Assembly: GCA_029432815.1 (NCBI GenBank)
Contig: JAROBA010000005.1
Coordinates: forward strand, 1-64,000
Length of the DNA stretch: 64,000 nt
Direction of reading: 5' to 3'
Source of the DNA: Pontiellaceae bacterium B1224
GTDB taxonomy: Bacteria; Verrucomicrobiota; Kiritimatiellia; Kiritimatiellales; Pontiellaceae
The position numbers and the translations under genes were made by a program. Shown piece after piece: positions 1 through 64,000 of the stretch. Position 1 is the stretch's first letter; the number at the start of each line of letters is the position of its first letter. Under the pieces are notes generated by a model. That model was not told the DNA's origin, made no database searches, and was given only the letters and a program-made list of their open reading frames with translations.

Positions 1-198
1 CCTTTTTCGTTTCACAAACCGGTTGCCGCCGGATAATTGGCAGGCCCGCAGAAAATTGGGCCTGTGTCTGGGTGCTAACTCCGACAGACTGCTAGGCCGG
101 AGCAGGAGAAGAAGGCTAGGCTTCCTCGCGTGCGGCGGACGACTGGGACAGTCATCCCTACCATGAAAGCGGCTACGGCATTTTATATGTGAAGTGTT
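1..198. other. Non-coding end with REP-like palindrome
   Basis: I see no gene here. The stretch holds an imperfect inverted repeat: arms at 137-145 and 149-157 (GGACGACTG / CAGTCATCC, one mismatch) with a 3-nt GGA loop, followed by CCCTACC. The layout, a short palindrome with a GGA/TCC loop beside a CCTAC end, resembles the intergenic elements at 52438 and 63890. It lies just after the stop of the potassium channel gene and could act as a transcript end, but no U-tract is visible. Confidence 0.4.
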
Positions 199-1008
199 CT
201 AGCCGAGTTCAGCGCCGCATCGTTTACAGTATTTTGAATCCGCATCGTGCTGATGGTGGCCGCAGGAGTTGCAGACCCGCTTATTGCGTTCCTGTGCAGT
301 CGAGATTCCGATTTCGGCGGTAATGATTCCGGTGGGAACGGCGATGATGCTGTAGCCGATAATCATGATCAACGAGGCCAGCGATTGACCGAGCGGGGTA
401 TGCGGCGCCATATCGCCATAGCCCACCGTGGTGAGCGTGACAATGGCCCAGTAGACCGACTGCGGAATACTGGTGAATCCGTGCTCTTCGCCTTCAATGA
501 TATACATCAGTGAACCAATGATCACGACGATGGTCATGACGACTACTATAAAAATGCCGATCTTCCGTCGGCTGGCGATGAGGGCATTTTTAAGCAGGTC
601 AGCTTCGCCAACATATTGCGCCATTTTCAGCACGCGGAAAATACGCATCATGCGCAGCACTTTGATGACGTCCAGGAACCGGGTGCTTGGAATGAAGAGG
701 CCGATATAAAACGGGAGGACGGCCAGCAGATCCACCACCCCGAAAAAACTGTGGGCATAACGAATCGGCTTCGGAGAGCAATAAAGGCGAACCATATATT
801 CGATGGTAAACAGCACCGTAAAGCCTGCGTTCAAGGCGAACAGCAGCGTGCCGTAATCGGCGCGGATGGACTTTACGCTTTGCAACATGGTTAAACCCAC
901 GCTGATCAGAATGGCGACAAACAAGCCGACGTCGAACGCTTTGCCGGCCGGTGTATCGGCCTCAAAAATAATGTCGTACAAACGTTCTTTCAGGGGTTGT
1001 TTACTCAT
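199..1008 (-). CDS. Voltage-gated-type potassium channel with C-terminal zinc ribbon
   Basis: A 269-aa six-transmembrane channel of the bacterial Kv type, expected in the inner membrane to carry K+. The S4 segment at about 110-129 has arginines and lysines at regular spacing, and the selectivity filter TVGYGD is at 194-199. After S6 the protein ends in a short zinc-ribbon-like tail with Cys246, Cys249, Cys261 and Cys264 (CxxC-x11-CxxC), which is not part of the classical channel fold and could sense metal or redox state (inference). The start overlaps the end of the upstream GHMP kinase by 8 bp, so it is probably the last gene of the mevalonate operon. No functional link between channel and isoprenoids is evident. 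Confidence 0.93.
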   Translation of the reverse strand: MSKQPLKERLYDIIFEADTPAGKAFDVGLFVAILISVGLTMLQSVKSIRADYGTLLFALNAGFTVLFTIEYMVRLYCSPKPIRYAHSFFGVVDLLAVLPFYIGLFIPSTRFLDVIKVLRMMRIFRVLKMAQYVGEADLLKNALIASRRKIGIFIVVVMTIVVIIGSLMYIIEGEEHGFTSIPQSVYWAIVTLTTVGYGDMAPHTPLGQSLASLIMIIGYSIIAVPTGIITAEIGISTAQERNKRVCNSCGHHQHDADSKYCKRCGAELG

Positions 1009-1933
1009 GATAGCCGCACCCTACCGGTGTAATTTCCAAATGATAGACCGGATAGTTCATCCCGCTCAGGTCCGCAACCCCGACACCGATGGCGCAGTCG
1101 CCCAGCCCGGAGCCGGAAATCTTCGCACCGAAAATATCCGTTGAATTCTGCAGGGCGAAAATAATTTCCTGAAGTTCCGGAGTATTCACCCCCATCTGAT
1201 TCATCAGTTCCTGATTACGGTTGAGGATTTTTCCAAAGGCTGGAAAGTCGTGCTTCCGCAGGGCGGAAATCGCCTCTTCGGCGGACCGGTCAATCTCATC
1301 ATAGATCCGTTCATATTTCGCAGGATCTGCGGCTCTCAAATGTTCAACTTTTAGAATCACATCGGGTGTCGGTGTTTTATAGCCGCAATACACGGCTGTC
1401 AGCGGAACCGAAACTTCCAATGGTTGGAAATCGAAATCCATCGTGTAACCCACAATCCCGCCGTAGACACTCGCCGCCAGATCTGAACCGGAGCCCCGGC
1501 CCTGCACCGAATGCACCGTTTTCAGCGACTCATTAAACAGTACTTCTCTATCTGGCTTCTCTCCCAACAGCCAATATAGAATCGCGGCATGGGTGGCGAC
1601 CGTTACGGCAGCGGACGATCCGAAGCCGATGTCGGCCGAAAAATCTGATTGAATACGTAGATCAAACCCACATGGAATCTGATCGGCATGCTGGTGAACA
1701 GCCTGAATGACAAAGCGAAAAGAGGGATGATCGACAAGTTCATTGAGGGGCGCTTCATAGTTTCCCAGGCTTGAAATAATCCGCACCTGATTTTCCAATG
1801 TTTGGAAAAGTTCAACGGAGATGCGGCGATTAATCGCGGCCACCAGCGCGCGTTTCCCATGAAGCACTGCATGCTCGCCAAGCAGCATCAGACTGCCGGG
1901 TGCCGAAGTTTTAATGGTGGCAATATCAGCCAT
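1001..1933 (-). CDS. GHMP kinase, mevalonate or phosphomevalonate kinase-like
   Basis: A 310-aa GHMP-superfamily kinase. The N-terminal substrate motif (PGSLMLLGEHAVLHG, about 12-26), the glycine/serine-rich ATP loop GFGSSAAV at 103-110, a GSGSDLAASVYGG motif around 147-159 and the C-terminal KISGSGLGDC motif at 271-280 are all present. It is the second GHMP kinase of the operon. By position it most likely does the second phosphorylation in the mevalonate route (phosphomevalonate kinase or an equivalent), because the neighbouring paralogue carries the better mevalonate-kinase signature. Mevalonate kinase and a diphosphomevalonate decarboxylase-like role cannot be excluded. It contains two perfect copies of the TTCCAANNNTTGGAA palindrome. 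Confidence 0.8.
   Translation of the reverse strand: MADIATIKTSAPGSLMLLGEHAVLHGKRALVAAINRRISVELFQTLENQVRIISSLGNYEAPLNELVDHPSFRFVIQAVHQHADQIPCGFDLRIQSDFSADIGFGSSAAVTVATHAAILYWLLGEKPDREVLFNESLKTVHSVQGRGSGSDLAASVYGGIVGYTMDFDFQPLEVSVPLTAVYCGYKTPTPDVILKVEHLRAADPAKYERIYDEIDRSAEEAISALRKHDFPAFGKILNRNQELMNQMGVNTPELQEIIFALQNSTDIFGAKISGSGLGDCAIGVGVADLSGMNYPVYHLEITPVGCGYHE
1415..1429. repeat. Perfect TTCCAANNNTTGGAA palindrome
   Basis: Perfect site, spacer TGG. It lies inside the GHMP kinase gene, read in the Phe-Gln-x-Leu-Glu frame of that gene. Confidence 0.75.
1793..1807. repeat. Perfect TTCCAANNNTTGGAA palindrome
   Basis: Perfect site, spacer TGT, extended to TTTTCCAA...TTGGAAAA. It is inside the same GHMP kinase gene, 378 bp from the previous perfect site. 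Confidence 0.75.
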
Positions 1934-1992
1934 GGTTATTTAGCAACTTCCATTCTACTCTCCAACAGCAAGCCTCTATGTTCTGAAATTTT

Positions 1993-2064
1993 AACAGGAC
2001 TATGGACAACAGGACTATTTTTTAACATAGGCTCGGTAATGGTTCTGTTGTCCATGGTCCTGTA
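1993..2064. repeat. Large inverted repeat between the two GHMP kinase genes
   Basis: Imperfect arms of 23 bp at 1993-2015 and 2042-2064 (about three mismatches) flank a 26-nt loop in the 155-bp gap between the two kinase genes. The left arm also contains a tandem AACAGGACTA/ACAGGACTA repeat. No U-tract follows on either strand, so a simple intrinsic terminator is unlikely. An mRNA processing or stabilising hairpin, or an inserted palindromic element, fits better. Confidence 0.55.
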
Positions 2065-2088
2065 AAAAGTAGCCTTGGATGAAGCCGG

Positions 2089-3093
2089 TTAAACGATTCG
2101 GGTACCGAGCGGATCTCCGCGGACCGGTGATACCGAGTAACCGTATTTTGCACAGAGCGCTGTGGGCATTTGATCCGCAAACACCAGTACGATTCCGCCT
2201 TGATCACCGGCCACAGAACCGGCACCGCAGATTTTTGCAGAACCGCCCCACTGTTCGATTTCCGTAATAAACTGCTGAACGATTGCCGGCACCACACCGA
2301 TCGCCGTAAGCAGGCGATTATTTTCCCGGACCAGCCAATGCAGTTTTTGCTGATGGTTGGTTCGGATGGCATCTTCAAAAGCGTTGGTCACATCTTCGAA
2401 CTCGCTCCAGATGGCGCTGTTACTGAAATTGCGTTCAACATCCATGACACATTCCCCTGTGGTGGACATCGGGATGCCGGTCTGCACCATAAACATTTTG
2501 GAACGTGGTAATGACATGGGAACGGCCTGGCCGTTCTGGAAGCGGGCACAACCGCCGTGCAATGAAATATAGGAGTCGACTCCGCTCGGTTTACCATGCT
2601 GCAGCTTTTCGGCTTCCAGGCTGTATTCGTAGTACCAGTCGGGCCTGTACTCCACGCGAAGAAAATGGCCCATCGCCCGGATTTCACTGAGCACGGTGGC
2701 GGCGGAAGAACCCATGCCGCACCCCATGGGAATGCTGGAGCGCAGCTTCATGACAATACCGGAATCCAGTTTACGGTGCAGTCCGTCCAAAGTATGAATG
2801 AAGGCAAAGCGAAACAGATCGGCGGGCGCTGACAACACATAGCTGATGCCGACATCGCCACTCAGAAATTCATGATACTTCTTTTCCACGCGGCGTTTCA
2901 GATCGCGAAGCGCTTTGAGGGTGTGGGAACCGTCGGGTTCAATGCCGGGAAGGTCGAAGGAAATCTCATCGCCCGCCTGGGGCGTCATTTCAAAAACTGC
3001 ACTGCGATCGATCGCCATGGCAATAGCCGGTTTCCCGTACACTACGGCATGTTCGCCACTTAAAATAAGCTTCCCCGGAGCTACTGCTTTCAT
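2089..3093 (-). CDS. Mevalonate kinase
   Basis: A 334-aa GHMP kinase that phosphorylates mevalonate with ATP in the mevalonate route to isopentenyl diphosphate. Motif 1 (APGKLILSGEHAVVYG, 5-20), the ATP loop GMGSSAA at 126-132, and Glu160 with HGKPSGVD at 166-173, the substrate and Mg-binding signature typical of mevalonate kinases, are all visible. A C-terminal KICGAGSVAGDQGG glycine loop completes the fold. It follows mvaS by 2 bp (3093 to 3096), so the two are co-transcribed. A 155-bp gap with a hairpin separates it from the next kinase gene. Confidence 0.85.
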   Translation of the reverse strand: MKAVAPGKLILSGEHAVVYGKPAIAMAIDRSAVFEMTPQAGDEISFDLPGIEPDGSHTLKALRDLKRRVEKKYHEFLSGDVGISYVLSAPADLFRFAFIHTLDGLHRKLDSGIVMKLRSSIPMGCGMGSSAATVLSEIRAMGHFLRVEYRPDWYYEYSLEAEKLQHGKPSGVDSYISLHGGCARFQNGQAVPMSLPRSKMFMVQTGIPMSTTGECVMDVERNFSNSAIWSEFEDVTNAFEDAIRTNHQQKLHWLVRENNRLLTAIGVVPAIVQQFITEIEQWGGSAKICGAGSVAGDQGGIVLVFADQMPTALCAKYGYSVSPVRGDPLGTRIV

Positions 3094-3095
3094 AC

Positions 3096-4268
3096 CTAAT
3101 CCACCAACGATTCGTATTCACGTTTGTGCTGACTGATGCCCGAAAATCGGTACGGCCCGGTTTTGTATTGGGGGAACACATATTCCCCGCCATCGGTCGG
3201 CACGCCGTAGTTGAAGATATCTTCGTATTGTTGATACGTGAGTTCGCTGCGATTCTCCAGCATATTTCGATGCTGATCTGCATAGAGATGATCGCGGTAT
3301 CCGGGTTGAATTACCCCGCTGAAAAACTCGCCGACACAGCCGGATCCATAACTGTAGAGCCCGATCCGCTGATCCGTCAGATCTTCTTCCGCCGTATCGA
3401 GCAACGAGGTCAGCCCGACATACATGGAACCGGAATAGCAGTTGCCGGTAATCCGACTGTAGCGCAACGATTCTTCCAGCAACGCCTGCATCTGTTCTTG
3501 ATCGATCGCGATTTTGTTTTTCCGGCACAGCTTCTGGTGCGCCTTCTCGGCCATTTTGGTGAAGGGAATGTGATAGCAGAAGCGATTGAAATCGGCGAGC
3601 GAACGGCCGGAGAGTTCGGCATATTGTTTCCAGGATTCGAGCAGTGCATGAATGTAGACCATGGTGGAATACTTGCCATCGACCAGCGCCTCTGAACGAT
3701 AGTTCGGACGCCAGAAATCCATCACGTCTTCAGTGTGATATCCGCTTTCGGGATCAATCGCCATAATGCGCGGATTGGCGGAAATCAGGATGGCCACGGA
3801 ACCGCAGCCCTGCGTGGCTTCGCCGGGGCTTCCCAATTCATAGCGGGCAACATCGGAACAGATGACCAACGCTTTTTTGGTTGGGTTGCGTGCCACAAAT
3901 CCAATCGCCAGCTGAATGGCAGCCGTACCGCTGTAGCACGCCTGCTTCAGCTCCACCGACCGGCAGCGCGATGGCATTTCCAGCAGACCGTGAACATAAA
4001 TGCCCGCCGCCTTGGATTGATCGATTCCGCTTTCAGTGGCAAACAGCAGCAGTTCGACATCGTCGAGCTCACCGTCTTTCATCAATGGATAGGCCGCACT
4101 GGCACCGAGGGTCACCACATCTTCGTCCGGTGCGGGAATGCCCATTTTTTCCTGGCCGATGCCGATATAATATTTATCGGTTTCCACAGAGCGCGCTTCG
4201 GCGAGGGTTTTAAGGTCGACGTAATAGTGCGAGGTGTAGAAGCTTATTTTATCAATGCCAATGTTCAT
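3096..4268 (-). CDS. mvaS: Hydroxymethylglutaryl-CoA synthase
   Basis: A 390-aa HMG-CoA synthase that condenses acetyl-CoA with acetoacetyl-CoA, the first committed step of the mevalonate pathway. With the start at 4268 the catalytic triad falls at Glu79, Cys111 (LKQACYSGT) and His233 (CYHIPFTKMA), the same numbers as the characterised staphylococcal enzyme. This supports the chosen start over an in-frame ATG 36 bp upstream. An AGAGGA-like ribosome site lies upstream, and the start overlaps the end of fni by 17 bp, so translation is probably coupled. HMG-CoA reductase and diphosphomevalonate decarboxylase are not in the window. Confidence 0.95.
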   Translation of the reverse strand: MNIGIDKISFYTSHYYVDLKTLAEARSVETDKYYIGIGQEKMGIPAPDEDVVTLGASAAYPLMKDGELDDVELLLFATESGIDQSKAAGIYVHGLLEMPSRCRSVELKQACYSGTAAIQLAIGFVARNPTKKALVICSDVARYELGSPGEATQGCGSVAILISANPRIMAIDPESGYHTEDVMDFWRPNYRSEALVDGKYSTMVYIHALLESWKQYAELSGRSLADFNRFCYHIPFTKMAEKAHQKLCRKNKIAIDQEQMQALLEESLRYSRITGNCYSGSMYVGLTSLLDTAEEDLTDQRIGLYSYGSGCVGEFFSGVIQPGYRDHLYADQHRNMLENRSELTYQQYEDIFNYGVPTDGGEYVFPQYKTGPYRFSGISQHKREYESLVD

Positions 4269-5280
4269 CCAGAATGAGTTCCTCTCTACCCTTAATATCC
4301 TCAACCGAGCCAGCTCCCAAAAGGAACATGGCCGTTGTAAATTCCCGTTTCAATCTACGAATCACCGTCCGAACCGCATCGGCCGATTCCCGCGCAGGCC
4401 CCAGGAAGGGCCGTGCCATGCCGCCCAACGACGCTCCCAGGATTACACCTTTAGCAATATCAATGCCGTTTCGTACTCCGCCCGAGGCGATCAGCTTAAT
4501 TTCATGCCGATAGGGTTTCATCATTTTCAGTGCCTGTGGTGTCGGAATTCCCCAATCGGCAAACAACTCGCCCAGTTCCGGATCGTCGCTGCGCTGACTC
4601 TCCACCATGCTCCACGAAGTGCCTCCGGTTCCGGCAACATCAATATATCGAATGCCGGCTGCCAGCAGGTGCTCAACATCTATTCCAGAAATCCCAGCCC
4701 CGACTTCTTTGATGATAACCGGTTTTTTAAGGGTCTGGACAATCGTAGCGATTTTATTCCGAAGATTGGAAAAATCCGTGTCGCCTTCAGGCTGGACCGC
4801 TTCCTGAAGCGGATTGAGATGCAGATAAAGCCCGTCTGCATCCAACACCTGAACCGCCGCTTTGCAATCGGCAAAGCCGACATTATAATTCAGCTGAACG
4901 GCTCCCAGATTCCCGAGCAGAACGGTGGACGGTGCATGTGTTCGCAATTCAAAACTTTCCCGCGCTGTTTCATCAGATAGAAATACGCGCTGCGAACCGA
5001 CGGCCAGCGCCACCCCTTCCGCCTCGGCGGCAATGGCCAGATTACGATTGATCTTGATCAGCTCTTCATCCGTCCCGCCGGTCATCGACGAAATCAACAG
5101 CGGGAATGAAAGCTTTTTGCCAAGAAATTCCACGGACGGATCAACGTCCGCCAGATTCAGTTCCGGCAGAGCCCGGTGAGTCAGGCGGATGCGGTCGAAA
5201 TAATACTGCTTCCGGTCGATCGCGCGGTCGTCCGCCACAATATTGATATGATCCAGTTTACGCTGATTTATTTGTGCCAT
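4252..5280 (-). CDS. fni: Type 2 isopentenyl-diphosphate isomerase (FMN)
   Basis: A 342-aa type 2 isopentenyl-diphosphate delta-isomerase that interconverts IPP and DMAPP using reduced FMN. Family motifs are visible: an N-terminal RKLDHINI segment, SSMTGGTDE, the GGTSW motif, and the FMN-phosphate site SGGVRNGIDIAKGVILGA. An alternative in-frame ATG at 5313 would add 11 residues; the internal ATG at 5280 places the conserved RK..DHI segment close to the N-terminus as in homologues. It is the first gene of the minus-strand mevalonate operon. A perfect TTCCAANNNTTGGAA palindrome (5304-5318) lies just upstream. Confidence 0.93.
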   Translation of the reverse strand: MAQINQRKLDHINIVADDRAIDRKQYYFDRIRLTHRALPELNLADVDPSVEFLGKKLSFPLLISSMTGGTDEELIKINRNLAIAAEAEGVALAVGSQRVFLSDETARESFELRTHAPSTVLLGNLGAVQLNYNVGFADCKAAVQVLDADGLYLHLNPLQEAVQPEGDTDFSNLRNKIATIVQTLKKPVIIKEVGAGISGIDVEHLLAAGIRYIDVAGTGGTSWSMVESQRSDDPELGELFADWGIPTPQALKMMKPYRHEIKLIASGGVRNGIDIAKGVILGASLGGMARPFLGPARESADAVRTVIRRLKREFTTAMFLLGAGSVEDIKGREELILDEHWH

Positions 5281-5303
5281 GATTCGAAGACTGTATAACG
5301 ATC

Positions 5304-5318
5304 TTCCAACCATTGGAA
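5304..5318. repeat. Perfect TTCCAANNNTTGGAA palindrome upstream of fni
   Basis: Perfect site, spacer CCA, in the leader about 24 bp upstream of the preferred fni start. A promoter-proximal regulatory role is conceivable here but is not supported by the many other copies inside genes. Confidence 0.7.
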
Positions 5319-5356
5319 ACCCTAAAAGAGCTTAGGAAACAGTAGATAAAAGCGGA

Positions 5357-5686
5357 TTAACCACCGGCTTTTTTCACCGTATAGCCGAGGGCCTGAAGCT
5401 CGGCAACCATCAGATCGCGATGATCGCCCTGAATTTCAATGACCTGCCCCTTCAACGTTCCGCCGGTACCGCATTTCTGCTTCAGCTTTTTAGCGAGATC
5501 TTTCAGCCCCTCCGGATGCAGCGGAACGCCGGTGATGATGGTCATCCCCTTGCCCTTGCGCCCTTTGGTTTCGCGGCCGACGCGCACGATGCCGTCGCCC
5601 TTCGGGGCTTCCTGCTTTTTCTTCTCGGGCTTGATACGGCCCTTGTCGGTTGAAAAAATAATATCCAAATCGTCAAAGCCACTCAT
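5357..5686 (-). CDS. yciH: SUI1/eIF1-like translation factor YciH
   Basis: A 109-aa protein of the SUI1/eIF1 family, bacterial YciH type. The lysine-rich N-terminus is followed from about residue 30 by the compact SUI1 domain, with the characteristic KGKGMTIITGVP, LKKLKQKCGTGGT and GDHRDLMVAELQALGY segments. Members bind the small ribosomal subunit and are linked to start-codon fidelity. The gene ends about 77 bp upstream of fni and starts 9 bp after the S1-domain gene, so it probably belongs to the helicase/CvfB-like unit. Confidence 0.92.
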   Translation of the reverse strand: MSGFDDLDIIFSTDKGRIKPEKKKQEAPKGDGIVRVGRETKGRKGKGMTIITGVPLHPEGLKDLAKKLKQKCGTGGTLKGQVIEIQGDHRDLMVAELQALGYTVKKAGG

Positions 5687-5695
5687 CCTAATCTC

Positions 5696-6508
5696 CTAAA
5701 CCAGACGAACCCCATCGTCCTCGATGGTGATCATCCGCTGTTTATACAGCGCACCAATGGCATTTTTATAGGTTTTTTTGCTCACACCAAACAGCGCGTT
5801 GATTTGTTCCGGCGGCGTTTTGGACGTTATCGGCATAAAGCCGTTGTTGGCTTTGAGGTGATTCAGAATCACATCAGTCAGCATGGAGACTTTTTCATAG
5901 CCGGGTTTATTCAGGGCCAGGTCAATGCGCCCATCGGGCCGGACGTTTTTAATGTAGCCCTTCAGTTTCTTTCCGCGCTGGATGGCCTGGAAAATTTCGT
6001 TATTAAACACCATGCCCCAACGTTCGTTGTTAATGATAAATTTATAGCCTAGATCGCTTTTCTGCCAGGCGATCAGTTCCACCTCTTCGCCGTTTTTATA
6101 AAAGCGTTTGGAAGACGACAGAAATTTATCGAGCTTGGCCGAGGCCACAATGCGTTCGCTGGCATTGTCGTAATAGATGTGAACGAGATAGGATTCGCCC
6201 TGCCGCATTTTCATGCGCTGCTCCCGGAACGGAACAAATAAATCTTTCGGCAGTCCCCAATCCAGGAATGCGCCGATCGGCGTGGCATCCTTACAGCGCA
6301 GCAGCACAAATTCGCCGACCTGCGCTTTCGGCCGTTCGGTGGTGGCCGTCAGACGGTCTTCCGAATCGAGATAGACAAAGACATTCACCTTATCGCCCTC
6401 TTTCCAATCTTTGGAAACATAGCGTTTCGGAATCAGAATTTCGCCCAGCTGTTCGCCGTCGAGCAGGAGGCCGAAATCCGAAAAACGGGAAATGGCCAAC
6501 GTGTTCAT
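5696..6508 (-). CDS. CvfB/YitL-like S1 RNA-binding protein
   Basis: A roughly 270-aa protein of the CvfB family, which has tandem S1-type OB folds and a C-terminal winged helix. The pattern seen is an N-terminal S1-like region (FSDFGLLLDGEQLGEILIPKRYV), a second S1 block (VLLRCKDATPIGAFLDWGLPKDLFVPF), a third block ending DGRIDLALNKPG, and a winged helix (FGVSKKTYKNAIGALYKQ). Family members bind RNA and influence post-transcriptional regulation. A second in-frame ATG at 6526 would overlap the helicase gene by 8 bp; 6508 matches homologous N-termini better. Tight spacing with the helicase and yciH suggests an RNA-handling operon. Confidence 0.88.
   Translation of the reverse strand: MNTLAISRFSDFGLLLDGEQLGEILIPKRYVSKDWKEGDKVNVFVYLDSEDRLTATTERPKAQVGEFVLLRCKDATPIGAFLDWGLPKDLFVPFREQRMKMRQGESYLVHIYYDNASERIVASAKLDKFLSSSKRFYKNGEEVELIAWQKSDLGYKFIINNERWGMVFNNEIFQAIQRGKKLKGYIKNVRPDGRIDLALNKPGYEKVSMLTDVILNHLKANNGFMPITSKTPPEQINALFGVSKKTYKNAIGALYKQRMITIEDDGVRLV
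6402..6416. repeat. Perfect TTCCAANNNTTGGAA palindrome
   Basis: Perfect site, spacer TCT, extended to TTTCCAA...TTGGAAAC. It lies within the CvfB-like gene, where it is read as Ser-Lys-Asp-Trp-Lys, a different frame from the sites in the GHMP kinase. Confidence 0.75.
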
Positions 6509-6518
6509 TTTACCGACT

Positions 6519-7844
6519 TCAACCATTGCTGCGTCTCCGGGAATTGGAACGCCGGCTCTTTACCTGACTCGGGCGCGGCCCGCCTTTCTTGGTGTTTCTC
6601 GGGCGTCCGTTCGCTCCGACGGTAACTTTACCGCGCTGCTGGCGAACCTTGGGCCCGGGCTTGGCGTCGGCGCCGGTGGCGTTCATCGATTTTTCGGAAT
6701 GCAGACTGTGCTTCAGATCGCGCGGAATTTCGAAACGGATCAGCTTTTCAATTTCGCGCAGATAGTCGCGCTCGGGTGCACTGCAAATGGAGATCGCATC
6801 GCCTTCAGCTCCAGCGCGCGCGGTACGGCCGATCCGGTGAACATAGGTTTCCGGTTCAACCGGCATGTCGTAGTTAATGACGTGGGAAATTTCTTTTACA
6901 TCAATGCCGCGCGCCGCAATATCTGTGGCAACCAATGCACGACACTTGCCGGCTTTAAAATCGGCCAAAGCCTGTGTGCGGGCACTCTGACTCTTATTCC
7001 CATGAATCGCTGCAGCAGAAATGCCGATGCCTTCAAGCTTGCGGGCCACCTTGTTGGCGACATGTTTCATCTGCGTGAAAATAATGACCTTGTCCAGTTT
7101 CTTGCTGGCCATCAGTTGCAGGATCAGATCGTCTTTATGCTCTTTATTGACGAACATAACCTTTTGCGTGATGCGCTCCACGGCCGGTTTTTCCGGCTCA
7201 ATCGCAACCTGCACCGGATTGTTCACCAGCGATTCCGCAAGCTGTTTCACCTTTGGCTCCATGGTTGCGGAGAAAAAGAGCGACTGGCGCTTTTTCGGCA
7301 GGACTTTGATTACACGCTTAATGTCGTGAATGAAGCCCATGTCGAGCATGCGGTCGGCTTCGTCGAGCACGAAAATTTCAACACCGCCGAGATCGAGCAG
7401 TCCCTGGTTTACCAGGTCGATCAGGCGTCCCGGCGTTGCCACCAGAATGTTTACTCCGCGGCGAATGTTCTTCACCTGCGGGTTCTGCCCCACACCGCCG
7501 AAAATTACGGTTTGGGAAATTTTAGTGTGCTTGCCGTATTTTTCGATACTTTCGCCGATCTGGGCTGCCAGCTCGCGGGTCGGCGCAAGAATCAGCACTT
7601 CCGGCCGTTTCGAAACCGGACGTTTGTTCTTTTCCACGAGATACTGAAGGATCGGCAGCGTGAAGGCTGCTGTTTTTCCGGTTCCCGTCTGCGCACAGCC
7701 AATCATGTCGCGCCCTTTGAGCAACGGCAGAATGGCCTGTTCCTGAATCGGTGAGGGCGTGTGATAGCCTGCTTCGTCAACCGCGCGTCCAATCTCTGGA
7801 AGTAAATCACGGAAGACACCGTTAAGGTCGTTTTCTTTCTTCAT
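6519..7844 (-). CDS. DEAD-box RNA helicase, RhlE-like
   Basis: A 441-aa ATP-dependent RNA helicase. All core motifs are visible in order: a Q motif (PSPIQEQAI), Walker A AQTGTGKT, PTRELA, TPGR, the DEAD box (VLDEADRMLDMGF), SAT (FFSATM), the ARGIDV motif and HRIGRTAR. The C-terminal tail beyond about 370 is basic and rich in Lys, Arg and Ser, as in RhlE-type helicases, and likely gives non-specific RNA binding. It heads an operon with the S1 protein and yciH. The 306-bp upstream gap could carry a long leader, which is common for cold-inducible helicases, but no specific element is recognised. Confidence 0.95.
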   Translation of the reverse strand: MKKENDLNGVFRDLLPEIGRAVDEAGYHTPSPIQEQAILPLLKGRDMIGCAQTGTGKTAAFTLPILQYLVEKNKRPVSKRPEVLILAPTRELAAQIGESIEKYGKHTKISQTVIFGGVGQNPQVKNIRRGVNILVATPGRLIDLVNQGLLDLGGVEIFVLDEADRMLDMGFIHDIKRVIKVLPKKRQSLFFSATMEPKVKQLAESLVNNPVQVAIEPEKPAVERITQKVMFVNKEHKDDLILQLMASKKLDKVIIFTQMKHVANKVARKLEGIGISAAAIHGNKSQSARTQALADFKAGKCRALVATDIAARGIDVKEISHVINYDMPVEPETYVHRIGRTARAGAEGDAISICSAPERDYLREIEKLIRFEIPRDLKHSLHSEKSMNATGADAKPGPKVRQQRGKVTVGANGRPRNTKKGGPRPSQVKSRRSNSRRRSNG

Positions 7845-8150
7845 ATAAATAACTCAAATGCTGCAGCCATATATTGCCGGTATTTCCAGCCTCACCTGAG
7901 GACGGATTAACGAACAACTTCAACTGCCACAATGTGGCTCCTAAACCGGCGAATAAACAATTTCAAAACTCGCCGCCGGTGGAGTGAAGAAAAGAGGAGC
8001 AACCCTTGTGGTTGTCCCGAATGAGGCGCGGTTCTATAGACGAACGCCCTTGGTGTCAAGCTTTGCAGGGGTATAAGAAAAAATGTTTAGACAGGATCAT
8101 TTTCACTCAGCACCTTTGATCATCCTTTCATTCAATAAACCTGTCAAAAA
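7845..8150. other. Intergenic leader region of the helicase
   Basis: No gene is recognised. The region precedes the helicase start on the minus strand and follows the stop of the membrane-protein gene. It contains a small inverted repeat, GCCACA/TGTGGC (7927-7938), and a GC-rich stretch (7969-8035). It is a plausible long 5' leader, but I see no known riboswitch or cold-shock box. Confidence 0.3.
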
Positions 8151-8660
8151 TCACGCATCCGGCGTTTCCGGCGAAACGATGTATTCCGCTTTCCCGAAAA
8201 ACGCCTTGAAGCAGTAGACCCAGACCGAGACCAGCCCCCACCCCAAGCCAAACAGTACGCCGACATCGACGATACCGCGCCACGGCTGCGGTAGCTGCCG
8301 AACCCCGACAATCAGCAGCACAACCATGGTTGTGACTGCATAGGCAATGATCTTCCTTTTACGGGTGGCATGGAAAAAGCCCATGCAGAACAGCGGGGCG
8401 AAAATGATGCGGAGCAACGTCGGGTTTGCCTGAAGATATAAAGCACGGGCCGCAACGCGCGGCGAAAATTTGAGTTGGAATCCTTTGTAACCTTCCGCAT
8501 AGCCCATAAAAATCAGGCTGATCACCAATCCGACCCAATGAACCCATGTGAAAGAAGTTTCCTCAAGAGCAAGCGCGGGAGGCAGAACACTGAAAAAGCC
8601 GCGAATGAGAATGATGCTCAGTCCGAAAACACCCCAAATTGCTCCAAATGTGCCTGCCAT
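8151..8660 (-). CDS. Conserved multi-spanning membrane protein, unknown function
   Basis: A 169-aa protein with about four hydrophobic segments (roughly 8-28, 40-55, 85-115 and 130-150) and short charged loops. No enzymatic motif is seen and I do not recognise the family. It stands alone on the minus strand between the response regulators and the helicase, with intergenic gaps on both sides. Codon use and length look like a real gene rather than a shadow. Confidence 0.7.
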   Translation of the reverse strand: MAGTFGAIWGVFGLSIILIRGFFSVLPPALALEETSFTWVHWVGLVISLIFMGYAEGYKGFQLKFSPRVAARALYLQANPTLLRIIFAPLFCMGFFHATRKRKIIAYAVTTMVVLLIVGVRQLPQPWRGIVDVGVLFGLGWGLVSVWVYCFKAFFGKAEYIVSPETPDA

Positions 8661-8880
8661 ACGATCCCGCCTTTATCATTTATACGAAAGCGCCGCAGTC
8701 TATCAGCACACTGCCTGAAAAAAAGCACATTATTGCACGAACCGTATTTGTAGCAAATATCAATAAAAGGGATGAATATCCTTATAAAGGAGGGGTATTT
8801 CAATAGTGGCTGGACACGTTTTCTGCTCACACCAAAATCTGGCATCATATGTGCTTTAAAATACGCTCATCTCCTCCCCG

Positions 8881-8919
8881 CCAGGCAGTGAGTTGAGCAA
8901 GAATCAACTCGCTGTCTGG
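8881..8919. terminator. Stem-loop, possible terminator
   Basis: Arms of 16 bp at 8881-8896 and 8904-8919, with two mismatches that become G-U pairs on one strand, flank a 7-nt loop. On the plus strand the stem is followed by CTATTTT, on the minus strand by C and G. It lies 14 bp after the stop of the receiver-only gene, so it may end that transcript despite lacking a U-run on that strand. Confidence 0.5.
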
Positions 8920-8932
8920 CTATTTTCATCCA

Positions 8933-9358
8933 TCAGGTAAGATTGAGCTGCCACTTTATCGCAGCACCCAGATAGATTTCTTTGCGGGAAACAGACTCAA
9001 TGGCCTGGGATAACTCTTCGAAGGCGTTTTCTTTGCTGATGTATCCGAGCACTCCGGCCTTGAGTACCGTCTGGATTAAAATTTGATCAATGTAATTTGA
9101 AACCATCAAAATGGGTAGATCCGGGTGATTGCTCAGTATCACTCGCGCAGCCTCCAGACCGGAGCCGTCCGCCATTTGCATGTCCATCACAATAAGGTCG
9201 GGCACCTCCTGTTCAACCACTTCAATGGCCTCGTTCCCGCTTGCCGCTTCGGTATACACTTTCCAGCAGTCATTTTTTTCAATCAAATTTTTGAGCAGTT
9301 CCCTCGTCGGCCCATGATCATCGACCAATAAAATTTGTATCTGTTTACTTTGCTTCAT
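8933..9358 (-). CDS. Stand-alone receiver domain response regulator
   Basis: A 141-aa CheY-like protein with only a receiver domain. The acidic pocket (VDDHG, 12-16), the phospho-acceptor Asp59 in LIVMDMQMADG, the conserved Ser/Thr region (MVSNY) and the Lys (ISKEN) are all present. No DNA-binding domain follows. The start at 9358 was chosen because it sits directly before the receiver fold; an upstream ATG at 9394 would add 12 residues. The gene follows the LuxR-type regulator closely, so both may be phosphorylated by the same kinase. No kinase is adjacent. Confidence 0.85.
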   Translation of the reverse strand: MKQSKQIQILLVDDHGPTRELLKNLIEKNDCWKVYTEAASGNEAIEVVEQEVPDLIVMDMQMADGSGLEAARVILSNHPDLPILMVSNYIDQILIQTVLKAGVLGYISKENAFEELSQAIESVSRKEIYLGAAIKWQLNLT

Positions 9359-9399
9359 CCCACTTGACCTGACTTTCTTCCATGGTGTCTGCACACTGC

Positions 9400-10056
9400 T
9401 TATTCATCGAGCGTCGTGATGCCTTCACTGATAGCATATTTTGTCAACTCGGCAACACTATGCAGATCGAGTTTATCCATAATATTTCGTCGATGTGTTT
9501 CAACCGTTTTAACGCTGATTCCGAGGCGGTCTGCCATCTCTTTAGTAGAAGAGCCTTCACTTAAAAGCTGAAGCACTTCACGCTCGCGATCGGTTAAAAG
9601 AATAAAGGCTGAATCTGTATCAGAAGCTGCGGCAAGTTCCACGTACTCGTCCACCACCCCGCGGGCAATTTCCGGACTCAGATATTTTCGTCCAGCCATC
9701 ACTTCGCGTACCGCCCGGGAGAACTCTTCATAGGCACGCGTTTTCAAAATATAGGCCGATGCTCCAACCTCCAGCATCTGCCGAACAAACTCGTTATTCT
9801 GATGCCCCGACAGAGCAACGACTCTAATATTCGGATTCAGTTCAAGGATGCGGCGAGTCGCTTCGATCCCGTTCAGATCGGGCATGGCTACGTCCATGAT
9901 GATGACATGAGGATTTATTTTTTCCGCCATGTCAATGGTTGAAAAACCGTCTTCCGCTTCCCCCACACAGAGCATATCTTCTTCCTTATCAACCAGAGCT
10001 TTCAATCCATCCCTCATCAACTGATGGTCATCGGCAAGCAGCAATCGAATCGTCAT
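9400..10056 (-). CDS. NarL/FixJ-type response regulator
   Basis: A 218-aa two-domain regulator. The receiver domain has ADDH at 8-11 and the phospho-acceptor Asp55 in VIIMDVAMPDLNG. The C-terminal LuxR-type helix-turn-helix starts near 150 (LTDREREVLQLLSEG, STKEMADRLGISVKTVETHRRNIMDKL). Such regulators bind DNA as phosphorylated dimers and are usually paired with HisKA_3 kinases. The PAS kinase at 39214-41088 is of that class but is far away, so pairing is only a guess. The 319-bp upstream gap separates it from the divergent lipid kinase. Confidence 0.93.
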   Translation of the reverse strand: MTIRLLLADDHQLMRDGLKALVDKEEDMLCVGEAEDGFSTIDMAEKINPHVIIMDVAMPDLNGIEATRRILELNPNIRVVALSGHQNNEFVRQMLEVGASAYILKTRAYEEFSRAVREVMAGRKYLSPEIARGVVDEYVELAAASDTDSAFILLTDREREVLQLLSEGSSTKEMADRLGISVKTVETHRRNIMDKLDLHSVAELTKYAISEGITTLDE

Positions 10057-10375
10057 AATTAATTCTCCCTGAATTATCTTCGGTCAGCACACCGTAAATG
10101 CTGACTTCGGAAAGGTTAGATAATTGCCGAATGACATTCCATTTAAAAGGGCTTCTTTTCATTGTGCTTTTCTGGATGCGGAACAACCTATCCCATGCGC
10201 ACACAAACAAACCATCGGGCAAGCCCTTAAATCCAATGGATAAAACCCTGAGGTCTCATCTAAGCGGATAAGACCTCCTTAAATAAAACTGGACATACAC
10301 ACAGATTGGTTCTCATGGTATCCCTGTTCTAAATGGCACAACGCGTTTCCTGAAAAACTAAATAGGAAGGTTTCC
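10057..10375. other. Divergent intergenic region
   Basis: No gene is recognised. It must hold promoters for the minus-strand response regulators and the plus-strand lipid kinase. An inverted repeat GTCAGCAC...ATGCTGAC occurs at about 10083-10105, near the regulator start, and may be an autoregulatory site. Confidence 0.35.
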
Positions 10376-11263
10376 ATGAAACAGATACTCGCACTCGTAA
10401 ATCCGAAATCCGGTCCGGACGGTCCCCATGCTTATATCGATGCTGTCGCGGAAACATGGGACACACCGGAAAACGAACTTTATTTTCAATTCAGCCAATC
10501 AGAAGAGGACGGTGCTGATAAAATACAGCGCGCCATCGATCGCGGGGTCGATACCGTGATCGTGATCGGAGGCGACGGCATGGTGAACTCCATCGGCTCG
10601 CAGCTGCTGCATACCGATGTCGCACTGGCCGTGATCCCGGCCGGAAGCGGCAATGGATTTGCACGGCATTTTAATATTCCGCTGGAGCCGGATGAAGCCG
10701 CTGAAGCACTGCTGAACGGGCGGGCTATGTGTATTGATGTAGGAAAGATCGACGACCGCTATTTCCTGTCCACCTGCTCTATGGCCTGGGATGGAGCACT
10801 GGTTGAAACGTTTGAAAAGTTTCCCTTTCGGGGAATCGTTCCCTACGTTTTAGCAGGCGCTAAACAACTGCTGGAATACAAAGCACAGCCCATCCAGGTT
10901 GATATCGACGGCAAAGCATTTACCTTCGACCACCCATTGGTTTTCACCGTGGCTAACCTCTCGCAATTTGGGTCTGACGTTGTGGTGGCGCCGGAGGCCA
11001 AGGCTGATAGCGGCGAGCTGGAGTTCGTGACCGTTGAGCAAAAGGATATGCCGAAGCTCATCACGCACATGCAGAGCGTAACGGATCATACCTTCACCGA
11101 TCTCCCTTACGTGACCAATCAGCGCTTTAGAAAAATGACCGTCCGCCGCGAAAACAACACGCCGATTCAAATCGATGGCGAAAGCCTGGATATCGGCAAG
11201 GAAGCGAAGATCGAGATCGTCTCCCAAGCCCTCAGAATAATCGTTCCCAAGGAAACTGCCTGA
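10376..11263 (+). CDS. Diacylglycerol/lipid kinase family protein
   Basis: A 295-aa lipid kinase of the DagK/YegS family, which phosphorylates diacylglycerol or a related lipid with ATP at the membrane face. Visible motifs are the N-terminal NPKSG nucleotide loop (9-13), the GGDGMVNSI catalytic motif (65-73) and PAGSGNGFARH (about 88-98), followed by the C-terminal beta domain with IQIDGE. An AGGAAGG ribosome site precedes the ATG. It faces the CDP-alcohol phosphatidyltransferase gene, so this block concerns membrane phospholipids. Confidence 0.92.
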   Translation: MKQILALVNPKSGPDGPHAYIDAVAETWDTPENELYFQFSQSEEDGADKIQRAIDRGVDTVIVIGGDGMVNSIGSQLLHTDVALAVIPAGSGNGFARHFNIPLEPDEAAEALLNGRAMCIDVGKIDDRYFLSTCSMAWDGALVETFEKFPFRGIVPYVLAGAKQLLEYKAQPIQVDIDGKAFTFDHPLVFTVANLSQFGSDVVVAPEAKADSGELEFVTVEQKDMPKLITHMQSVTDHTFTDLPYVTNQRFRKMTVRRENNTPIQIDGESLDIGKEAKIEIVSQALRIIVPKETA

Positions 11264-11267
11264 TTTT

Positions 11268-11282
11268 TTCCAGGGGTTGGAA
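11268..11282. repeat. TTCCARNNNTTGGAA palindrome, one mismatch, intergenic
   Basis: TTCCAG-GGG-TTGGAA, four bases after the lipid kinase stop. One mismatch from the perfect palindrome. Confidence 0.55.
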
Positions 11283-11448
11283 GATGAGTCAAGATTCGGG
11301 GTTCTTCACCTGATCCGTCACATCATCCGGAACGGTGGCATTTATCTACTGCTCGCCCAGTCTTTCTTTTTATATGATCATCCTTCAGATGTTTTATTAA
11401 TGCATACGCTGAGACCGGGCACTGAAAACCCTTGCACATGATTTCGCA

Positions 11449-12018
11449 TCAGGCATCCGCCTCTTTCCGCTTACGCACTGCATGGAACACGGTGGGAACA
11501 TCCGGTTGCCAGTGCGGCAGAATCAGGGTGATCAGAATTTCTTCAATGGCGGAATAGGCCAGAACCCCGATCGAAACCCGGAACACCCAGGGTGTAATCC
11601 CCGCAAACAGAAACCAGACGCCAATCCCCGCCACCGCCGTGGAAATCTTGGCGCTCCAGGCATGGTACGACGGGAAATGTCGGTATTTAATCAGGCAGAT
11701 CATTCCGGACAAACCGAGCATGCCCAGCACCGTCAGGAAAAACAGAGCTTCCGCCAGAATCCGATCCGGCCAAAGTAGCCACCCGCCGATCATCGAGCAA
11801 ATCATCAGCAACACATCCCCGGCCGTATCCAGCTGAGCACCCAGCCTCGTCTGCTGGTCGAGTGAGCGCGCCAGCAGGCCATCCAAAAAATCACTGAACA
11901 GCAACAGGGCGAACAGCACCAGGAAAATCGTGGCCCAGCCGTTCCAACCGACCACGACTAAAAGCGGTGTAAGCACAATACGCGTCAGGCTGATCAAGTT
12001 CGGAAGAGTTCGTTTCAT
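11449..12018 (-). CDS. CDP-alcohol phosphatidyltransferase family protein
   Basis: A 189-aa integral-membrane enzyme of the PgsA/CDP-alcohol phosphatidyltransferase family. It transfers a phosphatidyl group from CDP-diacylglycerol to an alcohol acceptor. The signature DGxxARxxxxxxxxGxxxDxxxD is fully present in the region of residues 45-68 (DGLLAR ... GAQLDTAGD), and several hydrophobic segments follow. The acceptor (glycerol phosphate, inositol or other) cannot be told from the sequence. It lies 84 bp upstream of the DUF1328 gene on the same strand, but downstream in transcription. Confidence 0.88.
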   Translation of the reverse strand: MKRTLPNLISLTRIVLTPLLVVVGWNGWATIFLVLFALLLFSDFLDGLLARSLDQQTRLGAQLDTAGDVLLMICSMIGGWLLWPDRILAEALFFLTVLGMLGLSGMICLIKYRHFPSYHAWSAKISTAVAGIGVWFLFAGITPWVFRVSIGVLAYSAIEEILITLILPHWQPDVPTVFHAVRKRKEADA

Positions 12019-12102
12019 GGTCCGGTTATCCTTTTTGCCGTTTAATCCGTGTAAAAAAATCGCGAATGTTTCTCCCTAACCTCAGACTCGGCTTTTCGAT
12101 CA

Positions 12103-12267
12103 TCAGGTCAGGCCCAGCAAGGCCAGCAAAAGCATACCGACAAACAGAACCAGGAATATAAAGAACAGAACGCGGGCAATGCCCACTGCCGCTCCCGCAA
12201 TGCCTGAAAAGCCCAGGCCCCCGGCAATCAGCGCCACAACCAGAAAAGTTAATATCCATTTCAACAT
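12103..12267 (-). CDS. DUF1328 (YtjA-type) small membrane protein
   Basis: A 54-aa protein starting [19 protein letters not shown], with the two tightly packed hydrophobic helices and the SGIAGAA motif of the DUF1328 family, found in many proteobacterial and PVC genomes and often linked to general stress. The start at 12267 is preceded by an AGGAGATT ribosome site. It overlaps a longer spurious reading frame on the same strand. Function is unknown; it is presumed to sit in the inner membrane. Confidence 0.88.
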
Positions 12268-12534
12268 AACGAATCTCCTTTCTTAAGCCTCGTCAATGAA
12301 GCTTTGATACACCAAACCCTAGCCGCAATGCTCGCCGCGCTCTATCGGGCAGTGGCGCGTTTGATGAGATGAAATCCCTTAGCATGACAGCCACACTCTA
12401 AGGCTTTCCTATCGGGCATCTGCGGGAAATCCCGATGGCGGAAAATTGCCGACAGCACCTAAGGTTCATCGCAGTTGACCGGGAAATAGCAAAACGTTCC
12501 CCGGGTCGGAAACCCCCAAATAAAGGAATAAAAA
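12268..12534. other. Intergenic region between DUF1328 and lipoprotein genes
   Basis: Divergent gap with promoters for both small genes. I see no longer coding frame. A candidate -24/-12-like string at about 12440 has spacing one base short and was not accepted as a sigma-54 site. Confidence 0.3.
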
Positions 12535-12741
12535 ATGAAAAACAGAACAATCCTCCCATGGTCACTACTCGTCATCATCAGCCTGCTGTTGGCCCCGCTA
12601 TCCGGTTGTCGCGAAGCTGAAGAAGCCGGCCATGAAACGGAAGAAGCCCTCGAAGAAACGGCGGATGCCGTTCAGGATACGGCAGAAAAGGCCGCCGACA
12701 AAATCGAAGATGCCACCGACGAACTGGATCAGGAGATGTAA
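12535..12741 (+). CDS. Small acidic lipoprotein
   Basis: A 68-aa predicted lipoprotein. A hydrophobic signal peptide leads to the lipobox LSGC (Cys25), so the mature part of about 43 residues would be lipidated. The mature part is almost only Glu, Ala, Asp, Thr and Lys (repeats such as ETAEKAADKIEDATDEL), predicted to be a helical, coiled-coil-like rod. This resembles small envelope-stress lipoproteins. An AAAGGAAT site precedes the start. Confidence 0.78.
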   Translation: MKNRTILPWSLLVIISLLLAPLSGCREAEEAGHETEEALEETADAVQDTAEKAADKIEDATDELDQEM

Positions 12742-12761
12742 CGAACAGTCCGTTTTGCAAC

Positions 12762-14088
12762 ATGCAGGACATCACCCCATCATACAGGTCCTCGCACTCG
12801 CCGTGGTATTAACCGGCATCGGCGAGCTGGTCGGCTCCCGGCTGCCGTTGCTGCGAAAAATCGCCCTGCCCGGTGCGGTGCTTGGCGGCCTGCTCGGGCT
12901 GGGTCTGGGCTCAGCACAACTACTGGAAATGAAAAACGTGTTCAGCGTACTCGGCGAATTTCCCGCCCTGTTCATTAATGTGGTTTTTGCCTGCCTGCTG
13001 CTCGGCAAACGCGTGGACGGTTTTTCCAAGGTTTGGAAACGGGCGCAGCCGCACGTCATCATGGGGCATCTCATCGCGTGGGGCCAATATGTGGTTGGGC
13101 TCGCTCTGGTATTATTTATTCTCGGCCCGCTCATCGGACTCAACGAGCTTGCGGGCCCGACGATTGCCATCGGCTTCCAGGGCGGTCACGGTACGGCCGC
13201 CGGTCTCGCAGAAAACTTCCAAAGCCTGGAATTTCCGCAAGGCAAAACCATCGCTTACTCCCCGTGGCGATCCTCGGTATTGTTCTTGGCACCATGGGCG
13301 GCCCGTTGCTTGCAAACTGGCTGTCCCGCAAACACCCGGTCGATCCGCCCGAAGCCGGCACCAACGATACCTCCGACGCGCCAGAATCCGAAAACTTCAG
13401 CGCGCTCACCGGCAAGTTGACGATGCACCTTGCTCTCATCGCGGTTGTCATTGCCTTCGCGTGGCTGCTGCTCCAATCGTTCCAATGGCTGGAACACGCG
13501 ATTCGCGGCGACGAGCAAACCAACTATTTCACGCAATACATTCCTCTGTTCTCTGTGGTCCTGATTTCCGGATTTGCCGCGCAACTGATTCTGCAAAGCA
13601 TTATGGTCGACCGCTTCTTCGACCACCAGCTGTTTAATACCATTTCCAGCTTTGGCCTCGATATGGTGATTGTTGGAGCGCTCGCCACCCTTTCGCTCAG
13701 CGTGGTCAAAGAATACTGGGTCGCCATCGTGGTGCTGACCTTCGGCGGACTGCTCTGGAATCTGTCAGTCTTTTTCCTGTTCGGCCCGCGCCTGTTTCCC
13801 AAACCCTGGCATCCCTGTGCGCTCGGCGACCTCGGCGGCGGCACCGCCACCACCGCCTCCGGCCTGCTGCTCATCCGCGTGGCCGATCCCGACTAGCACA
13901 CACACGCGCGCCAATCCTATTCCGAAAAGCAACCCTTCTATGAACCCTTCATGGGCGGCGGCCTTGTTACGGCCACAGCGCTGCCGCTCGTTGCCATGCT
14001 CGGAGTCTGGCCTTGCCTGCTGATCACCGCCGCCATCCTTGCCATTTGGATTATCTACGGCCTCATACGTGCCCGCAAAAAATCATAG
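12762..14088 (+). pseudogene. Sodium/glutamate (GltS-type) symporter, broken by two frameshifts and an in-frame stop
   Basis: The translation reconstructs a GltS-like carrier (11-12 membrane segments, IAIGFQGGHGTAAG and LGDLGGGTATTASGLLL motifs), but in three pieces. From ATG 12762 the frame reads MQDITP, then jumps to the main frame near 12774-12778. A second shift lies in the C-run at 13260-13263. A TAG at 13894 then interrupts the same frame, which continues to the stop at 14086 with a conserved SYSEKQPFYEPFMGGGLVTA segment. Both shifts are repaired by adding one C to a run of four. The gene is therefore either decayed or affected by sequence errors. If intact it would import glutamate with sodium. 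Confidence 0.8.
13024..13038. repeat. Perfect TTCCAANNNTTGGAA palindrome
   Basis: Perfect site, spacer GGT, in the symporter gene (read as Ser-Lys-Val-Trp-Lys). Two one-mismatch sites follow in the same gene at 13217-13231 and 13480-13494, where they are read as Phe-Gln-Ser-Leu-Glu and Phe-Gln-Trp-Leu-Glu. Confidence 0.75.
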
Positions 14089-14218
14089 CGCATCCAGTTA
14101 ACGGCGAGCCCGTCATCCGCTCAGGCTTTTCGCTCCTCCATCTCAGCGTCAGCCCGATGGCCCGTTTCGTTCCTTTGTGCTCAGATACAAGCACATCAAA
14201 ACACGAAGGGAAATCAGA

Positions 14219-14329
14219 ATGAAAAAACTGAGTAAGCTGTATCAATCCGTAGGCTGGAAAAAAGTAAAGCATGCGTTGCTGATCTCTTCCCTGCCGCAAC
14301 CTCTACGGGCTGTGGCCAGCCGCATGTGA
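14219..14329 (+). CDS. Possible small lipoprotein-like ORF, 36 aa
   Basis: A short frame starting MKKLSKLYQSVGWKKVKHA with a basic N-terminus and a hydrophobic run (LLISSL). As written it ends after 36 residues. If one G is added near 14295 the frame would run on through a lipobox-like STGC and end at 14355, just before the PRC-barrel gene. The pattern would suit a small lipoprotein, but the support is weak and the ORF may be spurious. Confidence 0.3.
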   Translation: MKKLSKLYQSVGWKKVKHALLISSLPQPLRAVASRM

Positions 14330-14368
14330 TATCAAAGTTGAATAATAAGAAATGAAGGAGGCAACACC

Positions 14369-15130
14369 ATGCTACATTATCTACATGAACTGAAGCAATT
14401 CAGGCTGGAAGCCACCGATGGAACCATCGGACGGGTTAAGGATTTTCTGTTTGATGAAAAGCACTGGACGGTTCGCTATATGGTGGCAGACACAGGAAAC
14501 TGGCTGCCCGGACGCAAGGTGCTAGTATCGCCCGTTTCTCTTGGGACACCTGACTGGGACAATAAGCGCTTCGAAGTCAAACTGACCAAGGAGCAGGTCG
14601 AAAGCCAGCCGGGGCTGGACGCAGACGCCTCCGTATCGCATCAGCATGAGCGGAATTGGTTTAAGGCTTATGGCTATCCTTCCTACTGGGTAGGAGGCTA
14701 TTTTACCTGGGGCTACGGCGTCGAACCATCCGCCGTATTTACCGAACCGCCGGAAGGCTCGGACGTCGAGGAAGAGATCGGCGAACCGCATCTGCGATCG
14801 CTCGAGGAAATCCGTTCGTACAAGGTATCAACGGAGAACGACACCTTCGGCCGTGTAGAGGATCTGGTGATGGACGATGCCACCTGGACCATCCGCTATG
14901 TGCAGCTCGATACCCGGAAATGGTTGCCCGGCCAATCTGTCTTGCTCTCGCCGGAATGGTTCAACTGGTTTGACTGGGATAATAAAACACTGGGTTGCGA
15001 ACTGACTAGAGACACCATCGAGCGCATCCCTAAGCTCGCTCAAGGAATGCCCGTCACGCGATCATTTGAGACCGCCCTTTTCGAGCATTTCGACAAGCCC
15101 GCCTACTGGTGGGAAACTAAGGATAAATAG
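14369..15130 (+). CDS. Double PRC-barrel domain protein
   Basis: A 253-aa soluble protein with two PRC-barrel-like domains, at about 5-75 and 145-220. Each has the pattern TxGRVxDxxFDxxxWTxRYxVxDTxxWLPGxxVLxSP. The middle is rich in Tyr, Gly and Trp. PRC-barrel proteins of this type are stress-associated and may bind other proteins or RNA; the exact role is unknown. An AGGAGG ribosome site is present. A paralogue at 20406-21178 keeps the same architecture but is frameshifted. Confidence 0.85.
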   Translation: MLHYLHELKQFRLEATDGTIGRVKDFLFDEKHWTVRYMVADTGNWLPGRKVLVSPVSLGTPDWDNKRFEVKLTKEQVESQPGLDADASVSHQHERNWFKAYGYPSYWVGGYFTWGYGVEPSAVFTEPPEGSDVEEEIGEPHLRSLEEIRSYKVSTENDTFGRVEDLVMDDATWTIRYVQLDTRKWLPGQSVLLSPEWFNWFDWDNKTLGCELTRDTIERIPKLAQGMPVTRSFETALFEHFDKPAYWWETKDK

Positions 15131-15145
15131 ACAGGAGGAAAAACC

Positions 15146-15332
15146 ATGCATGCGGAAATCATTGCTGAAAAATGTATCGGTTGCGGCGTATGTGCGGGCA
15201 TCTGTCCCGATCTGTTCGAGATGGAGGATGCCCTCAACCGTCAAAACAGAGCCCGTACCGGAATCCATGCACGAGGAAACCACCGAGGCGGCAGAAAGCT
15301 GCCCGACCCAGGCCATCGTCGTCACAGACTGA
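15146..15332 (+). pseudogene. Small 4Fe-4S ferredoxin, frameshifted
   Basis: The first half reads MHAEIIAEKCIGCGVCAGIC, a CxxCxxCxxxC cluster, and the second half, in the next frame, reads SCPTQAIVVTD with a fourth-type cysteine and stop at 15330-15332. The shift lies at 15230-15237; removing one C from the GCCCTC run restores EDASTVKTEP. Together the frames give a single-cluster ferredoxin of about 60 residues. An AGGAGG site precedes the start. It could supply electrons to a reductase, but none is adjacent. The status, decay or sequence error, is open. Confidence 0.7.
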
Positions 15333-15350
15333 AAACCATCAAGGGGCTCC

Positions 15351-15746
15351 ATGCCGAAATTGAAAAAACAGCACATAAGAAATGTTCTACTGCTCAATGT
15401 ACAAGACAACTCCGATGCAAAGATTGACGACTCCACCTTCGAGCAGGCGTGGAACTGGATCGCCACACCCGCCGGATGGAAACCGGAAGATGACATTCCT
15501 TTCGAGATCGACCAGCTCGATGGCATTGTCGTCTTTTCAAAGCTCTACGAAGAGCAGGCGATCCGCGAACTTTGCGAAACGTTGCACGCAACCCCCCGCT
15601 TAAAGGGCGTACCGATTCTTGTTGCCGTAACACAATACCAAATGCCGCTGGCCAACCGGATCAAAAAACTGGAAATGGGCGAATTCGTCTTTTCTCCACT
15701 ACACGAAAAAGATCTGCTCAAACGATTTGATAGCCTGTCGGGCTAA
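15351..15746 (+). CDS. Degenerate receiver-like protein
   Basis: A 131-aa protein without a named family. The fold pattern suggests a receiver-like alpha/beta domain: NVLLLNVQDNS near the N-terminus, DGIVVFSKLYEEQ, a PILVAVTQY strand and GEFVFSPLHEKDLLKRF at the end. A clear phospho-acceptor Asp and the usual acidic pair are missing, so it would be a pseudo-receiver. It starts 18 bp after the ferredoxin frame and may be co-transcribed with it. Confidence 0.6.
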   Translation: MPKLKKQHIRNVLLLNVQDNSDAKIDDSTFEQAWNWIATPAGWKPEDDIPFEIDQLDGIVVFSKLYEEQAIRELCETLHATPRLKGVPILVAVTQYQMPLANRIKKLEMGEFVFSPLHEKDLLKRFDSLSG

Positions 15747-15901
15747 CCTTCAGCTTACCCGGCAGAGTCGAAAACAATTGAATTTTTGACCACAGAGACT
15801 CGGAACAATACGAACGCTCTGTGCCTCTGTGTCCTCCAGCGCAGCGGGTGGTAAAAACAAGGTAGGGTTTGAATAGAGGTAACTAAAATAAAGGAACAAC
15901 G

Positions 15902-17155
15902 ATGAACGCAACCGACGTGGCACTATGCAAACTCATAAACACGGAACTTAGAAACACACCGGCCTGCGAACCGCCCGAATCTGCATCCCTCTGGGATGAC
16001 GTTTGCCAGACCGGAACACACCTCTGGCTCGACACCGGAGATGCCGAAGCTGCGCAGAAGGAATGGAGTCCAGCCTTTGAAGCACTCACCACCAACAACT
16101 CCCTGTTGAATCAGGAAATTCAAAAAGGCGCATACGATCCATTCATTACTGCCGCCGCCGAGGCCATCCGCTCCACGAGCCCCGGCATTAAAAATGGCGC
16201 ACTGAAACTCGAAATTCATCTGGCGCTCAACGCCTGCCATGGCCTGCGGCTGGCGAGAGCGTTCAATGCTACCGTCAGCGTGGAGCTGCACACCGACCTC
16301 GCCAACGATGCCGAGCAATCTGTGGAATACGGCCGACGGCTGCATGCGTTTTCCCCCGATCATTTTCTGGTCAAAGTGCCCTTCACCCCGGCAGGTCTGG
16401 TCGCCGCCCGCAGGCTTGGCCAGGAAAATATCCCCGTCAATCTTACGTTGGGATTTTCCGCGCGGCAGGCTTATCTCGCTGCCCGCTTCGCGAACCCGGC
16501 CTACGTCAACATTTTTATGGGAAGACTCAACAGCTATGTCGAGCAGAGCGGACTTGGAACCGGTATCGGTGTGGGGGAAAAAGTCACGCTGGTAACGCAG
16601 CGCGTGGTTTCGGCCATGCGCAACGTTGGTCAGGCCGACAGCCATCTGATTGGTGCCAGCCTACACAGGGCCGGCCAGATTCCTGTACTGGCCGGGATCG
16701 ATACCATGACCCTGCCCCACCACGTGGCGGAGACCTTCCGAACCTATCCGCCTTCAAATCTGAAAAGCCAGGTGGGCAAGGATAAGGAAATCCAGGTTGA
16801 AATCCACCCGCGTTTCTCCGCCAACGACTTTAACGGCTCATCGCTCTGGGATCTGGAAGAGCCGGAACATCATGCCATCTCAAGCTTAATGGAGATGGAA
16901 GTGGATGATCTCAGTCCCGAAGATCTGCTGAACCATTTCGATAACAAACTCGTTGGCGACTTCATGCCCAAATGGACGCTTGACGAAATCGACACCATCT
17001 TGGACGACGGTAAAATTCCGGTCCATGAAAAATGGGAGGAGCGGTTAAGCACCAACCGGCTGGGGCTCGATGCCCTCATGACCGCCAGCGCCCTGGGCGC
17101 ATTCGTGAATGATCAGCAAGCCCTCGACGACCACGTTACACTCCTGCTGGCGTGA
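15902..17155 (+). CDS. Transaldolase-family protein with C-terminal extension
   Basis: A 417-aa protein of the transaldolase/fructose-6-phosphate aldolase class. The LTTNN motif (about 62-66) and the Schiff-base lysine Lys158 in DHFLVKVPFTPAG are present, and VNLTLGFSARQA follows as in transaldolases. It should transfer a dihydroxyacetone unit between sugar phosphates in the pentose phosphate pathway. At 417 aa it is clearly longer than typical transaldolases (about 215 or 320 aa); the last 100 residues are acidic and look like an added domain of unknown role. Start chosen by the AAAGGAAC site. Confidence 0.8.
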   Translation: MNATDVALCKLINTELRNTPACEPPESASLWDDVCQTGTHLWLDTGDAEAAQKEWSPAFEALTTNNSLLNQEIQKGAYDPFITAAAEAIRSTSPGIKNGALKLEIHLALNACHGLRLARAFNATVSVELHTDLANDAEQSVEYGRRLHAFSPDHFLVKVPFTPAGLVAARRLGQENIPVNLTLGFSARQAYLAARFANPAYVNIFMGRLNSYVEQSGLGTGIGVGEKVTLVTQRVVSAMRNVGQADSHLIGASLHRAGQIPVLAGIDTMTLPHHVAETFRTYPPSNLKSQVGKDKEIQVEIHPRFSANDFNGSSLWDLEEPEHHAISSLMEMEVDDLSPEDLLNHFDNKLVGDFMPKWTLDEIDTILDDGKIPVHEKWEERLSTNRLGLDALMTASALGAFVNDQQALDDHVTLLLA

Positions 17156-17232
17156 AGTCGGAAAAGAAAAGCCGCAAATAAACGCATGGCCACGAATATC
17201 CATTGGATCAACTTTTTACGACGTTGCAACGA

Positions 17233-19107
17233 TTAGCGATTTAATTTTGATTTGCGCCTGGCGCGGCGGCGGTCGGACAGCAGGATGAGGTCTCGCAGGA
17301 TCTGGTCGTCGTCAGCCTCCAGCCACGCCGCTTCAAATTCTTCCGCCTGGGTAATGCGGGCAATTGCGAACAGGGCGCGCAAGTGCGCGTTGCGCTGATC
17401 GACGGAACCCACCAGCACAAACACCGCATGCACCGACGGTGTTTCGTCCGAAAACTTCACGCCCTCCGGCGCGCGTGCGAGGAGCAGCTCAAACTTATCG
17501 GTTCCTTCGATGATGACATGCGAAACAGCCAGAAATGGATTGAGTACGGTGCTGTTTTCCGCTTCGCGCTTTTCAAGCCCCTTAGCCAGATCTTCACCGT
17601 CCATATCCAGTAAAGGTGCGAGTTTTTCGGCAGCATCGGCGAACAGTTTATCTTTCGTGACCGCCTCCTCGTAATGAAGGACCGGCGCGCTCTCGACGAG
17701 TCGGTCAAACTGATCCTGTTTAATGTCGTCACGTTCGCGGATGATTTCTTTCAGCTCTTCTTCCAGTTCACCTTCCGTAAGTTCCCGGTCGGTCAGGCGG
17801 GTGATGAGATGCAGGAGAGCCGATTCCTGATGCATCTGTTTGCGCCCATAAAACCAGAAGATTAAAAACGCGAAGAGAATCAACACCGCACTGATCAGAA
17901 ATGCTTCGATAGCCAGTTCGAAGAGAACAAATGTCAGCCCGAGAACCCCGGCCACCTGCACCCAGGGATAGCCGGGCGCGGTGAAGATCGGACGATAGTT
18001 CTGCAGGCCGCTTTCACGCAATATAACCACGGCAAGGCAGCAGAGCATGTAGCTTAGAATCAGCACGCAGGAAGCCGCCTTAACCAGCAATGACAGCTCC
18101 AGCAGGAGACTCAGCAGTATAAGCCCGCCAGTTATCGCAATCGCAATGACCGGAGTCTGCGTTTTTTTACTGACCCGCCCCAGCGGTTCCGGCAGCAGGT
18201 TGTCGCGCGATAGCGCCAGCAGATAACGCGAAGAGGCCATGATTCCCGCGTTCGCCGTGCTGATAAACGCCAGAATGGCGCAGACACTCATCGCAATAAA
18301 ACCTGCCGACCCGGCAATCGCCCGCCCCCCGTCGGAGAGTGGGATCCGGGATTCATTAAATACGTCGTCTTCCATCACGCCACTGGTAACAAAAATGGTC
18401 AGCGCATAGAGCGCGGTGACGCAGACCAGCGCCAGCCCCAATCCCAGCGGCAGACATTTTCCGGGATTGTCGATCTCTTCGGCGACGCTGGCGATTTTGA
18501 GCAACCCGCCGTAGGAAACGAATACAAAGCCCGCCGTGGAAAAAATACCCGCCGCGCCGTGCGGAACGAACGGCGTCAGCAACTCCGCGTTGATCTTCGG
18601 AATTCCGGCGGCGGCATAGAGCAGCAACAGGATAATCATGCCGAACACCAGAACGGTCTGGAACTGCGCGGCCTGTCGCACGCCCAGTATGTTAAGGACC
18701 ACAAAAAAGACCGTAAGAATCGCCCCGCTCAACAACGCGGGCGCATCAAGAAAGAGCGCGATAAAGGTCGCCATGCCGACAATGGCAAACGCGCTTTTCA
18801 GGGCCAATGCGAACCAGCTGAGAATTCCGGCCACCGAGCCGGTGCCCGCCCCGAAGCCGCGGGTAATAAAAAAATAGTCGCTGCCGGCCTTCGGCATGGC
18901 GGTTGCGAGCTCGGCCAGGCTCAGCGTGGCCGTCGCGGCCAGCAGACCGGCGAAGAGATACGAGAGAATAACACCCGTCCCGGCCTGGGCGTGCGCCATG
19001 CCGGGAAGGATGAACAGTCCGGAACCGATCATGGCTCCGGCGGCCAGAGTAAACACCTGCACTGTGCCCAGTTCTTTTTTCAATTTTTTACCGTTATTGG
19101 ATTTCAT
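17233..19107 (-). CDS. APC-superfamily amino-acid permease fused to a PTS EIIA-like domain
   Basis: A 624-aa protein. Residues 10-420 are a permease of the APC family, with about 12 membrane helices and the GAMIGSGLFILPG motif near the N-terminus. After a charged helical linker (about 425-500) a fructose-type EIIA domain follows, with the phospho-accepting His near 530 (FLAVSHVIIEG). Such fusions occur in PVC bacteria and suggest control of amino-acid uptake by PTS phosphorylation (inference). An AGGAGC site supports the start at 19107; an upstream ATG at 19212 would add 35 residues. The nearest PTS enzyme I is at 35575-37200. Confidence 0.88.
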   Translation of the reverse strand: MKSNNGKKLKKELGTVQVFTLAAGAMIGSGLFILPGMAHAQAGTGVILSYLFAGLLAATATLSLAELATAMPKAGSDYFFITRGFGAGTGSVAGILSWFALALKSAFAIVGMATFIALFLDAPALLSGAILTVFFVVLNILGVRQAAQFQTVLVFGMIILLLLYAAAGIPKINAELLTPFVPHGAAGIFSTAGFVFVSYGGLLKIASVAEEIDNPGKCLPLGLGLALVCVTALYALTIFVTSGVMEDDVFNESRIPLSDGGRAIAGSAGFIAMSVCAILAFISTANAGIMASSRYLLALSRDNLLPEPLGRVSKKTQTPVIAIAITGGLILLSLLLELSLLVKAASCVLILSYMLCCLAVVILRESGLQNYRPIFTAPGYPWVQVAGVLGLTFVLFELAIEAFLISAVLILFAFLIFWFYGRKQMHQESALLHLITRLTDRELTEGELEEELKEIIRERDDIKQDQFDRLVESAPVLHYEEAVTKDKLFADAAEKLAPLLDMDGEDLAKGLEKREAENSTVLNPFLAVSHVIIEGTDKFELLLARAPEGVKFSDETPSVHAVFVLVGSVDQRNAHLRALFAIARITQAEEFEAAWLEADDDQILRDLILLSDRRRARRKSKLNR

Positions 19108-19346
19108 GATATCGCTCCTGTGTTCTTGCAACTCTTCCACTTCCAGTGTTGCCTGCATTGGAACGAACTCTAAATGAAGCGCCCCGAAATCAGCCATCGG
19201 GGATTCCCTCACTTAACTGCCCGTAATCCCTTGGTCGGGAAATGCGAAGCATAAACTGCGGAGCCCCCCGATGGCGGCGGGCGGGTTGCAGGGGCATGCT
19301 GTTCCGTGAACTGAGAGAAAAATAATGAAACGGAAAGGATGAAATC

Positions 19347-19796
19347 ATGAATAGGAAATATGCATCAGCAAAATGGCGGGGTAATCTGGAAAGCGGAGGC
19401 GGAACGATTCAGATGGAGTCGACTTCGGAATACAACGGCTATACGGCCGATTCGCGCTTCGGCCCGGGCAAAGGCAACAGCCCGGAAGAACTGATTGCCG
19501 CGGCACACGCGGCCTGTTTTTCAATGGCACTGGCCCATCTGCTTTCAGAAAAAGTGATGATACCGCAACAGGTCGCGACCACAGCAACGGTGTCGATTGA
19601 AGAAGATGGCGACGGCTTTTCCATCACCTGCAGCGAACTCGTTACACACGTCAACGGCCTCGGGCTGGATGGTGAAAAACTGCAGGCGTATGCCGAGCAG
19701 GCAAAAGACAGCTGCCCGGTCTCGAAAGCCCTCTCGGGGGTTCAGATTACCGTCGAGGCCATACTCGAAAAAACACTGACTCCTGAAGAATACTGA
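19347..19796 (+). CDS. OsmC-family peroxiredoxin
   Basis: A 149-aa protein of the OsmC/Ohr family, which reduces organic hydroperoxides. The two redox cysteines are at Cys57 (HAACFSMAL) and Cys123 (DSCPVSKAL), and Glu48 of SPEELIAAAHA is at the expected place. It matches the OsmC branch by length. An AAAGGAT site precedes the start. It faces the pterin dehydratase gene convergently. Confidence 0.92.
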   Translation: MNRKYASAKWRGNLESGGGTIQMESTSEYNGYTADSRFGPGKGNSPEELIAAAHAACFSMALAHLLSEKVMIPQQVATTATVSIEEDGDGFSITCSELVTHVNGLGLDGEKLQAYAEQAKDSCPVSKALSGVQITVEAILEKTLTPEEY

Positions 19797-19847
19797 ATCC
19801 AAAAAAGCGGGTAGCTACGCAAGATCATAACTATGAATGAGCCACCT

Positions 19848-20177
19848 TTAAAGCTGATCCGCCTTGGCTGCCAGAATAAAATCGTTTTCCGTGAGACCAT
19901 TTACTTTGTGCGTCCAGATGGAGATTTCAACTTTGCCCCAGGTAAGGCATATGGTCGGATGGTGCCCCTCTTCTTCCGCTATTTCGCCCACGCGATTGGT
20001 AAAGTCCAACGCCTGACGAAAATCATCGAAACCGAATTCTTTTTTCAGATGATGTCTGTCAACGACCTGCCATCCATCAGGCAGCTGATTTATTAAATTT
20101 TCCAACTCGGATCCCGCTAGCGGGGCAGCGCCCGTCTCACACGGCTTACATTTTTTCTGATTCAGGTTTTCAGTCAT
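19848..20177 (-). CDS. Pterin-4a-carbinolamine dehydratase
   Basis: A 109-aa protein of the PCD/DCoH family. The signature EGHHPTICLTWGKVEISIWTH (about 74-94) with the catalytic histidines and a FGFDDFRQALDF region is visible. The enzyme recycles 4a-hydroxytetrahydropterin; bacterial stand-alone copies may also act in molybdopterin or folate salvage. The start at 20177 is preceded by CAGGAGACAG, a good ribosome site; an upstream ATG at 20267 is less likely. Confidence 0.9.
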   Translation of the reverse strand: MTENLNQKKCKPCETGAAPLAGSELENLINQLPDGWQVVDRHHLKKEFGFDDFRQALDFTNRVGEIAEEEGHHPTICLTWGKVEISIWTHKVNGLTENDFILAAKADQL

Positions 20178-20405
20178 TTCTGTCTCCTGCTCTCGATTAA
20201 GGTGGAACGAATTATAGCCGTTGCGTCCTGGGCTGGCAATGAGTCGGTGGCGTAGAGCCTGATGCAAAAATCCCTAGATGCCGCCCCGGCAGCGTTGCGA
20301 ACTAAGGAGATTTTCTGTCCAGTTTGAGGGATTGCCCGATACCGCATCTCCTTCCGAAATCCTATGTTCCATACATAAGGCAACCACAACAGAAAGGAGT
20401 TTGCC

Positions 20406-21178
20406 ATGTTGAGACCCATGCACATGTTAAAAGGATACAAGCTCGCAGCCACCGACGGAGAATTCGGTCGGGTGAAGGATTTTCTGTTCGATGAAGAGCA
20501 CTGGACCATTCGCTACATGGTGGCGGATACCGGGCGGTGGATTCCCGACCGGAAAGTACTGATCTCCCCGATTTCACAGGGGAAACCCATTTGGATGAAA
20601 AAATATTTTCGGTATTGCTCTCTAAAGGTAAGGTGGAACAACAACCGGAACTTGATGCAGACGCCCCGGTGTCCCGGCTCTATGAACAGAAGTGGCACGA
20701 GAAATATGAATATCCCTATTATTACGATGCAGGAACATACTTTCCATGGGGATTCGGATTGATCCCCGCAGCCTTGTTCGACAAAAACCGAAAGGATATC
20801 GAACTTGGTGAACCCAGAGAAGTTTCCGATGACCACCATCTGCGTTCGCTCGAAGAGGTTCGCCTTTACAGCGTCATTGCGGGCCGCGATGAAGTCATTG
20901 GAACCGTCGAAGATATGGTCGTTGATGACGAAACATGGACCGTGCGTTACATCATTATCGACACCGGCACATGGCTTGAGAAGCGTCCTATTCTACTGGC
21001 TCCCGCCTGGTGCCAGATGATTGACTGGACGTCAAAATCGATCCGTTTTGACGTCCCGACGGATAAAGTTAAAGCCGCCCCGGTGTTCACCATGGATACA
21101 GCCATTGAACGTTCCTATGAACAGGCGCTGCATGATTTCTACGGAAAGCCCGCCTATTGGTCCGTACCCGGCGCATAA
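20406..21178 (+). pseudogene. Second double PRC-barrel protein, frameshifted
   Basis: A paralogue of the 253-aa protein at 14369. The first frame encodes a PRC barrel up to about 20590 (DFLFDEEHWTIRYMVADTG), then the correct continuation (DEKIFSVLLSKGKVEQ...) lies in the next frame to the stop at 21176-21178. Restoring one G in TGGAT near 20591-20595 (TGGGAT) repairs it. The second barrel keeps WTVRYIIIDTGTWL. Start at 20406; an in-frame downstream ATG at 20418 is also possible. It is either a decaying duplicate or a sequence error. Confidence 0.75.
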
Positions 21179-21381
21179 GAAACTCAGGGGGACACTATAT
21201 GTTACTGGAAAAACCAGTACGGAAAGTATTGCCCTATTATTGTATAGCAGTGTGGCATTATTTTTCAGCTCTGGAGTGATATGGATGGCGTTTCTCCTAC
21301 TCTCCTCCAACCTTAAATATGCCCAAGGGCAAATCTTTCTCTTATTACATTAGTATATTCGTAATGTTTTATTTGAACGGT

Positions 21382-21398
21382 ATACCCCCATAGGGTAT
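21382..21398. promoter_or_regulatory. CsoR-type operator
   Basis: ATACCCC-CAT-AGGGTAT, a 7-bp inverted repeat with a 3-nt centre and pyrimidine-rich C tract, typical of DUF156/CsoR operators. It lies 30-46 bp upstream of the csoR-like start at 21428. The regulator encoded next is the natural candidate to bind it. Confidence 0.75.
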
Positions 21399-21427
21399 CT
21401 ATGAAACTACAACTGCGGAGAATTTAC

Positions 21428-21709
21428 ATGAAGAAACATGAGACTACACATGAAGAAAATAAAAAGCGACTCGCTCGCATTGAAGGGCAAGTCCGCGCCG
21501 TGAACCGTATGATCGACGACGGTGAATACTGCATCGATATCATCACCCAGATTCAGGCCGCGCGCTCGGCGCTGCAATCCGTCAGTAAAATCATCCTCAA
21601 AAAACACCTCAAGCACTGCGTCGCCAACGCACTCATTTCGGACGATGAAAATGCGGTAAACGAAAAGCTCGAAGAAATCATGACCGTTATCAAACGAATG
21701 GAAAAATAG
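21428..21709 (+). CDS. CsoR/FrmR-family metal-sensing repressor
   Basis: A 93-aa all-helical repressor of the CsoR/RcnR/FrmR family (DUF156). The metal ligands expected for a copper sensor are at Cys35, His60 and Cys64 (YCIDII and HLKHC), matching the Cys-His-Cys triad of CsoR. A GGAGAATTT site supports the start at 21428. It is the first gene of the metal-efflux operon and would be relieved from the operator upstream when metal binds. Copper is the best guess from the ligands; other soft metals are possible. Confidence 0.88.
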   Translation: MKKHETTHEENKKRLARIEGQVRAVNRMIDDGEYCIDIITQIQAARSALQSVSKIILKKHLKHCVANALISDDENAVNEKLEEIMTVIKRMEK

Positions 21710-21723
21710 AAAGGAATCTCACT

Positions 21724-22200
21724 ATGAAGAAAAAAACATGTGTCGCTCTGATCACCATCGCGCTTCTCGGCGCGGGCCTCGCCACGTCGCAGGCGGAGGA
21801 AAAAAAGCAGGAGCCGAAAAAACAAATCAACTGTCCCGTCATGCAACACACGCCCATCGACCAGAAGCAGTATGTCGATGTGAAGGGCAAGCGGGTTTAT
21901 ACCTGCTGCAAAGGATGCATCGCGCAGGTTAAAGCCAATCCCGACAAATATATCAAGCGCCTCGAAGACCAGGGCATCGTGCTTGAATTAGCACCGGTTA
22001 AGGAGCAAACGCTGTGTCCGGTGATGGGCGGGAAAATCAACAAAGCCCAATACGCCGACGTAAAAGAAAAACGTATCTACGTCTGCTGCCCCGGTTGCAT
22101 CGACACCATCAAGGCCGCCCCGGATCAATACATTAAAAAAATGGAGACCGAAGGAATAACAATCGTAATCCCTGCTAATGAAGAAACCGTAGATCAATAA
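21724..22200 (+). CDS. Secreted double TRASH-like metal-binding protein
   Basis: A 158-aa exported protein. A signal peptide of about 24 residues (LITIALLGAGLATSQA) is followed by two copies of a TRASH/YHS-like domain at about 36-88 and 96-148. Each has CPVM, about 20 residues, then YTCCKGC or YVCCPGC and a PDxYIKxxE tail. These cysteines suit soft metals. The same domain recurs at the C-terminus of the next gene product. It is probably a periplasmic metal chaperone or sponge feeding the efflux system (inference). Confidence 0.8.
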   Translation: MKKKTCVALITIALLGAGLATSQAEEKKQEPKKQINCPVMQHTPIDQKQYVDVKGKRVYTCCKGCIAQVKANPDKYIKRLEDQGIVLELAPVKEQTLCPVMGGKINKAQYADVKEKRIYVCCPGCIDTIKAAPDQYIKKMETEGITIVIPANEETVDQ

Positions 22201-22240
22201 TAAAATCAGCAATTGCGAAGAAGGTCTAAAGGACGTTGCA

Positions 22241-23830
22241 ATGAATAAACTGAAACCAGCAATCTTTATTATAACACCCCTGATCACGGGCTTCCTCCTT
22301 CGCGGCTGCCTGTTCGCCCCGCCGCTCCCACCCCCAGAAACCTCTTCTCAGGAAACAGAGCTGGAAATCTGGACCTGTTCAATGCACCCGCAAATCCAGC
22401 TTCCAAAGTTTGGAAAATGCCCGATCTGTTTTATGGATCTGATTCCGCTTGAGGCCGGCGGTGATTCCGGCGGCGAACGCGAATTAAGCATCAGTCCCTA
22501 TTCTGCAAAACTGATGGACATCGAAACCACCTTAGTGGAACATCGTTTTGCTGAAGCCGAAATCAGTATGGCTGGAAAAGTGGACTATGATGAAACACGC
22601 CTTTCAACAATTTCTGCATGGGTTCCCGGACGGATAGATCGGCTTTTTGTGGATTACACCGGCATGCCTGTTCAGGAAGGCGATCATCTGGCCGATCTAT
22701 TCAGCCCCGAATTGCTGAACGCGCAAAAAGAACTGCTGCTCGCCATAAGGCAAAGTCCCGAAATGCTTGATTCCGTTCGGGAGCGCTTTCGTCTTTGGGG
22801 GTTTGATGCCGAACAAATCCGACAGCTCGAAGAGCGCGGAGAGGCTAGCGATCATATGACCATTCATGCAACATCCGGCGGAATCGTCATCCATAGAAAT
22901 GCCAGCGAAGGCATGTATGTTGAAATGGGAACCAAACTGTTTACCATTGCGGATCTTTCCCGTGTATGGGTCAAACTCGATGCCTACGAAAGTGATATCC
23001 AGTGGCTTCGCTATGGGAATACGGTTGAGTTCAACGTTGAAGCCTTTCCCGGAGAAACCTTCGAAGGCACGATCTCCTTCATCGATCCGATGATTGATCC
23101 GGCAACCCGCACCGCCAAGGTACGTATCATCGTTGAAAATACAGATAATAAACTTAAACCCGGCATGTTCGTCCGCGCCGTCGCCCGCCCGCAAGTGGCC
23201 GGAGCCGGGCGCGTTATGAATCCCGATCTCGCCGGGAAATGGATCAGCCCGATGCATCCGGAAGTGATTAAAGACGAACCCGGACCCTGCGATGTCTGCG
23301 GCATGCCGCTCGTCACAGCCGAATCGCTTGGCTATGTAGCCGAAGATTCCTCGACAGCCCCCTTGCTCATCCCAGTTACAGCCGCCCTGAAAACCGGTAA
23401 ACGTGCGGTAGTCTACGTCGAAATTCAGGACCAGGAAAAACCGACCTATGAAGGCCGCGAAGTCCTGCTTGGCCCTCGCCTTGGAGATTTCTATGTAATC
23501 GAAAGCGGACTCGAAGAAGGTGAGCGCGTAGTGACCCGCGGCGCGTTCAAGCTCGATGCCGAACTCCAGATCCAGGCCAAACCCAGCATGATGTCTGTGC
23601 CCAGCGAACGGCAGAGCGATCAACCGACCGAGATGAAACCGCAAACCCACTGTCCGGTCATGGGCGGTGAAATCAATAAAACGATCTACACCGACCACAA
23701 CGGCATGCGGATCTACTTCTGCTGCACCGGATGCGATGCGGAATTCAAAGCCGACCCGGAAAAATATATTCAGCAGATGCACGATGAAGGCATCAAACAG
23801 GAGCACGTGGAGCAGAACCATGTTCATTAA
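22241..23830 (+). CDS. CusB-like periplasmic adaptor with metal-binding modules
   Basis: A 529-aa membrane-fusion protein of a heavy-metal RND system. A signal peptide with a lipobox-like cysteine (LRGC, 22-25 or so) is followed by a heavy-metal-binding motif (CSMHPQI ... CPICFMDL). The barrel/hairpin core comes next (ADLFSPELLNAQKELL, ASDHMTIHATSGGIV, VWVKLDAYES, FIDPMIDPATRTAKVRI). A second metal motif (MHPEVI ... CDVCGMPL) lies near 335-360, and a C-terminal TRASH domain with FCCTGC near 470-515. It would receive metal and open the channel between pump and outer-membrane pore. It has more metal modules than a minimal CusB. Confidence 0.9.
   Translation: MNKLKPAIFIITPLITGFLLRGCLFAPPLPPPETSSQETELEIWTCSMHPQIQLPKFGKCPICFMDLIPLEAGGDSGGERELSISPYSAKLMDIETTLVEHRFAEAEISMAGKVDYDETRLSTISAWVPGRIDRLFVDYTGMPVQEGDHLADLFSPELLNAQKELLLAIRQSPEMLDSVRERFRLWGFDAEQIRQLEERGEASDHMTIHATSGGIVIHRNASEGMYVEMGTKLFTIADLSRVWVKLDAYESDIQWLRYGNTVEFNVEAFPGETFEGTISFIDPMIDPATRTAKVRIIVENTDNKLKPGMFVRAVARPQVAGAGRVMNPDLAGKWISPMHPEVIKDEPGPCDVCGMPLVTAESLGYVAEDSSTAPLLIPVTAALKTGKRAVVYVEIQDQEKPTYEGREVLLGPRLGDFYVIESGLEEGERVVTRGAFKLDAELQIQAKPSMMSVPSERQSDQPTEMKPQTHCPVMGGEINKTIYTDHNGMRIYFCCTGCDAEFKADPEKYIQQMHDEGIKQEHVEQNHVH
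22401..22415. repeat. Perfect TTCCAANNNTTGGAA palindrome
   Basis: Perfect site, spacer AGT, in the CusB-like gene. It is read as Leu-Pro-Lys-Phe-Gly-Lys, a third frame compared with other copies. Confidence 0.75.
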
Positions 23831-23908
23831 CCACAGAAAACACGGAACTGCAGAGTTTCTTCCGTATAGTCAGTGGATTCCGTGGTTCCCCATTCATGGA
23901 GAGCGGCC

Positions 23909-26900
23909 ATGAACAAAGATCAAACTCCTGAGCAACGATCCCTTGTTGGACGACTGATCCGCTTCTGTCTGGAAAACAGACTGATTGTGGTGCTCTTCAC
24001 ACTGGCCGTGATCTTCGCCGGGATTCTCGTGGCCCCGTTCGACTGGAAGATCGGCGAGCTCCAGCGCTATCCCGTTTCGGTCGATGCCATTCCAGACATT
24101 GGAGAAAATCAGCAGATTGTTTTCACCGAATGGATGGGGCGCTCGCCACAGGATGTGGAAGACCAGATCGGCTATCCGCTCACCGTTCAACTGCTCGGTA
24201 TTCCCGGGGTTAAAACCGTCCGCAGCTATTCCATGTTCGGCTTTTCGAGCATCTACATCATCTTCAAAGAAAACGTCGAGTTCTACTGGTCGCGCACCCG
24301 CGTGCTCGAAAAACTAAACAGTCTACCCGCCGGCACGCTGCCCGATGGCGTAAAACCGGCGCTCGGCCCCGATGCCACCGCGCTCGGGCAGGTTTTCTGG
24401 TACACACTCGAAGGGCTCGACCTCGCAGGCCGACCGACTGGTGGCTGGGATCAGGAAGAGCTGCGCACCATTCAGGATTGGTACGCGCGCTATTGGTTGC
24501 TCTCCGCTGAAGGCGTTGCCGAAGTGGCCTCCATCGGCGGTTATGTCCGTGAATATCAGATCGACGTGGATCCCGACGCCATGCGCGCTTTCGGCGTTTC
24601 CATCGATGACGTTTATCAGGCGGTTCAAGGGGCCAATATCGATGTCGGCGCCAAAAGTATTGAGGTAAACTCCGTTGAGTATTTCGTGCGCGGTGTTGGA
24701 TTTATCCAATCATTGGAAGATATCGAAAACAGCGTCGTCAAAGTGAACCCGGAAAATGTGCCGGTGCTGATCAAACATGTGGCCGATGTCACGCTCGGCC
24801 CTGCAACACGGCGAGGAGCACTTGATAAAGGCGGCGCCCCCGCAGTCGGCGGTGTGGTGGTGGCGCGTTATGGAGACAATCCGTTACAAGTCATTCAGAA
24901 TGTGAAGGAAAAGATTTCCGTCACCGCGGAAAGTCTGCCGAGAAAAACACTGGACGACGGCACCGTCAGCCAAGTCACGGTGGTTCCGTTCTACGATCGC
25001 ACCGGCCTGATTTATGAAACCCTGAATACCCTCAACGATGCCATTGTGCAGCAGATTCTCATCACCATCATCGTGGTCCTGATTATGGTCATGCACCTGC
25101 GTAGCGGGCTCGTCATCAGCACCATGCTGCCGCTCACCGTTTTGCTCTGTTTCATCGGCATGAAGCTCTTTAATGTGCAGGCCAATATCGTCGCCCTTTC
25201 CGGGATTGCCATCGCCATCGGAACCATCGTTGATATGGGCATTGTGATTTGCGAAAACATTATCCGGCATCTGGAAAAATCCGATCCGGAAGAATCACGG
25301 TTAGAGGTAGTTCATCGTGCCGCCTCCGAAGTCGGGGGCGCGGTACTTACCGCCGTGCTCACTACCGTTATCAGTTTCCTGCCGGTGTTCACGATGATCG
25401 GAGCGGAAGGCAAACTCTTTAAACCGCTCGCCTTCACCAAAACCACCGCGCTTATCGCCTCCATTATCATCGCCCTCACCATCCTGCCGGTGCTTGCACA
25501 CACGTTTTTTGGTTCACAAAATGCAGGACGCTTGCGCTGGAAGCGCCGCACGCACGAAAAGCCGGAAGCAAAGGAAGACCGCTCCTTCGGACGGACGGCT
25601 ATGCGAGACGTCCCTACCGTTCTCACCATCCTCTTAGTCGGCATCTGGCTGACGTTCGCATGGGAACCGCTCGGCGCACAGAAGAGCATACTCCTCAATC
25701 TGGCATTTGTTGCGCTGTTGATTGGGCTCCTGCTGATCTCCTTCAAAGTTTTCCAGCACTTCTATTCCCGCATTCTCGGCTGGTGCCTCGATCACAAACT
25801 GCTGTTCCTGGTGCTCCCCCTTGCGCTCCTGCTCGCCGGCATTGGTTCATGGCGCACGCTCGGCAAAGAGTTCATGCCGAATCTCGACGAAGGTTCCTTC
25901 CTCTGGATGCCGACCACCATGACGCACGCTTCTATCGGCGAAGTGATCGACATTATGGAAAAGCAGGACATCGCCTTTCAGTCCATTCCTGAAATTGAAT
26001 CCGCCGTCGGCAAGCTCGGCCGCGCCGAAACCCCGCTCGATCCAGCCCCGATCTCGATGATCGAAACCGTCATTAACTATAAATCGGAATACACGATCGA
26101 TGAGGATGGGAACAAGGTGCGACAGTGGCGCGACCATATTCGATCGCCCGACGATATCTGGGACGAAATCGTTAAAGCCGCCAGGATACCCGGCACCACC
26201 TCCGCGCCGAAACTGCAGCCAATCGCCGCCCGCATTGTCATGCTGCAAAGTGGTATGCGTGCCCCCATGGGCGTGAAGGTTCAAGGCCCCGACTTGGAAA
26301 CCATTGAACGGGTCGGCCTGGAGATTGAAAAACTGCTTAAAGAAGTCCCTTCGGTTGAACCGGCAGCGGTTATCGCTGACCGCGTGGTCGGCAAGCCATA
26401 CCTCGAAATAGTGCCCGATCGCAAAGCGCTTGCTCGGTACGGCATACCGATCCGTAAATTTCAGGATGTCGTCGAAATTGCTATTGGCGGAAAACAGATC
26501 ACCAGCACGGTCGAAGGACGCGAACGTTTTCCCGTCCGTGTTCGTTATCCCCGCGAGCTGCGCGATAACATCGAAGCGCTTGATCTCATTCTCGTACCGG
26601 GCGCAGGCGGCCAGCAGATCCCCATCACCGAACTCGCCGAAATCCAATACGTTCGCGGCCCGCAGAATATTAAGAGCGAGGATACCTTCCTCGTCGGCTA
26701 CGTCGTGTTCGACAAAAAAGAGGGCCATGCGGAAGTGGACGTGGTGGAAGAAGCGCAGGCCTATTTGAAAGAACACCTCACCGTACCCGCCGGGGTGAGC
26801 TACCGTTTCGCCGGAAGCTATGAAAACCAGCAGCGCGCCGCGAAGACCCTCTCAATGGTATTGCCGATTGCGCTCTTCGCCATCTTCATGCTGATTTATT

Positions 26901-27424
26901 TTCAGTTTAAATCGGTCTCCACCACCCTGCTCATTTTTACCGGAGTCTTCATTGCCTGGTCCGGCGGATTCAGTCTGCTTTGGCTCTACGGCCAGCCGTG
27001 GTTCCTCGACTTTCCAATCTTTGGAATCGAAATGCGCAACCTGTTTCAGGTGCACGTGATTAATCTGAGCGTCGCTGTGTGGGTCGGCTTCCTCGCCCTC
27101 TTCGGCATCGCCACCGACGACGGCGTTGTGATGGGAACCTACCTCACGCAGACGTTCCGCGAAAACACGCCGGCCACAAAAGAAGAAGTCCGAGCCCTTG
27201 TTATTAAAGCCGGCAACCGCCGCGTCCGTGCCTGCCTGATGACAACCGCCACCACCATCCTCGCCCTGCTACCCATCCTGACTTCAACCGGCCGCGGTTC
27301 CGACATTATGGTCCCCATGGCCATCCCCAGCTTTGGCGGCATGCTCATCGAGGTTGTAACCATGCTCGTCGTGCCCGTGCTCTACTGCATGATCAAGGAG
27401 CAACAGGTTAAGAAAATCCATTAA
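23909..27424 (+). CDS. CusA/CzcA-family heavy-metal RND efflux pump
   Basis: A 1171-aa inner-membrane transporter of the HME-RND family. It exports monovalent or divalent heavy metals across the envelope by proton antiport. A membrane segment near residue 15-35 is followed by the periplasmic porter region (GRSPQDVEDQIGYPLT), the TM4 segment with GTIVDMGIVICENIIRHLE bearing the family's charged residues, and the C-terminal half with FGIATDDGVVMGTYL. GAGAG-type ribosome signal at 23894-23900; an upstream ATG at 23873 would add 12 residues. The partner adaptor is 22241-23830; no outer-membrane factor gene is in the window. Confidence 0.95.
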   Translation: MNKDQTPEQRSLVGRLIRFCLENRLIVVLFTLAVIFAGILVAPFDWKIGELQRYPVSVDAIPDIGENQQIVFTEWMGRSPQDVEDQIGYPLTVQLLGIPGVKTVRSYSMFGFSSIYIIFKENVEFYWSRTRVLEKLNSLPAGTLPDGVKPALGPDATALGQVFWYTLEGLDLAGRPTGGWDQEELRTIQDWYARYWLLSAEGVAEVASIGGYVREYQIDVDPDAMRAFGVSIDDVYQAVQGANIDVGAKSIEVNSVEYFVRGVGFIQSLEDIENSVVKVNPENVPVLIKHVADVTLGPATRRGALDKGGAPAVGGVVVARYGDNPLQVIQNVKEKISVTAESLPRKTLDDGTVSQVTVVPFYDRTGLIYETLNTLNDAIVQQILITIIVVLIMVMHLRSGLVISTMLPLTVLLCFIGMKLFNVQANIVALSGIAIAIGTIVDMGIVICENIIRHLEKSDPEESRLEVVHRAASEVGGAVLTAVLTTVISFLPVFTMIGAEGKLFKPLAFTKTTALIASIIIALTILPVLAHTFFGSQNAGRLRWKRRTHEKPEAKEDRSFGRTAMRDVPTVLTILLVGIWLTFAWEPLGAQKSILLNLAFVALLIGLLLISFKVFQHFYSRILGWCLDHKLLFLVLPLALLLAGIGSWRTLGKEFMPNLDEGSFLWMPTTMTHASIGEVIDIMEKQDIAFQSIPEIESAVGKLGRAETPLDPAPISMIETVINYKSEYTIDEDGNKVRQWRDHIRSPDDIWDEIVKAARIPGTTSAPKLQPIAARIVMLQSGMRAPMGVKVQGPDLETIERVGLEIEKLLKEVPSVEPAAVIADRVVGKPYLEIVPDRKALARYGIPIRKFQDVVEIAIGGKQITSTVEGRERFPVRVRYPRELRDNIEALDLILVPGAGGQQIPITELAEIQYVRGPQNIKSEDTFLVGYVVFDKKEGHAEVDVVEEAQAYLKEHLTVPAGVSYRFAGSYENQQRAAKTLSMVLPIALFAIFMLIYFQFKSVSTTLLIFTGVFIAWSGGFSLLWLYGQPWFLDFPIFGIEMRNLFQVHVINLSVAVWVGFLALFGIATDDGVVMGTYLTQTFRENTPATKEEVRALVIKAGNRRVRACLMTTATTILALLPILTSTGRGSDIMVPMAIPSFGGMLIEVVTMLVVPVLYCMIKEQQVKKIH
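27012..27026. repeat. Perfect TTCCAANNNTTGGAA palindrome
   Basis: Perfect site, spacer TCT, in the pump gene (read as Phe-Pro-Ile-Phe-Gly-Ile). A one-mismatch copy is at 24704-24718 in the same gene. Confidence 0.75.
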
Positions 27425-27481
27425 ACAGTTTTAGAAAGCCCATACTGAACAGTCAAACCTGCCGCCGCAGCGGTCTTTCTT

Positions 27482-27496
27482 TTCCAAGGTCTGGAA
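27482..27496. repeat. TTCCAANNNYTGGAA palindrome, one mismatch, intergenic
   Basis: TTCCAA-GGT-CTGGAA, about 60 bp after the pump stop, in the gap before the Rho-N-like gene. Confidence 0.55.
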
Positions 27497-27636
27497 ACAT
27501 GATAAGCATGGAATCCCTGTTTAATGATTCGCAAAACCTTGGTTCGGGAAATTCGCACCTCAAAGTACGAGAAGCCCCGATGGGAACACGGAATGTAATT
27601 TTGCATGATTCAGACCATACACTAAAGGAGTTGAAT

Positions 27637-27939
27637 ATGCCCAAAGCATGGACCCGCAAAGACGAACGCCAATACGAACACATCAAGGAACATTTGGAGG
27701 AGGACGGGAAGAAGCCGGATGCGGCGAAAGAGATTGCCGCGCGCACGGTGAACAAGCAGCGACGCACGGAAGGCCGCACTCCGAATAAAACGACACAAGG
27801 CACAGGGAATCCGAACCGGCCCTTAGAGGAACGTACCTGTCAGGAGCTGTATAACCGCGCCAGAATGATGGACATTGCGGGGCGCAGTTCCATGAACAAA
27901 AATGAGCTGATTGCGGCCATTCGCGCACAGCGATCTTGA
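27637..27939 (+). CDS. Small Rho N-terminal/SAP-like protein
   Basis: A 100-aa basic protein. The N-terminal part (KAWTRKDERQYEHIKE) and KEIAARTVNKQRRTEGRTPN are typical of a widespread family of small stress or plasmid-associated proteins. The C-terminal 38 residues form a Rho-N/SAP-like helix pair (TCQELYNRARMMDIAGRSSMNKNELIAAI) that should bind nucleic acid. The AAAGGAG site at 27624-27630 supports this start; a longer frame from 27499 is not credible. Function is unknown; it is often found beside stress genes. Confidence 0.82.
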   Translation: MPKAWTRKDERQYEHIKEHLEEDGKKPDAAKEIAARTVNKQRRTEGRTPNKTTQGTGNPNRPLEERTCQELYNRARMMDIAGRSSMNKNELIAAIRAQRS

Positions 27940-28048
27940 TGCGGGGATCGTAACCCAACGAATCCCCTATTCAAGGCAAGCTGCATTTCAGCCGGCGGTA
28001 AGGCGATCTGCAGCCACAGCGCTGATCATTTAAAAAGCCGAACAACCA

Positions 28049-29290
28049 TCATACCGCAACAGACTCGCGTTCCTGCCGTTCGCCAGCATCGCTAAAATGC
28101 TCCTGAGGGCGTCCGCACACAAACGGAACGTCCTGGCGCGGTTCGAGAATCTCAATGGCCTCAGCGGCCGTTTTACAGGCCAACAGTGCTTTTCGCACAG
28201 CGGGGTCGAGCATCCGTTTGGATATTTTCGAGAGGATCGCTAGATATTCATCGCAAAATCCTTCGGGCGTCACGAGCAGGAAAACAAAGTGCGTTAATGT
28301 GCCGTCGTCGCTGCCGAAGTCGATGCCTTCGGGAAAAATTCCCACCGTGCCGGCCACACCGTAAAACCCCGGAAGCCTGACGTGCGGAAAAGCTGATTCG
28401 CAATCCACCGCCGTGGAGGATATCTGTTCACGTTCGAAGGCGCGTTTGAGAATGTCCTCCTTGCTGGCGAGCGGTAATTGATTATGGCGAATCAGATTAT
28501 CAACCATGCATTCCAGGGCTTCGGCCTTGTTGCGGGAACGCAACTGAGGCTTGATCAGACGGCCCCACAAAAGGCGACGCAGGCTGGTGTGACCCAGCGG
28601 AGGGCTCGATAACAAAATCAATGGGTTTGCGACCGTCTTTGCCAGTTGATCAGGTAAAGACCCTGCAAAGTCGGCAACCAAACGCAATGGGCTTGGAGCC
28701 CCGACCACCAGCAAATCATCCGCACGCAGGCTCTCCGCAACGGCACTTGCAAAATCAGGTCCGCGGCATTGGATGGAATTCACCTGCATATCGAGCAAAC
28801 GTACACACATTTTTTCAAGCGGATCATTGTCGGCAGAATCATTGCACAGACCACATTCCTCCGCAGAAGTACAGTGCAGGATTTCCAAGGGAACACCAAG
28901 ACCGGAGGCCGCCTCCCTCGCCAGCCACATCTGTTCGTAGAGATTAGGCCCGCCCCCGGTTGCCACGACGATACGGCCAATCTTCTGACCATTCGTCGTA
29001 CGAACAAAAACCGCCGGTACCCCACGCTTTTGCGCGAGATGAAGCAGATCCTGCATCGCCCGCGTATTGCCCAGCCACTCGGAGATGATCAGGTCGAGTT
29101 TGTTTTCCTTGGCAAGTTGCCGGGTTTCGGCAACCGCTGTCGCATCATCCTCCGGAACGGCAAAGCCAGGAACGAATACGTGGTGATGAATGGCATCGTT
29201 CGAGCCGGCGAGAAATTTCGCATGCTCAAACATTTCTGCCTCGGCCCCATACGAAGCCACAACAGCAATTTGAGTACATTGAGTTTTCAT
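28049..29290 (-). CDS. Universal stress-like protein fused to a PTS EIIA domain
   Basis: A 413-aa protein. The N-terminal 250 residues are a double Usp-type alpha/beta region, ending with the Usp signature GxxSPLRLVADFAGSLPDQLAKTVANPLILLSS. From about 270 a fructose/nitrogen-type EIIA domain follows, with the likely phospho-histidine at His303 (FPHVRLPGFYG). The fusion suggests a Usp switch controlled by PTS phosphorylation (inference). It is the last gene of the minus-strand unit with Rnk and the micro-ORF. The paralogue at 30826-31662 has no EIIA domain. Confidence 0.82.
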   Translation of the reverse strand: MKTQCTQIAVVASYGAEAEMFEHAKFLAGSNDAIHHHVFVPGFAVPEDDATAVAETRQLAKENKLDLIISEWLGNTRAMQDLLHLAQKRGVPAVFVRTTNGQKIGRIVVATGGGPNLYEQMWLAREAASGLGVPLEILHCTSAEECGLCNDSADNDPLEKMCVRLLDMQVNSIQCRGPDFASAVAESLRADDLLVVGAPSPLRLVADFAGSLPDQLAKTVANPLILLSSPPLGHTSLRRLLWGRLIKPQLRSRNKAEALECMVDNLIRHNQLPLASKEDILKRAFEREQISSTAVDCESAFPHVRLPGFYGVAGTVGIFPEGIDFGSDDGTLTHFVFLLVTPEGFCDEYLAILSKISKRMLDPAVRKALLACKTAAEAIEILEPRQDVPFVCGRPQEHFSDAGERQERESVAV

Positions 29291-29304
29291 TTCTACTTAC
29301 TCCT

Positions 29305-29727
29305 TTAGCATGCCTTGCATGCCGAGTTGTTTTCCGGTTGAAATAATATTTCTTCGACGCGCAACCGGCAAGAACCCTCCGGAAGCGGCCATTCAATTTC
29401 CTGTCCGACACGGCTGCCGAGCAATGCCATACCCAGCGGTGCGAGCACGTTGATCCGACCTTCGGAAGCATTGGCTTCATTCGGCCAGGAGAGCGTAAAG
29501 CTGTACTCGTCGCCTAGTCCTAGATCTAAAATCTTTACCAGTGAGTTCATGGTGACGATATCCCATGGGATGTCTCGATCAGTCACCAACTGCGCACGCG
29601 CCAATTCCTGCCCCAGATTTTCGAATGACTTTTTATCTGTGCCGGATTTCAGGTATCGTTGCTGCTCAACCAATTCGGTTAACCGTGCGTGATCCGGCCA
29701 GGTCATGATGATGGGTTGTTCTTTCAT
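29305..29727 (-). CDS. Rnk/GreA-like regulator, copy 1
   Basis: A 140-aa protein of the Rnk family, related to the C-terminal domain of GreA/GreB, which binds RNA polymerase. The pattern is an N-terminal helical region (MTWPDHARLTELVEQQ), and a C-terminal FKBP-like fold with VLAPLGMALLGSRVGQEIEWPLPEG. It ends in two cysteines (CKAC). It is 65-70 percent like the copy at 31675-32097 by eye. It lies between the micro-ORF and the Usp-EIIA gene, in a unit driven by the sigma-54 promoter at 29982-29997. Confidence 0.85.
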   Translation of the reverse strand: MKEQPIIMTWPDHARLTELVEQQRYLKSGTDKKSFENLGQELARAQLVTDRDIPWDIVTMNSLVKILDLGLGDEYSFTLSWPNEANASEGRINVLAPLGMALLGSRVGQEIEWPLPEGSCRLRVEEILFQPENNSACKAC

Positions 29728-29756
29728 TTTATTGTTCCTTTATATAGTTCAGTTTT

Positions 29757-29942
29757 TTAGTTCCGACGTTTGGTAACAGCTTCCATACGGGAAGCCTGCT
29801 GAGATGCCCGCATCTTTCGCCTCAGAGCTGCGAAAGGCAGAGGAACAGCAACGGAACTCTGATTGATGATCAATCGCGGTGCCGCGGATTTCTGACCTTT
29901 TTCTATGGCCCGATGTGGCAATAAAGAAATTGAATAGTTCAT
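29757..29942 (-). CDS. Micro-ORF 1, basic peptide of the cassette
   Basis: A 61-aa basic peptide starting MNYSISLLPHRAIEKG. An AGGAGG ribosome site lies 7 bp upstream of 29942, so I prefer this start over a longer frame to 30023 that would read through the sigma-54 promoter. It resembles micro-ORF 2 at 32128-32301 in length, position and pattern (RA, PR, P-L-x-F, a basic C-terminus). No known family. As first gene after the sigma-54 promoter it could be a regulator, leader peptide or ribosome- or RNA-associated peptide. Confidence 0.68.
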   Translation of the reverse strand: MNYSISLLPHRAIEKGQKSAAPRLIINQSSVAVPLPFAALRRKMRASQQASRMEAVTKRRN

Positions 29943-29981
29943 GTTTATTACCTCCTTCTGTTGCTTAGATGACTTCCCTAA

Positions 29982-29997
29982 TGCACCAGGTGTGCCA
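29982..29997 (-). promoter_or_regulatory. Sigma-54 promoter, cassette 1
   Basis: On the minus strand it reads TGGCAC-ACCTG-GTGCA, with the invariant GG and GC in the -24/-12 register, and TTGGCAC on the 5' side. It precedes micro-ORF 1 by about 40 bp, giving a start site near 29970. Confidence 0.85.
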
Positions 29998-30185
29998 ACG
30001 CAGTTTACTGACCGATTAGACACTAAAATTCGGCCAGCTTAGGACTGGCTAGTAATTCACAACCCACTGTATTAGATAGAGTTGAAGTATAGATATTTAT
30101 AATAATCAGCTACTGTTGGTTCTCAGTATAAATGCATCAAAGAACCTTTGGACAATGTAGACAAATCCCCCAGCAGGGAATAATG

Positions 30186-30198
30186 CCCCGCCCGGAAA
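30186..30198. promoter_or_regulatory. Candidate upstream activator element 1
   Basis: CCCCGCCCGGAAA lies exactly 189 bp upstream of the end of the sigma-54 core (29997). The same 13-mer is at the same distance from the second promoter, which is a typical enhancer range. Conservation through recent duplication alone is the alternative. Confidence 0.4.
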
Positions 30199-30258
30199 AT
30201 ACTTGCTGACGCACTCTTTATTAAGCAGGAGGGACGCCTCGATGATGACCCTTTCGCC

Positions 30259-30285
30259 AAAAAAAAGCCCCGGATTCCCGGGGCT
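30259..30285 (-). terminator. Intrinsic terminator of the HPF-like gene
   Basis: On the minus strand AGCCCCGG (30278-30285 pairs with 30266-30273), loop of four, then a run of T residues (30259-30266 A-run on plus). It follows the stop of the HPF-like gene by about 30 bp. Confidence 0.85.
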
Positions 30286-30313
30286 GGTTGTATGTTAGTA
30301 TTGTGAAGGTGCT

Positions 30314-30736
30314 TTAAGCGGTAGCATCGTAAGCCCGGCGGCCGTGAACGCGGCTGGCAATGCGGCGTCCATGGCGCTTCACGAGCTGGCGTTCAACCCG
30401 CTCGAAGCAGTTGGCCAACGCGCTGTAGACCCCGTCGTGTGCGCCCAATGTTTCTTGACTGTGCGCCACATAGAGTTGCTCGCCGGGTACTGACAGCCGT
30501 ACCTTGACCTGGAAGGCACCTTTGCCTTCATGGTGACGAGTTTTGGTAACCACCACTGTAGCGTGCGCATCCGGCAACGCATATTTATCAAACTTTTCCA
30601 TCAGCTGGTCCACCACCGTGAGTACGTGCCGCGACCCGTGCATGTGCCGGAACCGTACCGCCACGGGAATTCCGAAAGTGGATTCATCACTGCTGTAGTA
30701 AGAAGGTACATACTTAATTTTCTGTGCTGTTTGCAT
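30314..30736 (-). CDS. HPF/RaiA-like ribosome hibernation factor
   Basis: A 140-aa basic protein with the beta-alpha-beta-beta-alpha pattern of the HPF/RaiA (sigma-54 modulation) family: IPVAVRFRHM, then LMEKFDKYALPDAHATVVV, FQVKVRLSVPGEQLYV, and an amphipathic helix (YSALANCFERVERQLVKRHGRR). Such proteins bind idle ribosomes in stationary phase. The length is of the short form. It is the last gene of the unit micro-ORF 2, Rnk 2, Usp 2, HPF, and has its own terminator. Confidence 0.82.
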   Translation of the reverse strand: MQTAQKIKYVPSYYSSDESTFGIPVAVRFRHMHGSRHVLTVVDQLMEKFDKYALPDAHATVVVTKTRHHEGKGAFQVKVRLSVPGEQLYVAHSQETLGAHDGVYSALANCFERVERQLVKRHGRRIASRVHGRRAYDATA

Positions 30737-30825
30737 GATATCGACTCCTTATCTTAATGGTTATTCTGCAATTTTCGACTGCCGGACATTCTTGTCCCAA
30801 AAAATATAGATTCCTTCCATTCATC

Positions 30826-31662
30826 TCATCGTGACAAGACTACCTCCTTGGAACGACGGGCTCCCTCCTGTGGGAGGGAAGGAAGGGCGCGCCCCATATT
30901 ACTATGGGAACGTAGCCGGGGTTTAACCATCCGTCCCCACAAAAGACGGCGCAGGCCAATACGACCCGGAGGAGGACTTGATAGCAGAATCAACGGGTTT
31001 TGAACCGTTCTCGCCAGTTGATCGGGCAAGGATCCTGCAAAGTCGGACACCAAACGCAACGGGCTGGTCGCTCCGATGAGAAGCAAATCATCCGGACGTA
31101 GACTGCCACCAACAGCGTCTGAAAAATTGGGTCCACTGCATTGCACAAACTCTACCTCCATACCGAGCAGACGCAGACACATCCTTTCAAACCGGTCGTT
31201 TTCTGCGATCTCTTCTGCTGTAGGACCATTTACGGTGCCGGTCCAATGCAGGATGGCCACGGGTGCCCCGTTCCTGGCCGCCACTTCGCGCGCCAACCAC
31301 ATCTGTTCGTAGAGACTCGGCCCGCCACCTGTAGCAATCACGATGCGGCCAACCTTCGGCGCATCCATCGTGCGCACGAAAACAGCCGTTACACCGCGTT
31401 CCTGAGCGAGATGAATCAAATCCTGCATGGCCCGAGTGTTATTGAGCCACTCTGATGCAATCAGATCGATTTTTTTGGATGTTACGAGTTGCCGTACCTC
31501 AGCAACCGCCATCTCTTCGTCTTCAGGAACAGCGAAACTCGGAACAAAGATATGGTGAAGCTCCGCTTCGCGTGGGGTAGCTAGGGATTTCGCATACCCG
31601 AACATTTCTTCTTCTGCACCACACGCAGTCACAATAGCCACCTGGATACGTTGAGTTTTCAA
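30826..31662 (-). CDS. Universal stress-like protein, copy 2, without EIIA
   Basis: A 278-aa protein collinear with the first about 250 residues of the Usp-EIIA fusion at 28049-29290. It keeps the same signature (GATSPLRLVSDFAGSLPDQLARTVQNPLILLSS), followed by a short basic tail (RLRSHSNMGRALPSL...). It lacks the EIIA domain, so only one of the two cassettes has the phosphorylation module. It is separated by 12 bp from Rnk 2. Usp proteins bind ATP or small molecules and protect cells in stationary phase; the ligand here is not known. Confidence 0.82.
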   Translation of the reverse strand: MKTQRIQVAIVTACGAEEEMFGYAKSLATPREAELHHIFVPSFAVPEDEEMAVAEVRQLVTSKKIDLIASEWLNNTRAMQDLIHLAQERGVTAVFVRTMDAPKVGRIVIATGGGPSLYEQMWLAREVAARNGAPVAILHWTGTVNGPTAEEIAENDRFERMCLRLLGMEVEFVQCSGPNFSDAVGGSLRPDDLLLIGATSPLRLVSDFAGSLPDQLARTVQNPLILLSSPPPGRIGLRRLLWGRMVKPRLRSHSNMGRALPSLPQEGARRSKEVVLSR

Positions 31663-31674
31663 TTTAGATCTCCT

Positions 31675-32097
31675 TTAGCATACCTTGGATGCTTTACTGT
31701 ATTCTGGTTGAAATAAGATTTCATCGACCCGCAATCGGCATATACCGTCCGGTAGCGGCCATTCAATTTCCTGTCCGACACGACTGCCGAGCAAGGCCAT
31801 GCCCAGCGGTGCGAGCACATTAATTCGGTTTTCAGATACCTTGGCTTCCTTTGGCCAGGAAAGCGTGAAGCTATACTCATCTCCCAGCTCCATATCGAAA
31901 ACCTGCACCGTGGAATTCATGGTGATGACATCTGCCGGAATGTCCTGCTCAGCCACGAGCTGCGCACGTGACAGCTCATGGCCCAGCTTTTCGAAAGCCT
32001 GCCGGTCTGCGCGGGGGTTCAGAATGCGATGCTCTTCAAGTAATCGCGTAAGCAGTGAGTGGTCCGGCCACGTCATGATGATGGGTTGTTCTTTCAT
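31675..32097 (-). CDS. Rnk/GreA-like regulator, copy 2
   Basis: A 140-aa paralogue of the Rnk-like protein at 29305-29727, same length and same motifs (MTWPDHSLLTRLLEEH, VLAPLGMALLGSRVGQEIEWPLPDG). The last residues (SKASKVC) keep one of the two terminal cysteines of the other copy. It lies between micro-ORF 2 and Usp 2. Duplicate Rnk proteins in one locus suggest distinct dosage or targets in the two transcription units. Confidence 0.85.
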   Translation of the reverse strand: MKEQPIIMTWPDHSLLTRLLEEHRILNPRADRQAFEKLGHELSRAQLVAEQDIPADVITMNSTVQVFDMELGDEYSFTLSWPKEAKVSENRINVLAPLGMALLGSRVGQEIEWPLPDGICRLRVDEILFQPEYSKASKVC

Positions 32098-32127
32098 TGA
32101 ATTATTCCTTTCTGTTCTGAGTTAGTA

Positions 32128-32301
32128 CTATTTTTTGTTAATGATTTTTCTTCTAGCCTTCTTCCATCGTATTCGCACCATTCGCCACAAGGTTGGGAAA
32201 AGCAGCGGAATGGGTGTGAAATTGCCGTCCGGACGAGGCTTGGTCCGAAGCCGGTGCCGATCCCGGGCCCGTTGCCCCAATGCCATAAAATAGACTGTCA
32301 T
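32128..32301 (-). CDS. Micro-ORF 2, basic peptide of the cassette
   Basis: A 57-aa strongly basic peptide (MTVYFMALGQRARDRH... ending KKARRKIINKK). An AAGGAGG ribosome site precedes 32301. Alignment by eye with micro-ORF 1 shows RA near 11-12, a PR, a PLLF/PLPF segment and a basic helix at the end. No family was recognised. It directly follows the second sigma-54 promoter, so its synthesis should start each response. Confidence 0.68.
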   Translation of the reverse strand: MTVYFMALGQRARDRHRLRTKPRPDGNFTPIPLLFPTLWRMVRIRWKKARRKIINKK

Positions 32302-32341
32302 GATTTAAACCTCCTTGATGTTGCTTGGTTGCCTCCCCTAA

Positions 32342-32357
32342 TGCACCGGGTGTGCCA
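32342..32357 (-). promoter_or_regulatory. Sigma-54 promoter, cassette 2
   Basis: On the minus strand it reads TGGCAC-ACCCG-GTGCA, in the correct -24/-12 register, one base different from the first promoter in the spacer. It lies about 41 bp upstream of micro-ORF 2. Confidence 0.85.
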
Positions 32358-32545
32358 ACGCAATGAATCGACCGGCGATCAACGTGCCAGAAGGAGATGA
32401 ATCAAGAAGATGGAAGCCACAATCAGCTCAGGGGGTTGTGCTTGCGCGAATGATACTTTTCTTTAAACGGAGTACCGGGCACGCGAGGAAAAGGCTTGGC
32501 CGCGCGGCGAAAAGTGCAGAGAAATTCCCCGGACGAGTAGAAACT

Positions 32546-32558
32546 CCCCGCCCGGAAA
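32546..32558. promoter_or_regulatory. Candidate upstream activator element 2
   Basis: The same CCCCGCCCGGAAA, exactly 189 bp from the end of the second sigma-54 core. It sits directly beside the stop of the sigma-54 activator gene. Confidence 0.4.
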
Positions 32559-32561
32559 CCA

Positions 32562-33890
32562 CTACGCCTTGAGCTTGTTCTGGAGGGTCTTGCGGTCGAT
32601 GCCCAGGATGGCAGCAGCGCGGGTTTTATTACCGCCGGCACCCGCAAGTACAGCCTGAATATGTTCAGCTTCGACCTGCGCGAGCGAACGAGGTGCGCCA
32701 CCTTGCGAGGCGCTGAAGCGCATCAGTTCCGGGAGCTGCGGTGCGGAAATCTCGTTGCCCTCGGCCATCAGTACCAGGCGCTGTACCACATTTTCAAGTT
32801 CGCGGACGTTGCCGGGCCAGGCGTAGGCCTCGAACAGCTCCAGCACCCGATCGTTAAATGTGGGAGCTGGCTTTCCTTGTTCTTTGGCAAAGCGGGTTGC
32901 AAAAAATTGAATCAGCAGCGGGATGTCTCCGCCCCGCTCCCGCAGGGGAGGAATCTCAACCGGTACAACATTAATACGGTAGAAGAGGTCTTCGCGAAAC
33001 TCGCCTTTTTCGACGAGCGTTTCGAGCTTCTTATTGGTGGCCGCCACCACGCGCACATCCACCTTTCGCGGCTCACGGTCGCCGACCATATAGACGACCT
33101 TATCCTGAAGCACACGCAGCAATGCGGCCTGCATCGACATAGGCAATTCGGCAATTTCGTCGAGAAAGATCGTTCCTTTTTCCGCTGCCTGGAAAAACCC
33201 GGTGCGCGATTCAACGGCTCCGGTATAGGCTCCTTTACGTGCGCCGAAAAGTTCGCTTTCGAGTAGTCCGTCGGGAATCCCGCCGCAGTTGACCGGAATG
33301 AACGGGGCGGCCGCGCGACTGCTGCCGTAGTGCATGGCACGGGCCACGAGTTCCTTGCCGGTACCGCTTTCGCCCAGAATGAGCACGGTGGCGGAACTGT
33401 CCGCAGCCTTCTCAATGGAACGATAGACCGCTTTCATTTTTTTGGATTCACCCAGAATGCCCCATTGAGCCGGATCCGGTGCAACATCGCTCTCAACCGT
33501 CCGGCGCAGATGCAACCGGGCAATCGCCTGCTCAACGGATTCAAGGAGTTCAGCATCGGTGAAAGGTTTGGCGAGATAGCTGTGTGCTCCGGTCTGCATA
33601 GCCTCGACAGCACCCGGCACGGAGGCGTAGCCCGTGACCATGATGATTTCGGCATCGATATAATTTTCACGAACGTGTCGAATCAGATCAAGGCCGCTGG
33701 CTTTAGGCATGCGCAGATCCGTAATGACCAAATCCGCCGGTAAGGCATTCAATGCCCGCACGGCCTCGGCGACTCCGGGCACGGTGTGGACTTCGAAGCC
33801 GGCGGCGGAAAGGTTGCGGCGTATAACTTCCAGCGTGTCGGGTGAATCATCGACGACGAGGATGCGTTCTGATTTTTTATTCTTGCTCAT
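32562..33890 (-). CDS. Sigma-54-dependent response regulator (NtrC family)
   Basis: A 442-aa regulator with three domains. The receiver has DDS and phospho-acceptor Asp58 (LVITDLRMPKASG). The AAA+ domain has Walker A GESGTGKE, the sigma-54 contact loop GAYTGA (the Tyr form of GAFTGA), and Walker B IFLDEIAELP. A Fis-type helix-turn-helix ends the protein (NKTRAAAILGIDRKTLQNKL). It should open the three sigma-54 promoters of this island when phosphorylated (inference from proximity). The start at 33890 follows an AGGAG site and overlaps the histidine kinase stop by 14 bp, so the two are co-translated. Confidence 0.94.
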   Translation of the reverse strand: MSKNKKSERILVVDDSPDTLEVIRRNLSAAGFEVHTVPGVAEAVRALNALPADLVITDLRMPKASGLDLIRHVRENYIDAEIIMVTGYASVPGAVEAMQTGAHSYLAKPFTDAELLESVEQAIARLHLRRTVESDVAPDPAQWGILGESKKMKAVYRSIEKAADSSATVLILGESGTGKELVARAMHYGSSRAAAPFIPVNCGGIPDGLLESELFGARKGAYTGAVESRTGFFQAAEKGTIFLDEIAELPMSMQAALLRVLQDKVVYMVGDREPRKVDVRVVAATNKKLETLVEKGEFREDLFYRINVVPVEIPPLRERGGDIPLLIQFFATRFAKEQGKPAPTFNDRVLELFEAYAWPGNVRELENVVQRLVLMAEGNEISAPQLPELMRFSASQGGAPRSLAQVEAEHIQAVLAGAGGNKTRAAAILGIDRKTLQNKLKA

Positions 33891-35004
33891 GAGATTCTCC
33901 TGCATTGTGTAGGCGGCGCAGCGGCAGTCGAACGGTGGCACGTGTTCCCTGCCCGAGTGTACTTTCCAGCGCGATCGTCCCTTCATGGCCGGCGATGATG
34001 CCATGCACGACCGACAGGCCGAGCCCCGTTCCTTCGTCTATATCCTTTGTGGTGAAGAACGGATCGAAGATACGCGGCAGGACGTCCGGATCAATGCCGA
34101 AGCCGGTGTCGGTAACGGTTAACCGCAGCCATTCGCCGTCACGCATTGTGGAAATGCTCAGCTCGCCGCCGTCGGGCATGGCCTGGATGGCGTTGACTGC
34201 GAGATTGGTAATGACCTGTCGCAACTGCACATCGTCGGCCACAATTTCGGGGATGGTTTCATCGAGGGCGTATTCGAGCCGAATATCCGATGCCGCACAG
34301 CGCGGTCGCCAAATGGATTCGCTTTCCTTGATGAGCCGGTTGATATCTACCCGCACGTCGCGCGGGGTTGTTTGCCGAGCGAAGGTCATCAGACGCCGGA
34401 TAATGTCGCGTGCATGCAGGGTGGCGGACTCAATCTTCGCAATGTCGCCTTGCGCCTGTTGCGGCAGGTCAGGTGTTTTGGAGAGCAGTTGTGCAAAGCC
34501 CAGAATACCGCCGAGCGGTTCGTTGAGTTCGTGCGCAACACCGGCAGCCAGCTGGCCGATGGTTGCGAGCCGGTCCGAGTGCCTCAATTTTGCATGCAGG
34601 CGTTCCTGTTCCGCCGCCGTTTCGCGGCGGTCGATGATCAGCCCCACCTGCCGGACTACTTCTTTCAGCAGTTTCTGTTCTTCGTCAAGAAACGAGATTT
34701 GGTTGGATGAATAGCCGACTTCAAGCGAGCCGCGTACCTGCCCGCGAACAATAATCGGAGCCGACAGCCTGTGATCGAATGCCGCGCGAACTCCGCCGCA
34801 GAATTCATTGCTGTCGAGCACGACACGTGCTGCGGCACGGTGCGGAATTTGCCAGGCCTCCGGCAGGGCATCGGCAACGCCCTGGAGAATATCCCCGAGC
34901 GAGGCCGTCGGATTTCCGGAAACCTGTGCGATGGCATAGAGGCAACCGAGTTCTTTAACCCGTTCCTGCAGCTTTCGTTCAATATCGTTGTGTTCAGTAT
35001 CCAT
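33877..35004 (-). CDS. Histidine kinase with GAF-like sensor
   Basis: A 375-aa soluble-looking kinase. The N-terminal about 130 residues form a GAF-like sensor domain (LYAIAQVSGN ... GQVRGSLEVGYS). A HisKA domain follows with the phospho-histidine in GVAHELNEPLGGILGF, then HATPase with NLAVNAIQAM (N box), DTGFGID (G1) and GTGLGLSVVHG (G2). No membrane segment is seen, so the signal is probably cytoplasmic. It is translationally coupled to the sigma-54 activator and is its likely partner. An upstream ATG at 35067 would add 21 residues. Confidence 0.93.
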   Translation of the reverse strand: MDTEHNDIERKLQERVKELGCLYAIAQVSGNPTASLGDILQGVADALPEAWQIPHRAAARVVLDSNEFCGGVRAAFDHRLSAPIIVRGQVRGSLEVGYSSNQISFLDEEQKLLKEVVRQVGLIIDRRETAAEQERLHAKLRHSDRLATIGQLAAGVAHELNEPLGGILGFAQLLSKTPDLPQQAQGDIAKIESATLHARDIIRRLMTFARQTTPRDVRVDINRLIKESESIWRPRCAASDIRLEYALDETIPEIVADDVQLRQVITNLAVNAIQAMPDGGELSISTMRDGEWLRLTVTDTGFGIDPDVLPRIFDPFFTTKDIDEGTGLGLSVVHGIIAGHEGTIALESTLGQGTRATVRLPLRRLHNAGESHEQE

Positions 35005-35090
35005 AAACACTTCCAAGTAATATAAAAATCTAGCACACCCAAGCGAATTGTTCACCGAACGTTGCATCTGCTATTTGCTCGCGCATGCAC

Positions 35091-35160
35091 AAAAAAGGAG
35101 CCTTGCGGCTCCGGCTTAAAGATTCAGTTCCTTCCGCCGCATGAACAAGGCGGAAGGAAC
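35091..35160 (-). terminator. Double stem-loop with intrinsic terminator
   Basis: On the minus strand, a perfect 12-bp stem (35149-35160 with 35127-35138) is followed by a second stem GGAGCC-GCAA-GGCTCC (35107-35112 with 35097-35102) and a run of six T (35091-35096). It ends the 36-aa peptide transcript and separates it from the histidine kinase. Confidence 0.85.
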
Positions 35161-35170
35161 TCTTTACCCG

Positions 35171-35281
35171 CTAACGGGCAACCGCCTTCCCGGCGACAAT
35201 TCCATTCTTCTCCCGCTGGAGTCTTTTCTTTTCCTTCAACGTCATTTTAGGCGTCTTCCGCCCCGGCTTCTGTTTGGACAT
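35171..35281 (-). CDS. Micro-ORF 3, 36-aa very basic peptide
   Basis: A 36-residue peptide, MSKQKPGRKTPKMTLKEKKR then LQREKNGIVAGKAVAR, with about 40 percent Lys or Arg. An AAAGGAG ribosome site lies 8 bp before the ATG at 35281. It has its own sigma-54 promoter upstream and a terminator downstream, so it is a single-gene unit. Such peptides often bind RNA, ribosomes or membranes, but no family is recognised. Confidence 0.7.
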   Translation of the reverse strand: MSKQKPGRKTPKMTLKEKKRLQREKNGIVAGKAVAR

Positions 35282-35332
35282 AGCAATCTCCTTTCATGTT
35301 ATAGATGGTGTCCTTGTGAAGACGGGGCCTAA

Positions 35333-35348
35333 TGCAACAAGCATGCCA
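35333..35348 (-). promoter_or_regulatory. Sigma-54 promoter, micro-ORF 3
   Basis: On the minus strand it reads TGGCAT-GCTTG-TTGCA, in the -24/-12 register and with the canonical TTGCA. It is about 52 bp upstream of micro-ORF 3. No third copy of the CCCCGCCCGGAAA element is at 189 bp. Confidence 0.85.
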
Positions 35349-35574
35349 CCGAGCGCGGGCACGCCATGCGAAAAACCGCCCGTCGTTGGCGGAAAGTTAC
35401 AACGGGCTAGCGGCGCGGGGGTTAGAGATTAATATTTTTACTCACACCCAATAGTAACGGGGCCTTAGAGGCAGCCTCTCCGGATTCGGGATCACTGTAA
35501 AGGTGAGGCAAAATGTTGCGGGTGCGGTTTTTATACCCAGTCAGTCTGGCCGCTCGAATCAGACACAAACTTCA
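35349..35574. other. Intergenic upstream of sigma-54 promoter 3
   Basis: No gene. The 226 bp between the stop of the enzyme I gene and the third sigma-54 promoter contain an inverted repeat GCCCGTcgttggcggaaagttacAACGGGC (35378-35407, imperfect). The activator could bind here. No terminator for the enzyme I gene is clear. Confidence 0.3.
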
Positions 35575-37200
35575 CTAATCCGACTGCCGAACAGCCTGTT
35601 TGGTTTCCGGGAGCCGCGGCGGCGCAACACTTAACGTCGTGACCCCGCAGGCGAGCAATTTCCTGATTGCTTCGGGGCGTCCGGCCAGTTCGCCGCACAC
35701 TGAAAGCGGTATGTCCGGAAGGTCGGAATGTACGATTTCCAACATTCGGAAAACGGCGGCGTGGGTGTCGTCAAAATAGGTATCGACCGCGGCGTTTTCC
35801 CGGTCGGCCGCAAACGCGTACTGCGTCAGATCGTTGGTTCCGAAGCTTAGAAAATCGACGTGTTCTGCGAGTGCTTTTGCGGAAAGCGCGGCGGCCGGCG
35901 TTTCGATCATGGCACCGATGGGCAGGATTTGCCCGGTTCCAATTTTATCGGCCATGGCGTCCAAACGTTCCTTCACCAACTCCATATCCTGCGGCAACGT
36001 GACCATGGGAACAAGAATATGCAGATCAAAATCGGCGGAGAGTCGCAGCAATACTTCCAGCTGGGTATCCAGCAGCTCCGGATAGTTTTCGAGAAAGCGG
36101 ATTCCACGAAGACCCAGCGCCGGATTGCTCTCCCTCAGTTGTTCCATAAAAGGCAGTGGCTTATCAGCACCGGCATCGAGCAACCGAATATAAACGGAAC
36201 GATCCCCTATCGGTTCAATTCCCGCCTTCAACTCTTCGTACATTTCATTGGCACCGGGCGGTGTGTTTCGATTGAGGTAGATCCGCTCAATTCGATATAA
36301 TCCGATTCCCTCGGCACCCATTTCGACGGCCTTCCGCGTGTCATCAGCACTGCCGACATTTGCAAAAACTGAAATGCGTACCCCCTGTTTGGTGACGGCC
36401 GGTTGCGTGGACTGGTGGATGGCTAACGAGCGCGATTTGGATGCGTCCTCGCATTTGGCTTCAAAGTTTTGCTGGTCCTCCTGCGAGGGGTGAATAATGA
36501 TTTCCTGCGCGCCGGCATCGATCAGGATTTGATCGCCGGTTTTCACCTTTTGAACGATATTCTCTAACCCGGCCAGGCAGGGTAAGCCGATTTCGTTGGC
36601 GAACAATGCCGCATGCGATCCCGCCCCTCCTTCCTCCAGTAAAACACCGGCGGTATCCCGGCGCATAAGGAATAGAGTATCAGAAGGCAACAACCTGTTG
36701 GCCACGAGAATACAGCCTTCCGGCAGTTCTTCGAATGCATGCCGCCGTACTCCAGCCAGAGCGGAAATCAGCTGGCGGGCCAGGTCGCGGATATCATCAC
36801 TTTTCTGCTGCCCCACTTTGGCTTCCATAGATTGGAAACGACGTTCCCAACGGCGGAATACCGTTTTAACGGCTGAGCCTGCACTCATCAGTTCTTCACT
36901 GACTTCCCGCTCGACCTCTTCCTGCAACGTTTGGTCTTCGATGATCATACGATGTGCCTGGAAAACATCGGAAAGGTCCGTATCCATTTCTTCCCGGACA
37001 TCATTGGCCAATCCCTCGAGTTGAGATGAGACCTGTTTAAGTGCTTCATGAAGCCGCTTGATTTCCGAAAAAACCTGTTCGTCTTCAATGTCATAAAACT
37101 CGTCTGTACGGTTCATGACATCCTCATAAACAAAAGCCTCTCCGCAACCGAGTCCGCCGGAGAGTTTTTTTCCTTTAAGCCGTATTGGTTCTTTGGGCAT
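35575..37200 (-). CDS. PTS enzyme I (phosphoenolpyruvate-protein phosphotransferase)
   Basis: A 541-aa enzyme I that takes a phosphate from PEP to a histidine and hands it to an HPr-type carrier. The active-site region GGAGSHAALFANEIGLPCLAG has His196. The C-terminal PEP-binding barrel has GIGLYRIERIYL, LRGIRFLENYP, MVTLPQ, IGAMIETPAA and SFGTNDLTQYAFAADR. No HPr gene, EIIB or EIIC is seen. Together with the EIIA domains fused to a Usp (28049) and a permease (17233), it suggests a regulatory PTS. It lies 21 bp after the CsbD-like gene. Confidence 0.93.
   Translation of the reverse strand: MPKEPIRLKGKKLSGGLGCGEAFVYEDVMNRTDEFYDIEDEQVFSEIKRLHEALKQVSSQLEGLANDVREEMDTDLSDVFQAHRMIIEDQTLQEEVEREVSEELMSAGSAVKTVFRRWERRFQSMEAKVGQQKSDDIRDLARQLISALAGVRRHAFEELPEGCILVANRLLPSDTLFLMRRDTAGVLLEEGGAGSHAALFANEIGLPCLAGLENIVQKVKTGDQILIDAGAQEIIIHPSQEDQQNFEAKCEDASKSRSLAIHQSTQPAVTKQGVRISVFANVGSADDTRKAVEMGAEGIGLYRIERIYLNRNTPPGANEMYEELKAGIEPIGDRSVYIRLLDAGADKPLPFMEQLRESNPALGLRGIRFLENYPELLDTQLEVLLRLSADFDLHILVPMVTLPQDMELVKERLDAMADKIGTGQILPIGAMIETPAAALSAKALAEHVDFLSFGTNDLTQYAFAADRENAAVDTYFDDTHAAVFRMLEIVHSDLPDIPLSVCGELAGRPEAIRKLLACGVTTLSVAPPRLPETKQAVRQSD
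36833..36847. repeat. TTCCAANNNTTGGAA palindrome, one mismatch
   Basis: TTCCAT-AGA-TTGGAA inside the enzyme I gene. It is the only copy I found between 28 and 51 kb. Confidence 0.5.
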
Positions 37201-37221
37201 TCGTTCATCCCTATTTTTTCG

Positions 37222-37425
37222 TTATCGATCGATCTGTTCTATCAAAGCCTGTATCGACCGTTCTGCTTCGGCACGATTGATATTATACCGGACTTGAATC
37301 AAATCCATTAACCGTTCGGGTTTGCCCTGTATCGTTTCACGGTCTAATCCGGTAAGGCGAGGCCACTTGCTTGAAATGTAAGGGCTGAATTCAGTCCAGT
37401 GTAAATTTATTTCTTCAATATTCAT
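37222..37425 (-). CDS. CsbD-like small stress protein
   Basis: A 67-aa protein. The pattern W..F ... KWPRLTGLD...I.GKPERLMDLIQ.RY.I...EAE is that of the CsbD family of stress-induced small proteins. The hydrophilic, mostly helical sequence suits a soluble stress protein, but the precise role is unknown. It lies directly upstream of the PTS enzyme I gene, 21 bp apart, and so is probably co-transcribed. Confidence 0.72.
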   Translation of the reverse strand: MNIEEINLHWTEFSPYISSKWPRLTGLDRETIQGKPERLMDLIQVRYNINRAEAERSIQALIEQIDR

Positions 37426-37451
37426 TTTAACCTTCCCGAGCGGACGACTGC

Positions 37452-38063
37452 CTATTTTTCAAGCTTATTGAGGCGGGCATGATCCCCCTGTTTAATGACT
37501 TCTTTGAAGTCATAATTGATAAACCAGAACGGCGTTTCCGAGTGGTTCAGCAGATGCCCTTTATGAATGATCGGATTGTCTATGTCCGACCATCCTTTAT
37601 CCGCATGCTTGGTGGTTTCCACAGAAGCGGCCGTTTTTCCGTCCACCATAACGGCTGCAGCAGCATCGATATCGAATCCACTGACTTCATACCGTTCCCG
37701 AAGGTTTGGGTGCACATAGACGTTCGCATAGTGCTCGCCTGGCTTGACGTTAATGAAGGTCACCTCATCGGTAAGCACGATAGGAGTTTTTTCTTCTCCT
37801 TCATTAACCAGCGCTGAAAACAGCACGGTCACTTCATCCAGCCATTCATCGGATGTGGTAAATTCCAAATGAATCTGCAACCATTTTTTTGACGCGGCCT
37901 GCTGATTATCCAATTTGGTCTGTGCCTGATACAGAGGCGTATAGATGTTGTCGTTGATACTGATATCTGTGATTTCAACGCTGGGTTCTGCAACAGCAAA
38001 ACTCGTCACCCCGATAAGCACAACGGATAATACATTTGTTCGTATGAATTTTGTATATTTCAT
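37452..38063 (-). CDS. Exported protein of unknown function
   Basis: A 203-aa protein starting MKYTKFIRTNVLSVVLIGVT with a signal peptide ending near AVA (about 24-26). The mature part has alternating hydrophobic residues and is probably beta-rich (SVEITDISINDNIYTPL, WLQIHLEFTTSDEWLDEVTVLF). No catalytic motif is apparent. An AGGAG site supports the start at 38063 rather than a longer frame. It follows the MscS gene, with about 30 bp between the stop of MscS and the chosen start, in a probable MscS/exported-protein unit. Confidence 0.65.
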   Translation of the reverse strand: MKYTKFIRTNVLSVVLIGVTSFAVAEPSVEITDISINDNIYTPLYQAQTKLDNQQAASKKWLQIHLEFTTSDEWLDEVTVLFSALVNEGEEKTPIVLTDEVTFINVKPGEHYANVYVHPNLRERYEVSGFDIDAAAAVMVDGKTAASVETTKHADKGWSDIDNPIIHKGHLLNHSETPFWFINYDFKEVIKQGDHARLNKLEK

Positions 38064-38091
38064 GACATTACTCCTGTTAGTTCGCCCCTGA

Positions 38092-39060
38092 TCATGCCTC
38101 TGTTTCGGATTCAGCACTATCGGGTGATTCCGTAGTTGTTCCTTCGCTTTTCCCTGCTTTCTCCGTCATGAGCAAATCGTAGGGCTTGCTGTTTTCGCCG
38201 AAATAGATGGAGCGATGCGGAAATGGAATCTCGATTCCCTGAGCATCAAAGGCATGTTTTATGCGCCGCAGATATTGACGCCCCACTTCCCACTGCCGGA
38301 TCGGTTTAGTTTTAATCCGGCCTTTTATCACCACGGCAGAATCGCCGAATTTATCGACCCCGAAGATGTCGGGCTCTTCAATCATTAACCTGCCGAACGT
38401 ATCATCTTCCTTCATCTCGCGGCCGACTTTCTCCATGACCTCAATCACTCGGTCCGTATCTTCCTTATAGGCCACGCCGATATCGAAAATATAAGCCGAC
38501 CACTCATTGGTCATGTTGCTGAGCGTGCTGATGCTTCCGTTTGGAAAGACATGCACAACCCCACCGAGATCCCGAAGAATCGTTGTACGAAACCTGATTT
38601 TTTCAACCAGCCCGCCTGTGCCGTTAATGATAGCCACATCGCCAACCCGGATCTGATTTTCGAGAATAATAAAAAAACCGGAGATAATATCGCGCACCAG
38701 ATTCTGAGCACCGAAACCGACCGCAAGCCCCGCCACACCGGCCCCTGCAAGAATGGGTCCGATTTTAGCGCCAACTTCTTTGAGAATACTCAACATCACC
38801 ATTATCCAGATCGTGAGGCTGAAGCTTTGCCAAAGCAGGCGCGTCAAGGTTTCGACTCGCTTGCCTGATTCCGAAGGCGGTTCACCTTCTTGCCGACTTT
38901 TGTCGATTAACCTTTTCTTAAGCCGTTCAATCAGAGAATTGATGACTTTACTTAAAATCAACCCCGCAATAATGATCACGAGAATTCGAATCCCGGTCTT
39001 CATAACTGCATTCCAATTCACATCATTAAATAATTGCTGCATGAGAGCTTCGATGTTCAT
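38092..39060 (-). CDS. MscS-type mechanosensitive channel
   Basis: A 322-aa channel of the MscS family, opening under membrane tension to release solutes. Three membrane helices are seen at about 20-40, 75-95 and 97-120, with the pore-lining TM3 rich in Gly and Ala (GPILAGAGVAGLAVGFGAQNLVRDIISGFFII). The beta domain follows (GDVAIINGTGGLVEKIRFRTTILRDLGG, VVHVFPNGS), then an alpha/beta C-terminus. The last 30 residues are acidic and disordered. It lies upstream of the exported protein and fits the osmotic-stress theme of the island. Confidence 0.92.
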   Translation of the reverse strand: MNIEALMQQLFNDVNWNAVMKTGIRILVIIIAGLILSKVINSLIERLKKRLIDKSRQEGEPPSESGKRVETLTRLLWQSFSLTIWIMVMLSILKEVGAKIGPILAGAGVAGLAVGFGAQNLVRDIISGFFIILENQIRVGDVAIINGTGGLVEKIRFRTTILRDLGGVVHVFPNGSISTLSNMTNEWSAYIFDIGVAYKEDTDRVIEVMEKVGREMKEDDTFGRLMIEEPDIFGVDKFGDSAVVIKGRIKTKPIRQWEVGRQYLRRIKHAFDAQGIEIPFPHRSIYFGENSKPYDLLMTEKAGKSEGTTTESPDSAESETEA

Positions 39061-39213
39061 GAGTGCACCCGTAAATTTTCATTGTTCAGCAGTTCATCTG
39101 CGGAATAAATGAAGTACACCGGAATGGCTGTCAGATCGATATCAGGGGATACTCCAGAAGACCCTGCGGAATTCCTGAGACGTACATGGGTCCAACAAAG
39201 GCGCAGCCCCTCT

Positions 39214-41088
39214 CTAAGAGGAATACGGCACGGATATACAGGCCATCGTTCCTGTGCCCTTTTGAGAAGAAATCTCAACCTTCCCGCCTATATTTTCGAG
39301 CCGCTCTTCGAGCGCAAAAAGGCCGAAACCGCCTTTTTCATCATAGCTGGAATCGTCCAAAATCTGCACATCGAACCCGGCCCCGTCATCGCGAACCCGA
39401 GTGTAAAGGCGACCTTTTTTAATCCACAAATCAATCTCGATACTGCACGCCCCGGCATACTTGAGCGCATTCATCAGCAACTCGCGAATGCCGCGAAACA
39501 GCAAAGCAGCCAGATTATGTTCAAGCAACGCGCCGTCCAATCGGTCATGAACTCGGATTACGGTACCATCCATCCGTTCATGTTTTTCAGCAAGATGGCG
39601 CAATGCGGCAACCAGACCAAGTTCGTTGAGCAGCGCCGGGACGAGTTGATCCATGATCATGCGGCACTCTGTTGCGGCATCGCCCAGCAGGGTTCGGATT
39701 CCGGCAATGCGTTCCGCCACTTCAATGCTGTGTCCGGCCTCCACCATATCGCTTAATACGCCGCCCATCCGGATATTGGAAAGCGAAATCAACTGAATAA
39801 TATTATCGTGCAGATAATTGGCGATCCCGGCCCGCTCCTGCTCTTCGGTATTAATCAGCTGTTCGGCCAGACTGCGTGAGCGCAGACGATAATGCTTTGC
39901 CTCGGTTTCCGCTCGTTTCCGCTGGGTCACATCGGTACCGACATACAGGAGGCTCTCCACACGACCCCGTTCATCGCGTAGAGCGCGAACCGACCAGTGA
40001 ACCCAGGCCGATTCCTGACCTCTTCGGCAAAGTTGGTCGAAACTTCCATGCAATTCCGGCTCACGCGCCACAACGCGGGCATATTCATGCTGGTCGGAAC
40101 CTGCAGTGTCAAACGGCGGCACCAACGCGTCCAACATATTCGATCCGACCAGCGCCTTCTCGGAATCGACGAAATACCGTAGCGCGTATTCATTGACGAA
40201 TTGAATGGTATGGTCCGGCCCTACGCGCAGGATGATACTGTTGGCCATTTCTACCAGATCGCGGTATTTTCGCTCATTTTCCTCGGAGGCAATGCGGGCC
40301 TCCATCAGACTCGTTACATCACGCAGGGCCAGCAGTCGCCCCACCGAACGCCCGTCCTTCAGCTGAACATTCGAGGCATGAGGGATCACCCATCGGACTT
40401 CCTCGTTTTTTAAAATGATCCGGACGGGTTTATCAAATTGAACTTCCTGAGCCAGCTCGGTAACCGTTTCAACCAGCTCCTCCTCCTGCTCCTCATTCAG
40501 TTCTATGAAAAGTCCGAACATTACGGTCTGGAGATCGGCATTTAACAGCTCGTGGAGCGGGCAGCCGGCCAAGGTTGCAAACTGCGGGGTTGCGCTCCGG
40601 ATCACTCCGTGTGCATCAATATTTGCAGCCGCCACACCAAGCGATTCCAATGAGTGCAGACTCGATGCTGCCGCGCTGGAGGATTCATTTTCGAACAGTT
40701 GCGTTTTCTGTTCCTCACGCATTTCCCCGACATCCTGAATGATGTAAATAAAATACCGGGGCTCATTTTGGACGTTACGATGCAACGAAACGGTCAGTCG
40801 AACCCATATCAAACTTCCGTCTTTCGCGAAGTAACGTTTCTCCATCGTGTAGTTCGGAATTCTGTCATTCAATAGCTGATCAAGCTGTTCAAGATCCGTA
40901 TCGAGATCGGCGGGAAAAGTTATCTCCTGAAAGGTTTTCTGCAGCAACTCCGGGCGGCTGTAGCCGACCAGGTCGCAGAGGCACGAATTCACATCAATAA
41001 AGCGTCCCTCCAAACCCACATGGGCAATGCCAACGGCTGCCTGATCAAGCGTGTTCGGCACTATGCTGTCTTTACTCTCATTGGACAT
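39214..41088 (-). CDS. PAS-domain histidine kinase, HisKA_3 type
   Basis: A 624-aa kinase with at least three PAS-like domains in the first 400 residues (VGIAHVGLEGRFIDVNSCLCDLVGY first; others centred near 160 and 300). A HisKA_3 domain follows, with the phospho-histidine in ANYLHDNIIQLISLSN, then a HATPase with LLMNALKYAGA and DDGAGFD. The order and HisKA_3 type match NarL-family regulators, such as that at 9400-10056, though pairing cannot be shown. No membrane segment is clear, so sensing may be in the cytoplasm. Start at 41088 preferred; 41097 also possible. Confidence 0.88.
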   Translation of the reverse strand: MSNESKDSIVPNTLDQAAVGIAHVGLEGRFIDVNSCLCDLVGYSRPELLQKTFQEITFPADLDTDLEQLDQLLNDRIPNYTMEKRYFAKDGSLIWVRLTVSLHRNVQNEPRYFIYIIQDVGEMREEQKTQLFENESSSAAASSLHSLESLGVAAANIDAHGVIRSATPQFATLAGCPLHELLNADLQTVMFGLFIELNEEQEEELVETVTELAQEVQFDKPVRIILKNEEVRWVIPHASNVQLKDGRSVGRLLALRDVTSLMEARIASEENERKYRDLVEMANSIILRVGPDHTIQFVNEYALRYFVDSEKALVGSNMLDALVPPFDTAGSDQHEYARVVAREPELHGSFDQLCRRGQESAWVHWSVRALRDERGRVESLLYVGTDVTQRKRAETEAKHYRLRSRSLAEQLINTEEQERAGIANYLHDNIIQLISLSNIRMGGVLSDMVEAGHSIEVAERIAGIRTLLGDAATECRMIMDQLVPALLNELGLVAALRHLAEKHERMDGTVIRVHDRLDGALLEHNLAALLFRGIRELLMNALKYAGACSIEIDLWIKKGRLYTRVRDDGAGFDVQILDDSSYDEKGGFGLFALEERLENIGGKVEISSQKGTGTMACISVPYSS

Positions 41089-41207
41089 GGCAGGCATCCA
41101 CCGTATATTTTCAACGTCTGAAAAACTTCAATTTCTGGACGAATACCCTCAATTGAATGAAACGGAAATGCAAGAGAAACATGGGTTCATCCTGAAGCTC
41201 TTGATTT

Positions 41208-42407
41208 TTATTCTGCATCCTCAGTCAGTTGATGCAGTACCCCCTCCAACAATGGAATTTCGCTTTCGGCGTAGGTGTTCCCGATCAGTTTGCGGGCCGC
41301 ATCCACTTTTCCGAACAGATTCCAAAGCAGCACCCCTCGCACCTTTTTATCCTCCAGATAGGCAAAAACATTCTGCTCCTGCAGCCCATTCCATTCCCCC
41401 ACTACCTGCAGTGAAGAATCGAGTATTCCAACGGCCTCATATCCGACATCAAAAAGATCTGAATAAAAATAGGGAAGATACTCGTAGTCCTCTTTCGCAC
41501 CGGCCATATTGCGGCCCGCCATACGCCCCATCGTTAGCGCATTATCCTCGTGTTCCACACGGATGAAACGATCCAACGCCGGGTTATAAAATCTTGCCAC
41601 ATCACCGGCGGCATAGATGCATGAGACGGAAGTCTCCAGATTGCGGTTCACTATAATCCCGTTATCCACCTTCAGCGAAGCCGCTTCAGCCAAACCGGTA
41701 TTCGGCTCCGATCCGACGCCGGCCACCACACATTCGACATTGAAAGAAAGTCCATTTTCCAAACTCAGGAAACAGTGCCTATCATCACACTCCATGCCGG
41801 ACAGCTTTAAACCTGCCTGTAGTTCGACTCCGCAGCTACGATATTTTTCTGTCAGCGCATCGGCCAGTTCGTTCGGGAAGGCTCCTCCGCCGGGAGCGTC
41901 TTCCGGGAAAATCATCGTCACTTTATTTTCCATTCGAGCCAAAGCCGCCGCCATTTCACAGCCGATAAATCCGCCGCCGATCACGGCAAAGCGTTCTTTA
42001 TAAGCCATCAGATCAAGCAGGGTATGATAGTCTGACAGCGTTCGATAATAAATTACTCGGTCTTCTTCAAACGGGAGCGTCCGTGGCCTCACCCCGGTTG
42101 CCATCAGCAGCTTTTCGTATTGATAGGATGTACCCCCGGCAACTACCTTTTTCTCATTCACATTCAGCGCAGTTACTCTGTTCTCGGTAAACAGATCAAC
42201 ATCGAGATCTGCCGTGCCGCAGTCGATCTCTTCAACGCTCTTTTTTCCTCTCCAGAGTCCTTTCGAAAGCGGTGGTCGCTCATATGGAGGGACCGGCTCT
42301 TCCGTTAACAGGGCAATCGAGCCCTCTTGGTCAAGTTCGCGGATACCGCGAATGGCGGCATCGGCCGTCATTCCTCCCCCGATAATCAGATAAGTATATT
42401 GTTTCAC
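41208..42407 (-). CDS. FAD-dependent NAD(P)H oxidoreductase
   Basis: A 399-aa flavoprotein of the ferredoxin/rubredoxin reductase or AIF-like family. The N-terminal FAD motif is GGGMTADAAIRG (10-21), the NAD(P)H motif GGGFIGCEMAAALA lies near 143-156, and the second FAD motif is CIYAAGDVARFYNP. The C-terminal domain is of the reductase type. The electron acceptor could be a ferredoxin or rubredoxin; the damaged ferredoxin at 15146 is not adjacent. It is 110 bp upstream of the PAS kinase on the same strand. Confidence 0.85.
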   Translation of the reverse strand: MKQYTYLIIGGGMTADAAIRGIRELDQEGSIALLTEEPVPPYERPPLSKGLWRGKKSVEEIDCGTADLDVDLFTENRVTALNVNEKKVVAGGTSYQYEKLLMATGVRPRTLPFEEDRVIYYRTLSDYHTLLDLMAYKERFAVIGGGFIGCEMAAALARMENKVTMIFPEDAPGGGAFPNELADALTEKYRSCGVELQAGLKLSGMECDDRHCFLSLENGLSFNVECVVAGVGSEPNTGLAEAASLKVDNGIIVNRNLETSVSCIYAAGDVARFYNPALDRFIRVEHEDNALTMGRMAGRNMAGAKEDYEYLPYFYSDLFDVGYEAVGILDSSLQVVGEWNGLQEQNVFAYLEDKKVRGVLLWNLFGKVDAARKLIGNTYAESEIPLLEGVLHQLTEDAE

Positions 42408-42799
42408 AGTCTGGCCTCCATTCCTTTAATCAGCAATTCCAATAGACAGGGTGTACATATTAGTTACTCAGCCTCTTTTCATAATCGTGGTTGACGGGTT
42501 CGTGTTGAACGAACCCGTCGTCGTGAGCCGTAAATTTATAGTTTTTATATGATGTGATGATCTCAGCATGTTTTCTCCCATCTCTTCCATGCCTGACATT
42601 AAACCCATACTCTTCCAGTTCCCGCAATGGGGGTTAACCTGAGCTTCTGATTCGAATGACCTGACTGGGTACCTGAAATTTTTGTCGATTATTGCGGACC
42701 AAAAAGTATATCTATATGGCTTCGTATTGTCTTATTTCACTGGCCAATGGCGTCAATGAGAGTAAAAGCAGACCGTTTCGCTGGAAAAATATAAGAAGA
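42408..42799. other. Intergenic region with hairpin and likely secretion-gene promoter
   Basis: No gene is recognised. It holds a perfect 11-bp hairpin at 42493-42519. It also includes possible upstream ATGs in frame with the beta-helix gene (42692 and 42716), which I reject because the signal peptide starts at 42800. The divergent oxidoreductase promoter must also lie here. Confidence 0.4.
42493..42519. repeat. Perfect 11-bp hairpin
   Basis: GACGGGTTCGT and ACGAACCCGTC (42493-42503, 42509-42519) with a GTTGA loop. No U-tract follows. It may be a bidirectional terminator or an operator between the oxidoreductase and the beta-helix gene. Confidence 0.6.
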
Positions 42800-44131
42800 A
42801 TGAAGAACGCTATGAAATTACAAATCCTGAGTTTACTGGCATGGCTAACCACGAGCGCACTGGCCATCTCCCAAACCACTGTCACCTCCCCCGCAGACCT
42901 GCTGCCGTATTTGGATGACGATAACGTTCATGTAAAACTGGCGCCGGGCACCTATTCGGTCAGCGCGGAAGATGTTGAAAAAGGAACCTACAGCAACCCC
43001 CTTTTTAAGTTTACGGGCAGCAACAGCACGTTTGATTTCACCGGCGTAACGATCAACTTTTCGACTGACCTGATGCGTGCGTTCGGTAAAGAGGACGTTC
43101 ATCAGATCCGAATCGAGGGCAATAAAAACATTCTTAAGAATCTGACGATGGTAGATGTGGGCACCCGAACCGACCGCCCGACGTGGCGTGCGACCAATCT
43201 GGTGATGGACGGATCGCATAACCGGGTGGAAGGTTTTCACATGACGGTTAAAGGATCCTGGCCCTATGGCTACGGCGATGCGTTCGGTAAAGGCAGAACG
43301 CATGTTATTGCGCACTTTAAACATTGTGGACTGCTGATCCGCGGCGAGTCGAATCACGTTAAGGACTGCACGATGATCCATCAGGCCTATGGCCACGGCA
43401 TCTACATGCAGGCGGCTAATAACCCGATTATTGAAGGATGTTACGTCGAAGGTGAGATCCGAAAAACGGATGATATGCTGGCGGAAAAAGGAACCGGATC
43501 GCCAGCCGACGAAGTTGATTTTAAGACCGTCTGGGGTGGCCGCAAGCTGCAGCCCGGCTTTATGAAAAGCCTTCAGGAAGAAGGCATTCGCGCATACAAT
43601 GGCGGCGATACGGTTATTGATGGAAAAACGTACGAACGAGGCACCTCAAACGTCACCGTACTGAATTGCACCATTAAACAGATGCGCGGCGGTGTCACCC
43701 TGACCCATGCAAAAGGAAAAAAATACGTCGAAGGTTGCACAGCAATCGGCTGCGAACGAGGGTATGCGATCGGCTCGGGAGATATTGTGGACTGCCGCGG
43801 CGATGCTTTATACGGTCCGGTCTTCGGGGTTGATTATAAATCCGACAGCAACATTACGGCCGATATCACCGTGCTGTCGAACGAGGGCGCTTTTAACGGC
43901 GATGGACTGCTGGCTAAGATTATTGGTAAAGATCACAACATCACATTTCGTTGCGACGCAACCAAGGTGGACCCATCGCTTCCCATCAGCATTGATGAAT
44001 CCAGCAATATTGAGATTCACAACCTGACCCTATATCCATTGAATCTTGGTTCGGACAGCTCCGGCACGACTGGCGAATCCCAAGGTAAGATCAAAAAACG
44101 AGGCTCCAACAACAAGGTGGAAAAAATATAA
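42800..44131 (+). CDS. Secreted right-handed parallel beta-helix protein
   Basis: A 443-aa exported protein from the start at 42800. A signal peptide (MKLQILSLLAWLTTSALA, about 5-22) is followed by a repetitive sequence with G-x-N, N-x-V and I-x-G-C turns, e.g. NNPIIEGCYVEGEI and SNVTVLNCTIKQMRGGVTLTHA. This is the pattern of a parallel beta-helix, as in pectate-lyase-like enzymes or C5-epimerases. No catalytic residues are clear. The gene is directly followed by a sulfatase (overlap of 1 bp) and a GH29 fucosidase, suggesting work on a sulfated, fucose-containing polysaccharide. Confidence 0.78.
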   Translation: MKNAMKLQILSLLAWLTTSALAISQTTVTSPADLLPYLDDDNVHVKLAPGTYSVSAEDVEKGTYSNPLFKFTGSNSTFDFTGVTINFSTDLMRAFGKEDVHQIRIEGNKNILKNLTMVDVGTRTDRPTWRATNLVMDGSHNRVEGFHMTVKGSWPYGYGDAFGKGRTHVIAHFKHCGLLIRGESNHVKDCTMIHQAYGHGIYMQAANNPIIEGCYVEGEIRKTDDMLAEKGTGSPADEVDFKTVWGGRKLQPGFMKSLQEEGIRAYNGGDTVIDGKTYERGTSNVTVLNCTIKQMRGGVTLTHAKGKKYVEGCTAIGCERGYAIGSGDIVDCRGDALYGPVFGVDYKSDSNITADITVLSNEGAFNGDGLLAKIIGKDHNITFRCDATKVDPSLPISIDESSNIEIHNLTLYPLNLGSDSSGTTGESQGKIKKRGSNNKVEKI

Positions 44132-45615
44132 TGAAAATCAATGTACTCAAACCAATAACCATCGCCGCCTGCTGTGTATTCACTTCCAATATTAATGCGG
44201 CCCCGACGAAGGCTTCCGGGCAGCTTCCGAACATTATTTATATTTTGGCCGATGATATGGGCTATGGAGATGTCAGTGCGCTCAATCCTGACTCGAAGAT
44301 ACAGACTCCGAATATTGATCGGCTCGCAAAAGATGGCATGCGTTTCACCGATGCTCATTCCGGGTCTTCCGTTTGTACACCCACACGATATGGCATTCTG
44401 ACCGGGCGCTATTGCTGGCGAACGCGATTGAAAAGTCAGGTTCTGTGGAACTACGACAACAGCTTAATGGATGCAGAACGACTCAACATCGCATCCTTTC
44501 TTAAGGACCAGGGATACAACACCGCCATGGTTGGAAAATGGCACCTCGGGATGGACTGGGTCAGCAAATCAAACCCGGATGAAATCACAAATAAAGAAGA
44601 GGACGTCGACTTCACCCAACCGTTCCGCAACGGCCCGGTTGATATGGGTTTTGACATGTTCTACGGCATCAATGCCTCACTCGATATGCCTCCTTATATC
44701 TTCCTCGAACAGGACATGGCCGTCACACAGCCAACGGGTAAGATTGGTAAAAAAGAATATGGCCGCGCTGGCATGGCCGACGAAAAATTGAGTGCGGATG
44801 ATTTCCTTCCGGCATTCACAGAAAAAGCGGTTTCCTACATTAAGTCGCAGGACAAAAATACACCCTTTTTTCTTTATTTCCCGCTGAATGCTCCGCATAC
44901 CCCGATTGCTCCATCTGAAGCTTTTCAGGGAAAGAGCAAGCTGGAGGGCAAGCTGGGTGAATATGCCGACTTCTGTATCGAAGTGGATGACACCGTGGGT
45001 CAGATTCTCAATGCGCTTAACGAAAAAGGGCTCAGCGAAAATACCATTGTAATTTTCACGGCCGACAATGGTTGCGCCTATTACATCGGGGTAAAAGAAT
45101 TCGAGGAGAGCGGTCATTACCCGAGTGCGATTTACAGAGGATACAAAGGCGGCACCTTCGATGGCGGTCATCGCGTACCTTTCCTAGTGCAATGGCCAGC
45201 TACCATTAAACCGGCCACCGAAAATAATCAACCGATCAGCCTGACCGATCTGCTGGCCACCTGCGCAGACATACTAGGTGCAGAACTGCCGAACGATGCC
45301 GGCGAAGACAGCTTGAGTTTTCTGACCGCTCTGCAGGGTGATTCCATTGATACTTCGAGACGGCCAGCCGTTGTACACCACGATTTCAACGGCGATTTTG
45401 CAATCCGCCAAGGCAAGTGGAAGCTGCTGATCAAAGCCAATGCCGGCCTGGGTTATAAGGAAAAGAAATTTACTCCGGGCGTGCATTTATATGATCTGGA
45501 AAAAGATCCCGGAGAAAACAGCAACGTCGCCGATCAGCATCCCGAAAAAGTCAAGGAACTCTCCGATCTCTTGGAGAAATATAAAAGCGAAGAATACAGC
45601 GTCAGCCGAGACTGA
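44131..45615 (+). CDS. Secreted sulfatase, formylglycine-dependent
   Basis: A 494-aa S1-type sulfatase that removes sulfate esters from carbohydrates. A signal peptide (about 1-24) is followed by DDMGYGDVS, a metal-binding start, then the Cys82-Thr-Pro-Thr-Arg86 motif (SSVCTPTRYGILTGRY) that is converted to formylglycine by a maturase. Metal residues lie in the ADNG region (FTADNGCAYY). The preceding gene overlaps its start (ATGA), so both are translated together. An arylsulfatase maturation enzyme is not in the window. Substrate is likely a sulfated fucan or galactan (inference from the neighbouring fucosidase). Confidence 0.92.
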   Translation: MKINVLKPITIAACCVFTSNINAAPTKASGQLPNIIYILADDMGYGDVSALNPDSKIQTPNIDRLAKDGMRFTDAHSGSSVCTPTRYGILTGRYCWRTRLKSQVLWNYDNSLMDAERLNIASFLKDQGYNTAMVGKWHLGMDWVSKSNPDEITNKEEDVDFTQPFRNGPVDMGFDMFYGINASLDMPPYIFLEQDMAVTQPTGKIGKKEYGRAGMADEKLSADDFLPAFTEKAVSYIKSQDKNTPFFLYFPLNAPHTPIAPSEAFQGKSKLEGKLGEYADFCIEVDDTVGQILNALNEKGLSENTIVIFTADNGCAYYIGVKEFEESGHYPSAIYRGYKGGTFDGGHRVPFLVQWPATIKPATENNQPISLTDLLATCADILGAELPNDAGEDSLSFLTALQGDSIDTSRRPAVVHHDFNGDFAIRQGKWKLLIKANAGLGYKEKKFTPGVHLYDLEKDPGENSNVADQHPEKVKELSDLLEKYKSEEYSVSRD

Positions 45616-45652
45616 GCTAAGAGAATTGATTCAAAACAAAGGAGTTTAACCA

Positions 45653-47032
45653 ATGGCTTTTAAACGAATAATGATGACCGCACTCGCCAGTGTAATTTTA
45701 CTGCTCTCACATTCAACCTTCGGAGAATCCGCCGAGGAACGAGATGCGCGTATGGAATGGTGGCGCGAAGCCCGCTTCGGTCTATTTATTCACTGGGGCA
45801 TCTATGCCATCCCCGCAGGCGAATGGGAAGGAAAGCCAACGGTGAAAGGCGGCGCCGAGTGGATTCAAAGCAAAGATAAAATTCCTGCTGCGGAATACGC
45901 GCAACTTATTGATCAATTCAACCCCATTCAATATGACGCGGATGATTGGGTACAACTGGCCAAACAAGCCGGGATGCAATATATCGTGATCACCAGTAAG
46001 CATCACGACGGATTTTGCCTCTGGGATTCGGCGCAGACCGAATGGGATGTTGCTTCCACACCGTATAAAAAAGATCTGCTCAAACCGCTGGCCGAGGCGT
46101 GCCGGAAATATGGCATCAAACTTTGCTTCTACCACTCCATCATGGATTGGAAACATCCCGACTACGGCGTTAAAAAAGACTGGCGCGGCAATGCGGACAA
46201 TCCAACTCCCGACATGGATGTGTATACCACGTATATGAAAGCGCAGCTGAAAGAGCTGCTCTCGGAATACGGCGATATCGGCGTGCTTTGGTTCGATGGT
46301 GAATGGGAAGATGCATGGACGCACGAACGCGGCATCGATCTGGATGACTATCTGCGCGGCATCGATCCCTCGCTCATTATTAACAACCGGGTCGATAAAG
46401 GCCGACAGGGAATGAAAGGTATGAATAAAGACGGCAGTTTCCGCGGCGACTTTGGCACCCCCGAGCAGGAAATTCCGCACACCGGTTTCCCGGGCGTCGA
46501 TTGGGAATCCTGCATGACCATGAATAAGAGCTGGGGCTACAAAGTTTCGGATCAAAACTGGAAATCAACGGAAAAGCTGATTCGCAATCTGGTCGATATT
46601 GCTTCCAAAGGCGGGAACTATCTCTTGAATGTCGGCCCCACGGCGGAAGGTCTTATTCCGGCCCCCAGTGTCGAGCGCTTGCAAGCGATGGGAGCGTGGA
46701 TGAAGCCTAACGGCGAATCGATTTACGGCACAGTTGCCAGTCCCCTGCCCGAATTGAGCTGGGGCCGCTGCACTGTGAAAAACGAAGCACATTCCACCGT
46801 TTTCTATCTGCACGTTTTCCAATGGCCGGAAAATGAGAAAGTGACCGTTCCCGGGTTAAAAATCAATCCGACCGGCGCTGAAGCATCTCTTCTTGCCACC
46901 GGGAAATCGCTGAAATGGACCCCGGCCGAAGATCACCTTCAAATTGAAGTCGGCCCGCTTGCTCCTGACCCAATCGATAGCGTCATTAAGTTGACGGTTA
47001 AAGGGCCGTTTGAAATTAAGGGCACTCATTAG
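45653..47032 (+). CDS. Secreted GH29 alpha-L-fucosidase
   Basis: A 459-aa fucosidase of family GH29, which releases alpha-L-fucose with retention. A signal peptide (about 1-22) is followed by the FGLFIHWGIYAIPAGEW motif, SKHHDGFCLWDS, and the nucleophile Asp215 in LWFDGEWED. The downstream GNYLLNVGPTAEG motif is typical of GH29, and a small beta domain ends the protein. An AAAGGAG site supports the start. With the sulfatase it forms a sulfated-fucan cluster; no SusC/SusD pair is seen. Confidence 0.93.
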   Translation: MAFKRIMMTALASVILLLSHSTFGESAEERDARMEWWREARFGLFIHWGIYAIPAGEWEGKPTVKGGAEWIQSKDKIPAAEYAQLIDQFNPIQYDADDWVQLAKQAGMQYIVITSKHHDGFCLWDSAQTEWDVASTPYKKDLLKPLAEACRKYGIKLCFYHSIMDWKHPDYGVKKDWRGNADNPTPDMDVYTTYMKAQLKELLSEYGDIGVLWFDGEWEDAWTHERGIDLDDYLRGIDPSLIINNRVDKGRQGMKGMNKDGSFRGDFGTPEQEIPHTGFPGVDWESCMTMNKSWGYKVSDQNWKSTEKLIRNLVDIASKGGNYLLNVGPTAEGLIPAPSVERLQAMGAWMKPNGESIYGTVASPLPELSWGRCTVKNEAHSTVFYLHVFQWPENEKVTVPGLKINPTGAEASLLATGKSLKWTPAEDHLQIEVGPLAPDPIDSVIKLTVKGPFEIKGTH

Positions 47033-47158
47033 TGCAGCCAGCTAGATCCATTGCTTTTTGTTAGCAATTTATTAGGGGTCTCTCCGTTATTTCTTGTTTC
47101 ACTGCTTTGTCCGTCGCAGTTGACTTTCAGAGCAGCGTCATAAAGAGGGTAGATTTCT

Positions 47159-50100
47159 ATGATATTTAAGGTTCGCGTTTTTCTTATCTTGTTAACCATC
47201 GCGCTATTCGCGTGCCGCCAAGGCGTGGCCCAAACGATTCGTATCAGCGAAATCATGGCGGACAATGAAGATACGTTACTAGACATGAACGGTGAGGCAT
47301 CGGACTGGATCGAGCTATACAACACGACGGACGCACCGGTCAGTCTGTCAGGCTGGTATCTGACCGATGTCGCCACGAACCTTACCAAATGGAGTTTTCC
47401 CGCGACCGAGATCGCCGCCAATGGTTTCCTGATCATCTTCGCCTCCGGCAGCGATAATCAACCGGTCGCGGGCACAGAACTGCATGCCAATTTCAAGCTG
47501 AGTGCGTCGGGGGAATACATCGCGCTCACGCGGCCGGATGGAAGCACGATCGAGGACGCACATGATTTTCCTGCTCTTGCAGAAGACAGGTCATTCGGTT
47601 ACTCCTTTGAGAAAACCGGGGGTTCGGTGCTGCTGGATGCCGGCGCGTCCTGTGCCGCGCACGTACCCACCAGCGCGGCCGATGCCGCCGGATGGCAGGA
47701 GACGAGCTTTAGCGATGCCGCGTGGTTGCAAGGTGCCACCGGAGTGGGATATGAAAAACAGGGTTCGACTTTTGCCAGTCAGATCAATCTAGACGCCTCG
47801 TCAATGAGTGGAGTAAATGGCTCCATCTACATTCGCATTCCCTTTTCCCTGGACGATCCGGCATTCATCAGCGAGCTGAGTTTGAAGATGAAGTATGACG
47901 ACGCGTTCGTGGCGTATCTGAATGGGACGTTAGTTGCTAGCTCCTCAAACGCGGACCTGCCCCCTTCGTGGGACAGTCTTGCGACTGCGGCGCACGATAA
48001 TGACGCCGCTCTACTCTTTGAATCATTTGGGCTTTCAGCGCATATTGGAGCCTTGAACATGGGAGATAACATCCTGGCCATACACGGCATGAATGATAGT
48101 GTTGCCGGTGGCAGAAAGGATAGGACGGATTTGTTCATACTCCCTCGACTTGAAGCCAGCTATGCAGGCACCATCGAACCGGAAAGCGCTGGGCATTTGG
48201 ACTCTGCCACACCGGGATACGCTAACTCTGAAACCTATTATGAGGATTTTGTCGAAACCCCGATCACCACGCCCGAACGTGGATTTTACGACGCACCGTT
48301 TTCGGTCTCGGTATCGAACGTAACCGCGGGCGCAACGATTCGTTACACGATGGACGGTTCCGAACCGACCGAGGCAAGCACGGAATATACAGGCCCCGTC
48401 ACGATTTCGGGAACCACTTGTTTTCGCGTTGGCGGGTTTGTGGAGGGTTGGAAACCCTCTTATCCTCGGACCGACACATACATCTTCGTTGATGACGTGG
48501 TCACGCAACCGGAGTATGAAGAGAATATCGTTGGTGCCAACGCGACCAGCTCATCCGGTCAAAAAATGATTTATGGAATGGATCCGAATGTCGTTGGCAA
48601 AACCTATTATGACGCCTCGAACCAACTCGTGACCGTGCAGGACGCGCTGAAGGCCATACCCACAATTTCTATTACGACGGATCATGAAAATCTCTTCGAT
48701 CCATCCAAAGGTATCTATGTCAACGCCGCTGTTCGCTGGGAAGTTCCCGCTTCGATTGAGCTGATCAATCCCGATGCTTCCGAAGGGTTTGAGATTTACG
48801 CGGGATTGCGTATCCGCGGTGGATACAGCCGGCATGATAATTATCCCAAACACGCGTTTCGCCTCTTTTTTCGCGATGAGTACGGTACTGGAAAACTCAG
48901 ATACCCCATGTTCGAGGACGAAGGTGTCGATGAGTTTGACAAAATCGACCTTCGAACGGCGATGAACTATAACTGGGCAAAAGAGAATAATCCGTTGAAT
49001 ACGTTTCTGAGGGATGTTTTCGCACGGGATACTGCGTTGGATATGGGACAGGAAAATCCGCGCAGCCGATACTACCACCTCTATCTGAACGGACAGTACT
49101 GGGGACTCTACATGACCGAGGAACGTCCGGTCGCCACCTTTGGTGCCTCCTATTACGGGGGTGATAAAGACGATTACGACGCAATTAAGATTCAATCATG
49201 GACGGAGCCGGATGGATATTCTATCGAAGTCACGGATGGAACGCTCGATGCGTACGAGCGGTTATACAACGCGGCGATGGCAGGATTTACCAACAACGCA
49301 GACTACTTCGCGGTGCAAGGGCTCGATGCCAACGGAGAGACCGATACCACTCTGGAAAGACTTCTCGATGTCGAAAACATGATCGACTACCTGCTGGTCA
49401 TCTACTACACCGCCGCATCCGACAACTGCATCACCTCCTTCGCGGGCGGTTACGAAAAGCTCAACAACATGTACGCTATTTACAATCGGGCCAACCCGGA
49501 CGGATTTAAGTGGTTCCAGCACGATAGTGAGCACTCGCTCGACACCAACAAGAACCTTGATTTCACGGGCCCTTTCCCGCACGAAAACTTCACGTTATTC
49601 AAGTATTTCAACGCCATGACGCTTCATGAAAAGCTCTCTGTGAACGAAGAATATCGCCTTACGTTTGCCGACCGCGTCCATAAACATATGTTCAACGACG
49701 GGGCGCTGGTTCGAACCAATTGCGAAGCGCGACTCGACTGCCGTGCCGCCCAGATCGACCGCGCCATCGTTGCCAACGCCGCTCGCTGGGGCAACACCGA
49801 CCTTGACCGCGATACCTGGGTCGATGCGGTCGTCACCACCCGCCTCTTTTTTGCTCGTTCTGACGACCGATGCCTTGAAGTGATTGAATATCTCGATGAC
49901 GACGGATTGATTCCGTCCGTCAATCCGCCGGCACTGAGTCTTTTTTCCGGGCTCGTCGCGCAAGGAACACCAATCACGCTGAGCACCGCGTCAGGAACCA
50001 TCTATTTCACCACCGATGGAACCGATCCCAGGGCTGTTGGCGGTGCAATCAATGGAGCAGCCTATTCCGGGCCCATCGTCATATCCCGCCCAACTCATTT

Positions 50101-51928
50101 AAAAGCCCGTATTCTGTTCAATGGAGAATGGAGCGCACTAACCGAGGCCACCTACTGGACGACGGAGATTCCATTGGCCATCACGGAATTGATGTATCAT
50201 GCGCCCAATGGAAACCCGCATGACTTTATTGAAATCCGAAACAACTCAGGCGAGGCCGTATCACTGAAGGGATACAAACTCGACAATGCGATTGACTTCA
50301 AATTCAAAAATGCAGAGCAAACCAGTCTCGCGCCGGGCGAATATCTCGTGGCGGTGGACGACTACGCCGCATTCGACTCGACCTACCCTTTCAGCGATAT
50401 AAACATCGCGGGCGAGTTTAGTGGCGACCTTTCCAACGGCGGCGAAAAGGTCGATTTGGAATTTCGCGATCAGGATTTGATTTCATTCACGTATTCCGAC
50501 GCGCGCAACTGGCCGCAGGCCGCTGATGGAGCCGGACACTCGCTGGTTCCTGTCGACTCGGCAATGAATAATCAGGAGCGCGGCTCACTGGACTACGGCG
50601 GCAACTGGCGGGCGAGCACGTGTCTCGGAGGATCGCCCGGTGCGGCAGATCCGCAGCTTTATCCCACGGTTGTTTTGAATGAAATTTCGGCCCATACCGA
50701 TACGGGCCTGGCTCCCCCGTTTGATTCAAACGATAAAATTGAACTCTACAATACGTCCGATTCGCCTGTAACCCTCAGCGGCTGGTATTTGAGCGACTCG
50801 CTCGATGAGCCAACCAAATGGCTCATTCCCACCACGACGATTTCAGGCAACGGATTTATCGTCTTCGATGAATCCGATTTTCATGTTGATGGCATCAATG
50901 GCTTCGGTCTTAACAAAGCTGGCGAGCAGGTCATCCTTTCGGCGCCCGACCGCGTTGTCGACGCCGTTCGATTCAAAGGGCAGGAAAATGTGAATACCGG
51001 CGTCTCCTGGGGACGCTATCCCGACGGCACGGGCGACTGGCTTACCACGGTTCCAACCCTTGGAAATCCAAACGCACTCAAGGCGGCCACCGTTCGAATC
51101 AGCGAGCTGATGTATAACCCGATCCAGCCCGGAAACGACTACGAATACATCAAAATTGAAAATATCGGAACCGCATCACAGACCTTCCAAAATAATACCG
51201 GAACGTACCGCATTGACGGAGGCGTGGGATTCGACTTTCCTGCTGACACCACACTGCCCGCTGGCGAAACGCTTTGGATTCTATCCTTTAACCCAACCAA
51301 CACCGTCAAGCTAAACCTATTCTGTGGCGCTTACGGCTTAACAGCCGCCCAGGAAAACTTCCTCGGTGGATATTCCGGTTCGCTCTCCGACCGTGGCGAA
51401 CGCGTGGCACTCGAACGTCCGCAGGATTCCGACGATCCTGAAAACCCGCAGGACATTTCCTGGGTCGTCATCGATGAACTCTTTTATTTTGATCAAAGCC
51501 CTTGGCCAACCGGCGCCGATGCAACTGGAAATCCGTTGATTCGCACCGGCTTCTCCAGCTGGGGCGCTCCTTCGGCCACCGATACCGATGCTGACCGCAT
51601 GGACGATAGCTGGGAGATGGATCATTTCCAATCCCTGGAACAAGTTAATCCCGATTGGGATTTTGATGGCCAAAGCAATCTGGAGGAATACATCGCAGAC
51701 AGCGATCCCACCAACGCCTCCTCCATGTTCATTATAGAAGAGCTTCAAGTACCAACGCTGGGCTGGACGGCAAAAGTGGGGAGGACCTATTCCGTCTATT
51801 GGACCGATGACCTGAATCAGCCCTTCGTTCGGGTCGCGTCAGGCCTGACCTCGGGAACCTATACCGACTCAACCGCCGCAGATCGTGACGGCCCGAATTA
51901 CTACTATATCAACGTCGAAATAAAATGA
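47159..51928 (+). CDS. Giant exported lamin-tail/CotH/chitobiase-C protein
   Basis: A 1589-aa exported protein. A signal peptide (1-24) is followed by a lamin-tail domain (25-140; RISEIMADNED...WIELYNTTDAPVSLSGWYL), a beta-rich region (about 150-340), a chitobiase C-terminal-like domain near 375-445 (YTMDGSEPTEAS), a CotH-kinase-like domain at about 500-900 (IRGGYSRHDNYPKHAFRL, YLNGQYWGLYMTEER, HDSEHSL), a second chitobiase-type domain (IYFTTDGTDPRAVGG) and three further lamin-tail domains. The C-terminus has acidic DxDxDxx repeats (TDTDADRMDD, PDWDFDGQSNLEEY) like calcium-binding type 3 repeats. Probably surface-attached; no catalytic function is certain. Confidence 0.85.
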   Translation: MIFKVRVFLILLTIALFACRQGVAQTIRISEIMADNEDTLLDMNGEASDWIELYNTTDAPVSLSGWYLTDVATNLTKWSFPATEIAANGFLIIFASGSDNQPVAGTELHANFKLSASGEYIALTRPDGSTIEDAHDFPALAEDRSFGYSFEKTGGSVLLDAGASCAAHVPTSAADAAGWQETSFSDAAWLQGATGVGYEKQGSTFASQINLDASSMSGVNGSIYIRIPFSLDDPAFISELSLKMKYDDAFVAYLNGTLVASSSNADLPPSWDSLATAAHDNDAALLFESFGLSAHIGALNMGDNILAIHGMNDSVAGGRKDRTDLFILPRLEASYAGTIEPESAGHLDSATPGYANSETYYEDFVETPITTPERGFYDAPFSVSVSNVTAGATIRYTMDGSEPTEASTEYTGPVTISGTTCFRVGGFVEGWKPSYPRTDTYIFVDDVVTQPEYEENIVGANATSSSGQKMIYGMDPNVVGKTYYDASNQLVTVQDALKAIPTISITTDHENLFDPSKGIYVNAAVRWEVPASIELINPDASEGFEIYAGLRIRGGYSRHDNYPKHAFRLFFRDEYGTGKLRYPMFEDEGVDEFDKIDLRTAMNYNWAKENNPLNTFLRDVFARDTALDMGQENPRSRYYHLYLNGQYWGLYMTEERPVATFGASYYGGDKDDYDAIKIQSWTEPDGYSIEVTDGTLDAYERLYNAAMAGFTNNADYFAVQGLDANGETDTTLERLLDVENMIDYLLVIYYTAASDNCITSFAGGYEKLNNMYAIYNRANPDGFKWFQHDSEHSLDTNKNLDFTGPFPHENFTLFKYFNAMTLHEKLSVNEEYRLTFADRVHKHMFNDGALVRTNCEARLDCRAAQIDRAIVANAARWGNTDLDRDTWVDAVVTTRLFFARSDDRCLEVIEYLDDDGLIPSVNPPALSLFSGLVAQGTPITLSTASGTIYFTTDGTDPRAVGGAINGAAYSGPIVISRPTHLKARILFNGEWSALTEATYWTTEIPLAITELMYHAPNGNPHDFIEIRNNSGEAVSLKGYKLDNAIDFKFKNAEQTSLAPGEYLVAVDDYAAFDSTYPFSDINIAGEFSGDLSNGGEKVDLEFRDQDLISFTYSDARNWPQAADGAGHSLVPVDSAMNNQERGSLDYGGNWRASTCLGGSPGAADPQLYPTVVLNEISAHTDTGLAPPFDSNDKIELYNTSDSPVTLSGWYLSDSLDEPTKWLIPTTTISGNGFIVFDESDFHVDGINGFGLNKAGEQVILSAPDRVVDAVRFKGQENVNTGVSWGRYPDGTGDWLTTVPTLGNPNALKAATVRISELMYNPIQPGNDYEYIKIENIGTASQTFQNNTGTYRIDGGVGFDFPADTTLPAGETLWILSFNPTNTVKLNLFCGAYGLTAAQENFLGGYSGSLSDRGERVALERPQDSDDPENPQDISWVVIDELFYFDQSPWPTGADATGNPLIRTGFSSWGAPSATDTDADRMDDSWEMDHFQSLEQVNPDWDFDGQSNLEEYIADSDPTNASSMFIIEELQVPTLGWTAKVGRTYSVYWTDDLNQPFVRVASGLTSGTYTDSTAADRDGPNYYYINVEIK
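51051..51065. repeat. Perfect TTCCAANNNTTGGAA palindrome
   Basis: Perfect site, spacer CCC, in the giant gene. A one-mismatch copy follows in the same gene at 51626-51640 (read as Phe-Gln-Ser-Leu-Glu). Confidence 0.75.
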
Positions 51929-52062
51929 CCGGAACCAACAGACGCGACATATCCATATAAAGGTTGAAATAACTGAATCGATCCGGTCTAGGGAAATGGA
52001 GGAAAGGAATTATAAACAATGAACCCCAACGGGAGGACCTCCACCTTACAGGACACCTGCCC

Positions 52063-52422
52063 TTATTTGGAATCCCGCCGCCGAAGATTTTCCAACAGCG
52101 TTTCATCCAGACTGTCTGCCCGCCAGGCCGTGATCCAGCGCAAACGCAGCGGGCCGGCCACAATGGCAATCACGGAGGCGAGAACAAACGAAAGACCGAA
52201 CGCGATGAAGAAGCAGCTCCAACCATTGGAAGCCGCCATACGCGGGCCGGAGAACCCTGAAATCGTCAGACAGATCGTGGCAAGCCCCAACAACATTTGG
52301 GCACGCGTCTGGATCAGCGCAAAAGATTCCTTCACCGCCCCAAACAATTTGGCATAGTCATCGCCCCCATAAATTTCCTTCATGAACGCCAGTTCCTCTT
52401 CGGGCTTTAACTTTCTCAACAT
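52063..52422 (-). CDS. Small membrane protein, unknown function
   Basis: A 119-aa protein with two hydrophobic segments (about 42-60 and 68-90) between charged ends; the N-terminus (KLKPEEELAFMKEIYGG) is amphipathic. No family is recognised. It is on the minus strand, ending 134 bp after the convergent giant gene. The 52217-52231 palindrome (one mismatch) lies inside it. Confidence 0.55.
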   Translation of the reverse strand: MLRKLKPEEELAFMKEIYGGDDYAKLFGAVKESFALIQTRAQMLLGLATICLTISGFSGPRMAASNGWSCFFIAFGLSFVLASVIAIVAGPLRLRWITAWRADSLDETLLENLRRRDSK

Positions 52423-52437
52423 CGCTTCGCTCCAAAT

Positions 52438-52509
52438 GTAGGACAGGCTTCCAGCCTGTCTATCCGTGCTGGGCCGATTCAGTACAAACAGGCTGGAAGC
52501 CTGTCCTAC
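52438..52509. repeat. Perfect 22-bp inverted repeat, intergenic REP-like element
   Basis: Perfect 22-bp arms (52438-52459 and 52488-52509) begin GTAGGACAGGCTTCC and are themselves nearly palindromic: ACAGGCT-TCC-AGCCTGT. It fills the gap between the membrane protein and the SDR gene. A related, less perfect copy lies at 63890-63963. Confidence 0.8.
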
Positions 52510-52513
52510 TTTA

Positions 52514-53287
52514 CTACAGACGTGGCAGGGTCAGACCACCATCCACATAGATCGCCTGCCCGGTTGCATAAGGCAGATCGCCGCGTGCCATTGCTGCGGC
52601 TAATTTTCCGATGTCCTCTGGAACGCCCCAGCGCTTTTCAACGAGCAGGTCGGTATGGTCGATCAGATCATCGTATTTACTCGTCACCCCGGCGGTCATG
52701 TCGGTTTTGATGATACCCGGACGGATTTCATAAACCGGAATGGCAAATTCACCGAGACGTGCCGCAAAGAGCGAGCTCATCATGCCGAGGCCCGCCTTCG
52801 AGATGCAGTAGTCTCCACGGTTCGGCGAGACCACCGTCGCCGAGATTGAACCCACATTGATGATGCAACCTGCGAACGAATCATCGGCTTTCTTCTGCTC
52901 AACCATCCAGTTGGCACAGGCCTGCGTGAGAAAGTACGGACCCTGTAGATTGATTTTCATGATCCATTCAAAACTGTCTTCGTCCGCTTCCAGAATGTCG
53001 GCACGTACCTTCGGCGCCACTCCGGCGTTGTTGACCAGCACATCGAGTCGGCCGAATCGTTCCTTAATTTCAGCCAGCATTGCGGCCCGATCGTCGGCGG
53101 AGGAAACATCGCCGGAACAGTAGAGCACTTCGGTGCCCATTTTTTCCAATGCCTGGACGGAGTCCGCCACTTTCGATGCATCGGAGCGCCCGCTCAGTAC
53201 GAGGTTAAAACCATCAGCCGCCAGCTTTTCACAAATTCCAAAACCAATCCCGCGTCCGCCGCCGGTTACCAATGCTACTTTTTTCAT
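52514..53287 (-). CDS. SDR oxidoreductase of the uronate locus
   Basis: A 257-aa classical short-chain dehydrogenase. The NAD(P) motif TGGGRGIGFGI lies at 8-18, NNAG at about 90, the catalytic Ser in INVGSISATV, and Tyr-x-x-x-Lys in YCISK (about 158-162). In related gene clusters such an SDR reduces keto-sugars made from unsaturated uronates. It is on the same strand as, and 17 bp downstream of, the XRE-cupin regulator. Substrate not known. Confidence 0.85.
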   Translation of the reverse strand: MKKVALVTGGGRGIGFGICEKLAADGFNLVLSGRSDASKVADSVQALEKMGTEVLYCSGDVSSADDRAAMLAEIKERFGRLDVLVNNAGVAPKVRADILEADEDSFEWIMKINLQGPYFLTQACANWMVEQKKADDSFAGCIINVGSISATVVSPNRGDYCISKAGLGMMSSLFAARLGEFAIPVYEIRPGIIKTDMTAGVTSKYDDLIDHTDLLVEKRWGVPEDIGKLAAAMARGDLPYATGQAIYVDGGLTLPRL

Positions 53288-53304
53288 AAATCTGTCTCCT
53301 GTAA

Positions 53305-53853
53305 TTAAAATCGTTTTTGTTTGTGAATGTGCTGAATGATAATGCGGCAGTCTTCCAGCACCTCGTAGGTATGCTCAAACACCGCGTCGAACTGAAGGCA
53401 GTCGCCCGCACTCAATATATGATTTTCATACGGAAGGTTAATCTGCAGCTTACCCTCCAGCACCCAGCAGATTTCAAAATCATCGCGATGGGCGTCCGGA
53501 TTGGAACGTGAAGCACCTTTCGGCGCATCAGCATAAAAACACTTCGAATTAGCATATTCGATCTGCCGGAAATGAAAATCACCCGCAATCCGCTCACTCT
53601 CCACCTTGCACTGAGCCGTGCGCGACTCCACCAGTCCCAGCAGTTCCGAGGCGGTCAGACCAAACGCACGTGCCAGACGAAACAACGTTTTAAGCTCGGC
53701 AGTTGTTTGATTTCGCTCCAACTTAGAAATCACGGCCGTCGATATGCCCGTCCGTTCCGATAAGTCGGCAATCGTCATTTCTGCGCGTTTGCGCAGATCT
53801 CGCAGCACGGCGAAATTATACATCTGTGAATTAAACTCGTATAGATCAGCCAT
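53305..53853 (-). CDS. XRE-family regulator with C-terminal cupin
   Basis: A 182-aa regulator. An XRE helix-turn-helix lies at about 15-70 (RKRAEMTIADLSERTGISTAVISKLERNQTTAEL), and a cupin domain at about 95-180 (DFEICWVLEGKLQINLP, LSAGDCLQFDAVFEHTYE). The cupin probably senses a sugar or sugar acid. It is divergent from the GH88 gene across a 102-bp gap and so is the likely regulator of the uronate genes. Confidence 0.88.
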   Translation of the reverse strand: MADLYEFNSQMYNFAVLRDLRKRAEMTIADLSERTGISTAVISKLERNQTTAELKTLFRLARAFGLTASELLGLVESRTAQCKVESERIAGDFHFRQIEYANSKCFYADAPKGASRSNPDAHRDDFEICWVLEGKLQINLPYENHILSAGDCLQFDAVFEHTYEVLEDCRIIIQHIHKQKRF

Positions 53854-53955
53854 CGTTCATGTCCTGTTTTCAGTTAAGTGCGAAATGACATATAGCGCTT
53901 GACTATGTTCCTATACAATATATTTTAATTATCAATATATAGACGGAGAATATTT
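53854..53955. promoter_or_regulatory. Divergent promoter region of the uronate locus
   Basis: An AT-rich 102-bp gap. On the plus strand TTGACT (about 53900-53905) may act as -35, with TATTTT 16 bp later as a weak -10. Inverted short repeats of ATATATT/AATATAT flank the site. The regulator encoded to the left may bind here. Confidence 0.4.
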
Positions 53956-55311
53956 ATGCATATTAATTACACTCTGACCCCAGCCGACCTTCTTCCGGAT
54001 CTTGAACGCTTCTGGCAGGTATCCGGTCAGAAAATCAACGACCTCAATAAAAACTACGATCCCGCCAAAGGTTCCCCCGTCTTCACCGTGAAAGGCAAGT
54101 ACACCACGCGCGGCTGGACCGAATGGACCCAGGGCTTTCAGTACGGCGGGGAAATCCTGCAGTTCGATGCCACCAGCGATGCCTTTTTCCTCGAAATGGG
54201 CAAAAAGAATACGGTCTCCAACATGGCGCCACACGTCAGCCATTTCGGTGTGCACGACCACGGATTCAACAATGTCAGCACCTACGGCAACCTGCTGCGC
54301 CTGATGAACGAAGGCCGTATTCCTGAAAACGAATGGGAACGAAACTTCTATGAAATGGCACTTAAGGCTTCGGGTTCTGTACAGGCCCGTCGCTGGACCG
54401 ACCTGCCCAATGATCGCGGCTACATCTATTCCTTTAACGGCCCGCACTCGCTTTTTGCCGATACCATCCGCTCGCTGCGCGCCCTCATTGTGGCTCACCA
54501 GCTCGGCCATTCCTATATGGGTGAAGGCGATGTGGAAATTTCTCTGCTCAAACGTGCTATTCAGCACGCCAAAACCACCGCCGACTATGCTGTCTATTAT
54601 GGCGAAGGCCGCGACTTCTACGATGTCTGGGGACGCACCGCGCACGAAAGTATCTTCAATCTGAACGATGGAGCCTACCGCTGCCCGAACTCGCAGCAGG
54701 GCTTCTCGCCCTTCACCACCTGGACCCGCGGTCTCTCATGGATCATGGTGGGTGCACCGGAACAGCTTGAATTCCTTAAAACCATCGACGATGCGGAACT
54801 GGAACCGCTCGGCGGACGCGAAGCCATTGAAGCCTTCCTGCTGAAAATGGCGAAAGCCACCTGTGATTTCTATATTGAAAACACCGCCACCGACGGCATC
54901 CCCTACTGGGACACCGGTGCACTGGATACCCACAAACTCGGTGAGGATGTATACGAACGGGAATCCGATCCGTTCAACGATGCCGAACCGGTCGACTCTT
55001 CCGCCGCCGCCATCGGAGCGCAGGGACTGCTACGTCTCGGTCGGTATCTGAACGACGAGAAATACACGCAGGCCGGTCTTACCGTCATGAAAACGTTGAT
55101 GAGCGACAAATACCTCAGCCTCGATGAATCGCATCAGGGTCTGATCCTTCATTCGATCTATCACCGTCCCAACGGTTGGGATTATATTCCGGATAGGCAA
55201 ACCATTCCGTGCGGCGAATCCAGCATGTGGGGCGACTACCACGCACGCGAAACCGCGCTCTACATTCAGCGCCTCGCGAAAAAGGAACCGTACTATAAAT
55301 TTTATCTGTAA
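53956..55311 (+). CDS. GH88-like unsaturated glucuronyl hydrolase
   Basis: A 451-aa (alpha/alpha)6-barrel hydrolase, GH88-like. It acts on delta-4,5-unsaturated uronates released by polysaccharide lyases, giving free keto-uronates. Segments SHFGVHDHGFNNVSTYGNLLRL and FADTIRSLRALIVAHQLG hold candidate catalytic Asp residues, and a C-terminal DYHARETALYIQRLAKKE motif is typical. No signal peptide is seen, so it acts inside the cell. It heads the plus-strand uronate unit with the cupin and the Gfo/Idh dehydrogenase. A ribosome site is weak (AGACGGAG). Confidence 0.83.
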   Translation: MHINYTLTPADLLPDLERFWQVSGQKINDLNKNYDPAKGSPVFTVKGKYTTRGWTEWTQGFQYGGEILQFDATSDAFFLEMGKKNTVSNMAPHVSHFGVHDHGFNNVSTYGNLLRLMNEGRIPENEWERNFYEMALKASGSVQARRWTDLPNDRGYIYSFNGPHSLFADTIRSLRALIVAHQLGHSYMGEGDVEISLLKRAIQHAKTTADYAVYYGEGRDFYDVWGRTAHESIFNLNDGAYRCPNSQQGFSPFTTWTRGLSWIMVGAPEQLEFLKTIDDAELEPLGGREAIEAFLLKMAKATCDFYIENTATDGIPYWDTGALDTHKLGEDVYERESDPFNDAEPVDSSAAAIGAQGLLRLGRYLNDEKYTQAGLTVMKTLMSDKYLSLDESHQGLILHSIYHRPNGWDYIPDRQTIPCGESSMWGDYHARETALYIQRLAKKEPYYKFYL

Positions 55312-55416
55312 ACCGCGTTGCGGCGGTCGAACGGCGCAGGTCGAAAAGTCAAATGTCCCGACTTTAAGACCTTCGACCTTCAGACCTTTGACACTAAATG
55401 AAATAAGGAGAAGACC

Positions 55417-55881
55417 ATGATCATTGGAGACCTCAGCGAAATTGCAGGCCGCACCTATCCGGCAAAACGGCTGACTCAAAACCTTGTGGGCGGTATGTCG
55501 CCCGTGCAATGCGATAACTTTGCGATGGGATATGTGACACTTGAACCCAACGGCGGACAGGTTCCGTGGCACAACCAGGAACAGGAAGAGATCTACTTCG
55601 TGGTTTCCGGCACCACTGAGATGTGCCTCGGCGAAGAACGCAGAGAAATGAAGGCTGGTCAGATCGTGCACATTCCCTCGGGCGTTTATCATCAGATGAC
55701 CAATATCGGTGACGAAACCGCGACCTTTATCTATTGCTACGGCCCAGCAGGCGATGTGGCGCATTGGCGCGAAGAACTTGCCGGAACGCTTCCAAAGGCT
55801 GGAATTGATGTTCCTGCTCTACCGGAAGGCGCTCGACCGCAATGCACCGATATGCCCGAAGGCGGGCCGATTATTATTTAA
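55417..55881 (+). CDS. Cupin, KdgF-like
   Basis: A 154-aa single-domain cupin. The metal ligands are suggested by WHNQEQEEIYFVVSG (His, Glu, Glu) and VHIPSGVYHQMTN (second His). KdgF-type cupins linearise 4,5-unsaturated uronates to their open-chain keto form, which fits the place next to GH88, but sugar isomerase roles cannot be excluded. An AAGGAGAAG site precedes it. Confidence 0.78.
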   Translation: MIIGDLSEIAGRTYPAKRLTQNLVGGMSPVQCDNFAMGYVTLEPNGGQVPWHNQEQEEIYFVVSGTTEMCLGEERREMKAGQIVHIPSGVYHQMTNIGDETATFIYCYGPAGDVAHWREELAGTLPKAGIDVPALPEGARPQCTDMPEGGPIII

Positions 55882-55894
55882 AAGGCGTGATTCA

Positions 55895-55928
55895 TGAAAC
55901 GTGAGGCGTGATCATCAGTCACGTTTCA
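55895..55928. repeat. Inverted repeat between cupin and Gfo/Idh genes
   Basis: TGAAACGTGA and TCACGTTTCA (55895-55904 and 55919-55928) flank a 14-nt loop, inside a longer stretch of GTGA/TCAC-rich words. No U-tract. Likely an intergenic palindromic element. Confidence 0.5.
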
Positions 55929-55974
55929 CGGCTCACTCATCACTTAAAACTTAACACTGAATCGGAGATTCATC

Positions 55975-57153
55975 ATGGAAATCAAACGTATCGGCATCAT
56001 CATGAACGGCGTGACCGGGCGGATGGGCACGAACCAGCATCTGGCCCGCTCCATCTCGGCTATCATTAAAGAAGGCGGAATCAAAGTCGGTAACGACCTG
56101 ATCATTATGCCCGACCCCATCCTGACCGGACGTCGCGAATACGCCCTGAAAGAACTCGCAGAAACATACGGCAACGACGCCCGCGGCGAAGCTTACAAAT
56201 ACACCACCGATGTGCAGGGTGCACTTGATGGAAAATACGGTGACTACGAAATCTTTTTCGATGCCTCCGGCACGCTGCAACGCGCGGGCTTCATTGAAAA
56301 GGCGGTAAAAGCCGGAAAAGCCATCTACTGCGAAAAACCGACGGCCGTTAAAACCAAAGAAGCCGTGCGTCTCGCGAAACTCGTTTCCGATGCCGGCCTC
56401 AAAAACGGGGTGGTTCAGGACAAACTTTGGCTTCCGGGCTTCCGTAAAATCAAAATGCTCAAGGAGCAGGACTTCTTCGGAAATATTCTTTCCGTTAAAG
56501 GCGACTTCGGCTATTGGGTATTCACCGGTATGGACTACGACCAGCCAGCTCAGCGCCCCAGCTGGAACTACCGCGCCGAAGATGGCGGCGGCATGATGAT
56601 CGATATGTTCTGCCACTGGCGCTATGTGATCGACAATGTATTCGGTCTGGTTAAATCGCTGGTTGCTTATGGTGTCACCGACCTGCCGGAACGCCGCGCG
56701 GAAGACGGCAAGCCCTTCAAATGCACGGCCGACGATTCCGCTTATGCGATGTTCCTGCTCGAAGATGGAACCATGGTTCAGTTCAACAGCTCCTGGTGTA
56801 CCCGCGTGCGTCGCGACGACCTGCTGACCGTTCATGTGGACGGCGTTAAAGGATCTGCGGTAGCCGGCCTGCGCGAAGTAAAGACCCAGGCGGCAGCCAA
56901 CACACCGAAGCCGGTCTGGAATCCGGATATCAAACAGCCGATCGATTTCCTCGCGGGCTGGGAAGATGTTCCGAACAACATCGAATACGACAACGCCTTC
57001 AAGATTCAGTGGGAAATGTTCATTAAGCATGTCGTGCTCGATGAAGAATGGAACTATTCGCTGATGGAAGGCGCCAAAGGCGTTCAGCTGGCCGAGCTCG
57101 GTATGCAGAGCTGGAAAGAACGCAAATGGATGGACGTTCCGGAACTCGGATAA
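55975..57153 (+). CDS. Gfo/Idh/MocA-family dehydrogenase
   Basis: A 392-aa NAD(P)-dependent dehydrogenase of the Gfo/Idh/MocA family. The Rossmann motif GVTGRMGTNQ (12-21 region) and the EKPTAVKT motif (Glu-Lys-Pro, about 121-123) are present, with a C-terminal substrate domain (DMFCHWRYVIDNVFG). It probably oxidises or reduces a uronate-derived sugar. It follows the cupin gene by 93 bp, with an inverted repeat between. A terminator lies after its stop. Confidence 0.85.
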   Translation: MEIKRIGIIMNGVTGRMGTNQHLARSISAIIKEGGIKVGNDLIIMPDPILTGRREYALKELAETYGNDARGEAYKYTTDVQGALDGKYGDYEIFFDASGTLQRAGFIEKAVKAGKAIYCEKPTAVKTKEAVRLAKLVSDAGLKNGVVQDKLWLPGFRKIKMLKEQDFFGNILSVKGDFGYWVFTGMDYDQPAQRPSWNYRAEDGGGMMIDMFCHWRYVIDNVFGLVKSLVAYGVTDLPERRAEDGKPFKCTADDSAYAMFLLEDGTMVQFNSSWCTRVRRDDLLTVHVDGVKGSAVAGLREVKTQAAANTPKPVWNPDIKQPIDFLAGWEDVPNNIEYDNAFKIQWEMFIKHVVLDEEWNYSLMEGAKGVQLAELGMQSWKERKWMDVPELG

Positions 57154-57161
57154 TTCCATTT

Positions 57162-57192
57162 TCCAGAGATTGGGAGTTTCCAATCTCTGGAA
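57162..57192. repeat. Inverted repeat built on the TTCCAA palindrome
   Basis: CCAGAGATTGG and CCAATCTCTGG form perfect 11-bp arms at 57163-57173 and 57180-57190 region. The right arm is part of TTCCAA-TCT-CTGGAA (57178-57192, one mismatch from the common palindrome). It precedes the terminator. Confidence 0.6.
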
Positions 57193-57195
57193 ACC

Positions 57196-57224
57196 AAAGG
57201 AGCGGCCTCAAGCCGCTCCTTTTT
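57196..57224. terminator. Bidirectional intrinsic terminator
   Basis: GGAGCGGC-CTCAA-GCCGCTCC (57199-57206, 57212-57219) with T residues at 57220-57224 and A residues at 57196-57198. It ends the Gfo/Idh transcript and, on the other strand, could end the DUF202 gene, whose stop is at 57227. Confidence 0.9.
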
Positions 57225-57226
57225 AT

Positions 57227-57535
57227 TTAATCGTCCAGGTCCTCTTCAAGCTCTTCGAGCTTGTCGTAGGCAACTCCGATGCGTTTCTTCACCTGAATAA
57301 AGCGAACAAACCCTACCACGACAGCAACTAGCCCTAAAAACAACAGCGCAATGCCAAGCTTTACCATCAATGGTTCCTCCGACAAAAGTTTCAGAAGCGT
57401 TCCTCCGGCAGCAAACAGCGCAATAGATGTTCTTAAATATGACAACAGCGTCCGTTCATTCGCAAGTACAGTGCGGTCATACGCGAGATGATCGCGAAGA
57501 ATCATGTCATCTGGATTTACTTTCGAATAAGGCAT
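57227..57535 (-). CDS. DUF202 (YidH-like) membrane protein
   Basis: A 102-aa membrane protein of the DUF202/YidH family. The signature RDHLAYDRTVLANERTLLSYLRTSIALFAAG lies at 14-43, with two hydrophobic segments. Function is unknown. It follows the GH57 gene on the same strand with 11 bp between and may be co-transcribed. Confidence 0.85.
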   Translation of the reverse strand: MPYSKVNPDDMILRDHLAYDRTVLANERTLLSYLRTSIALFAAGGTLLKLLSEEPLMVKLGIALLFLGLVAVVVGFVRFIQVKKRIGVAYDKLEELEEDLDD

Positions 57536-57546
57536 CGCTCATCTTT

Positions 57547-59088
57547 CTATTTATCGCCGGCGACCACCACCCCGCCAACCAGCTGGCGCGCGAGAATCAG
57601 GGCGTCGGCTCGCACTTCATATTCCGAAGGAAACAATACCTTGGCGTCCGATGCAATACCGGAGGTGTCGCGGGAACGCAAAATTAGATCTTTCGCGAAC
57701 GCACCGTTCTTCTTTTCCTCGTCCGAACCGGATGCGATCAGGGTTTCCGCTTTCTCGAGCACCAGATCCTGCTGCATCGTAAAGATTGCTTCCATCGTTG
57801 CAATCGGATCCGCCTCAATCTTCGAACGATCCACGCCACCCAGCAGCGTTTCCGCCATCAGCAGGTTGTTAAAGTTGTAGCCGTAGTTAAACGGATAAAT
57901 GATGTGCGGCGAGGCTTTCGTTGTCGGAGGCCACTGGCCATCGGAGTTGTAGGAGTTGGTGAGGTGGAACCACACGCGCTCCAGCATATCCTGCGGTAGG
58001 GTGTCCTCCACTTCTTTCAGCTTTTCACGAACCAGCGCCTGCCACGGACGGAGCAGCAGCGCCATCGGCGTGCCCGACCAGTTCGAGGCCTGCCCACCAT
58101 GCCACGACATGTTGTCGTTAAAGTTGATTTTATCTTCCAAGGGTTGGATGTCATTACAGGCCGAATCAAAGGTCGTAAATTCGCCCAGCTCGCGCACGGC
58201 GTTCACCATGGAGACGAGCTTTTCCTCTGCATCGGGCATACGCTCAAAAATCTGATCCGGATCATTGCAGTATTTGAGGTTGTACCAGGCATTGGTGCCG
58301 ACGTATTCCGCGTCGTCGGCATAGATCAGCATGGCACCCTCTTCCTCACCGGGATTCTGGGCTGAGAATTTTTTAATGAGCTCCACATAGTTTTCGAGTG
58401 AGTGACCCGGATGGCTCATGAAGTAGCGCACGCCGAACACGGCGACCCGGTCGGTTCTTAAAAACACACGGAGTGTGTCCGGCTCCATGCCTTCCAGATT
58501 TTTGAATGGAAAGTGCAGCGCCTTTTCTGTGCCTGGCAGATCGTATTTAAAGTCGAAGTTGTAGAACTGGGAGTTGTCAATTTTTTCAACGTCGTAGATT
58601 TCCGGACGAAGCGGGTTTCCATCGAGATCGAGCGAACGGCTGTACTGTTCAAATTCCTGCAGCAGGTTGCGGTAGCCGTTGTCGGCGACCTGATTCTTCA
58701 CATAACTGCGCCAGCCGCATTCCGGATTCCAGAAACTCTTCGGCTGAATGCCAAGGTATTTCCGATAGATGTCGTTTGAAAATTTAATGGCCCAGCGTCC
58801 GTCCTCTTCCGGGAAGTTCGGCAACATCGGATGCGCATAGGGCGACCCCATGAATTCGCACTGACCGGTTGCAATCGCCGCTTTGAGTTTTTCGAGCACA
58901 TCCGGCGTTTTGATCGCCATCTGTTCGATGGTGTAGCCGGAGGCTTCGAACACATATTGATCGGTCGGCAGCTTTTCGCGATAGGTATCAAAAATCAGCT
59001 CATAGCTGCTGCGGATGACGAACTCATACCGGCGCTCCGGCAGATAGGCGTAGTTTAGGTTCGCGTGGTATATCGAAACATATTTCAT
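57547..59088 (-). CDS. GH57-family glycoside hydrolase
   Basis: A 513-aa protein of the GH57 fold, acting on alpha-glucans or alpha-galactosides. N-terminal YHANLNYAYLPERRYEF, the conserved SFWNPECGW region (candidate nucleophile area) and the YADDAEYVG region (candidate acid) are seen. No signal peptide, so probably cytoplasmic. It lies 11 bp upstream of the DUF202 gene. Two one-mismatch palindromes are associated: 58135-58149 in the gene and 59117-59131 upstream. Confidence 0.78.
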   Translation of the reverse strand: MKYVSIYHANLNYAYLPERRYEFVIRSSYELIFDTYREKLPTDQYVFEASGYTIEQMAIKTPDVLEKLKAAIATGQCEFMGSPYAHPMLPNFPEEDGRWAIKFSNDIYRKYLGIQPKSFWNPECGWRSYVKNQVADNGYRNLLQEFEQYSRSLDLDGNPLRPEIYDVEKIDNSQFYNFDFKYDLPGTEKALHFPFKNLEGMEPDTLRVFLRTDRVAVFGVRYFMSHPGHSLENYVELIKKFSAQNPGEEEGAMLIYADDAEYVGTNAWYNLKYCNDPDQIFERMPDAEEKLVSMVNAVRELGEFTTFDSACNDIQPLEDKINFNDNMSWHGGQASNWSGTPMALLLRPWQALVREKLKEVEDTLPQDMLERVWFHLTNSYNSDGQWPPTTKASPHIIYPFNYGYNFNNLLMAETLLGGVDRSKIEADPIATMEAIFTMQQDLVLEKAETLIASGSDEEKKNGAFAKDLILRSRDTSGIASDAKVLFPSEYEVRADALILARQLVGGVVVAGDK

Positions 59089-59116
59089 AGGTCATTCCTT
59101 TCATCTATTTTCCGGT

Positions 59117-59131
59117 TTCCAATGTCTGGAA
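59117..59131. repeat. TTCCAANNNYTGGAA palindrome, one mismatch, upstream of GH57 gene
   Basis: TTCCAA-TGT-CTGGAA, about 30 bp before the GH57 start, extended to GGTTTCCAA...CTGGAAACC. Confidence 0.55.
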
Positions 59132-59285
59132 ACCATGCAAACAAACGAACCCTGACCGACGAGATCGAACGTATCGGGGCAGTGGCCTCAATTGGACCAC
59201 ATCAAACAGTCCCCCGAAATTTATCTACAGAGGCCGCAAAGTAACCAAGGTCGTGCGACCAATCAACCTGAAAAGATCCCTTTTT

Positions 59286-61298
59286 CTACATCCCCTTTGT
59301 TAAGCGGATCACGAAGCCGTTGTTCGGCTTCAGATGGAGTTCAAGTTGACTTTGATTGTTCAGCTGTTTTGTTTCAATTTTCACCTGAGTGCGGGTCTTG
59401 ACGCTCTCATCATCGGTATAGATCGTGGCATCATATTGGGCATTCTCATCCAAAAAGGAAAAATCAACGATGACGTCGCGCGCCGCTGTTCCATTGATGC
59501 CGCCGACATACCAATCCGCTCCCTTGCGGCGGGCGATCACGCCGAGCTTTCCAATCTCTGCCTCAAGGACTTTCGTGTCGTCCCAGGTCGTGGGTACTTG
59601 GCGGAAAAATTCCAACTCAGGCTCATTCCCGATATGCTTGGTATCGCCCCAGAGTCCATCCAGTTTATCGGGCGACTCCGCAGGGCGGTCGTACCAAAAG
59701 AGGAACTGCAACGGGCTGAATAGACACACGGTCTTTGCCAACTGCGAAGCGTGTGAGCCCATTACATCAACCTTCGGACTATAATAGCAGACGGTGTTGT
59801 CGGCCGCCCCGGCCAGCATACGGGTGAACATGGTGATCAGCGTATGTTCATTGGGCACGGTTTCCTCGTCCCCACGGATGCCCTCCTGCGTCAGCAGGTT
59901 GGGATAGGTACGCGAAAAACCTGTGGGCCGATACTCGTCATGTACATCCACCACCATCCGGTACGCCGCAGCCTTTTGGATCGCCTCATGCATCCACTCC
60001 GTTGCATCCTGATCCCCTACCCGCACAAACCCGAACTTGATTCCGGAAATGCCCCATTCCTGGTAGAGGGGTAGCAACTCGTCCAGCTGCTTCTCGAGCG
60101 CGCGGCGGTTGACATAGAGCATAATCCGCACATTCTTCTCTTTTGCGTACGCCACAATGGCTTCCAGATCGAAGGGTCCTTTTGAACGCTTGGGATCCAG
60201 TGTGATGGTCGTCGCATCCGATTCGTCATCCATTTCGTGTCCGTACCAACCCGCATCAAAATGGACATACTGCATGCCGTTGGCGGCCACAAAATCTACG
60301 GCCCGAAGTCCGCCCTCCGTGGTCAGCGTTGTTTCGCGCAGTACCTTCCCGGGTACGATCCATGAAGTGTCCTCGATCGCGCACGGCGCATTGAGATTGA
60401 GGATCAGATAATTATTCTCCAACAGCTCGCCATAATTTTTTCCGATCATGATGACGCGCCAGGGTGACCGGAACGGCAGATCAACTGTCGCCTTCGAAGC
60501 ACTGCTTCGTTCGCTTTTCAGCGCGCCCGACACCTTGTCCTGCACGGTTCTGCTCATGCTTCCATCCAGACTGGACAGGATGGCTAAAGGCGTCTCGGGA
60601 TCTGAATCAAAACTGATCCGCGCATAATCAACCAGTGATGCCTCTGCGAGGGCGATCACCTGATCCTTCCCGCACTCAATCACCAGCGGCCGTTCCGCGC
60701 CCGGCTTCAACCGGCTCAGCGGAATCCGGGAGTAACGCCCCTGCGCCGTTAACCGTCCGCGCCTCCGCTCGGGTGTGGACCACACGTCATAATCCTCCGC
60801 AAACCGGTAACTGATCAGCTCATCATCAATATGAAGCTGCTGCAGTCCGCCCTGTTCCGGGATCTCGTAGGCAAAGGCCACCCCTTCGTTGTAGGCGCGG
60901 AAAATAACGTTCAGCCGGCTTTCCTCACTCTTCAGCGACAGCGTCATTTCATTGTATTGATCCGGAATTGTGCTCCGCTCACCGAATGCCGTGGTCCACT
61001 CGTCGTCAACAGATCGCCGTTCAACGTTCTCCACCGCGAAGGTTCCCGCGAAATCCAACTCCTGGGCCGGAAGGCGCAGCGTCGAAGGTTCAATGAGCGT
61101 CTCCCCCCGGCTCATCACCGAAAACCGGATAATATCGGAACCATCTTCCGCCGGCATAACCAAAAGCTCGTGCGCCCCATTCGGCGAAACAACCCGCATC
61201 GCTTCTCCTTCTGCCAACGAGAGGCTCGATGTCAGCATGAGCAACCCCGCCACGGTCCAATATTTCGAAATCAGATTCACGATATACTCCTCGGCCAA
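59286..61298 (-). CDS. Secreted GH97-family alpha-glycosidase
   Basis: A 670-aa GH97 enzyme, cleaving alpha-glucosidic or alpha-galactosidic bonds. A membrane-like signal segment (about 14-30) is followed by an N-terminal beta-sandwich (MRVVSPNGAHELLVMPAEDG), a TIM barrel with HFDAGWYGHEM and KFGFVRVGDQ, the VDVHDEYRPTGFSRTYPN and EGIRGDEE motifs, and a C-terminal beta domain. It is directly downstream of the lyase-like gene by 3 bp on the same strand. The probable start is 61298, or a slightly later ATG after the signal anchor. Confidence 0.85.
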   Translation of the reverse strand: MAEEYIVNLISKYWTVAGLLMLTSSLSLAEGEAMRVVSPNGAHELLVMPAEDGSDIIRFSVMSRGETLIEPSTLRLPAQELDFAGTFAVENVERRSVDDEWTTAFGERSTIPDQYNEMTLSLKSEESRLNVIFRAYNEGVAFAYEIPEQGGLQQLHIDDELISYRFAEDYDVWSTPERRRGRLTAQGRYSRIPLSRLKPGAERPLVIECGKDQVIALAEASLVDYARISFDSDPETPLAILSSLDGSMSRTVQDKVSGALKSERSSASKATVDLPFRSPWRVIMIGKNYGELLENNYLILNLNAPCAIEDTSWIVPGKVLRETTLTTEGGLRAVDFVAANGMQYVHFDAGWYGHEMDDESDATTITLDPKRSKGPFDLEAIVAYAKEKNVRIMLYVNRRALEKQLDELLPLYQEWGISGIKFGFVRVGDQDATEWMHEAIQKAAAYRMVVDVHDEYRPTGFSRTYPNLLTQEGIRGDEETVPNEHTLITMFTRMLAGAADNTVCYYSPKVDVMGSHASQLAKTVCLFSPLQFLFWYDRPAESPDKLDGLWGDTKHIGNEPELEFFRQVPTTWDDTKVLEAEIGKLGVIARRKGADWYVGGINGTAARDVIVDFSFLDENAQYDATIYTDDESVKTRTQVKIETKQLNNQSQLELHLKPNNGFVIRLTKGM

Positions 61299-61301
61299 CT
61301 T

Positions 61302-63875
61302 TTACTTTGCATCAAAACGCGTACCGTAGATGCGCAGTTCAGACGGCTCAAACAGCCCGCGGCCATGTTTCTTAATGCGCAGATATCTGAAACGGTCTTC
61401 CCTTCGTTTTTTATGGACTTCCATCGTTACCATTTCTAATGAACGTTCAGTGGAGTCGGTGAGTTCAATCCATTTTTCCTGATCGTTCGACCCGTAGAAA
61501 ACGACCCCTTCCGTACGCTCTTCAAAGTTCATTCGACCTTCCAGAGCAAAGGAAGTAAATGCCATTTGGAAGTCGGGACCGAAATCGAAGATATAGCCCA
61601 TATCCTTGGCCAGCCCAGAGAGCGGGAATGTGTCATCGTTGCTATCGATCAGCCATCCAACAGAATTACCGATCTCTGATGAAACAGCGATTTTCGGATA
61701 ATCAACACTGCCGTCCGGCAGCTGCGGCGTCAGCACTTCGAGTCCATTGAACGCCTGTTGAAGCAGCAGCAGCCCCTGCCAGAACACTTCATCGCTCGTG
61801 CTCTCGGATGCCCGCGCCACTTTACCATAGAGTTCAATACAATGATCCAACGTTCCCTGAACGTAGGCAACATCGGCATCATGCACCGATTTAATCGCCT
61901 CCATCGCCGCCTTACGATCGGGTGCAACCGCGATGGTTACCTGACGCGGCTCAATCGTTTCTCCATTCAAGGCTTCCACCACAAAAGAAGTTTCCCCGAT
62001 TTCCTGCGGCGACCAGGTAAAGGCTCCCGTTTCACTATTCAGTTCCGCCCCTTCCGGCAGCCCCAGACTGCTGATCTGCTGCGCGTTTGTAGCAGCAAAA
62101 TCCATCGTGATGGCTGCCCCCACATAGGCATTCATCCGCAAGGGATCATTTCCTCCGACAAAGCTCGGTGGGTTCAGCTGATTGTCGGGCCTGCGAAGGA
62201 ACTGATCCAGATCTACGGTCGTTTCTGGAGATGCGATTGTATCAACAAAAATAATGTCCTCCACATGCTCAAACGGCGACATCGTATACGTAACATAGCG
62301 CCACTCTGCCTGCGTATTCGGCAGCAGCCAGGGCTTTTCAAACCCTTCCATGTTGAGTGTCGCGACGCCCGTTGTCCGTATTTTCAGCCCGATAGTTTTG
62401 CTGGGTGTTTTAATACTGAGCAGTGCGATACGTGCGCCTTCTTCCGAAGGCTTCACACGCAGAAAGGAATTCCCGTCCTCTTCCACAACCGATGCATTTC
62501 CAAAATTGCTCGAGCGCTCCACAATCTCAACTTCATCAGGCTCCTGAACAATCTGCGGAATTCGGGCGGCTTCGCCCTCGGCCTCCGGCGGAATGAAGAT
62601 CCATTCATAATCACCGCTCACCACGCGCTTTTTGAACGCTTCTTCGAAATACGGCGCAACCTCGGCGACGTTGACCCCTTTTTCGTAGGTAAAATAATAA
62701 TAGATATCCCAGTAACTGAGGTCCCGAATACGGCCGCGATAGTTATCCGAAAGCCGCGTATAAATCTGTTTAATCTCTCCATTAGAATCAATATTGGAAG
62801 GCGATGGGATCCAGGGCGTGTCGTAGCCCAGCATATAGCGGCTCACATATTCCGCCCCTTCCAAAAGACGGTTATTCAGGAATTCATAGGGGCCGACCGC
62901 ATTCGCCGCCGTGGACACCGTTCCGCGCACCGGATCGACCTTCGTGCCCTGCGCATGCATCAACCGGGCTGTCCTGACCGCAATCTCCATATCCCCGGCG
63001 GCGTGCGCCTGATCGCGCCCCATTTCCATCAATTGCACAAAAGGTTCTTCAACCTGCTCGCCCGTAACGGCATTGACTTCCACCTTTCGGAACAGATCCC
63101 TGATCGAATACACCCACCCTTTGTTGGGAGCATCCTCATTGACTGTGAACCACTCGACCCGCTTATCATAATTCTTACGGTCGTTCAGGAAGATATAGCA
63201 CGCCATCGCACCGGCATTGGGATACCCGCTTTGATTCATAAACCAGTCGTTTGAATACATGTAGAGATCAAGACTCGGATCAATGAGATTTTTCTTTAAC
63301 GCCTTCGTATCCTTCTCGGTCCAGGCCCATTCGGGGTCCGGACTGTCCGTGTAGCGCATCAGCTCCGCAGCCATGACCACCCCCATTACGGCATAGGGTG
63401 CGTGAATATGGGATGCACCGAAGGTATCGAATTTATCGGGATCCATCTGCGACCAGAGTCGAATGATCGTCATCGCATTAACCCGATAGGCCATATCCCC
63501 GGTGAAGTAATACATCAGCGCCTGTCGGTAGGCTTTATCCCCATCAGAATCCAGTTGCCTCCTCATGCCCCGGCTGTTGAAAGCATCAGTGGCCGGTTTG
63601 GAGGGATCGCTTTTACTCTGATTAATAATACCGACTGTTTTACCCGAGTTACCGTGCGCCGCCATTTTATTAAAATGAAACAGCCACGGATCCCGCCCGG
63701 CCAACACCTGCGCCCGTGCCGTATCCAGCAACTCTTTGGTTAAACCAACACCGGGATGGGTAAATCCGTCCGTTACGGTCTCGTTAATCTGCACGCGATT
63801 CGTTGTTACAACATTCGTATCGGCAACCGCCGATACGGCAGCCCACAGCACTAATCCCAACATATATATTTTCAT
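61302..63875 (-). CDS. Secreted lyase-like multidomain protein (alginate-lyase family)
   Basis: An 857-aa exported protein. A signal peptide (about 1-18) is followed by an (alpha/alpha) toroid-like N-terminal region similar to alginate-lyase-family proteins (residues 40-410: HPGVGLTKELLDTARAQV, NQSGYPNAGAMACYIFLNDRKNYDKRV, AGDMEIAVRTARLMHAQG). A beta-sandwich region (about 430-560), a putative Ig-like domain (about 575-655: ATNAQQISSLGLPEGAELNSETGAFTWSP) and a C-terminal F5/8-type discoidin-like domain end the protein. The family, substrate and catalytic residues are not certain. Transcribed with the GH97 gene. Confidence 0.7.
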   Translation of the reverse strand: MKIYMLGLVLWAAVSAVADTNVVTTNRVQINETVTDGFTHPGVGLTKELLDTARAQVLAGRDPWLFHFNKMAAHGNSGKTVGIINQSKSDPSKPATDAFNSRGMRRQLDSDGDKAYRQALMYYFTGDMAYRVNAMTIIRLWSQMDPDKFDTFGASHIHAPYAVMGVVMAAELMRYTDSPDPEWAWTEKDTKALKKNLIDPSLDLYMYSNDWFMNQSGYPNAGAMACYIFLNDRKNYDKRVEWFTVNEDAPNKGWVYSIRDLFRKVEVNAVTGEQVEEPFVQLMEMGRDQAHAAGDMEIAVRTARLMHAQGTKVDPVRGTVSTAANAVGPYEFLNNRLLEGAEYVSRYMLGYDTPWIPSPSNIDSNGEIKQIYTRLSDNYRGRIRDLSYWDIYYYFTYEKGVNVAEVAPYFEEAFKKRVVSGDYEWIFIPPEAEGEAARIPQIVQEPDEVEIVERSSNFGNASVVEEDGNSFLRVKPSEEGARIALLSIKTPSKTIGLKIRTTGVATLNMEGFEKPWLLPNTQAEWRYVTYTMSPFEHVEDIIFVDTIASPETTVDLDQFLRRPDNQLNPPSFVGGNDPLRMNAYVGAAITMDFAATNAQQISSLGLPEGAELNSETGAFTWSPQEIGETSFVVEALNGETIEPRQVTIAVAPDRKAAMEAIKSVHDADVAYVQGTLDHCIELYGKVARASESTSDEVFWQGLLLLQQAFNGLEVLTPQLPDGSVDYPKIAVSSEIGNSVGWLIDSNDDTFPLSGLAKDMGYIFDFGPDFQMAFTSFALEGRMNFEERTEGVVFYGSNDQEKWIELTDSTERSLEMVTMEVHKKRREDRFRYLRIKKHGRGLFEPSELRIYGTRFDAK

Positions 63876-63889
63876 TCTAATTTCCCAAA

Positions 63890-63963
63890 GTAGGACAGGC
63901 TTCCCGCCTGTCTCCCGAAACGAGACTCTTTGCGTGTATGGACAGGCAGGATGCCTATCCTAC
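63890..63963. repeat. Imperfect copy of the GTAGGACAGGC repeat
   Basis: It starts GTAGGACAGGCTTCC and ends ATGCCTATCCTAC, with imperfect arms and a loop of about 25 nt. It is the second copy of the element at 52438 and lies upstream of the lyase gene. Confidence 0.65.
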
Positions 63964-64000
63964 TTTCAATCGAACCCGTACTCAACAATATCAGTTTTAA

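Follow-up and report, generated by a model that had tools for sequence, protein, structure and literature searches.

Two short open reading frames of Pontiellaceae bacterium B1224, micro-ORF 1 and micro-ORF 2, are real, conserved protein-coding genes of one new family of small basic proteins, here called family A, whose members lie directly upstream of rnk in sigma-54-type units. Both genes are in the window, the stretch of 64,000 nucleotides that was analysed (contig JAROBA010000005.1, positions 1 to 64,000). Also new here is the finding that the kinase–regulator–[sigma-54]–rnk–usp module extends to other families of the class, with the peptide slot filled in six of nine loci by an unrelated family B. 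Why would such short genes matter? A conserved neighbour under protein-sequence selection, with its place taken elsewhere in the class by an unrelated basic peptide, gives a handle on the role of the Rnk unit and on the idling of gene expression in the little-studied bacteria of the PVC group. More generally, conserved operon slots can expose small proteins whose shortness or fast evolution puts them beyond ordinary similarity searches.

Table 1. Features of the two units and their neighbours in the window
Feature	Position	Strand	Description and basis
usp1	28049..29290	minus	C-terminal PTS EIIA: PF00359 1.2e-19, residues 244-383
rnk1	29305..29727	minus	140 aa; PF01272 2.2e-18, PF14760 8.1e-7, NF004396 over cut-off
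micro-ORF 1	29757..29942	minus	ATG ORF, 61 aa; family A, divergent copy, constraint looks relaxed
Shine-Dalgarno AAGGAGG of micro-ORF 1	29951..29957	minus	sequence
sigma-54 -24/-12 promoter, unit 1 (TTGGCACACCTGGTGCATTAGGG)	29976..29998	minus	pattern scan
hpf-like gene (HPF/S30AE domain)	30314..30736	minus	between the two units; PF02482 2.4e-10, over cut-off
usp2	30826..31662	minus	TTG start; paralogue of usp1 N-terminal part, without EIIA
rnk2	31675..32097	minus	140 aa; PF01272 5.9e-19, NF004396 over cut-off, PF14760 just under cut-off
micro-ORF 2	32128..32301	minus	ATG ORF, 57 aa; family A
Shine-Dalgarno AAGGAGG of micro-ORF 2	32310..32316	minus	sequence
sigma-54 -24/-12 promoter, unit 2 (TTGGCACACCCGGTGCATTAGGG)	32336..32358	minus	pattern scan
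NtrC-type response regulator	32562..33890	minus	PF00072, PF00158, PF02954; GAYTGA by eye
GAF/HisKA/HATPase sensor kinase	33877..35067	minus	PF02518, PF00512, PF01590

How far does the window itself take the argument? Each micro-ORF is the first ORF after TTGGCACACC[T/C]GGTGCATTAGGG, and AAGGAGG stands 8 nt upstream of both, which bears out the good ribosome sites claimed by an earlier, sequence-only reading of this DNA. That reading had also aligned the two peptides by eye. Their resemblance does exceed that of shuffled sequences (local score 39 against a shuffle mean of 21.5, reached in 2 of 1000 shuffles; global score reached in 1 of 1000), at an identity of only ~27%. The reading was mistaken in holding that the flanking DNA had diverged more than the ORFs: a blastn comparison of unit 1 with unit 2 finds alignments at the promoter (65 nt, 83%) and at the beginning of rnk (44 nt, 91%), and none across the micro-ORFs themselves. 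As the pN/pS of the pair is 0.85 (0.66-1.11), indistinguishable from neutrality, and the flanks are not more diverged, this pair alone is no proof of the protein-level selection that had been read from it; that part of the claim is carried by homologues in other genomes.

Such homologues exist. Four other genomes hold seven further copies, each upstream of rnk, for a total of nine copies in five genomes; these belong to Pontiellaceae and to one more family of the order. They are 57-67 aa long, with a pI of 11.5-12, a net charge of +7 to +15 in all nine and the core IPRLFPTLWR. Single-sequence searches with micro-ORF 2 gave relatives in other genomes, immediately before rnk, at E 4.9e-14, 9.6e-12, 1.0e-11 and 2.8e-6, and micro-ORF 1 gave one at 5.9e-6. 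Leave-one-out profiles, run on the own locus or the window, recovered 9/9 members (E 1e-7 to 2.8e-21); with profiles from the other eight members, a six-frame search of the window finds micro-ORF 2 (1.4e-18) and micro-ORF 1 (1.4e-8). Compared directly, micro-ORF 1 and the member G032_b do not rise above shuffles (75/1000), and both are nonetheless recovered by profile. The motif IPRL[FI]P[TSI][LI], written after seeing the alignment, is present in seven of the nine members and in none of 180000 shuffled sequences; the two without the exact core are the window copies (IPLLFPTL in micro-ORF 2, VPLPFAAL in micro-ORF 1).

The family is tied to rnk. An rnk gene follows immediately in all nine copies, and nine of the ten close Rnk genes have the peptide, the exception being G024_a. 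Seven copies leave a gap of ~15-40 nt; in G024_b the peptide stop overlaps the rnk ATG, and in G024_c the peptide frame continues stop-free into rnk as a 207-aa ORF, a natural fusion. No accepted copy was found away from rnk in the 345 genomes of the class and 387 of the phylum that were searched. Weak profile matches (E 2e-5 to 0.01) in G088, G421, G422, G089, G167, G063, G276 and G184 were read on both strands and rejected: even in its best stretch each aligns over only 20-37 residues, none is an ORF of 57-67 aa, and in six the match is embedded in a frame of 125-1037 codons. The other two, G167 and G276, have theirs in frames of just 28 and 64 codons and may formally still belong to family A. 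The family had been called new, and Pfam and NCBIfam searches of all nine members, like a PHROG search of the two window copies, agree in giving nothing significant. Searches of PDB sequences and with Foldseek gave neither a significant hit nor a fold match; the best PDB-sequence match (E 0.01) is to part of YeiE, whose fold is unrelated, and was set aside, and the predicted structure model is weak (pLDDT 63.7, pTM 0.31). No match was returned by tblastn of micro-ORF 2 against plasmids or of the L065 member against phages.

Is the amino-acid sequence under selection? A codon model of the nine copies gives an omega of 0.535 (2dlnL 19.8 against omega = 1), and a five-member subset of our own choosing, which leaves out micro-ORF 1, G024_c and G032, gives 0.38 (2dlnL 23.2); in the null, kappa was kept at the alternative's best value and only omega set to 1, which slightly inflates 2dlnL. 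Both values are below 1, as the sequence-only reading would have it. Judged from these substitution patterns, micro-ORF 2 is under purifying selection, and micro-ORF 1 looks relaxed: its dN/dS to its nearest relative is 0.98, its three-sequence omega of 0.69 is not significant (2dlnL 2.1), and core residues are lost (VPLPFAAL where the family has IPRLFPTL). Its open frame, ribosome site and charge are all retained. We infer that the working copy in the B1224 genome is micro-ORF 2 and that its paralogue, micro-ORF 1, is drifting away. Pairwise dN/dS is rough in the many pairs where pS is near saturation, and codon-position mismatch counts alone are weak (best p 0.03; 6/8 pairs not significant). 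With an omega of 0.54 against 0.14, family A is evolving much more quickly than Rnk.

The search pattern for the promoters was made from the two window sites, and these therefore have 0 mismatches. With up to 3 mismatches it finds seven sites across the genome (5.4 Mb), where a reversed-pattern control finds none; the five others precede amtB-, nif-, nifH-, clpB- and urtA-type ORFs (gene names by eye). The genome has two rpoN genes (TIGR02395 over cut-off twice), and the neighbouring regulator has the sigma-54 interaction domain (PF00158 2.3e-69). This NtrC-type regulator, whose longest ORF starts at 34004, is the putative activator of both promoters, and the sensor kinase its putative partner. 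A -24/-12 site lies directly upstream of eight of the nine family-A copies, both window copies included, so the peptide is first after the promoter, as had been claimed, with one exception: G032_a sits between two rnk-type genes, second after the promoter, the rnk-type gene before it having the site. The units headed by family A are probably stress operons. The hpf-like gene, whose NCBIfam yfiA match is below its cut-off, has no sigma-54 site in 4/4 loci (in the window, no -24/-12 within 250 nt).

The downstream genes rnk1 and rnk2 belong to the Rnk family, with the GreA/GreB C-terminal domain; they score 112.5 and 111.8 bits for NF004396 (cut-off 109), and rnk2 matches 2pn0 at 2e-22 and 3bmb at 3e-18 in the PDB. 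The label 'usp' fared less well: at E<=1, Pfam and NCBIfam return no Usp family for either usp1 or usp2, and the N-terminal part of usp1 is Usp-like by the earlier label only. The two are 60% identical, and searches of Pfam, NCBIfam and PDB sequences gave nothing significant for usp2.

The kinase–regulator–[sigma-54]–rnk–usp/EIIA module is also present in other families of the class. At six of nine further module loci, the site is followed by a Lys-rich peptide unrelated to family A, with the typical sequence M[AS]KSHDAKK..KKPTKTLKEKRQxKKAKK (family B). Leave-one-out profiles recover 6/6 of these module members, dN/dS is 0.13 in both pairs tested, and the six have no significant Pfam or NCBIfam match. 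Comparison of family A with the six-member family-B alignment shows no homology (hhalign probability 0.1), and a search of the window genome with the family-B profile gave nothing at E<=0.01. It is thus the slot, not the sequence, that is conserved. The family-B profile listed 47 places, among which, the profile being so Lys-rich, weak matches may include chance; 25 were fetched, six in the module and 19 elsewhere. All six module genes have the site by construction, as they were found by reading behind it; of the 19 others, none has a sigma-54 site within 200 nt, and no module protein matched within their ~1.5 kb flanks. Loci L121 and L123 have rnk and no peptide; L122 has the order peptide–usp–rnk, so family B does not always adjoin rnk. 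L116 ends inside the unit, and its rnk is therefore not seen. L124 (G343) has kinase and regulator without an rnk match, and its site is followed by an unrelated Cys-rich frame.

What, then, does the peptide do? The reading we prefer, at a probability of about 45%, is that a sigma-54-induced basic peptide, made with Rnk during growth arrest, binds RNA, the ribosome or RNA polymerase. Energy or nutrient stress would be detected by the sensor kinase, the NtrC-type regulator would then fire the sigma-54 promoters, and the first product would be the short cationic peptide, which has the stronger ribosome site. The basic helix at its C-terminus would bind RNA-rich machinery (the ribosome or transcribing RNA polymerase) and, with Rnk on the polymerase and HPF on the ribosome at the same time, transcription and translation would be idled together. 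The slot would be filled by two unrelated sequences because selection keeps a small basic nucleic-acid-binding effector there. We counted for this the homology, rnk adjacency, purifying selection, charge, strong ribosome sites and the module with family B, and also the two rpoN genes and the HPF-domain gene in the cluster; against it, the want of any family or fold match, the missing homology between families A and B, the lack of a peptide in L121, L123 and G024_a, the gene order of L122, an hpf without a sigma-54 site, and the fast evolution of family A, which one would not expect of a protein that binds a conserved machine. Broader, and more tentative, is the proposal that the Kiritimatiellae sigma-54/Rnk/Usp-EIIA growth-arrest operon has an exchangeable basic-effector slot into which two or more unrelated families, A and B among them, were recruited, a new class of hibernation-type factors acting with Rnk on ribosomes or RNA polymerase.

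Could the peptide instead bind Rnk, for example as a basic arm docking Rnk on the polymerase or as a short-coiled-coil substitute? The unbroken adjacency to rnk, the G024_c fusion and the G024_b overlap all speak for such a partner. We think it rather unlikely: the 19 fetched family-B genes outside the module have neither the site nor a module protein nearby, so that a peptide in the slot does not have to act by way of Rnk, and Rnk genes free of the peptide exist (G024_a, L121, L123). Fixed position, short gaps to rnk and a strong ribosome site would also suit a leader whose translation serves only to couple or tune that of rnk. This is improbable, as the amino-acid sequence is constrained, rnk has its own ribosome site and the G032_a ORF lies between two rnk-type genes; a structured leader RNA was rejected, folding in the two window units being not beyond shuffles (z +1.09 and -0.92) and the sole Rfam match below its gathering score.

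A membrane-active or toxin-like amphipathic peptide would be cationic too; several members are W/R-rich, and a C-terminal helix (residues 34-56) is predicted. The hydrophobic moment of this helix is generally not above composition shuffles (0.04-0.79 of shuffles reach it across the nine members; only G024_c is <0.05), which leaves an amphipathic membrane helix unsupported; by eye there is no signal sequence, transmembrane segment or antitoxin-like partner, and we give this idea very little credence. Less credible still is a chance ORF, or a decaying one, that makes no product. It draws on micro-ORF 1 alone, with its near-neutral dN/dS, non-significant omega and lost core; even there the frame, ribosome site and charge are kept, and for the family it is excluded by an omega of 0.38-0.54 (2dlnL 18-23), by the 9/9 leave-one-out recovery and by the core, in 7/9 members and in no shuffle.

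How does the preferred reading, a basic effector of the gene-expression machinery, compare with known systems? RMF itself is small and very basic, and family A resembles the RMF/HPF pair in being small, very basic and near an HPF-domain gene. It differs in lying in sigma-54 units with rnk and in its core IPRLFPTLWR, and Pfam and NCBIfam return no RMF family at E<=1 for any of the nine members. According to PMC6904343, RMF and HPF of E. coli together convert 70S ribosomes to inactive 100S dimers. One family-B member weakly resembles the model of ArfB, in its C-terminal basic tail (E 0.53, not significant); no family-A member does. The likeness to E. coli Rnk (PDB 3bmb) and the secondary-channel factors lies in the gene downstream, which in the window is Rnk (NF004396; 3bmb at 3e-18). 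No such peptide or sigma-54 promoter is known for E. coli rnk. Rnk is described in PMC4598747 as binding RNA polymerase, its function being unknown. The two families themselves can also be compared. They are not homologous by profile comparison, and the 19 family-B loci elsewhere are without the site; both are small basic peptides, family B stands at the same place behind the sigma-54 site in six loci, and position and charge, the only grounds for inferring it, hint at a shared job in slowing gene expression.

The two micro-ORFs belong to a family of small basic proteins, family A, and the evidence establishes that this family is coding, constrained, headed by sigma-54 sites and tied to rnk. 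Elsewhere in the genus, three genomes carry four relatives of micro-ORF 2 (E 4.9e-14, 9.6e-12, 1.0e-11 and 2.8e-6), all directly upstream of rnk, the position in which the sequence-only reading had suggested looking for homologues. Reading the leaders of rnk genes brought the family to nine members in five genomes: two in the window, two each in the genomes G008, G024 and G032, and one in G027. Leave-one-out profiles, searched against all six frames of each member's locus, recovered 9/9 members with E values between 1e-7 and 2.8e-21 (1.4e-18 for micro-ORF 2 and 1.4e-8 for micro-ORF 1), and the full profile, run over 345 class and 387 phylum genomes, returned the same nine. Weak partial matches in eight further genomes were not accepted as family A. 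How close is the tie to rnk? Among 97 relatives, the Rnk genes at least 63% identical to rnk2 (ten, rnk2 included) are confined to the five genomes, and a family-A peptide accompanies nine of them; in the exception, G024_a, the promoter is followed directly by rnk. The peptides had been described as always first after the promoter, which holds for 8/9 but not at G032_a, where an rnk-type paralogue precedes. The G024_b peptide overlaps the rnk start.

Coordinates of the features discussed (window positions unless a contig or locus is named)
Feature	Position	Strand	Remark
Micro-ORF 1	29757-29942	minus	61 aa
Micro-ORF 2	32128-32301	minus	57 aa
Usp-like protein fused to EIIA domain	28049-29290		PtsN-like EIIA
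Extra -24/-12-like site	35334-35348	minus	TGGCATGCTTGTTGC
rpoN, first copy	G000:C146:191-1564		window genome
rpoN, second copy	G000:C142:7522-8916		window genome
G024_c peptide-rnk ORF	L078:10411-11034		207 aa, TTG start

All nine members have a pI of 11.5-12 and a net charge of +7 to +15. The core IPRL[FI]P[TSI][LI], a pattern composed after viewing the alignment, occurs in 7/9 members versus 0/180000 shuffles; the two without it are the window copies, which carry variants. An AlphaFold2 model made with four sequences predicts two helices (3-19 and 34-56), with a pLDDT near 80 for the second helix and 63.7 overall. Foldseek against the PDB gave no match for the family-A model, Pfam and NCBIfam no significant family for any of the nine, and PHROG no significant match for the two window copies.

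Are these proteins under selection? Under the codon model GY+F3X4, with 2dlnL taken against omega 1, omega is 0.535 for all nine members (2dlnL 19.8), 0.481 without micro-ORF 1 (22.6) and 0.380 for micro-ORF 2, the G008 pair (B_a and B_b), G027 and G024_b (23.2); Rnk gives 0.12-0.14 for the same sets. For micro-ORF 1, B_b and micro-ORF 2 omega is 0.69 (2dlnL 2.1, not significant), and micro-ORF 1 against B_b, the pair whose pS (0.37) is the lowest of those compared, has a dN/dS of 0.98. By these values micro-ORF 2 evolves under purifying selection, and micro-ORF 1 is relaxed or undergoing a change of function. The sequence-only reading had deduced selection from the window pair itself, whose ORFs were said to align while the flanking DNA had diverged. 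The likeness stands but is slight (local score reached by 2/1000 shuffles, global by 1/1000), and the flanks show the opposite: blastn aligns the promoter (83%) and the rnk start (91%) and leaves the ORFs unaligned. Because the flanks are better conserved and pN/pS is 0.85 [0.66-1.11], this pair cannot demonstrate protein-level selection.

The window lies in a 5.4 Mb genome; among named relatives, Pontiellaceae bacterium B12219 was the closest found. On the minus strand a PTS EI gene (assigned by eye) is followed by the genes for the sensor kinase and the NtrC-type regulator, then by unit 2 (sigma-54 site, micro-ORF 2, rnk2, usp2), an hpf-like gene and unit 1 (sigma-54 site, micro-ORF 1, rnk1, usp1-EIIA). 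The good ribosome sites noted earlier are confirmed in both micro-ORFs as AAGGAGG eight bases 5' of the ATG, stronger than the AAAGGA of rnk. The Usp-EIIA fusion lies a few kilobases from PTS EI, and a nitrogen-PTS input to the micro-ORF/rnk circuit is possible. A sigma-54 pattern built from the two window sites, with up to three mismatches permitted, matches 7 places in the genome, and the reversed control 0. Apart from the two window sites, the matches are 5' of amtB-, nif-, nifH-, clpB- and urtA-type ORFs (named by eye), the kind of setting expected for sigma-54. Both rpoN genes are over the family cut-off. The clpB-type gene of this genome (L089; by eye) begins 53 nt from its sigma-54-like site, which has three mismatches. 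The extra -24/-12-like site precedes the sensor kinase ORF by about 280 nt and may reflect sigma-54 autoregulation of the two-component system. No sigma-54 site lies within 250 nt of hpf in 4/4 loci, and a regulon common to hpf and the micro-ORF units is therefore not supported.

The slot extends beyond family A. Searching 332 class genomes with the sensor kinase gave 14 genomes with a match at E<=1e-70. Nine are not among the five family-A genomes; their nine loci have the regulator (58-69% identity), and seven have rnk and usp/EIIA genes (L116 is incomplete, L124 without an rnk match). In six (L116-L120, L122) an ORF of 35-56 aa comes first behind a -24/-12 site; the six share RKPxxTLKEKRxAKKAKK, and five have AAGGAG-type ribosome sites. 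The order at L122 is peptide, usp, rnk, and at L121 and L123 rnk stands immediately behind the site with no peptide. Each of these six peptides, family B, was the best frame of its locus with leave-one-out profiles (E 1.3e-6 to 1.4e-12), dN/dS was 0.13 in both pairs tested, and none had a significant Pfam or NCBIfam match. Profile comparison found no homology between the families, which are alike in position and charge, not in sequence. The six-member profile finds 47 places in 44 of the 332 genomes (E<=0.01). Among 25 loci examined, a sigma-54 site lies within 200 nt of the six module members, by construction, and of 0/19 elsewhere (L131-L149), where the flanks examined gave no module protein match. 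As background, the site pattern occurs 4 times in the 128 kb of strand that make up the window, the micro-ORF promoters accounting for two, and 12 times in 229 kb for the nine module loci (L116-L124). The peptides at those 19 loci are Lys-rich, of 33-41 aa, typically M[AS]KSHDAKK..KKPTKTLKEKRQxKKAKK, occur in many class genomes and mostly have good ribosome sites.

What could such peptides do? The main alternative to a nucleic-acid- or machine-binding effector is a partner of Rnk, as the G024_c peptide, whose frame runs on into rnk as a single ORF, favours; we consider it rather unlikely, family B's stand-alone occurrence speaking against it. No description of these peptides was found among open-licence PMC papers. 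Family A would instead supply a putative cationic effector, produced alongside Rnk under stress, that may bind RNA, the ribosome or polymerase; E. coli idles both machines together via Rsd and RMF/HPF (PMC6904343).
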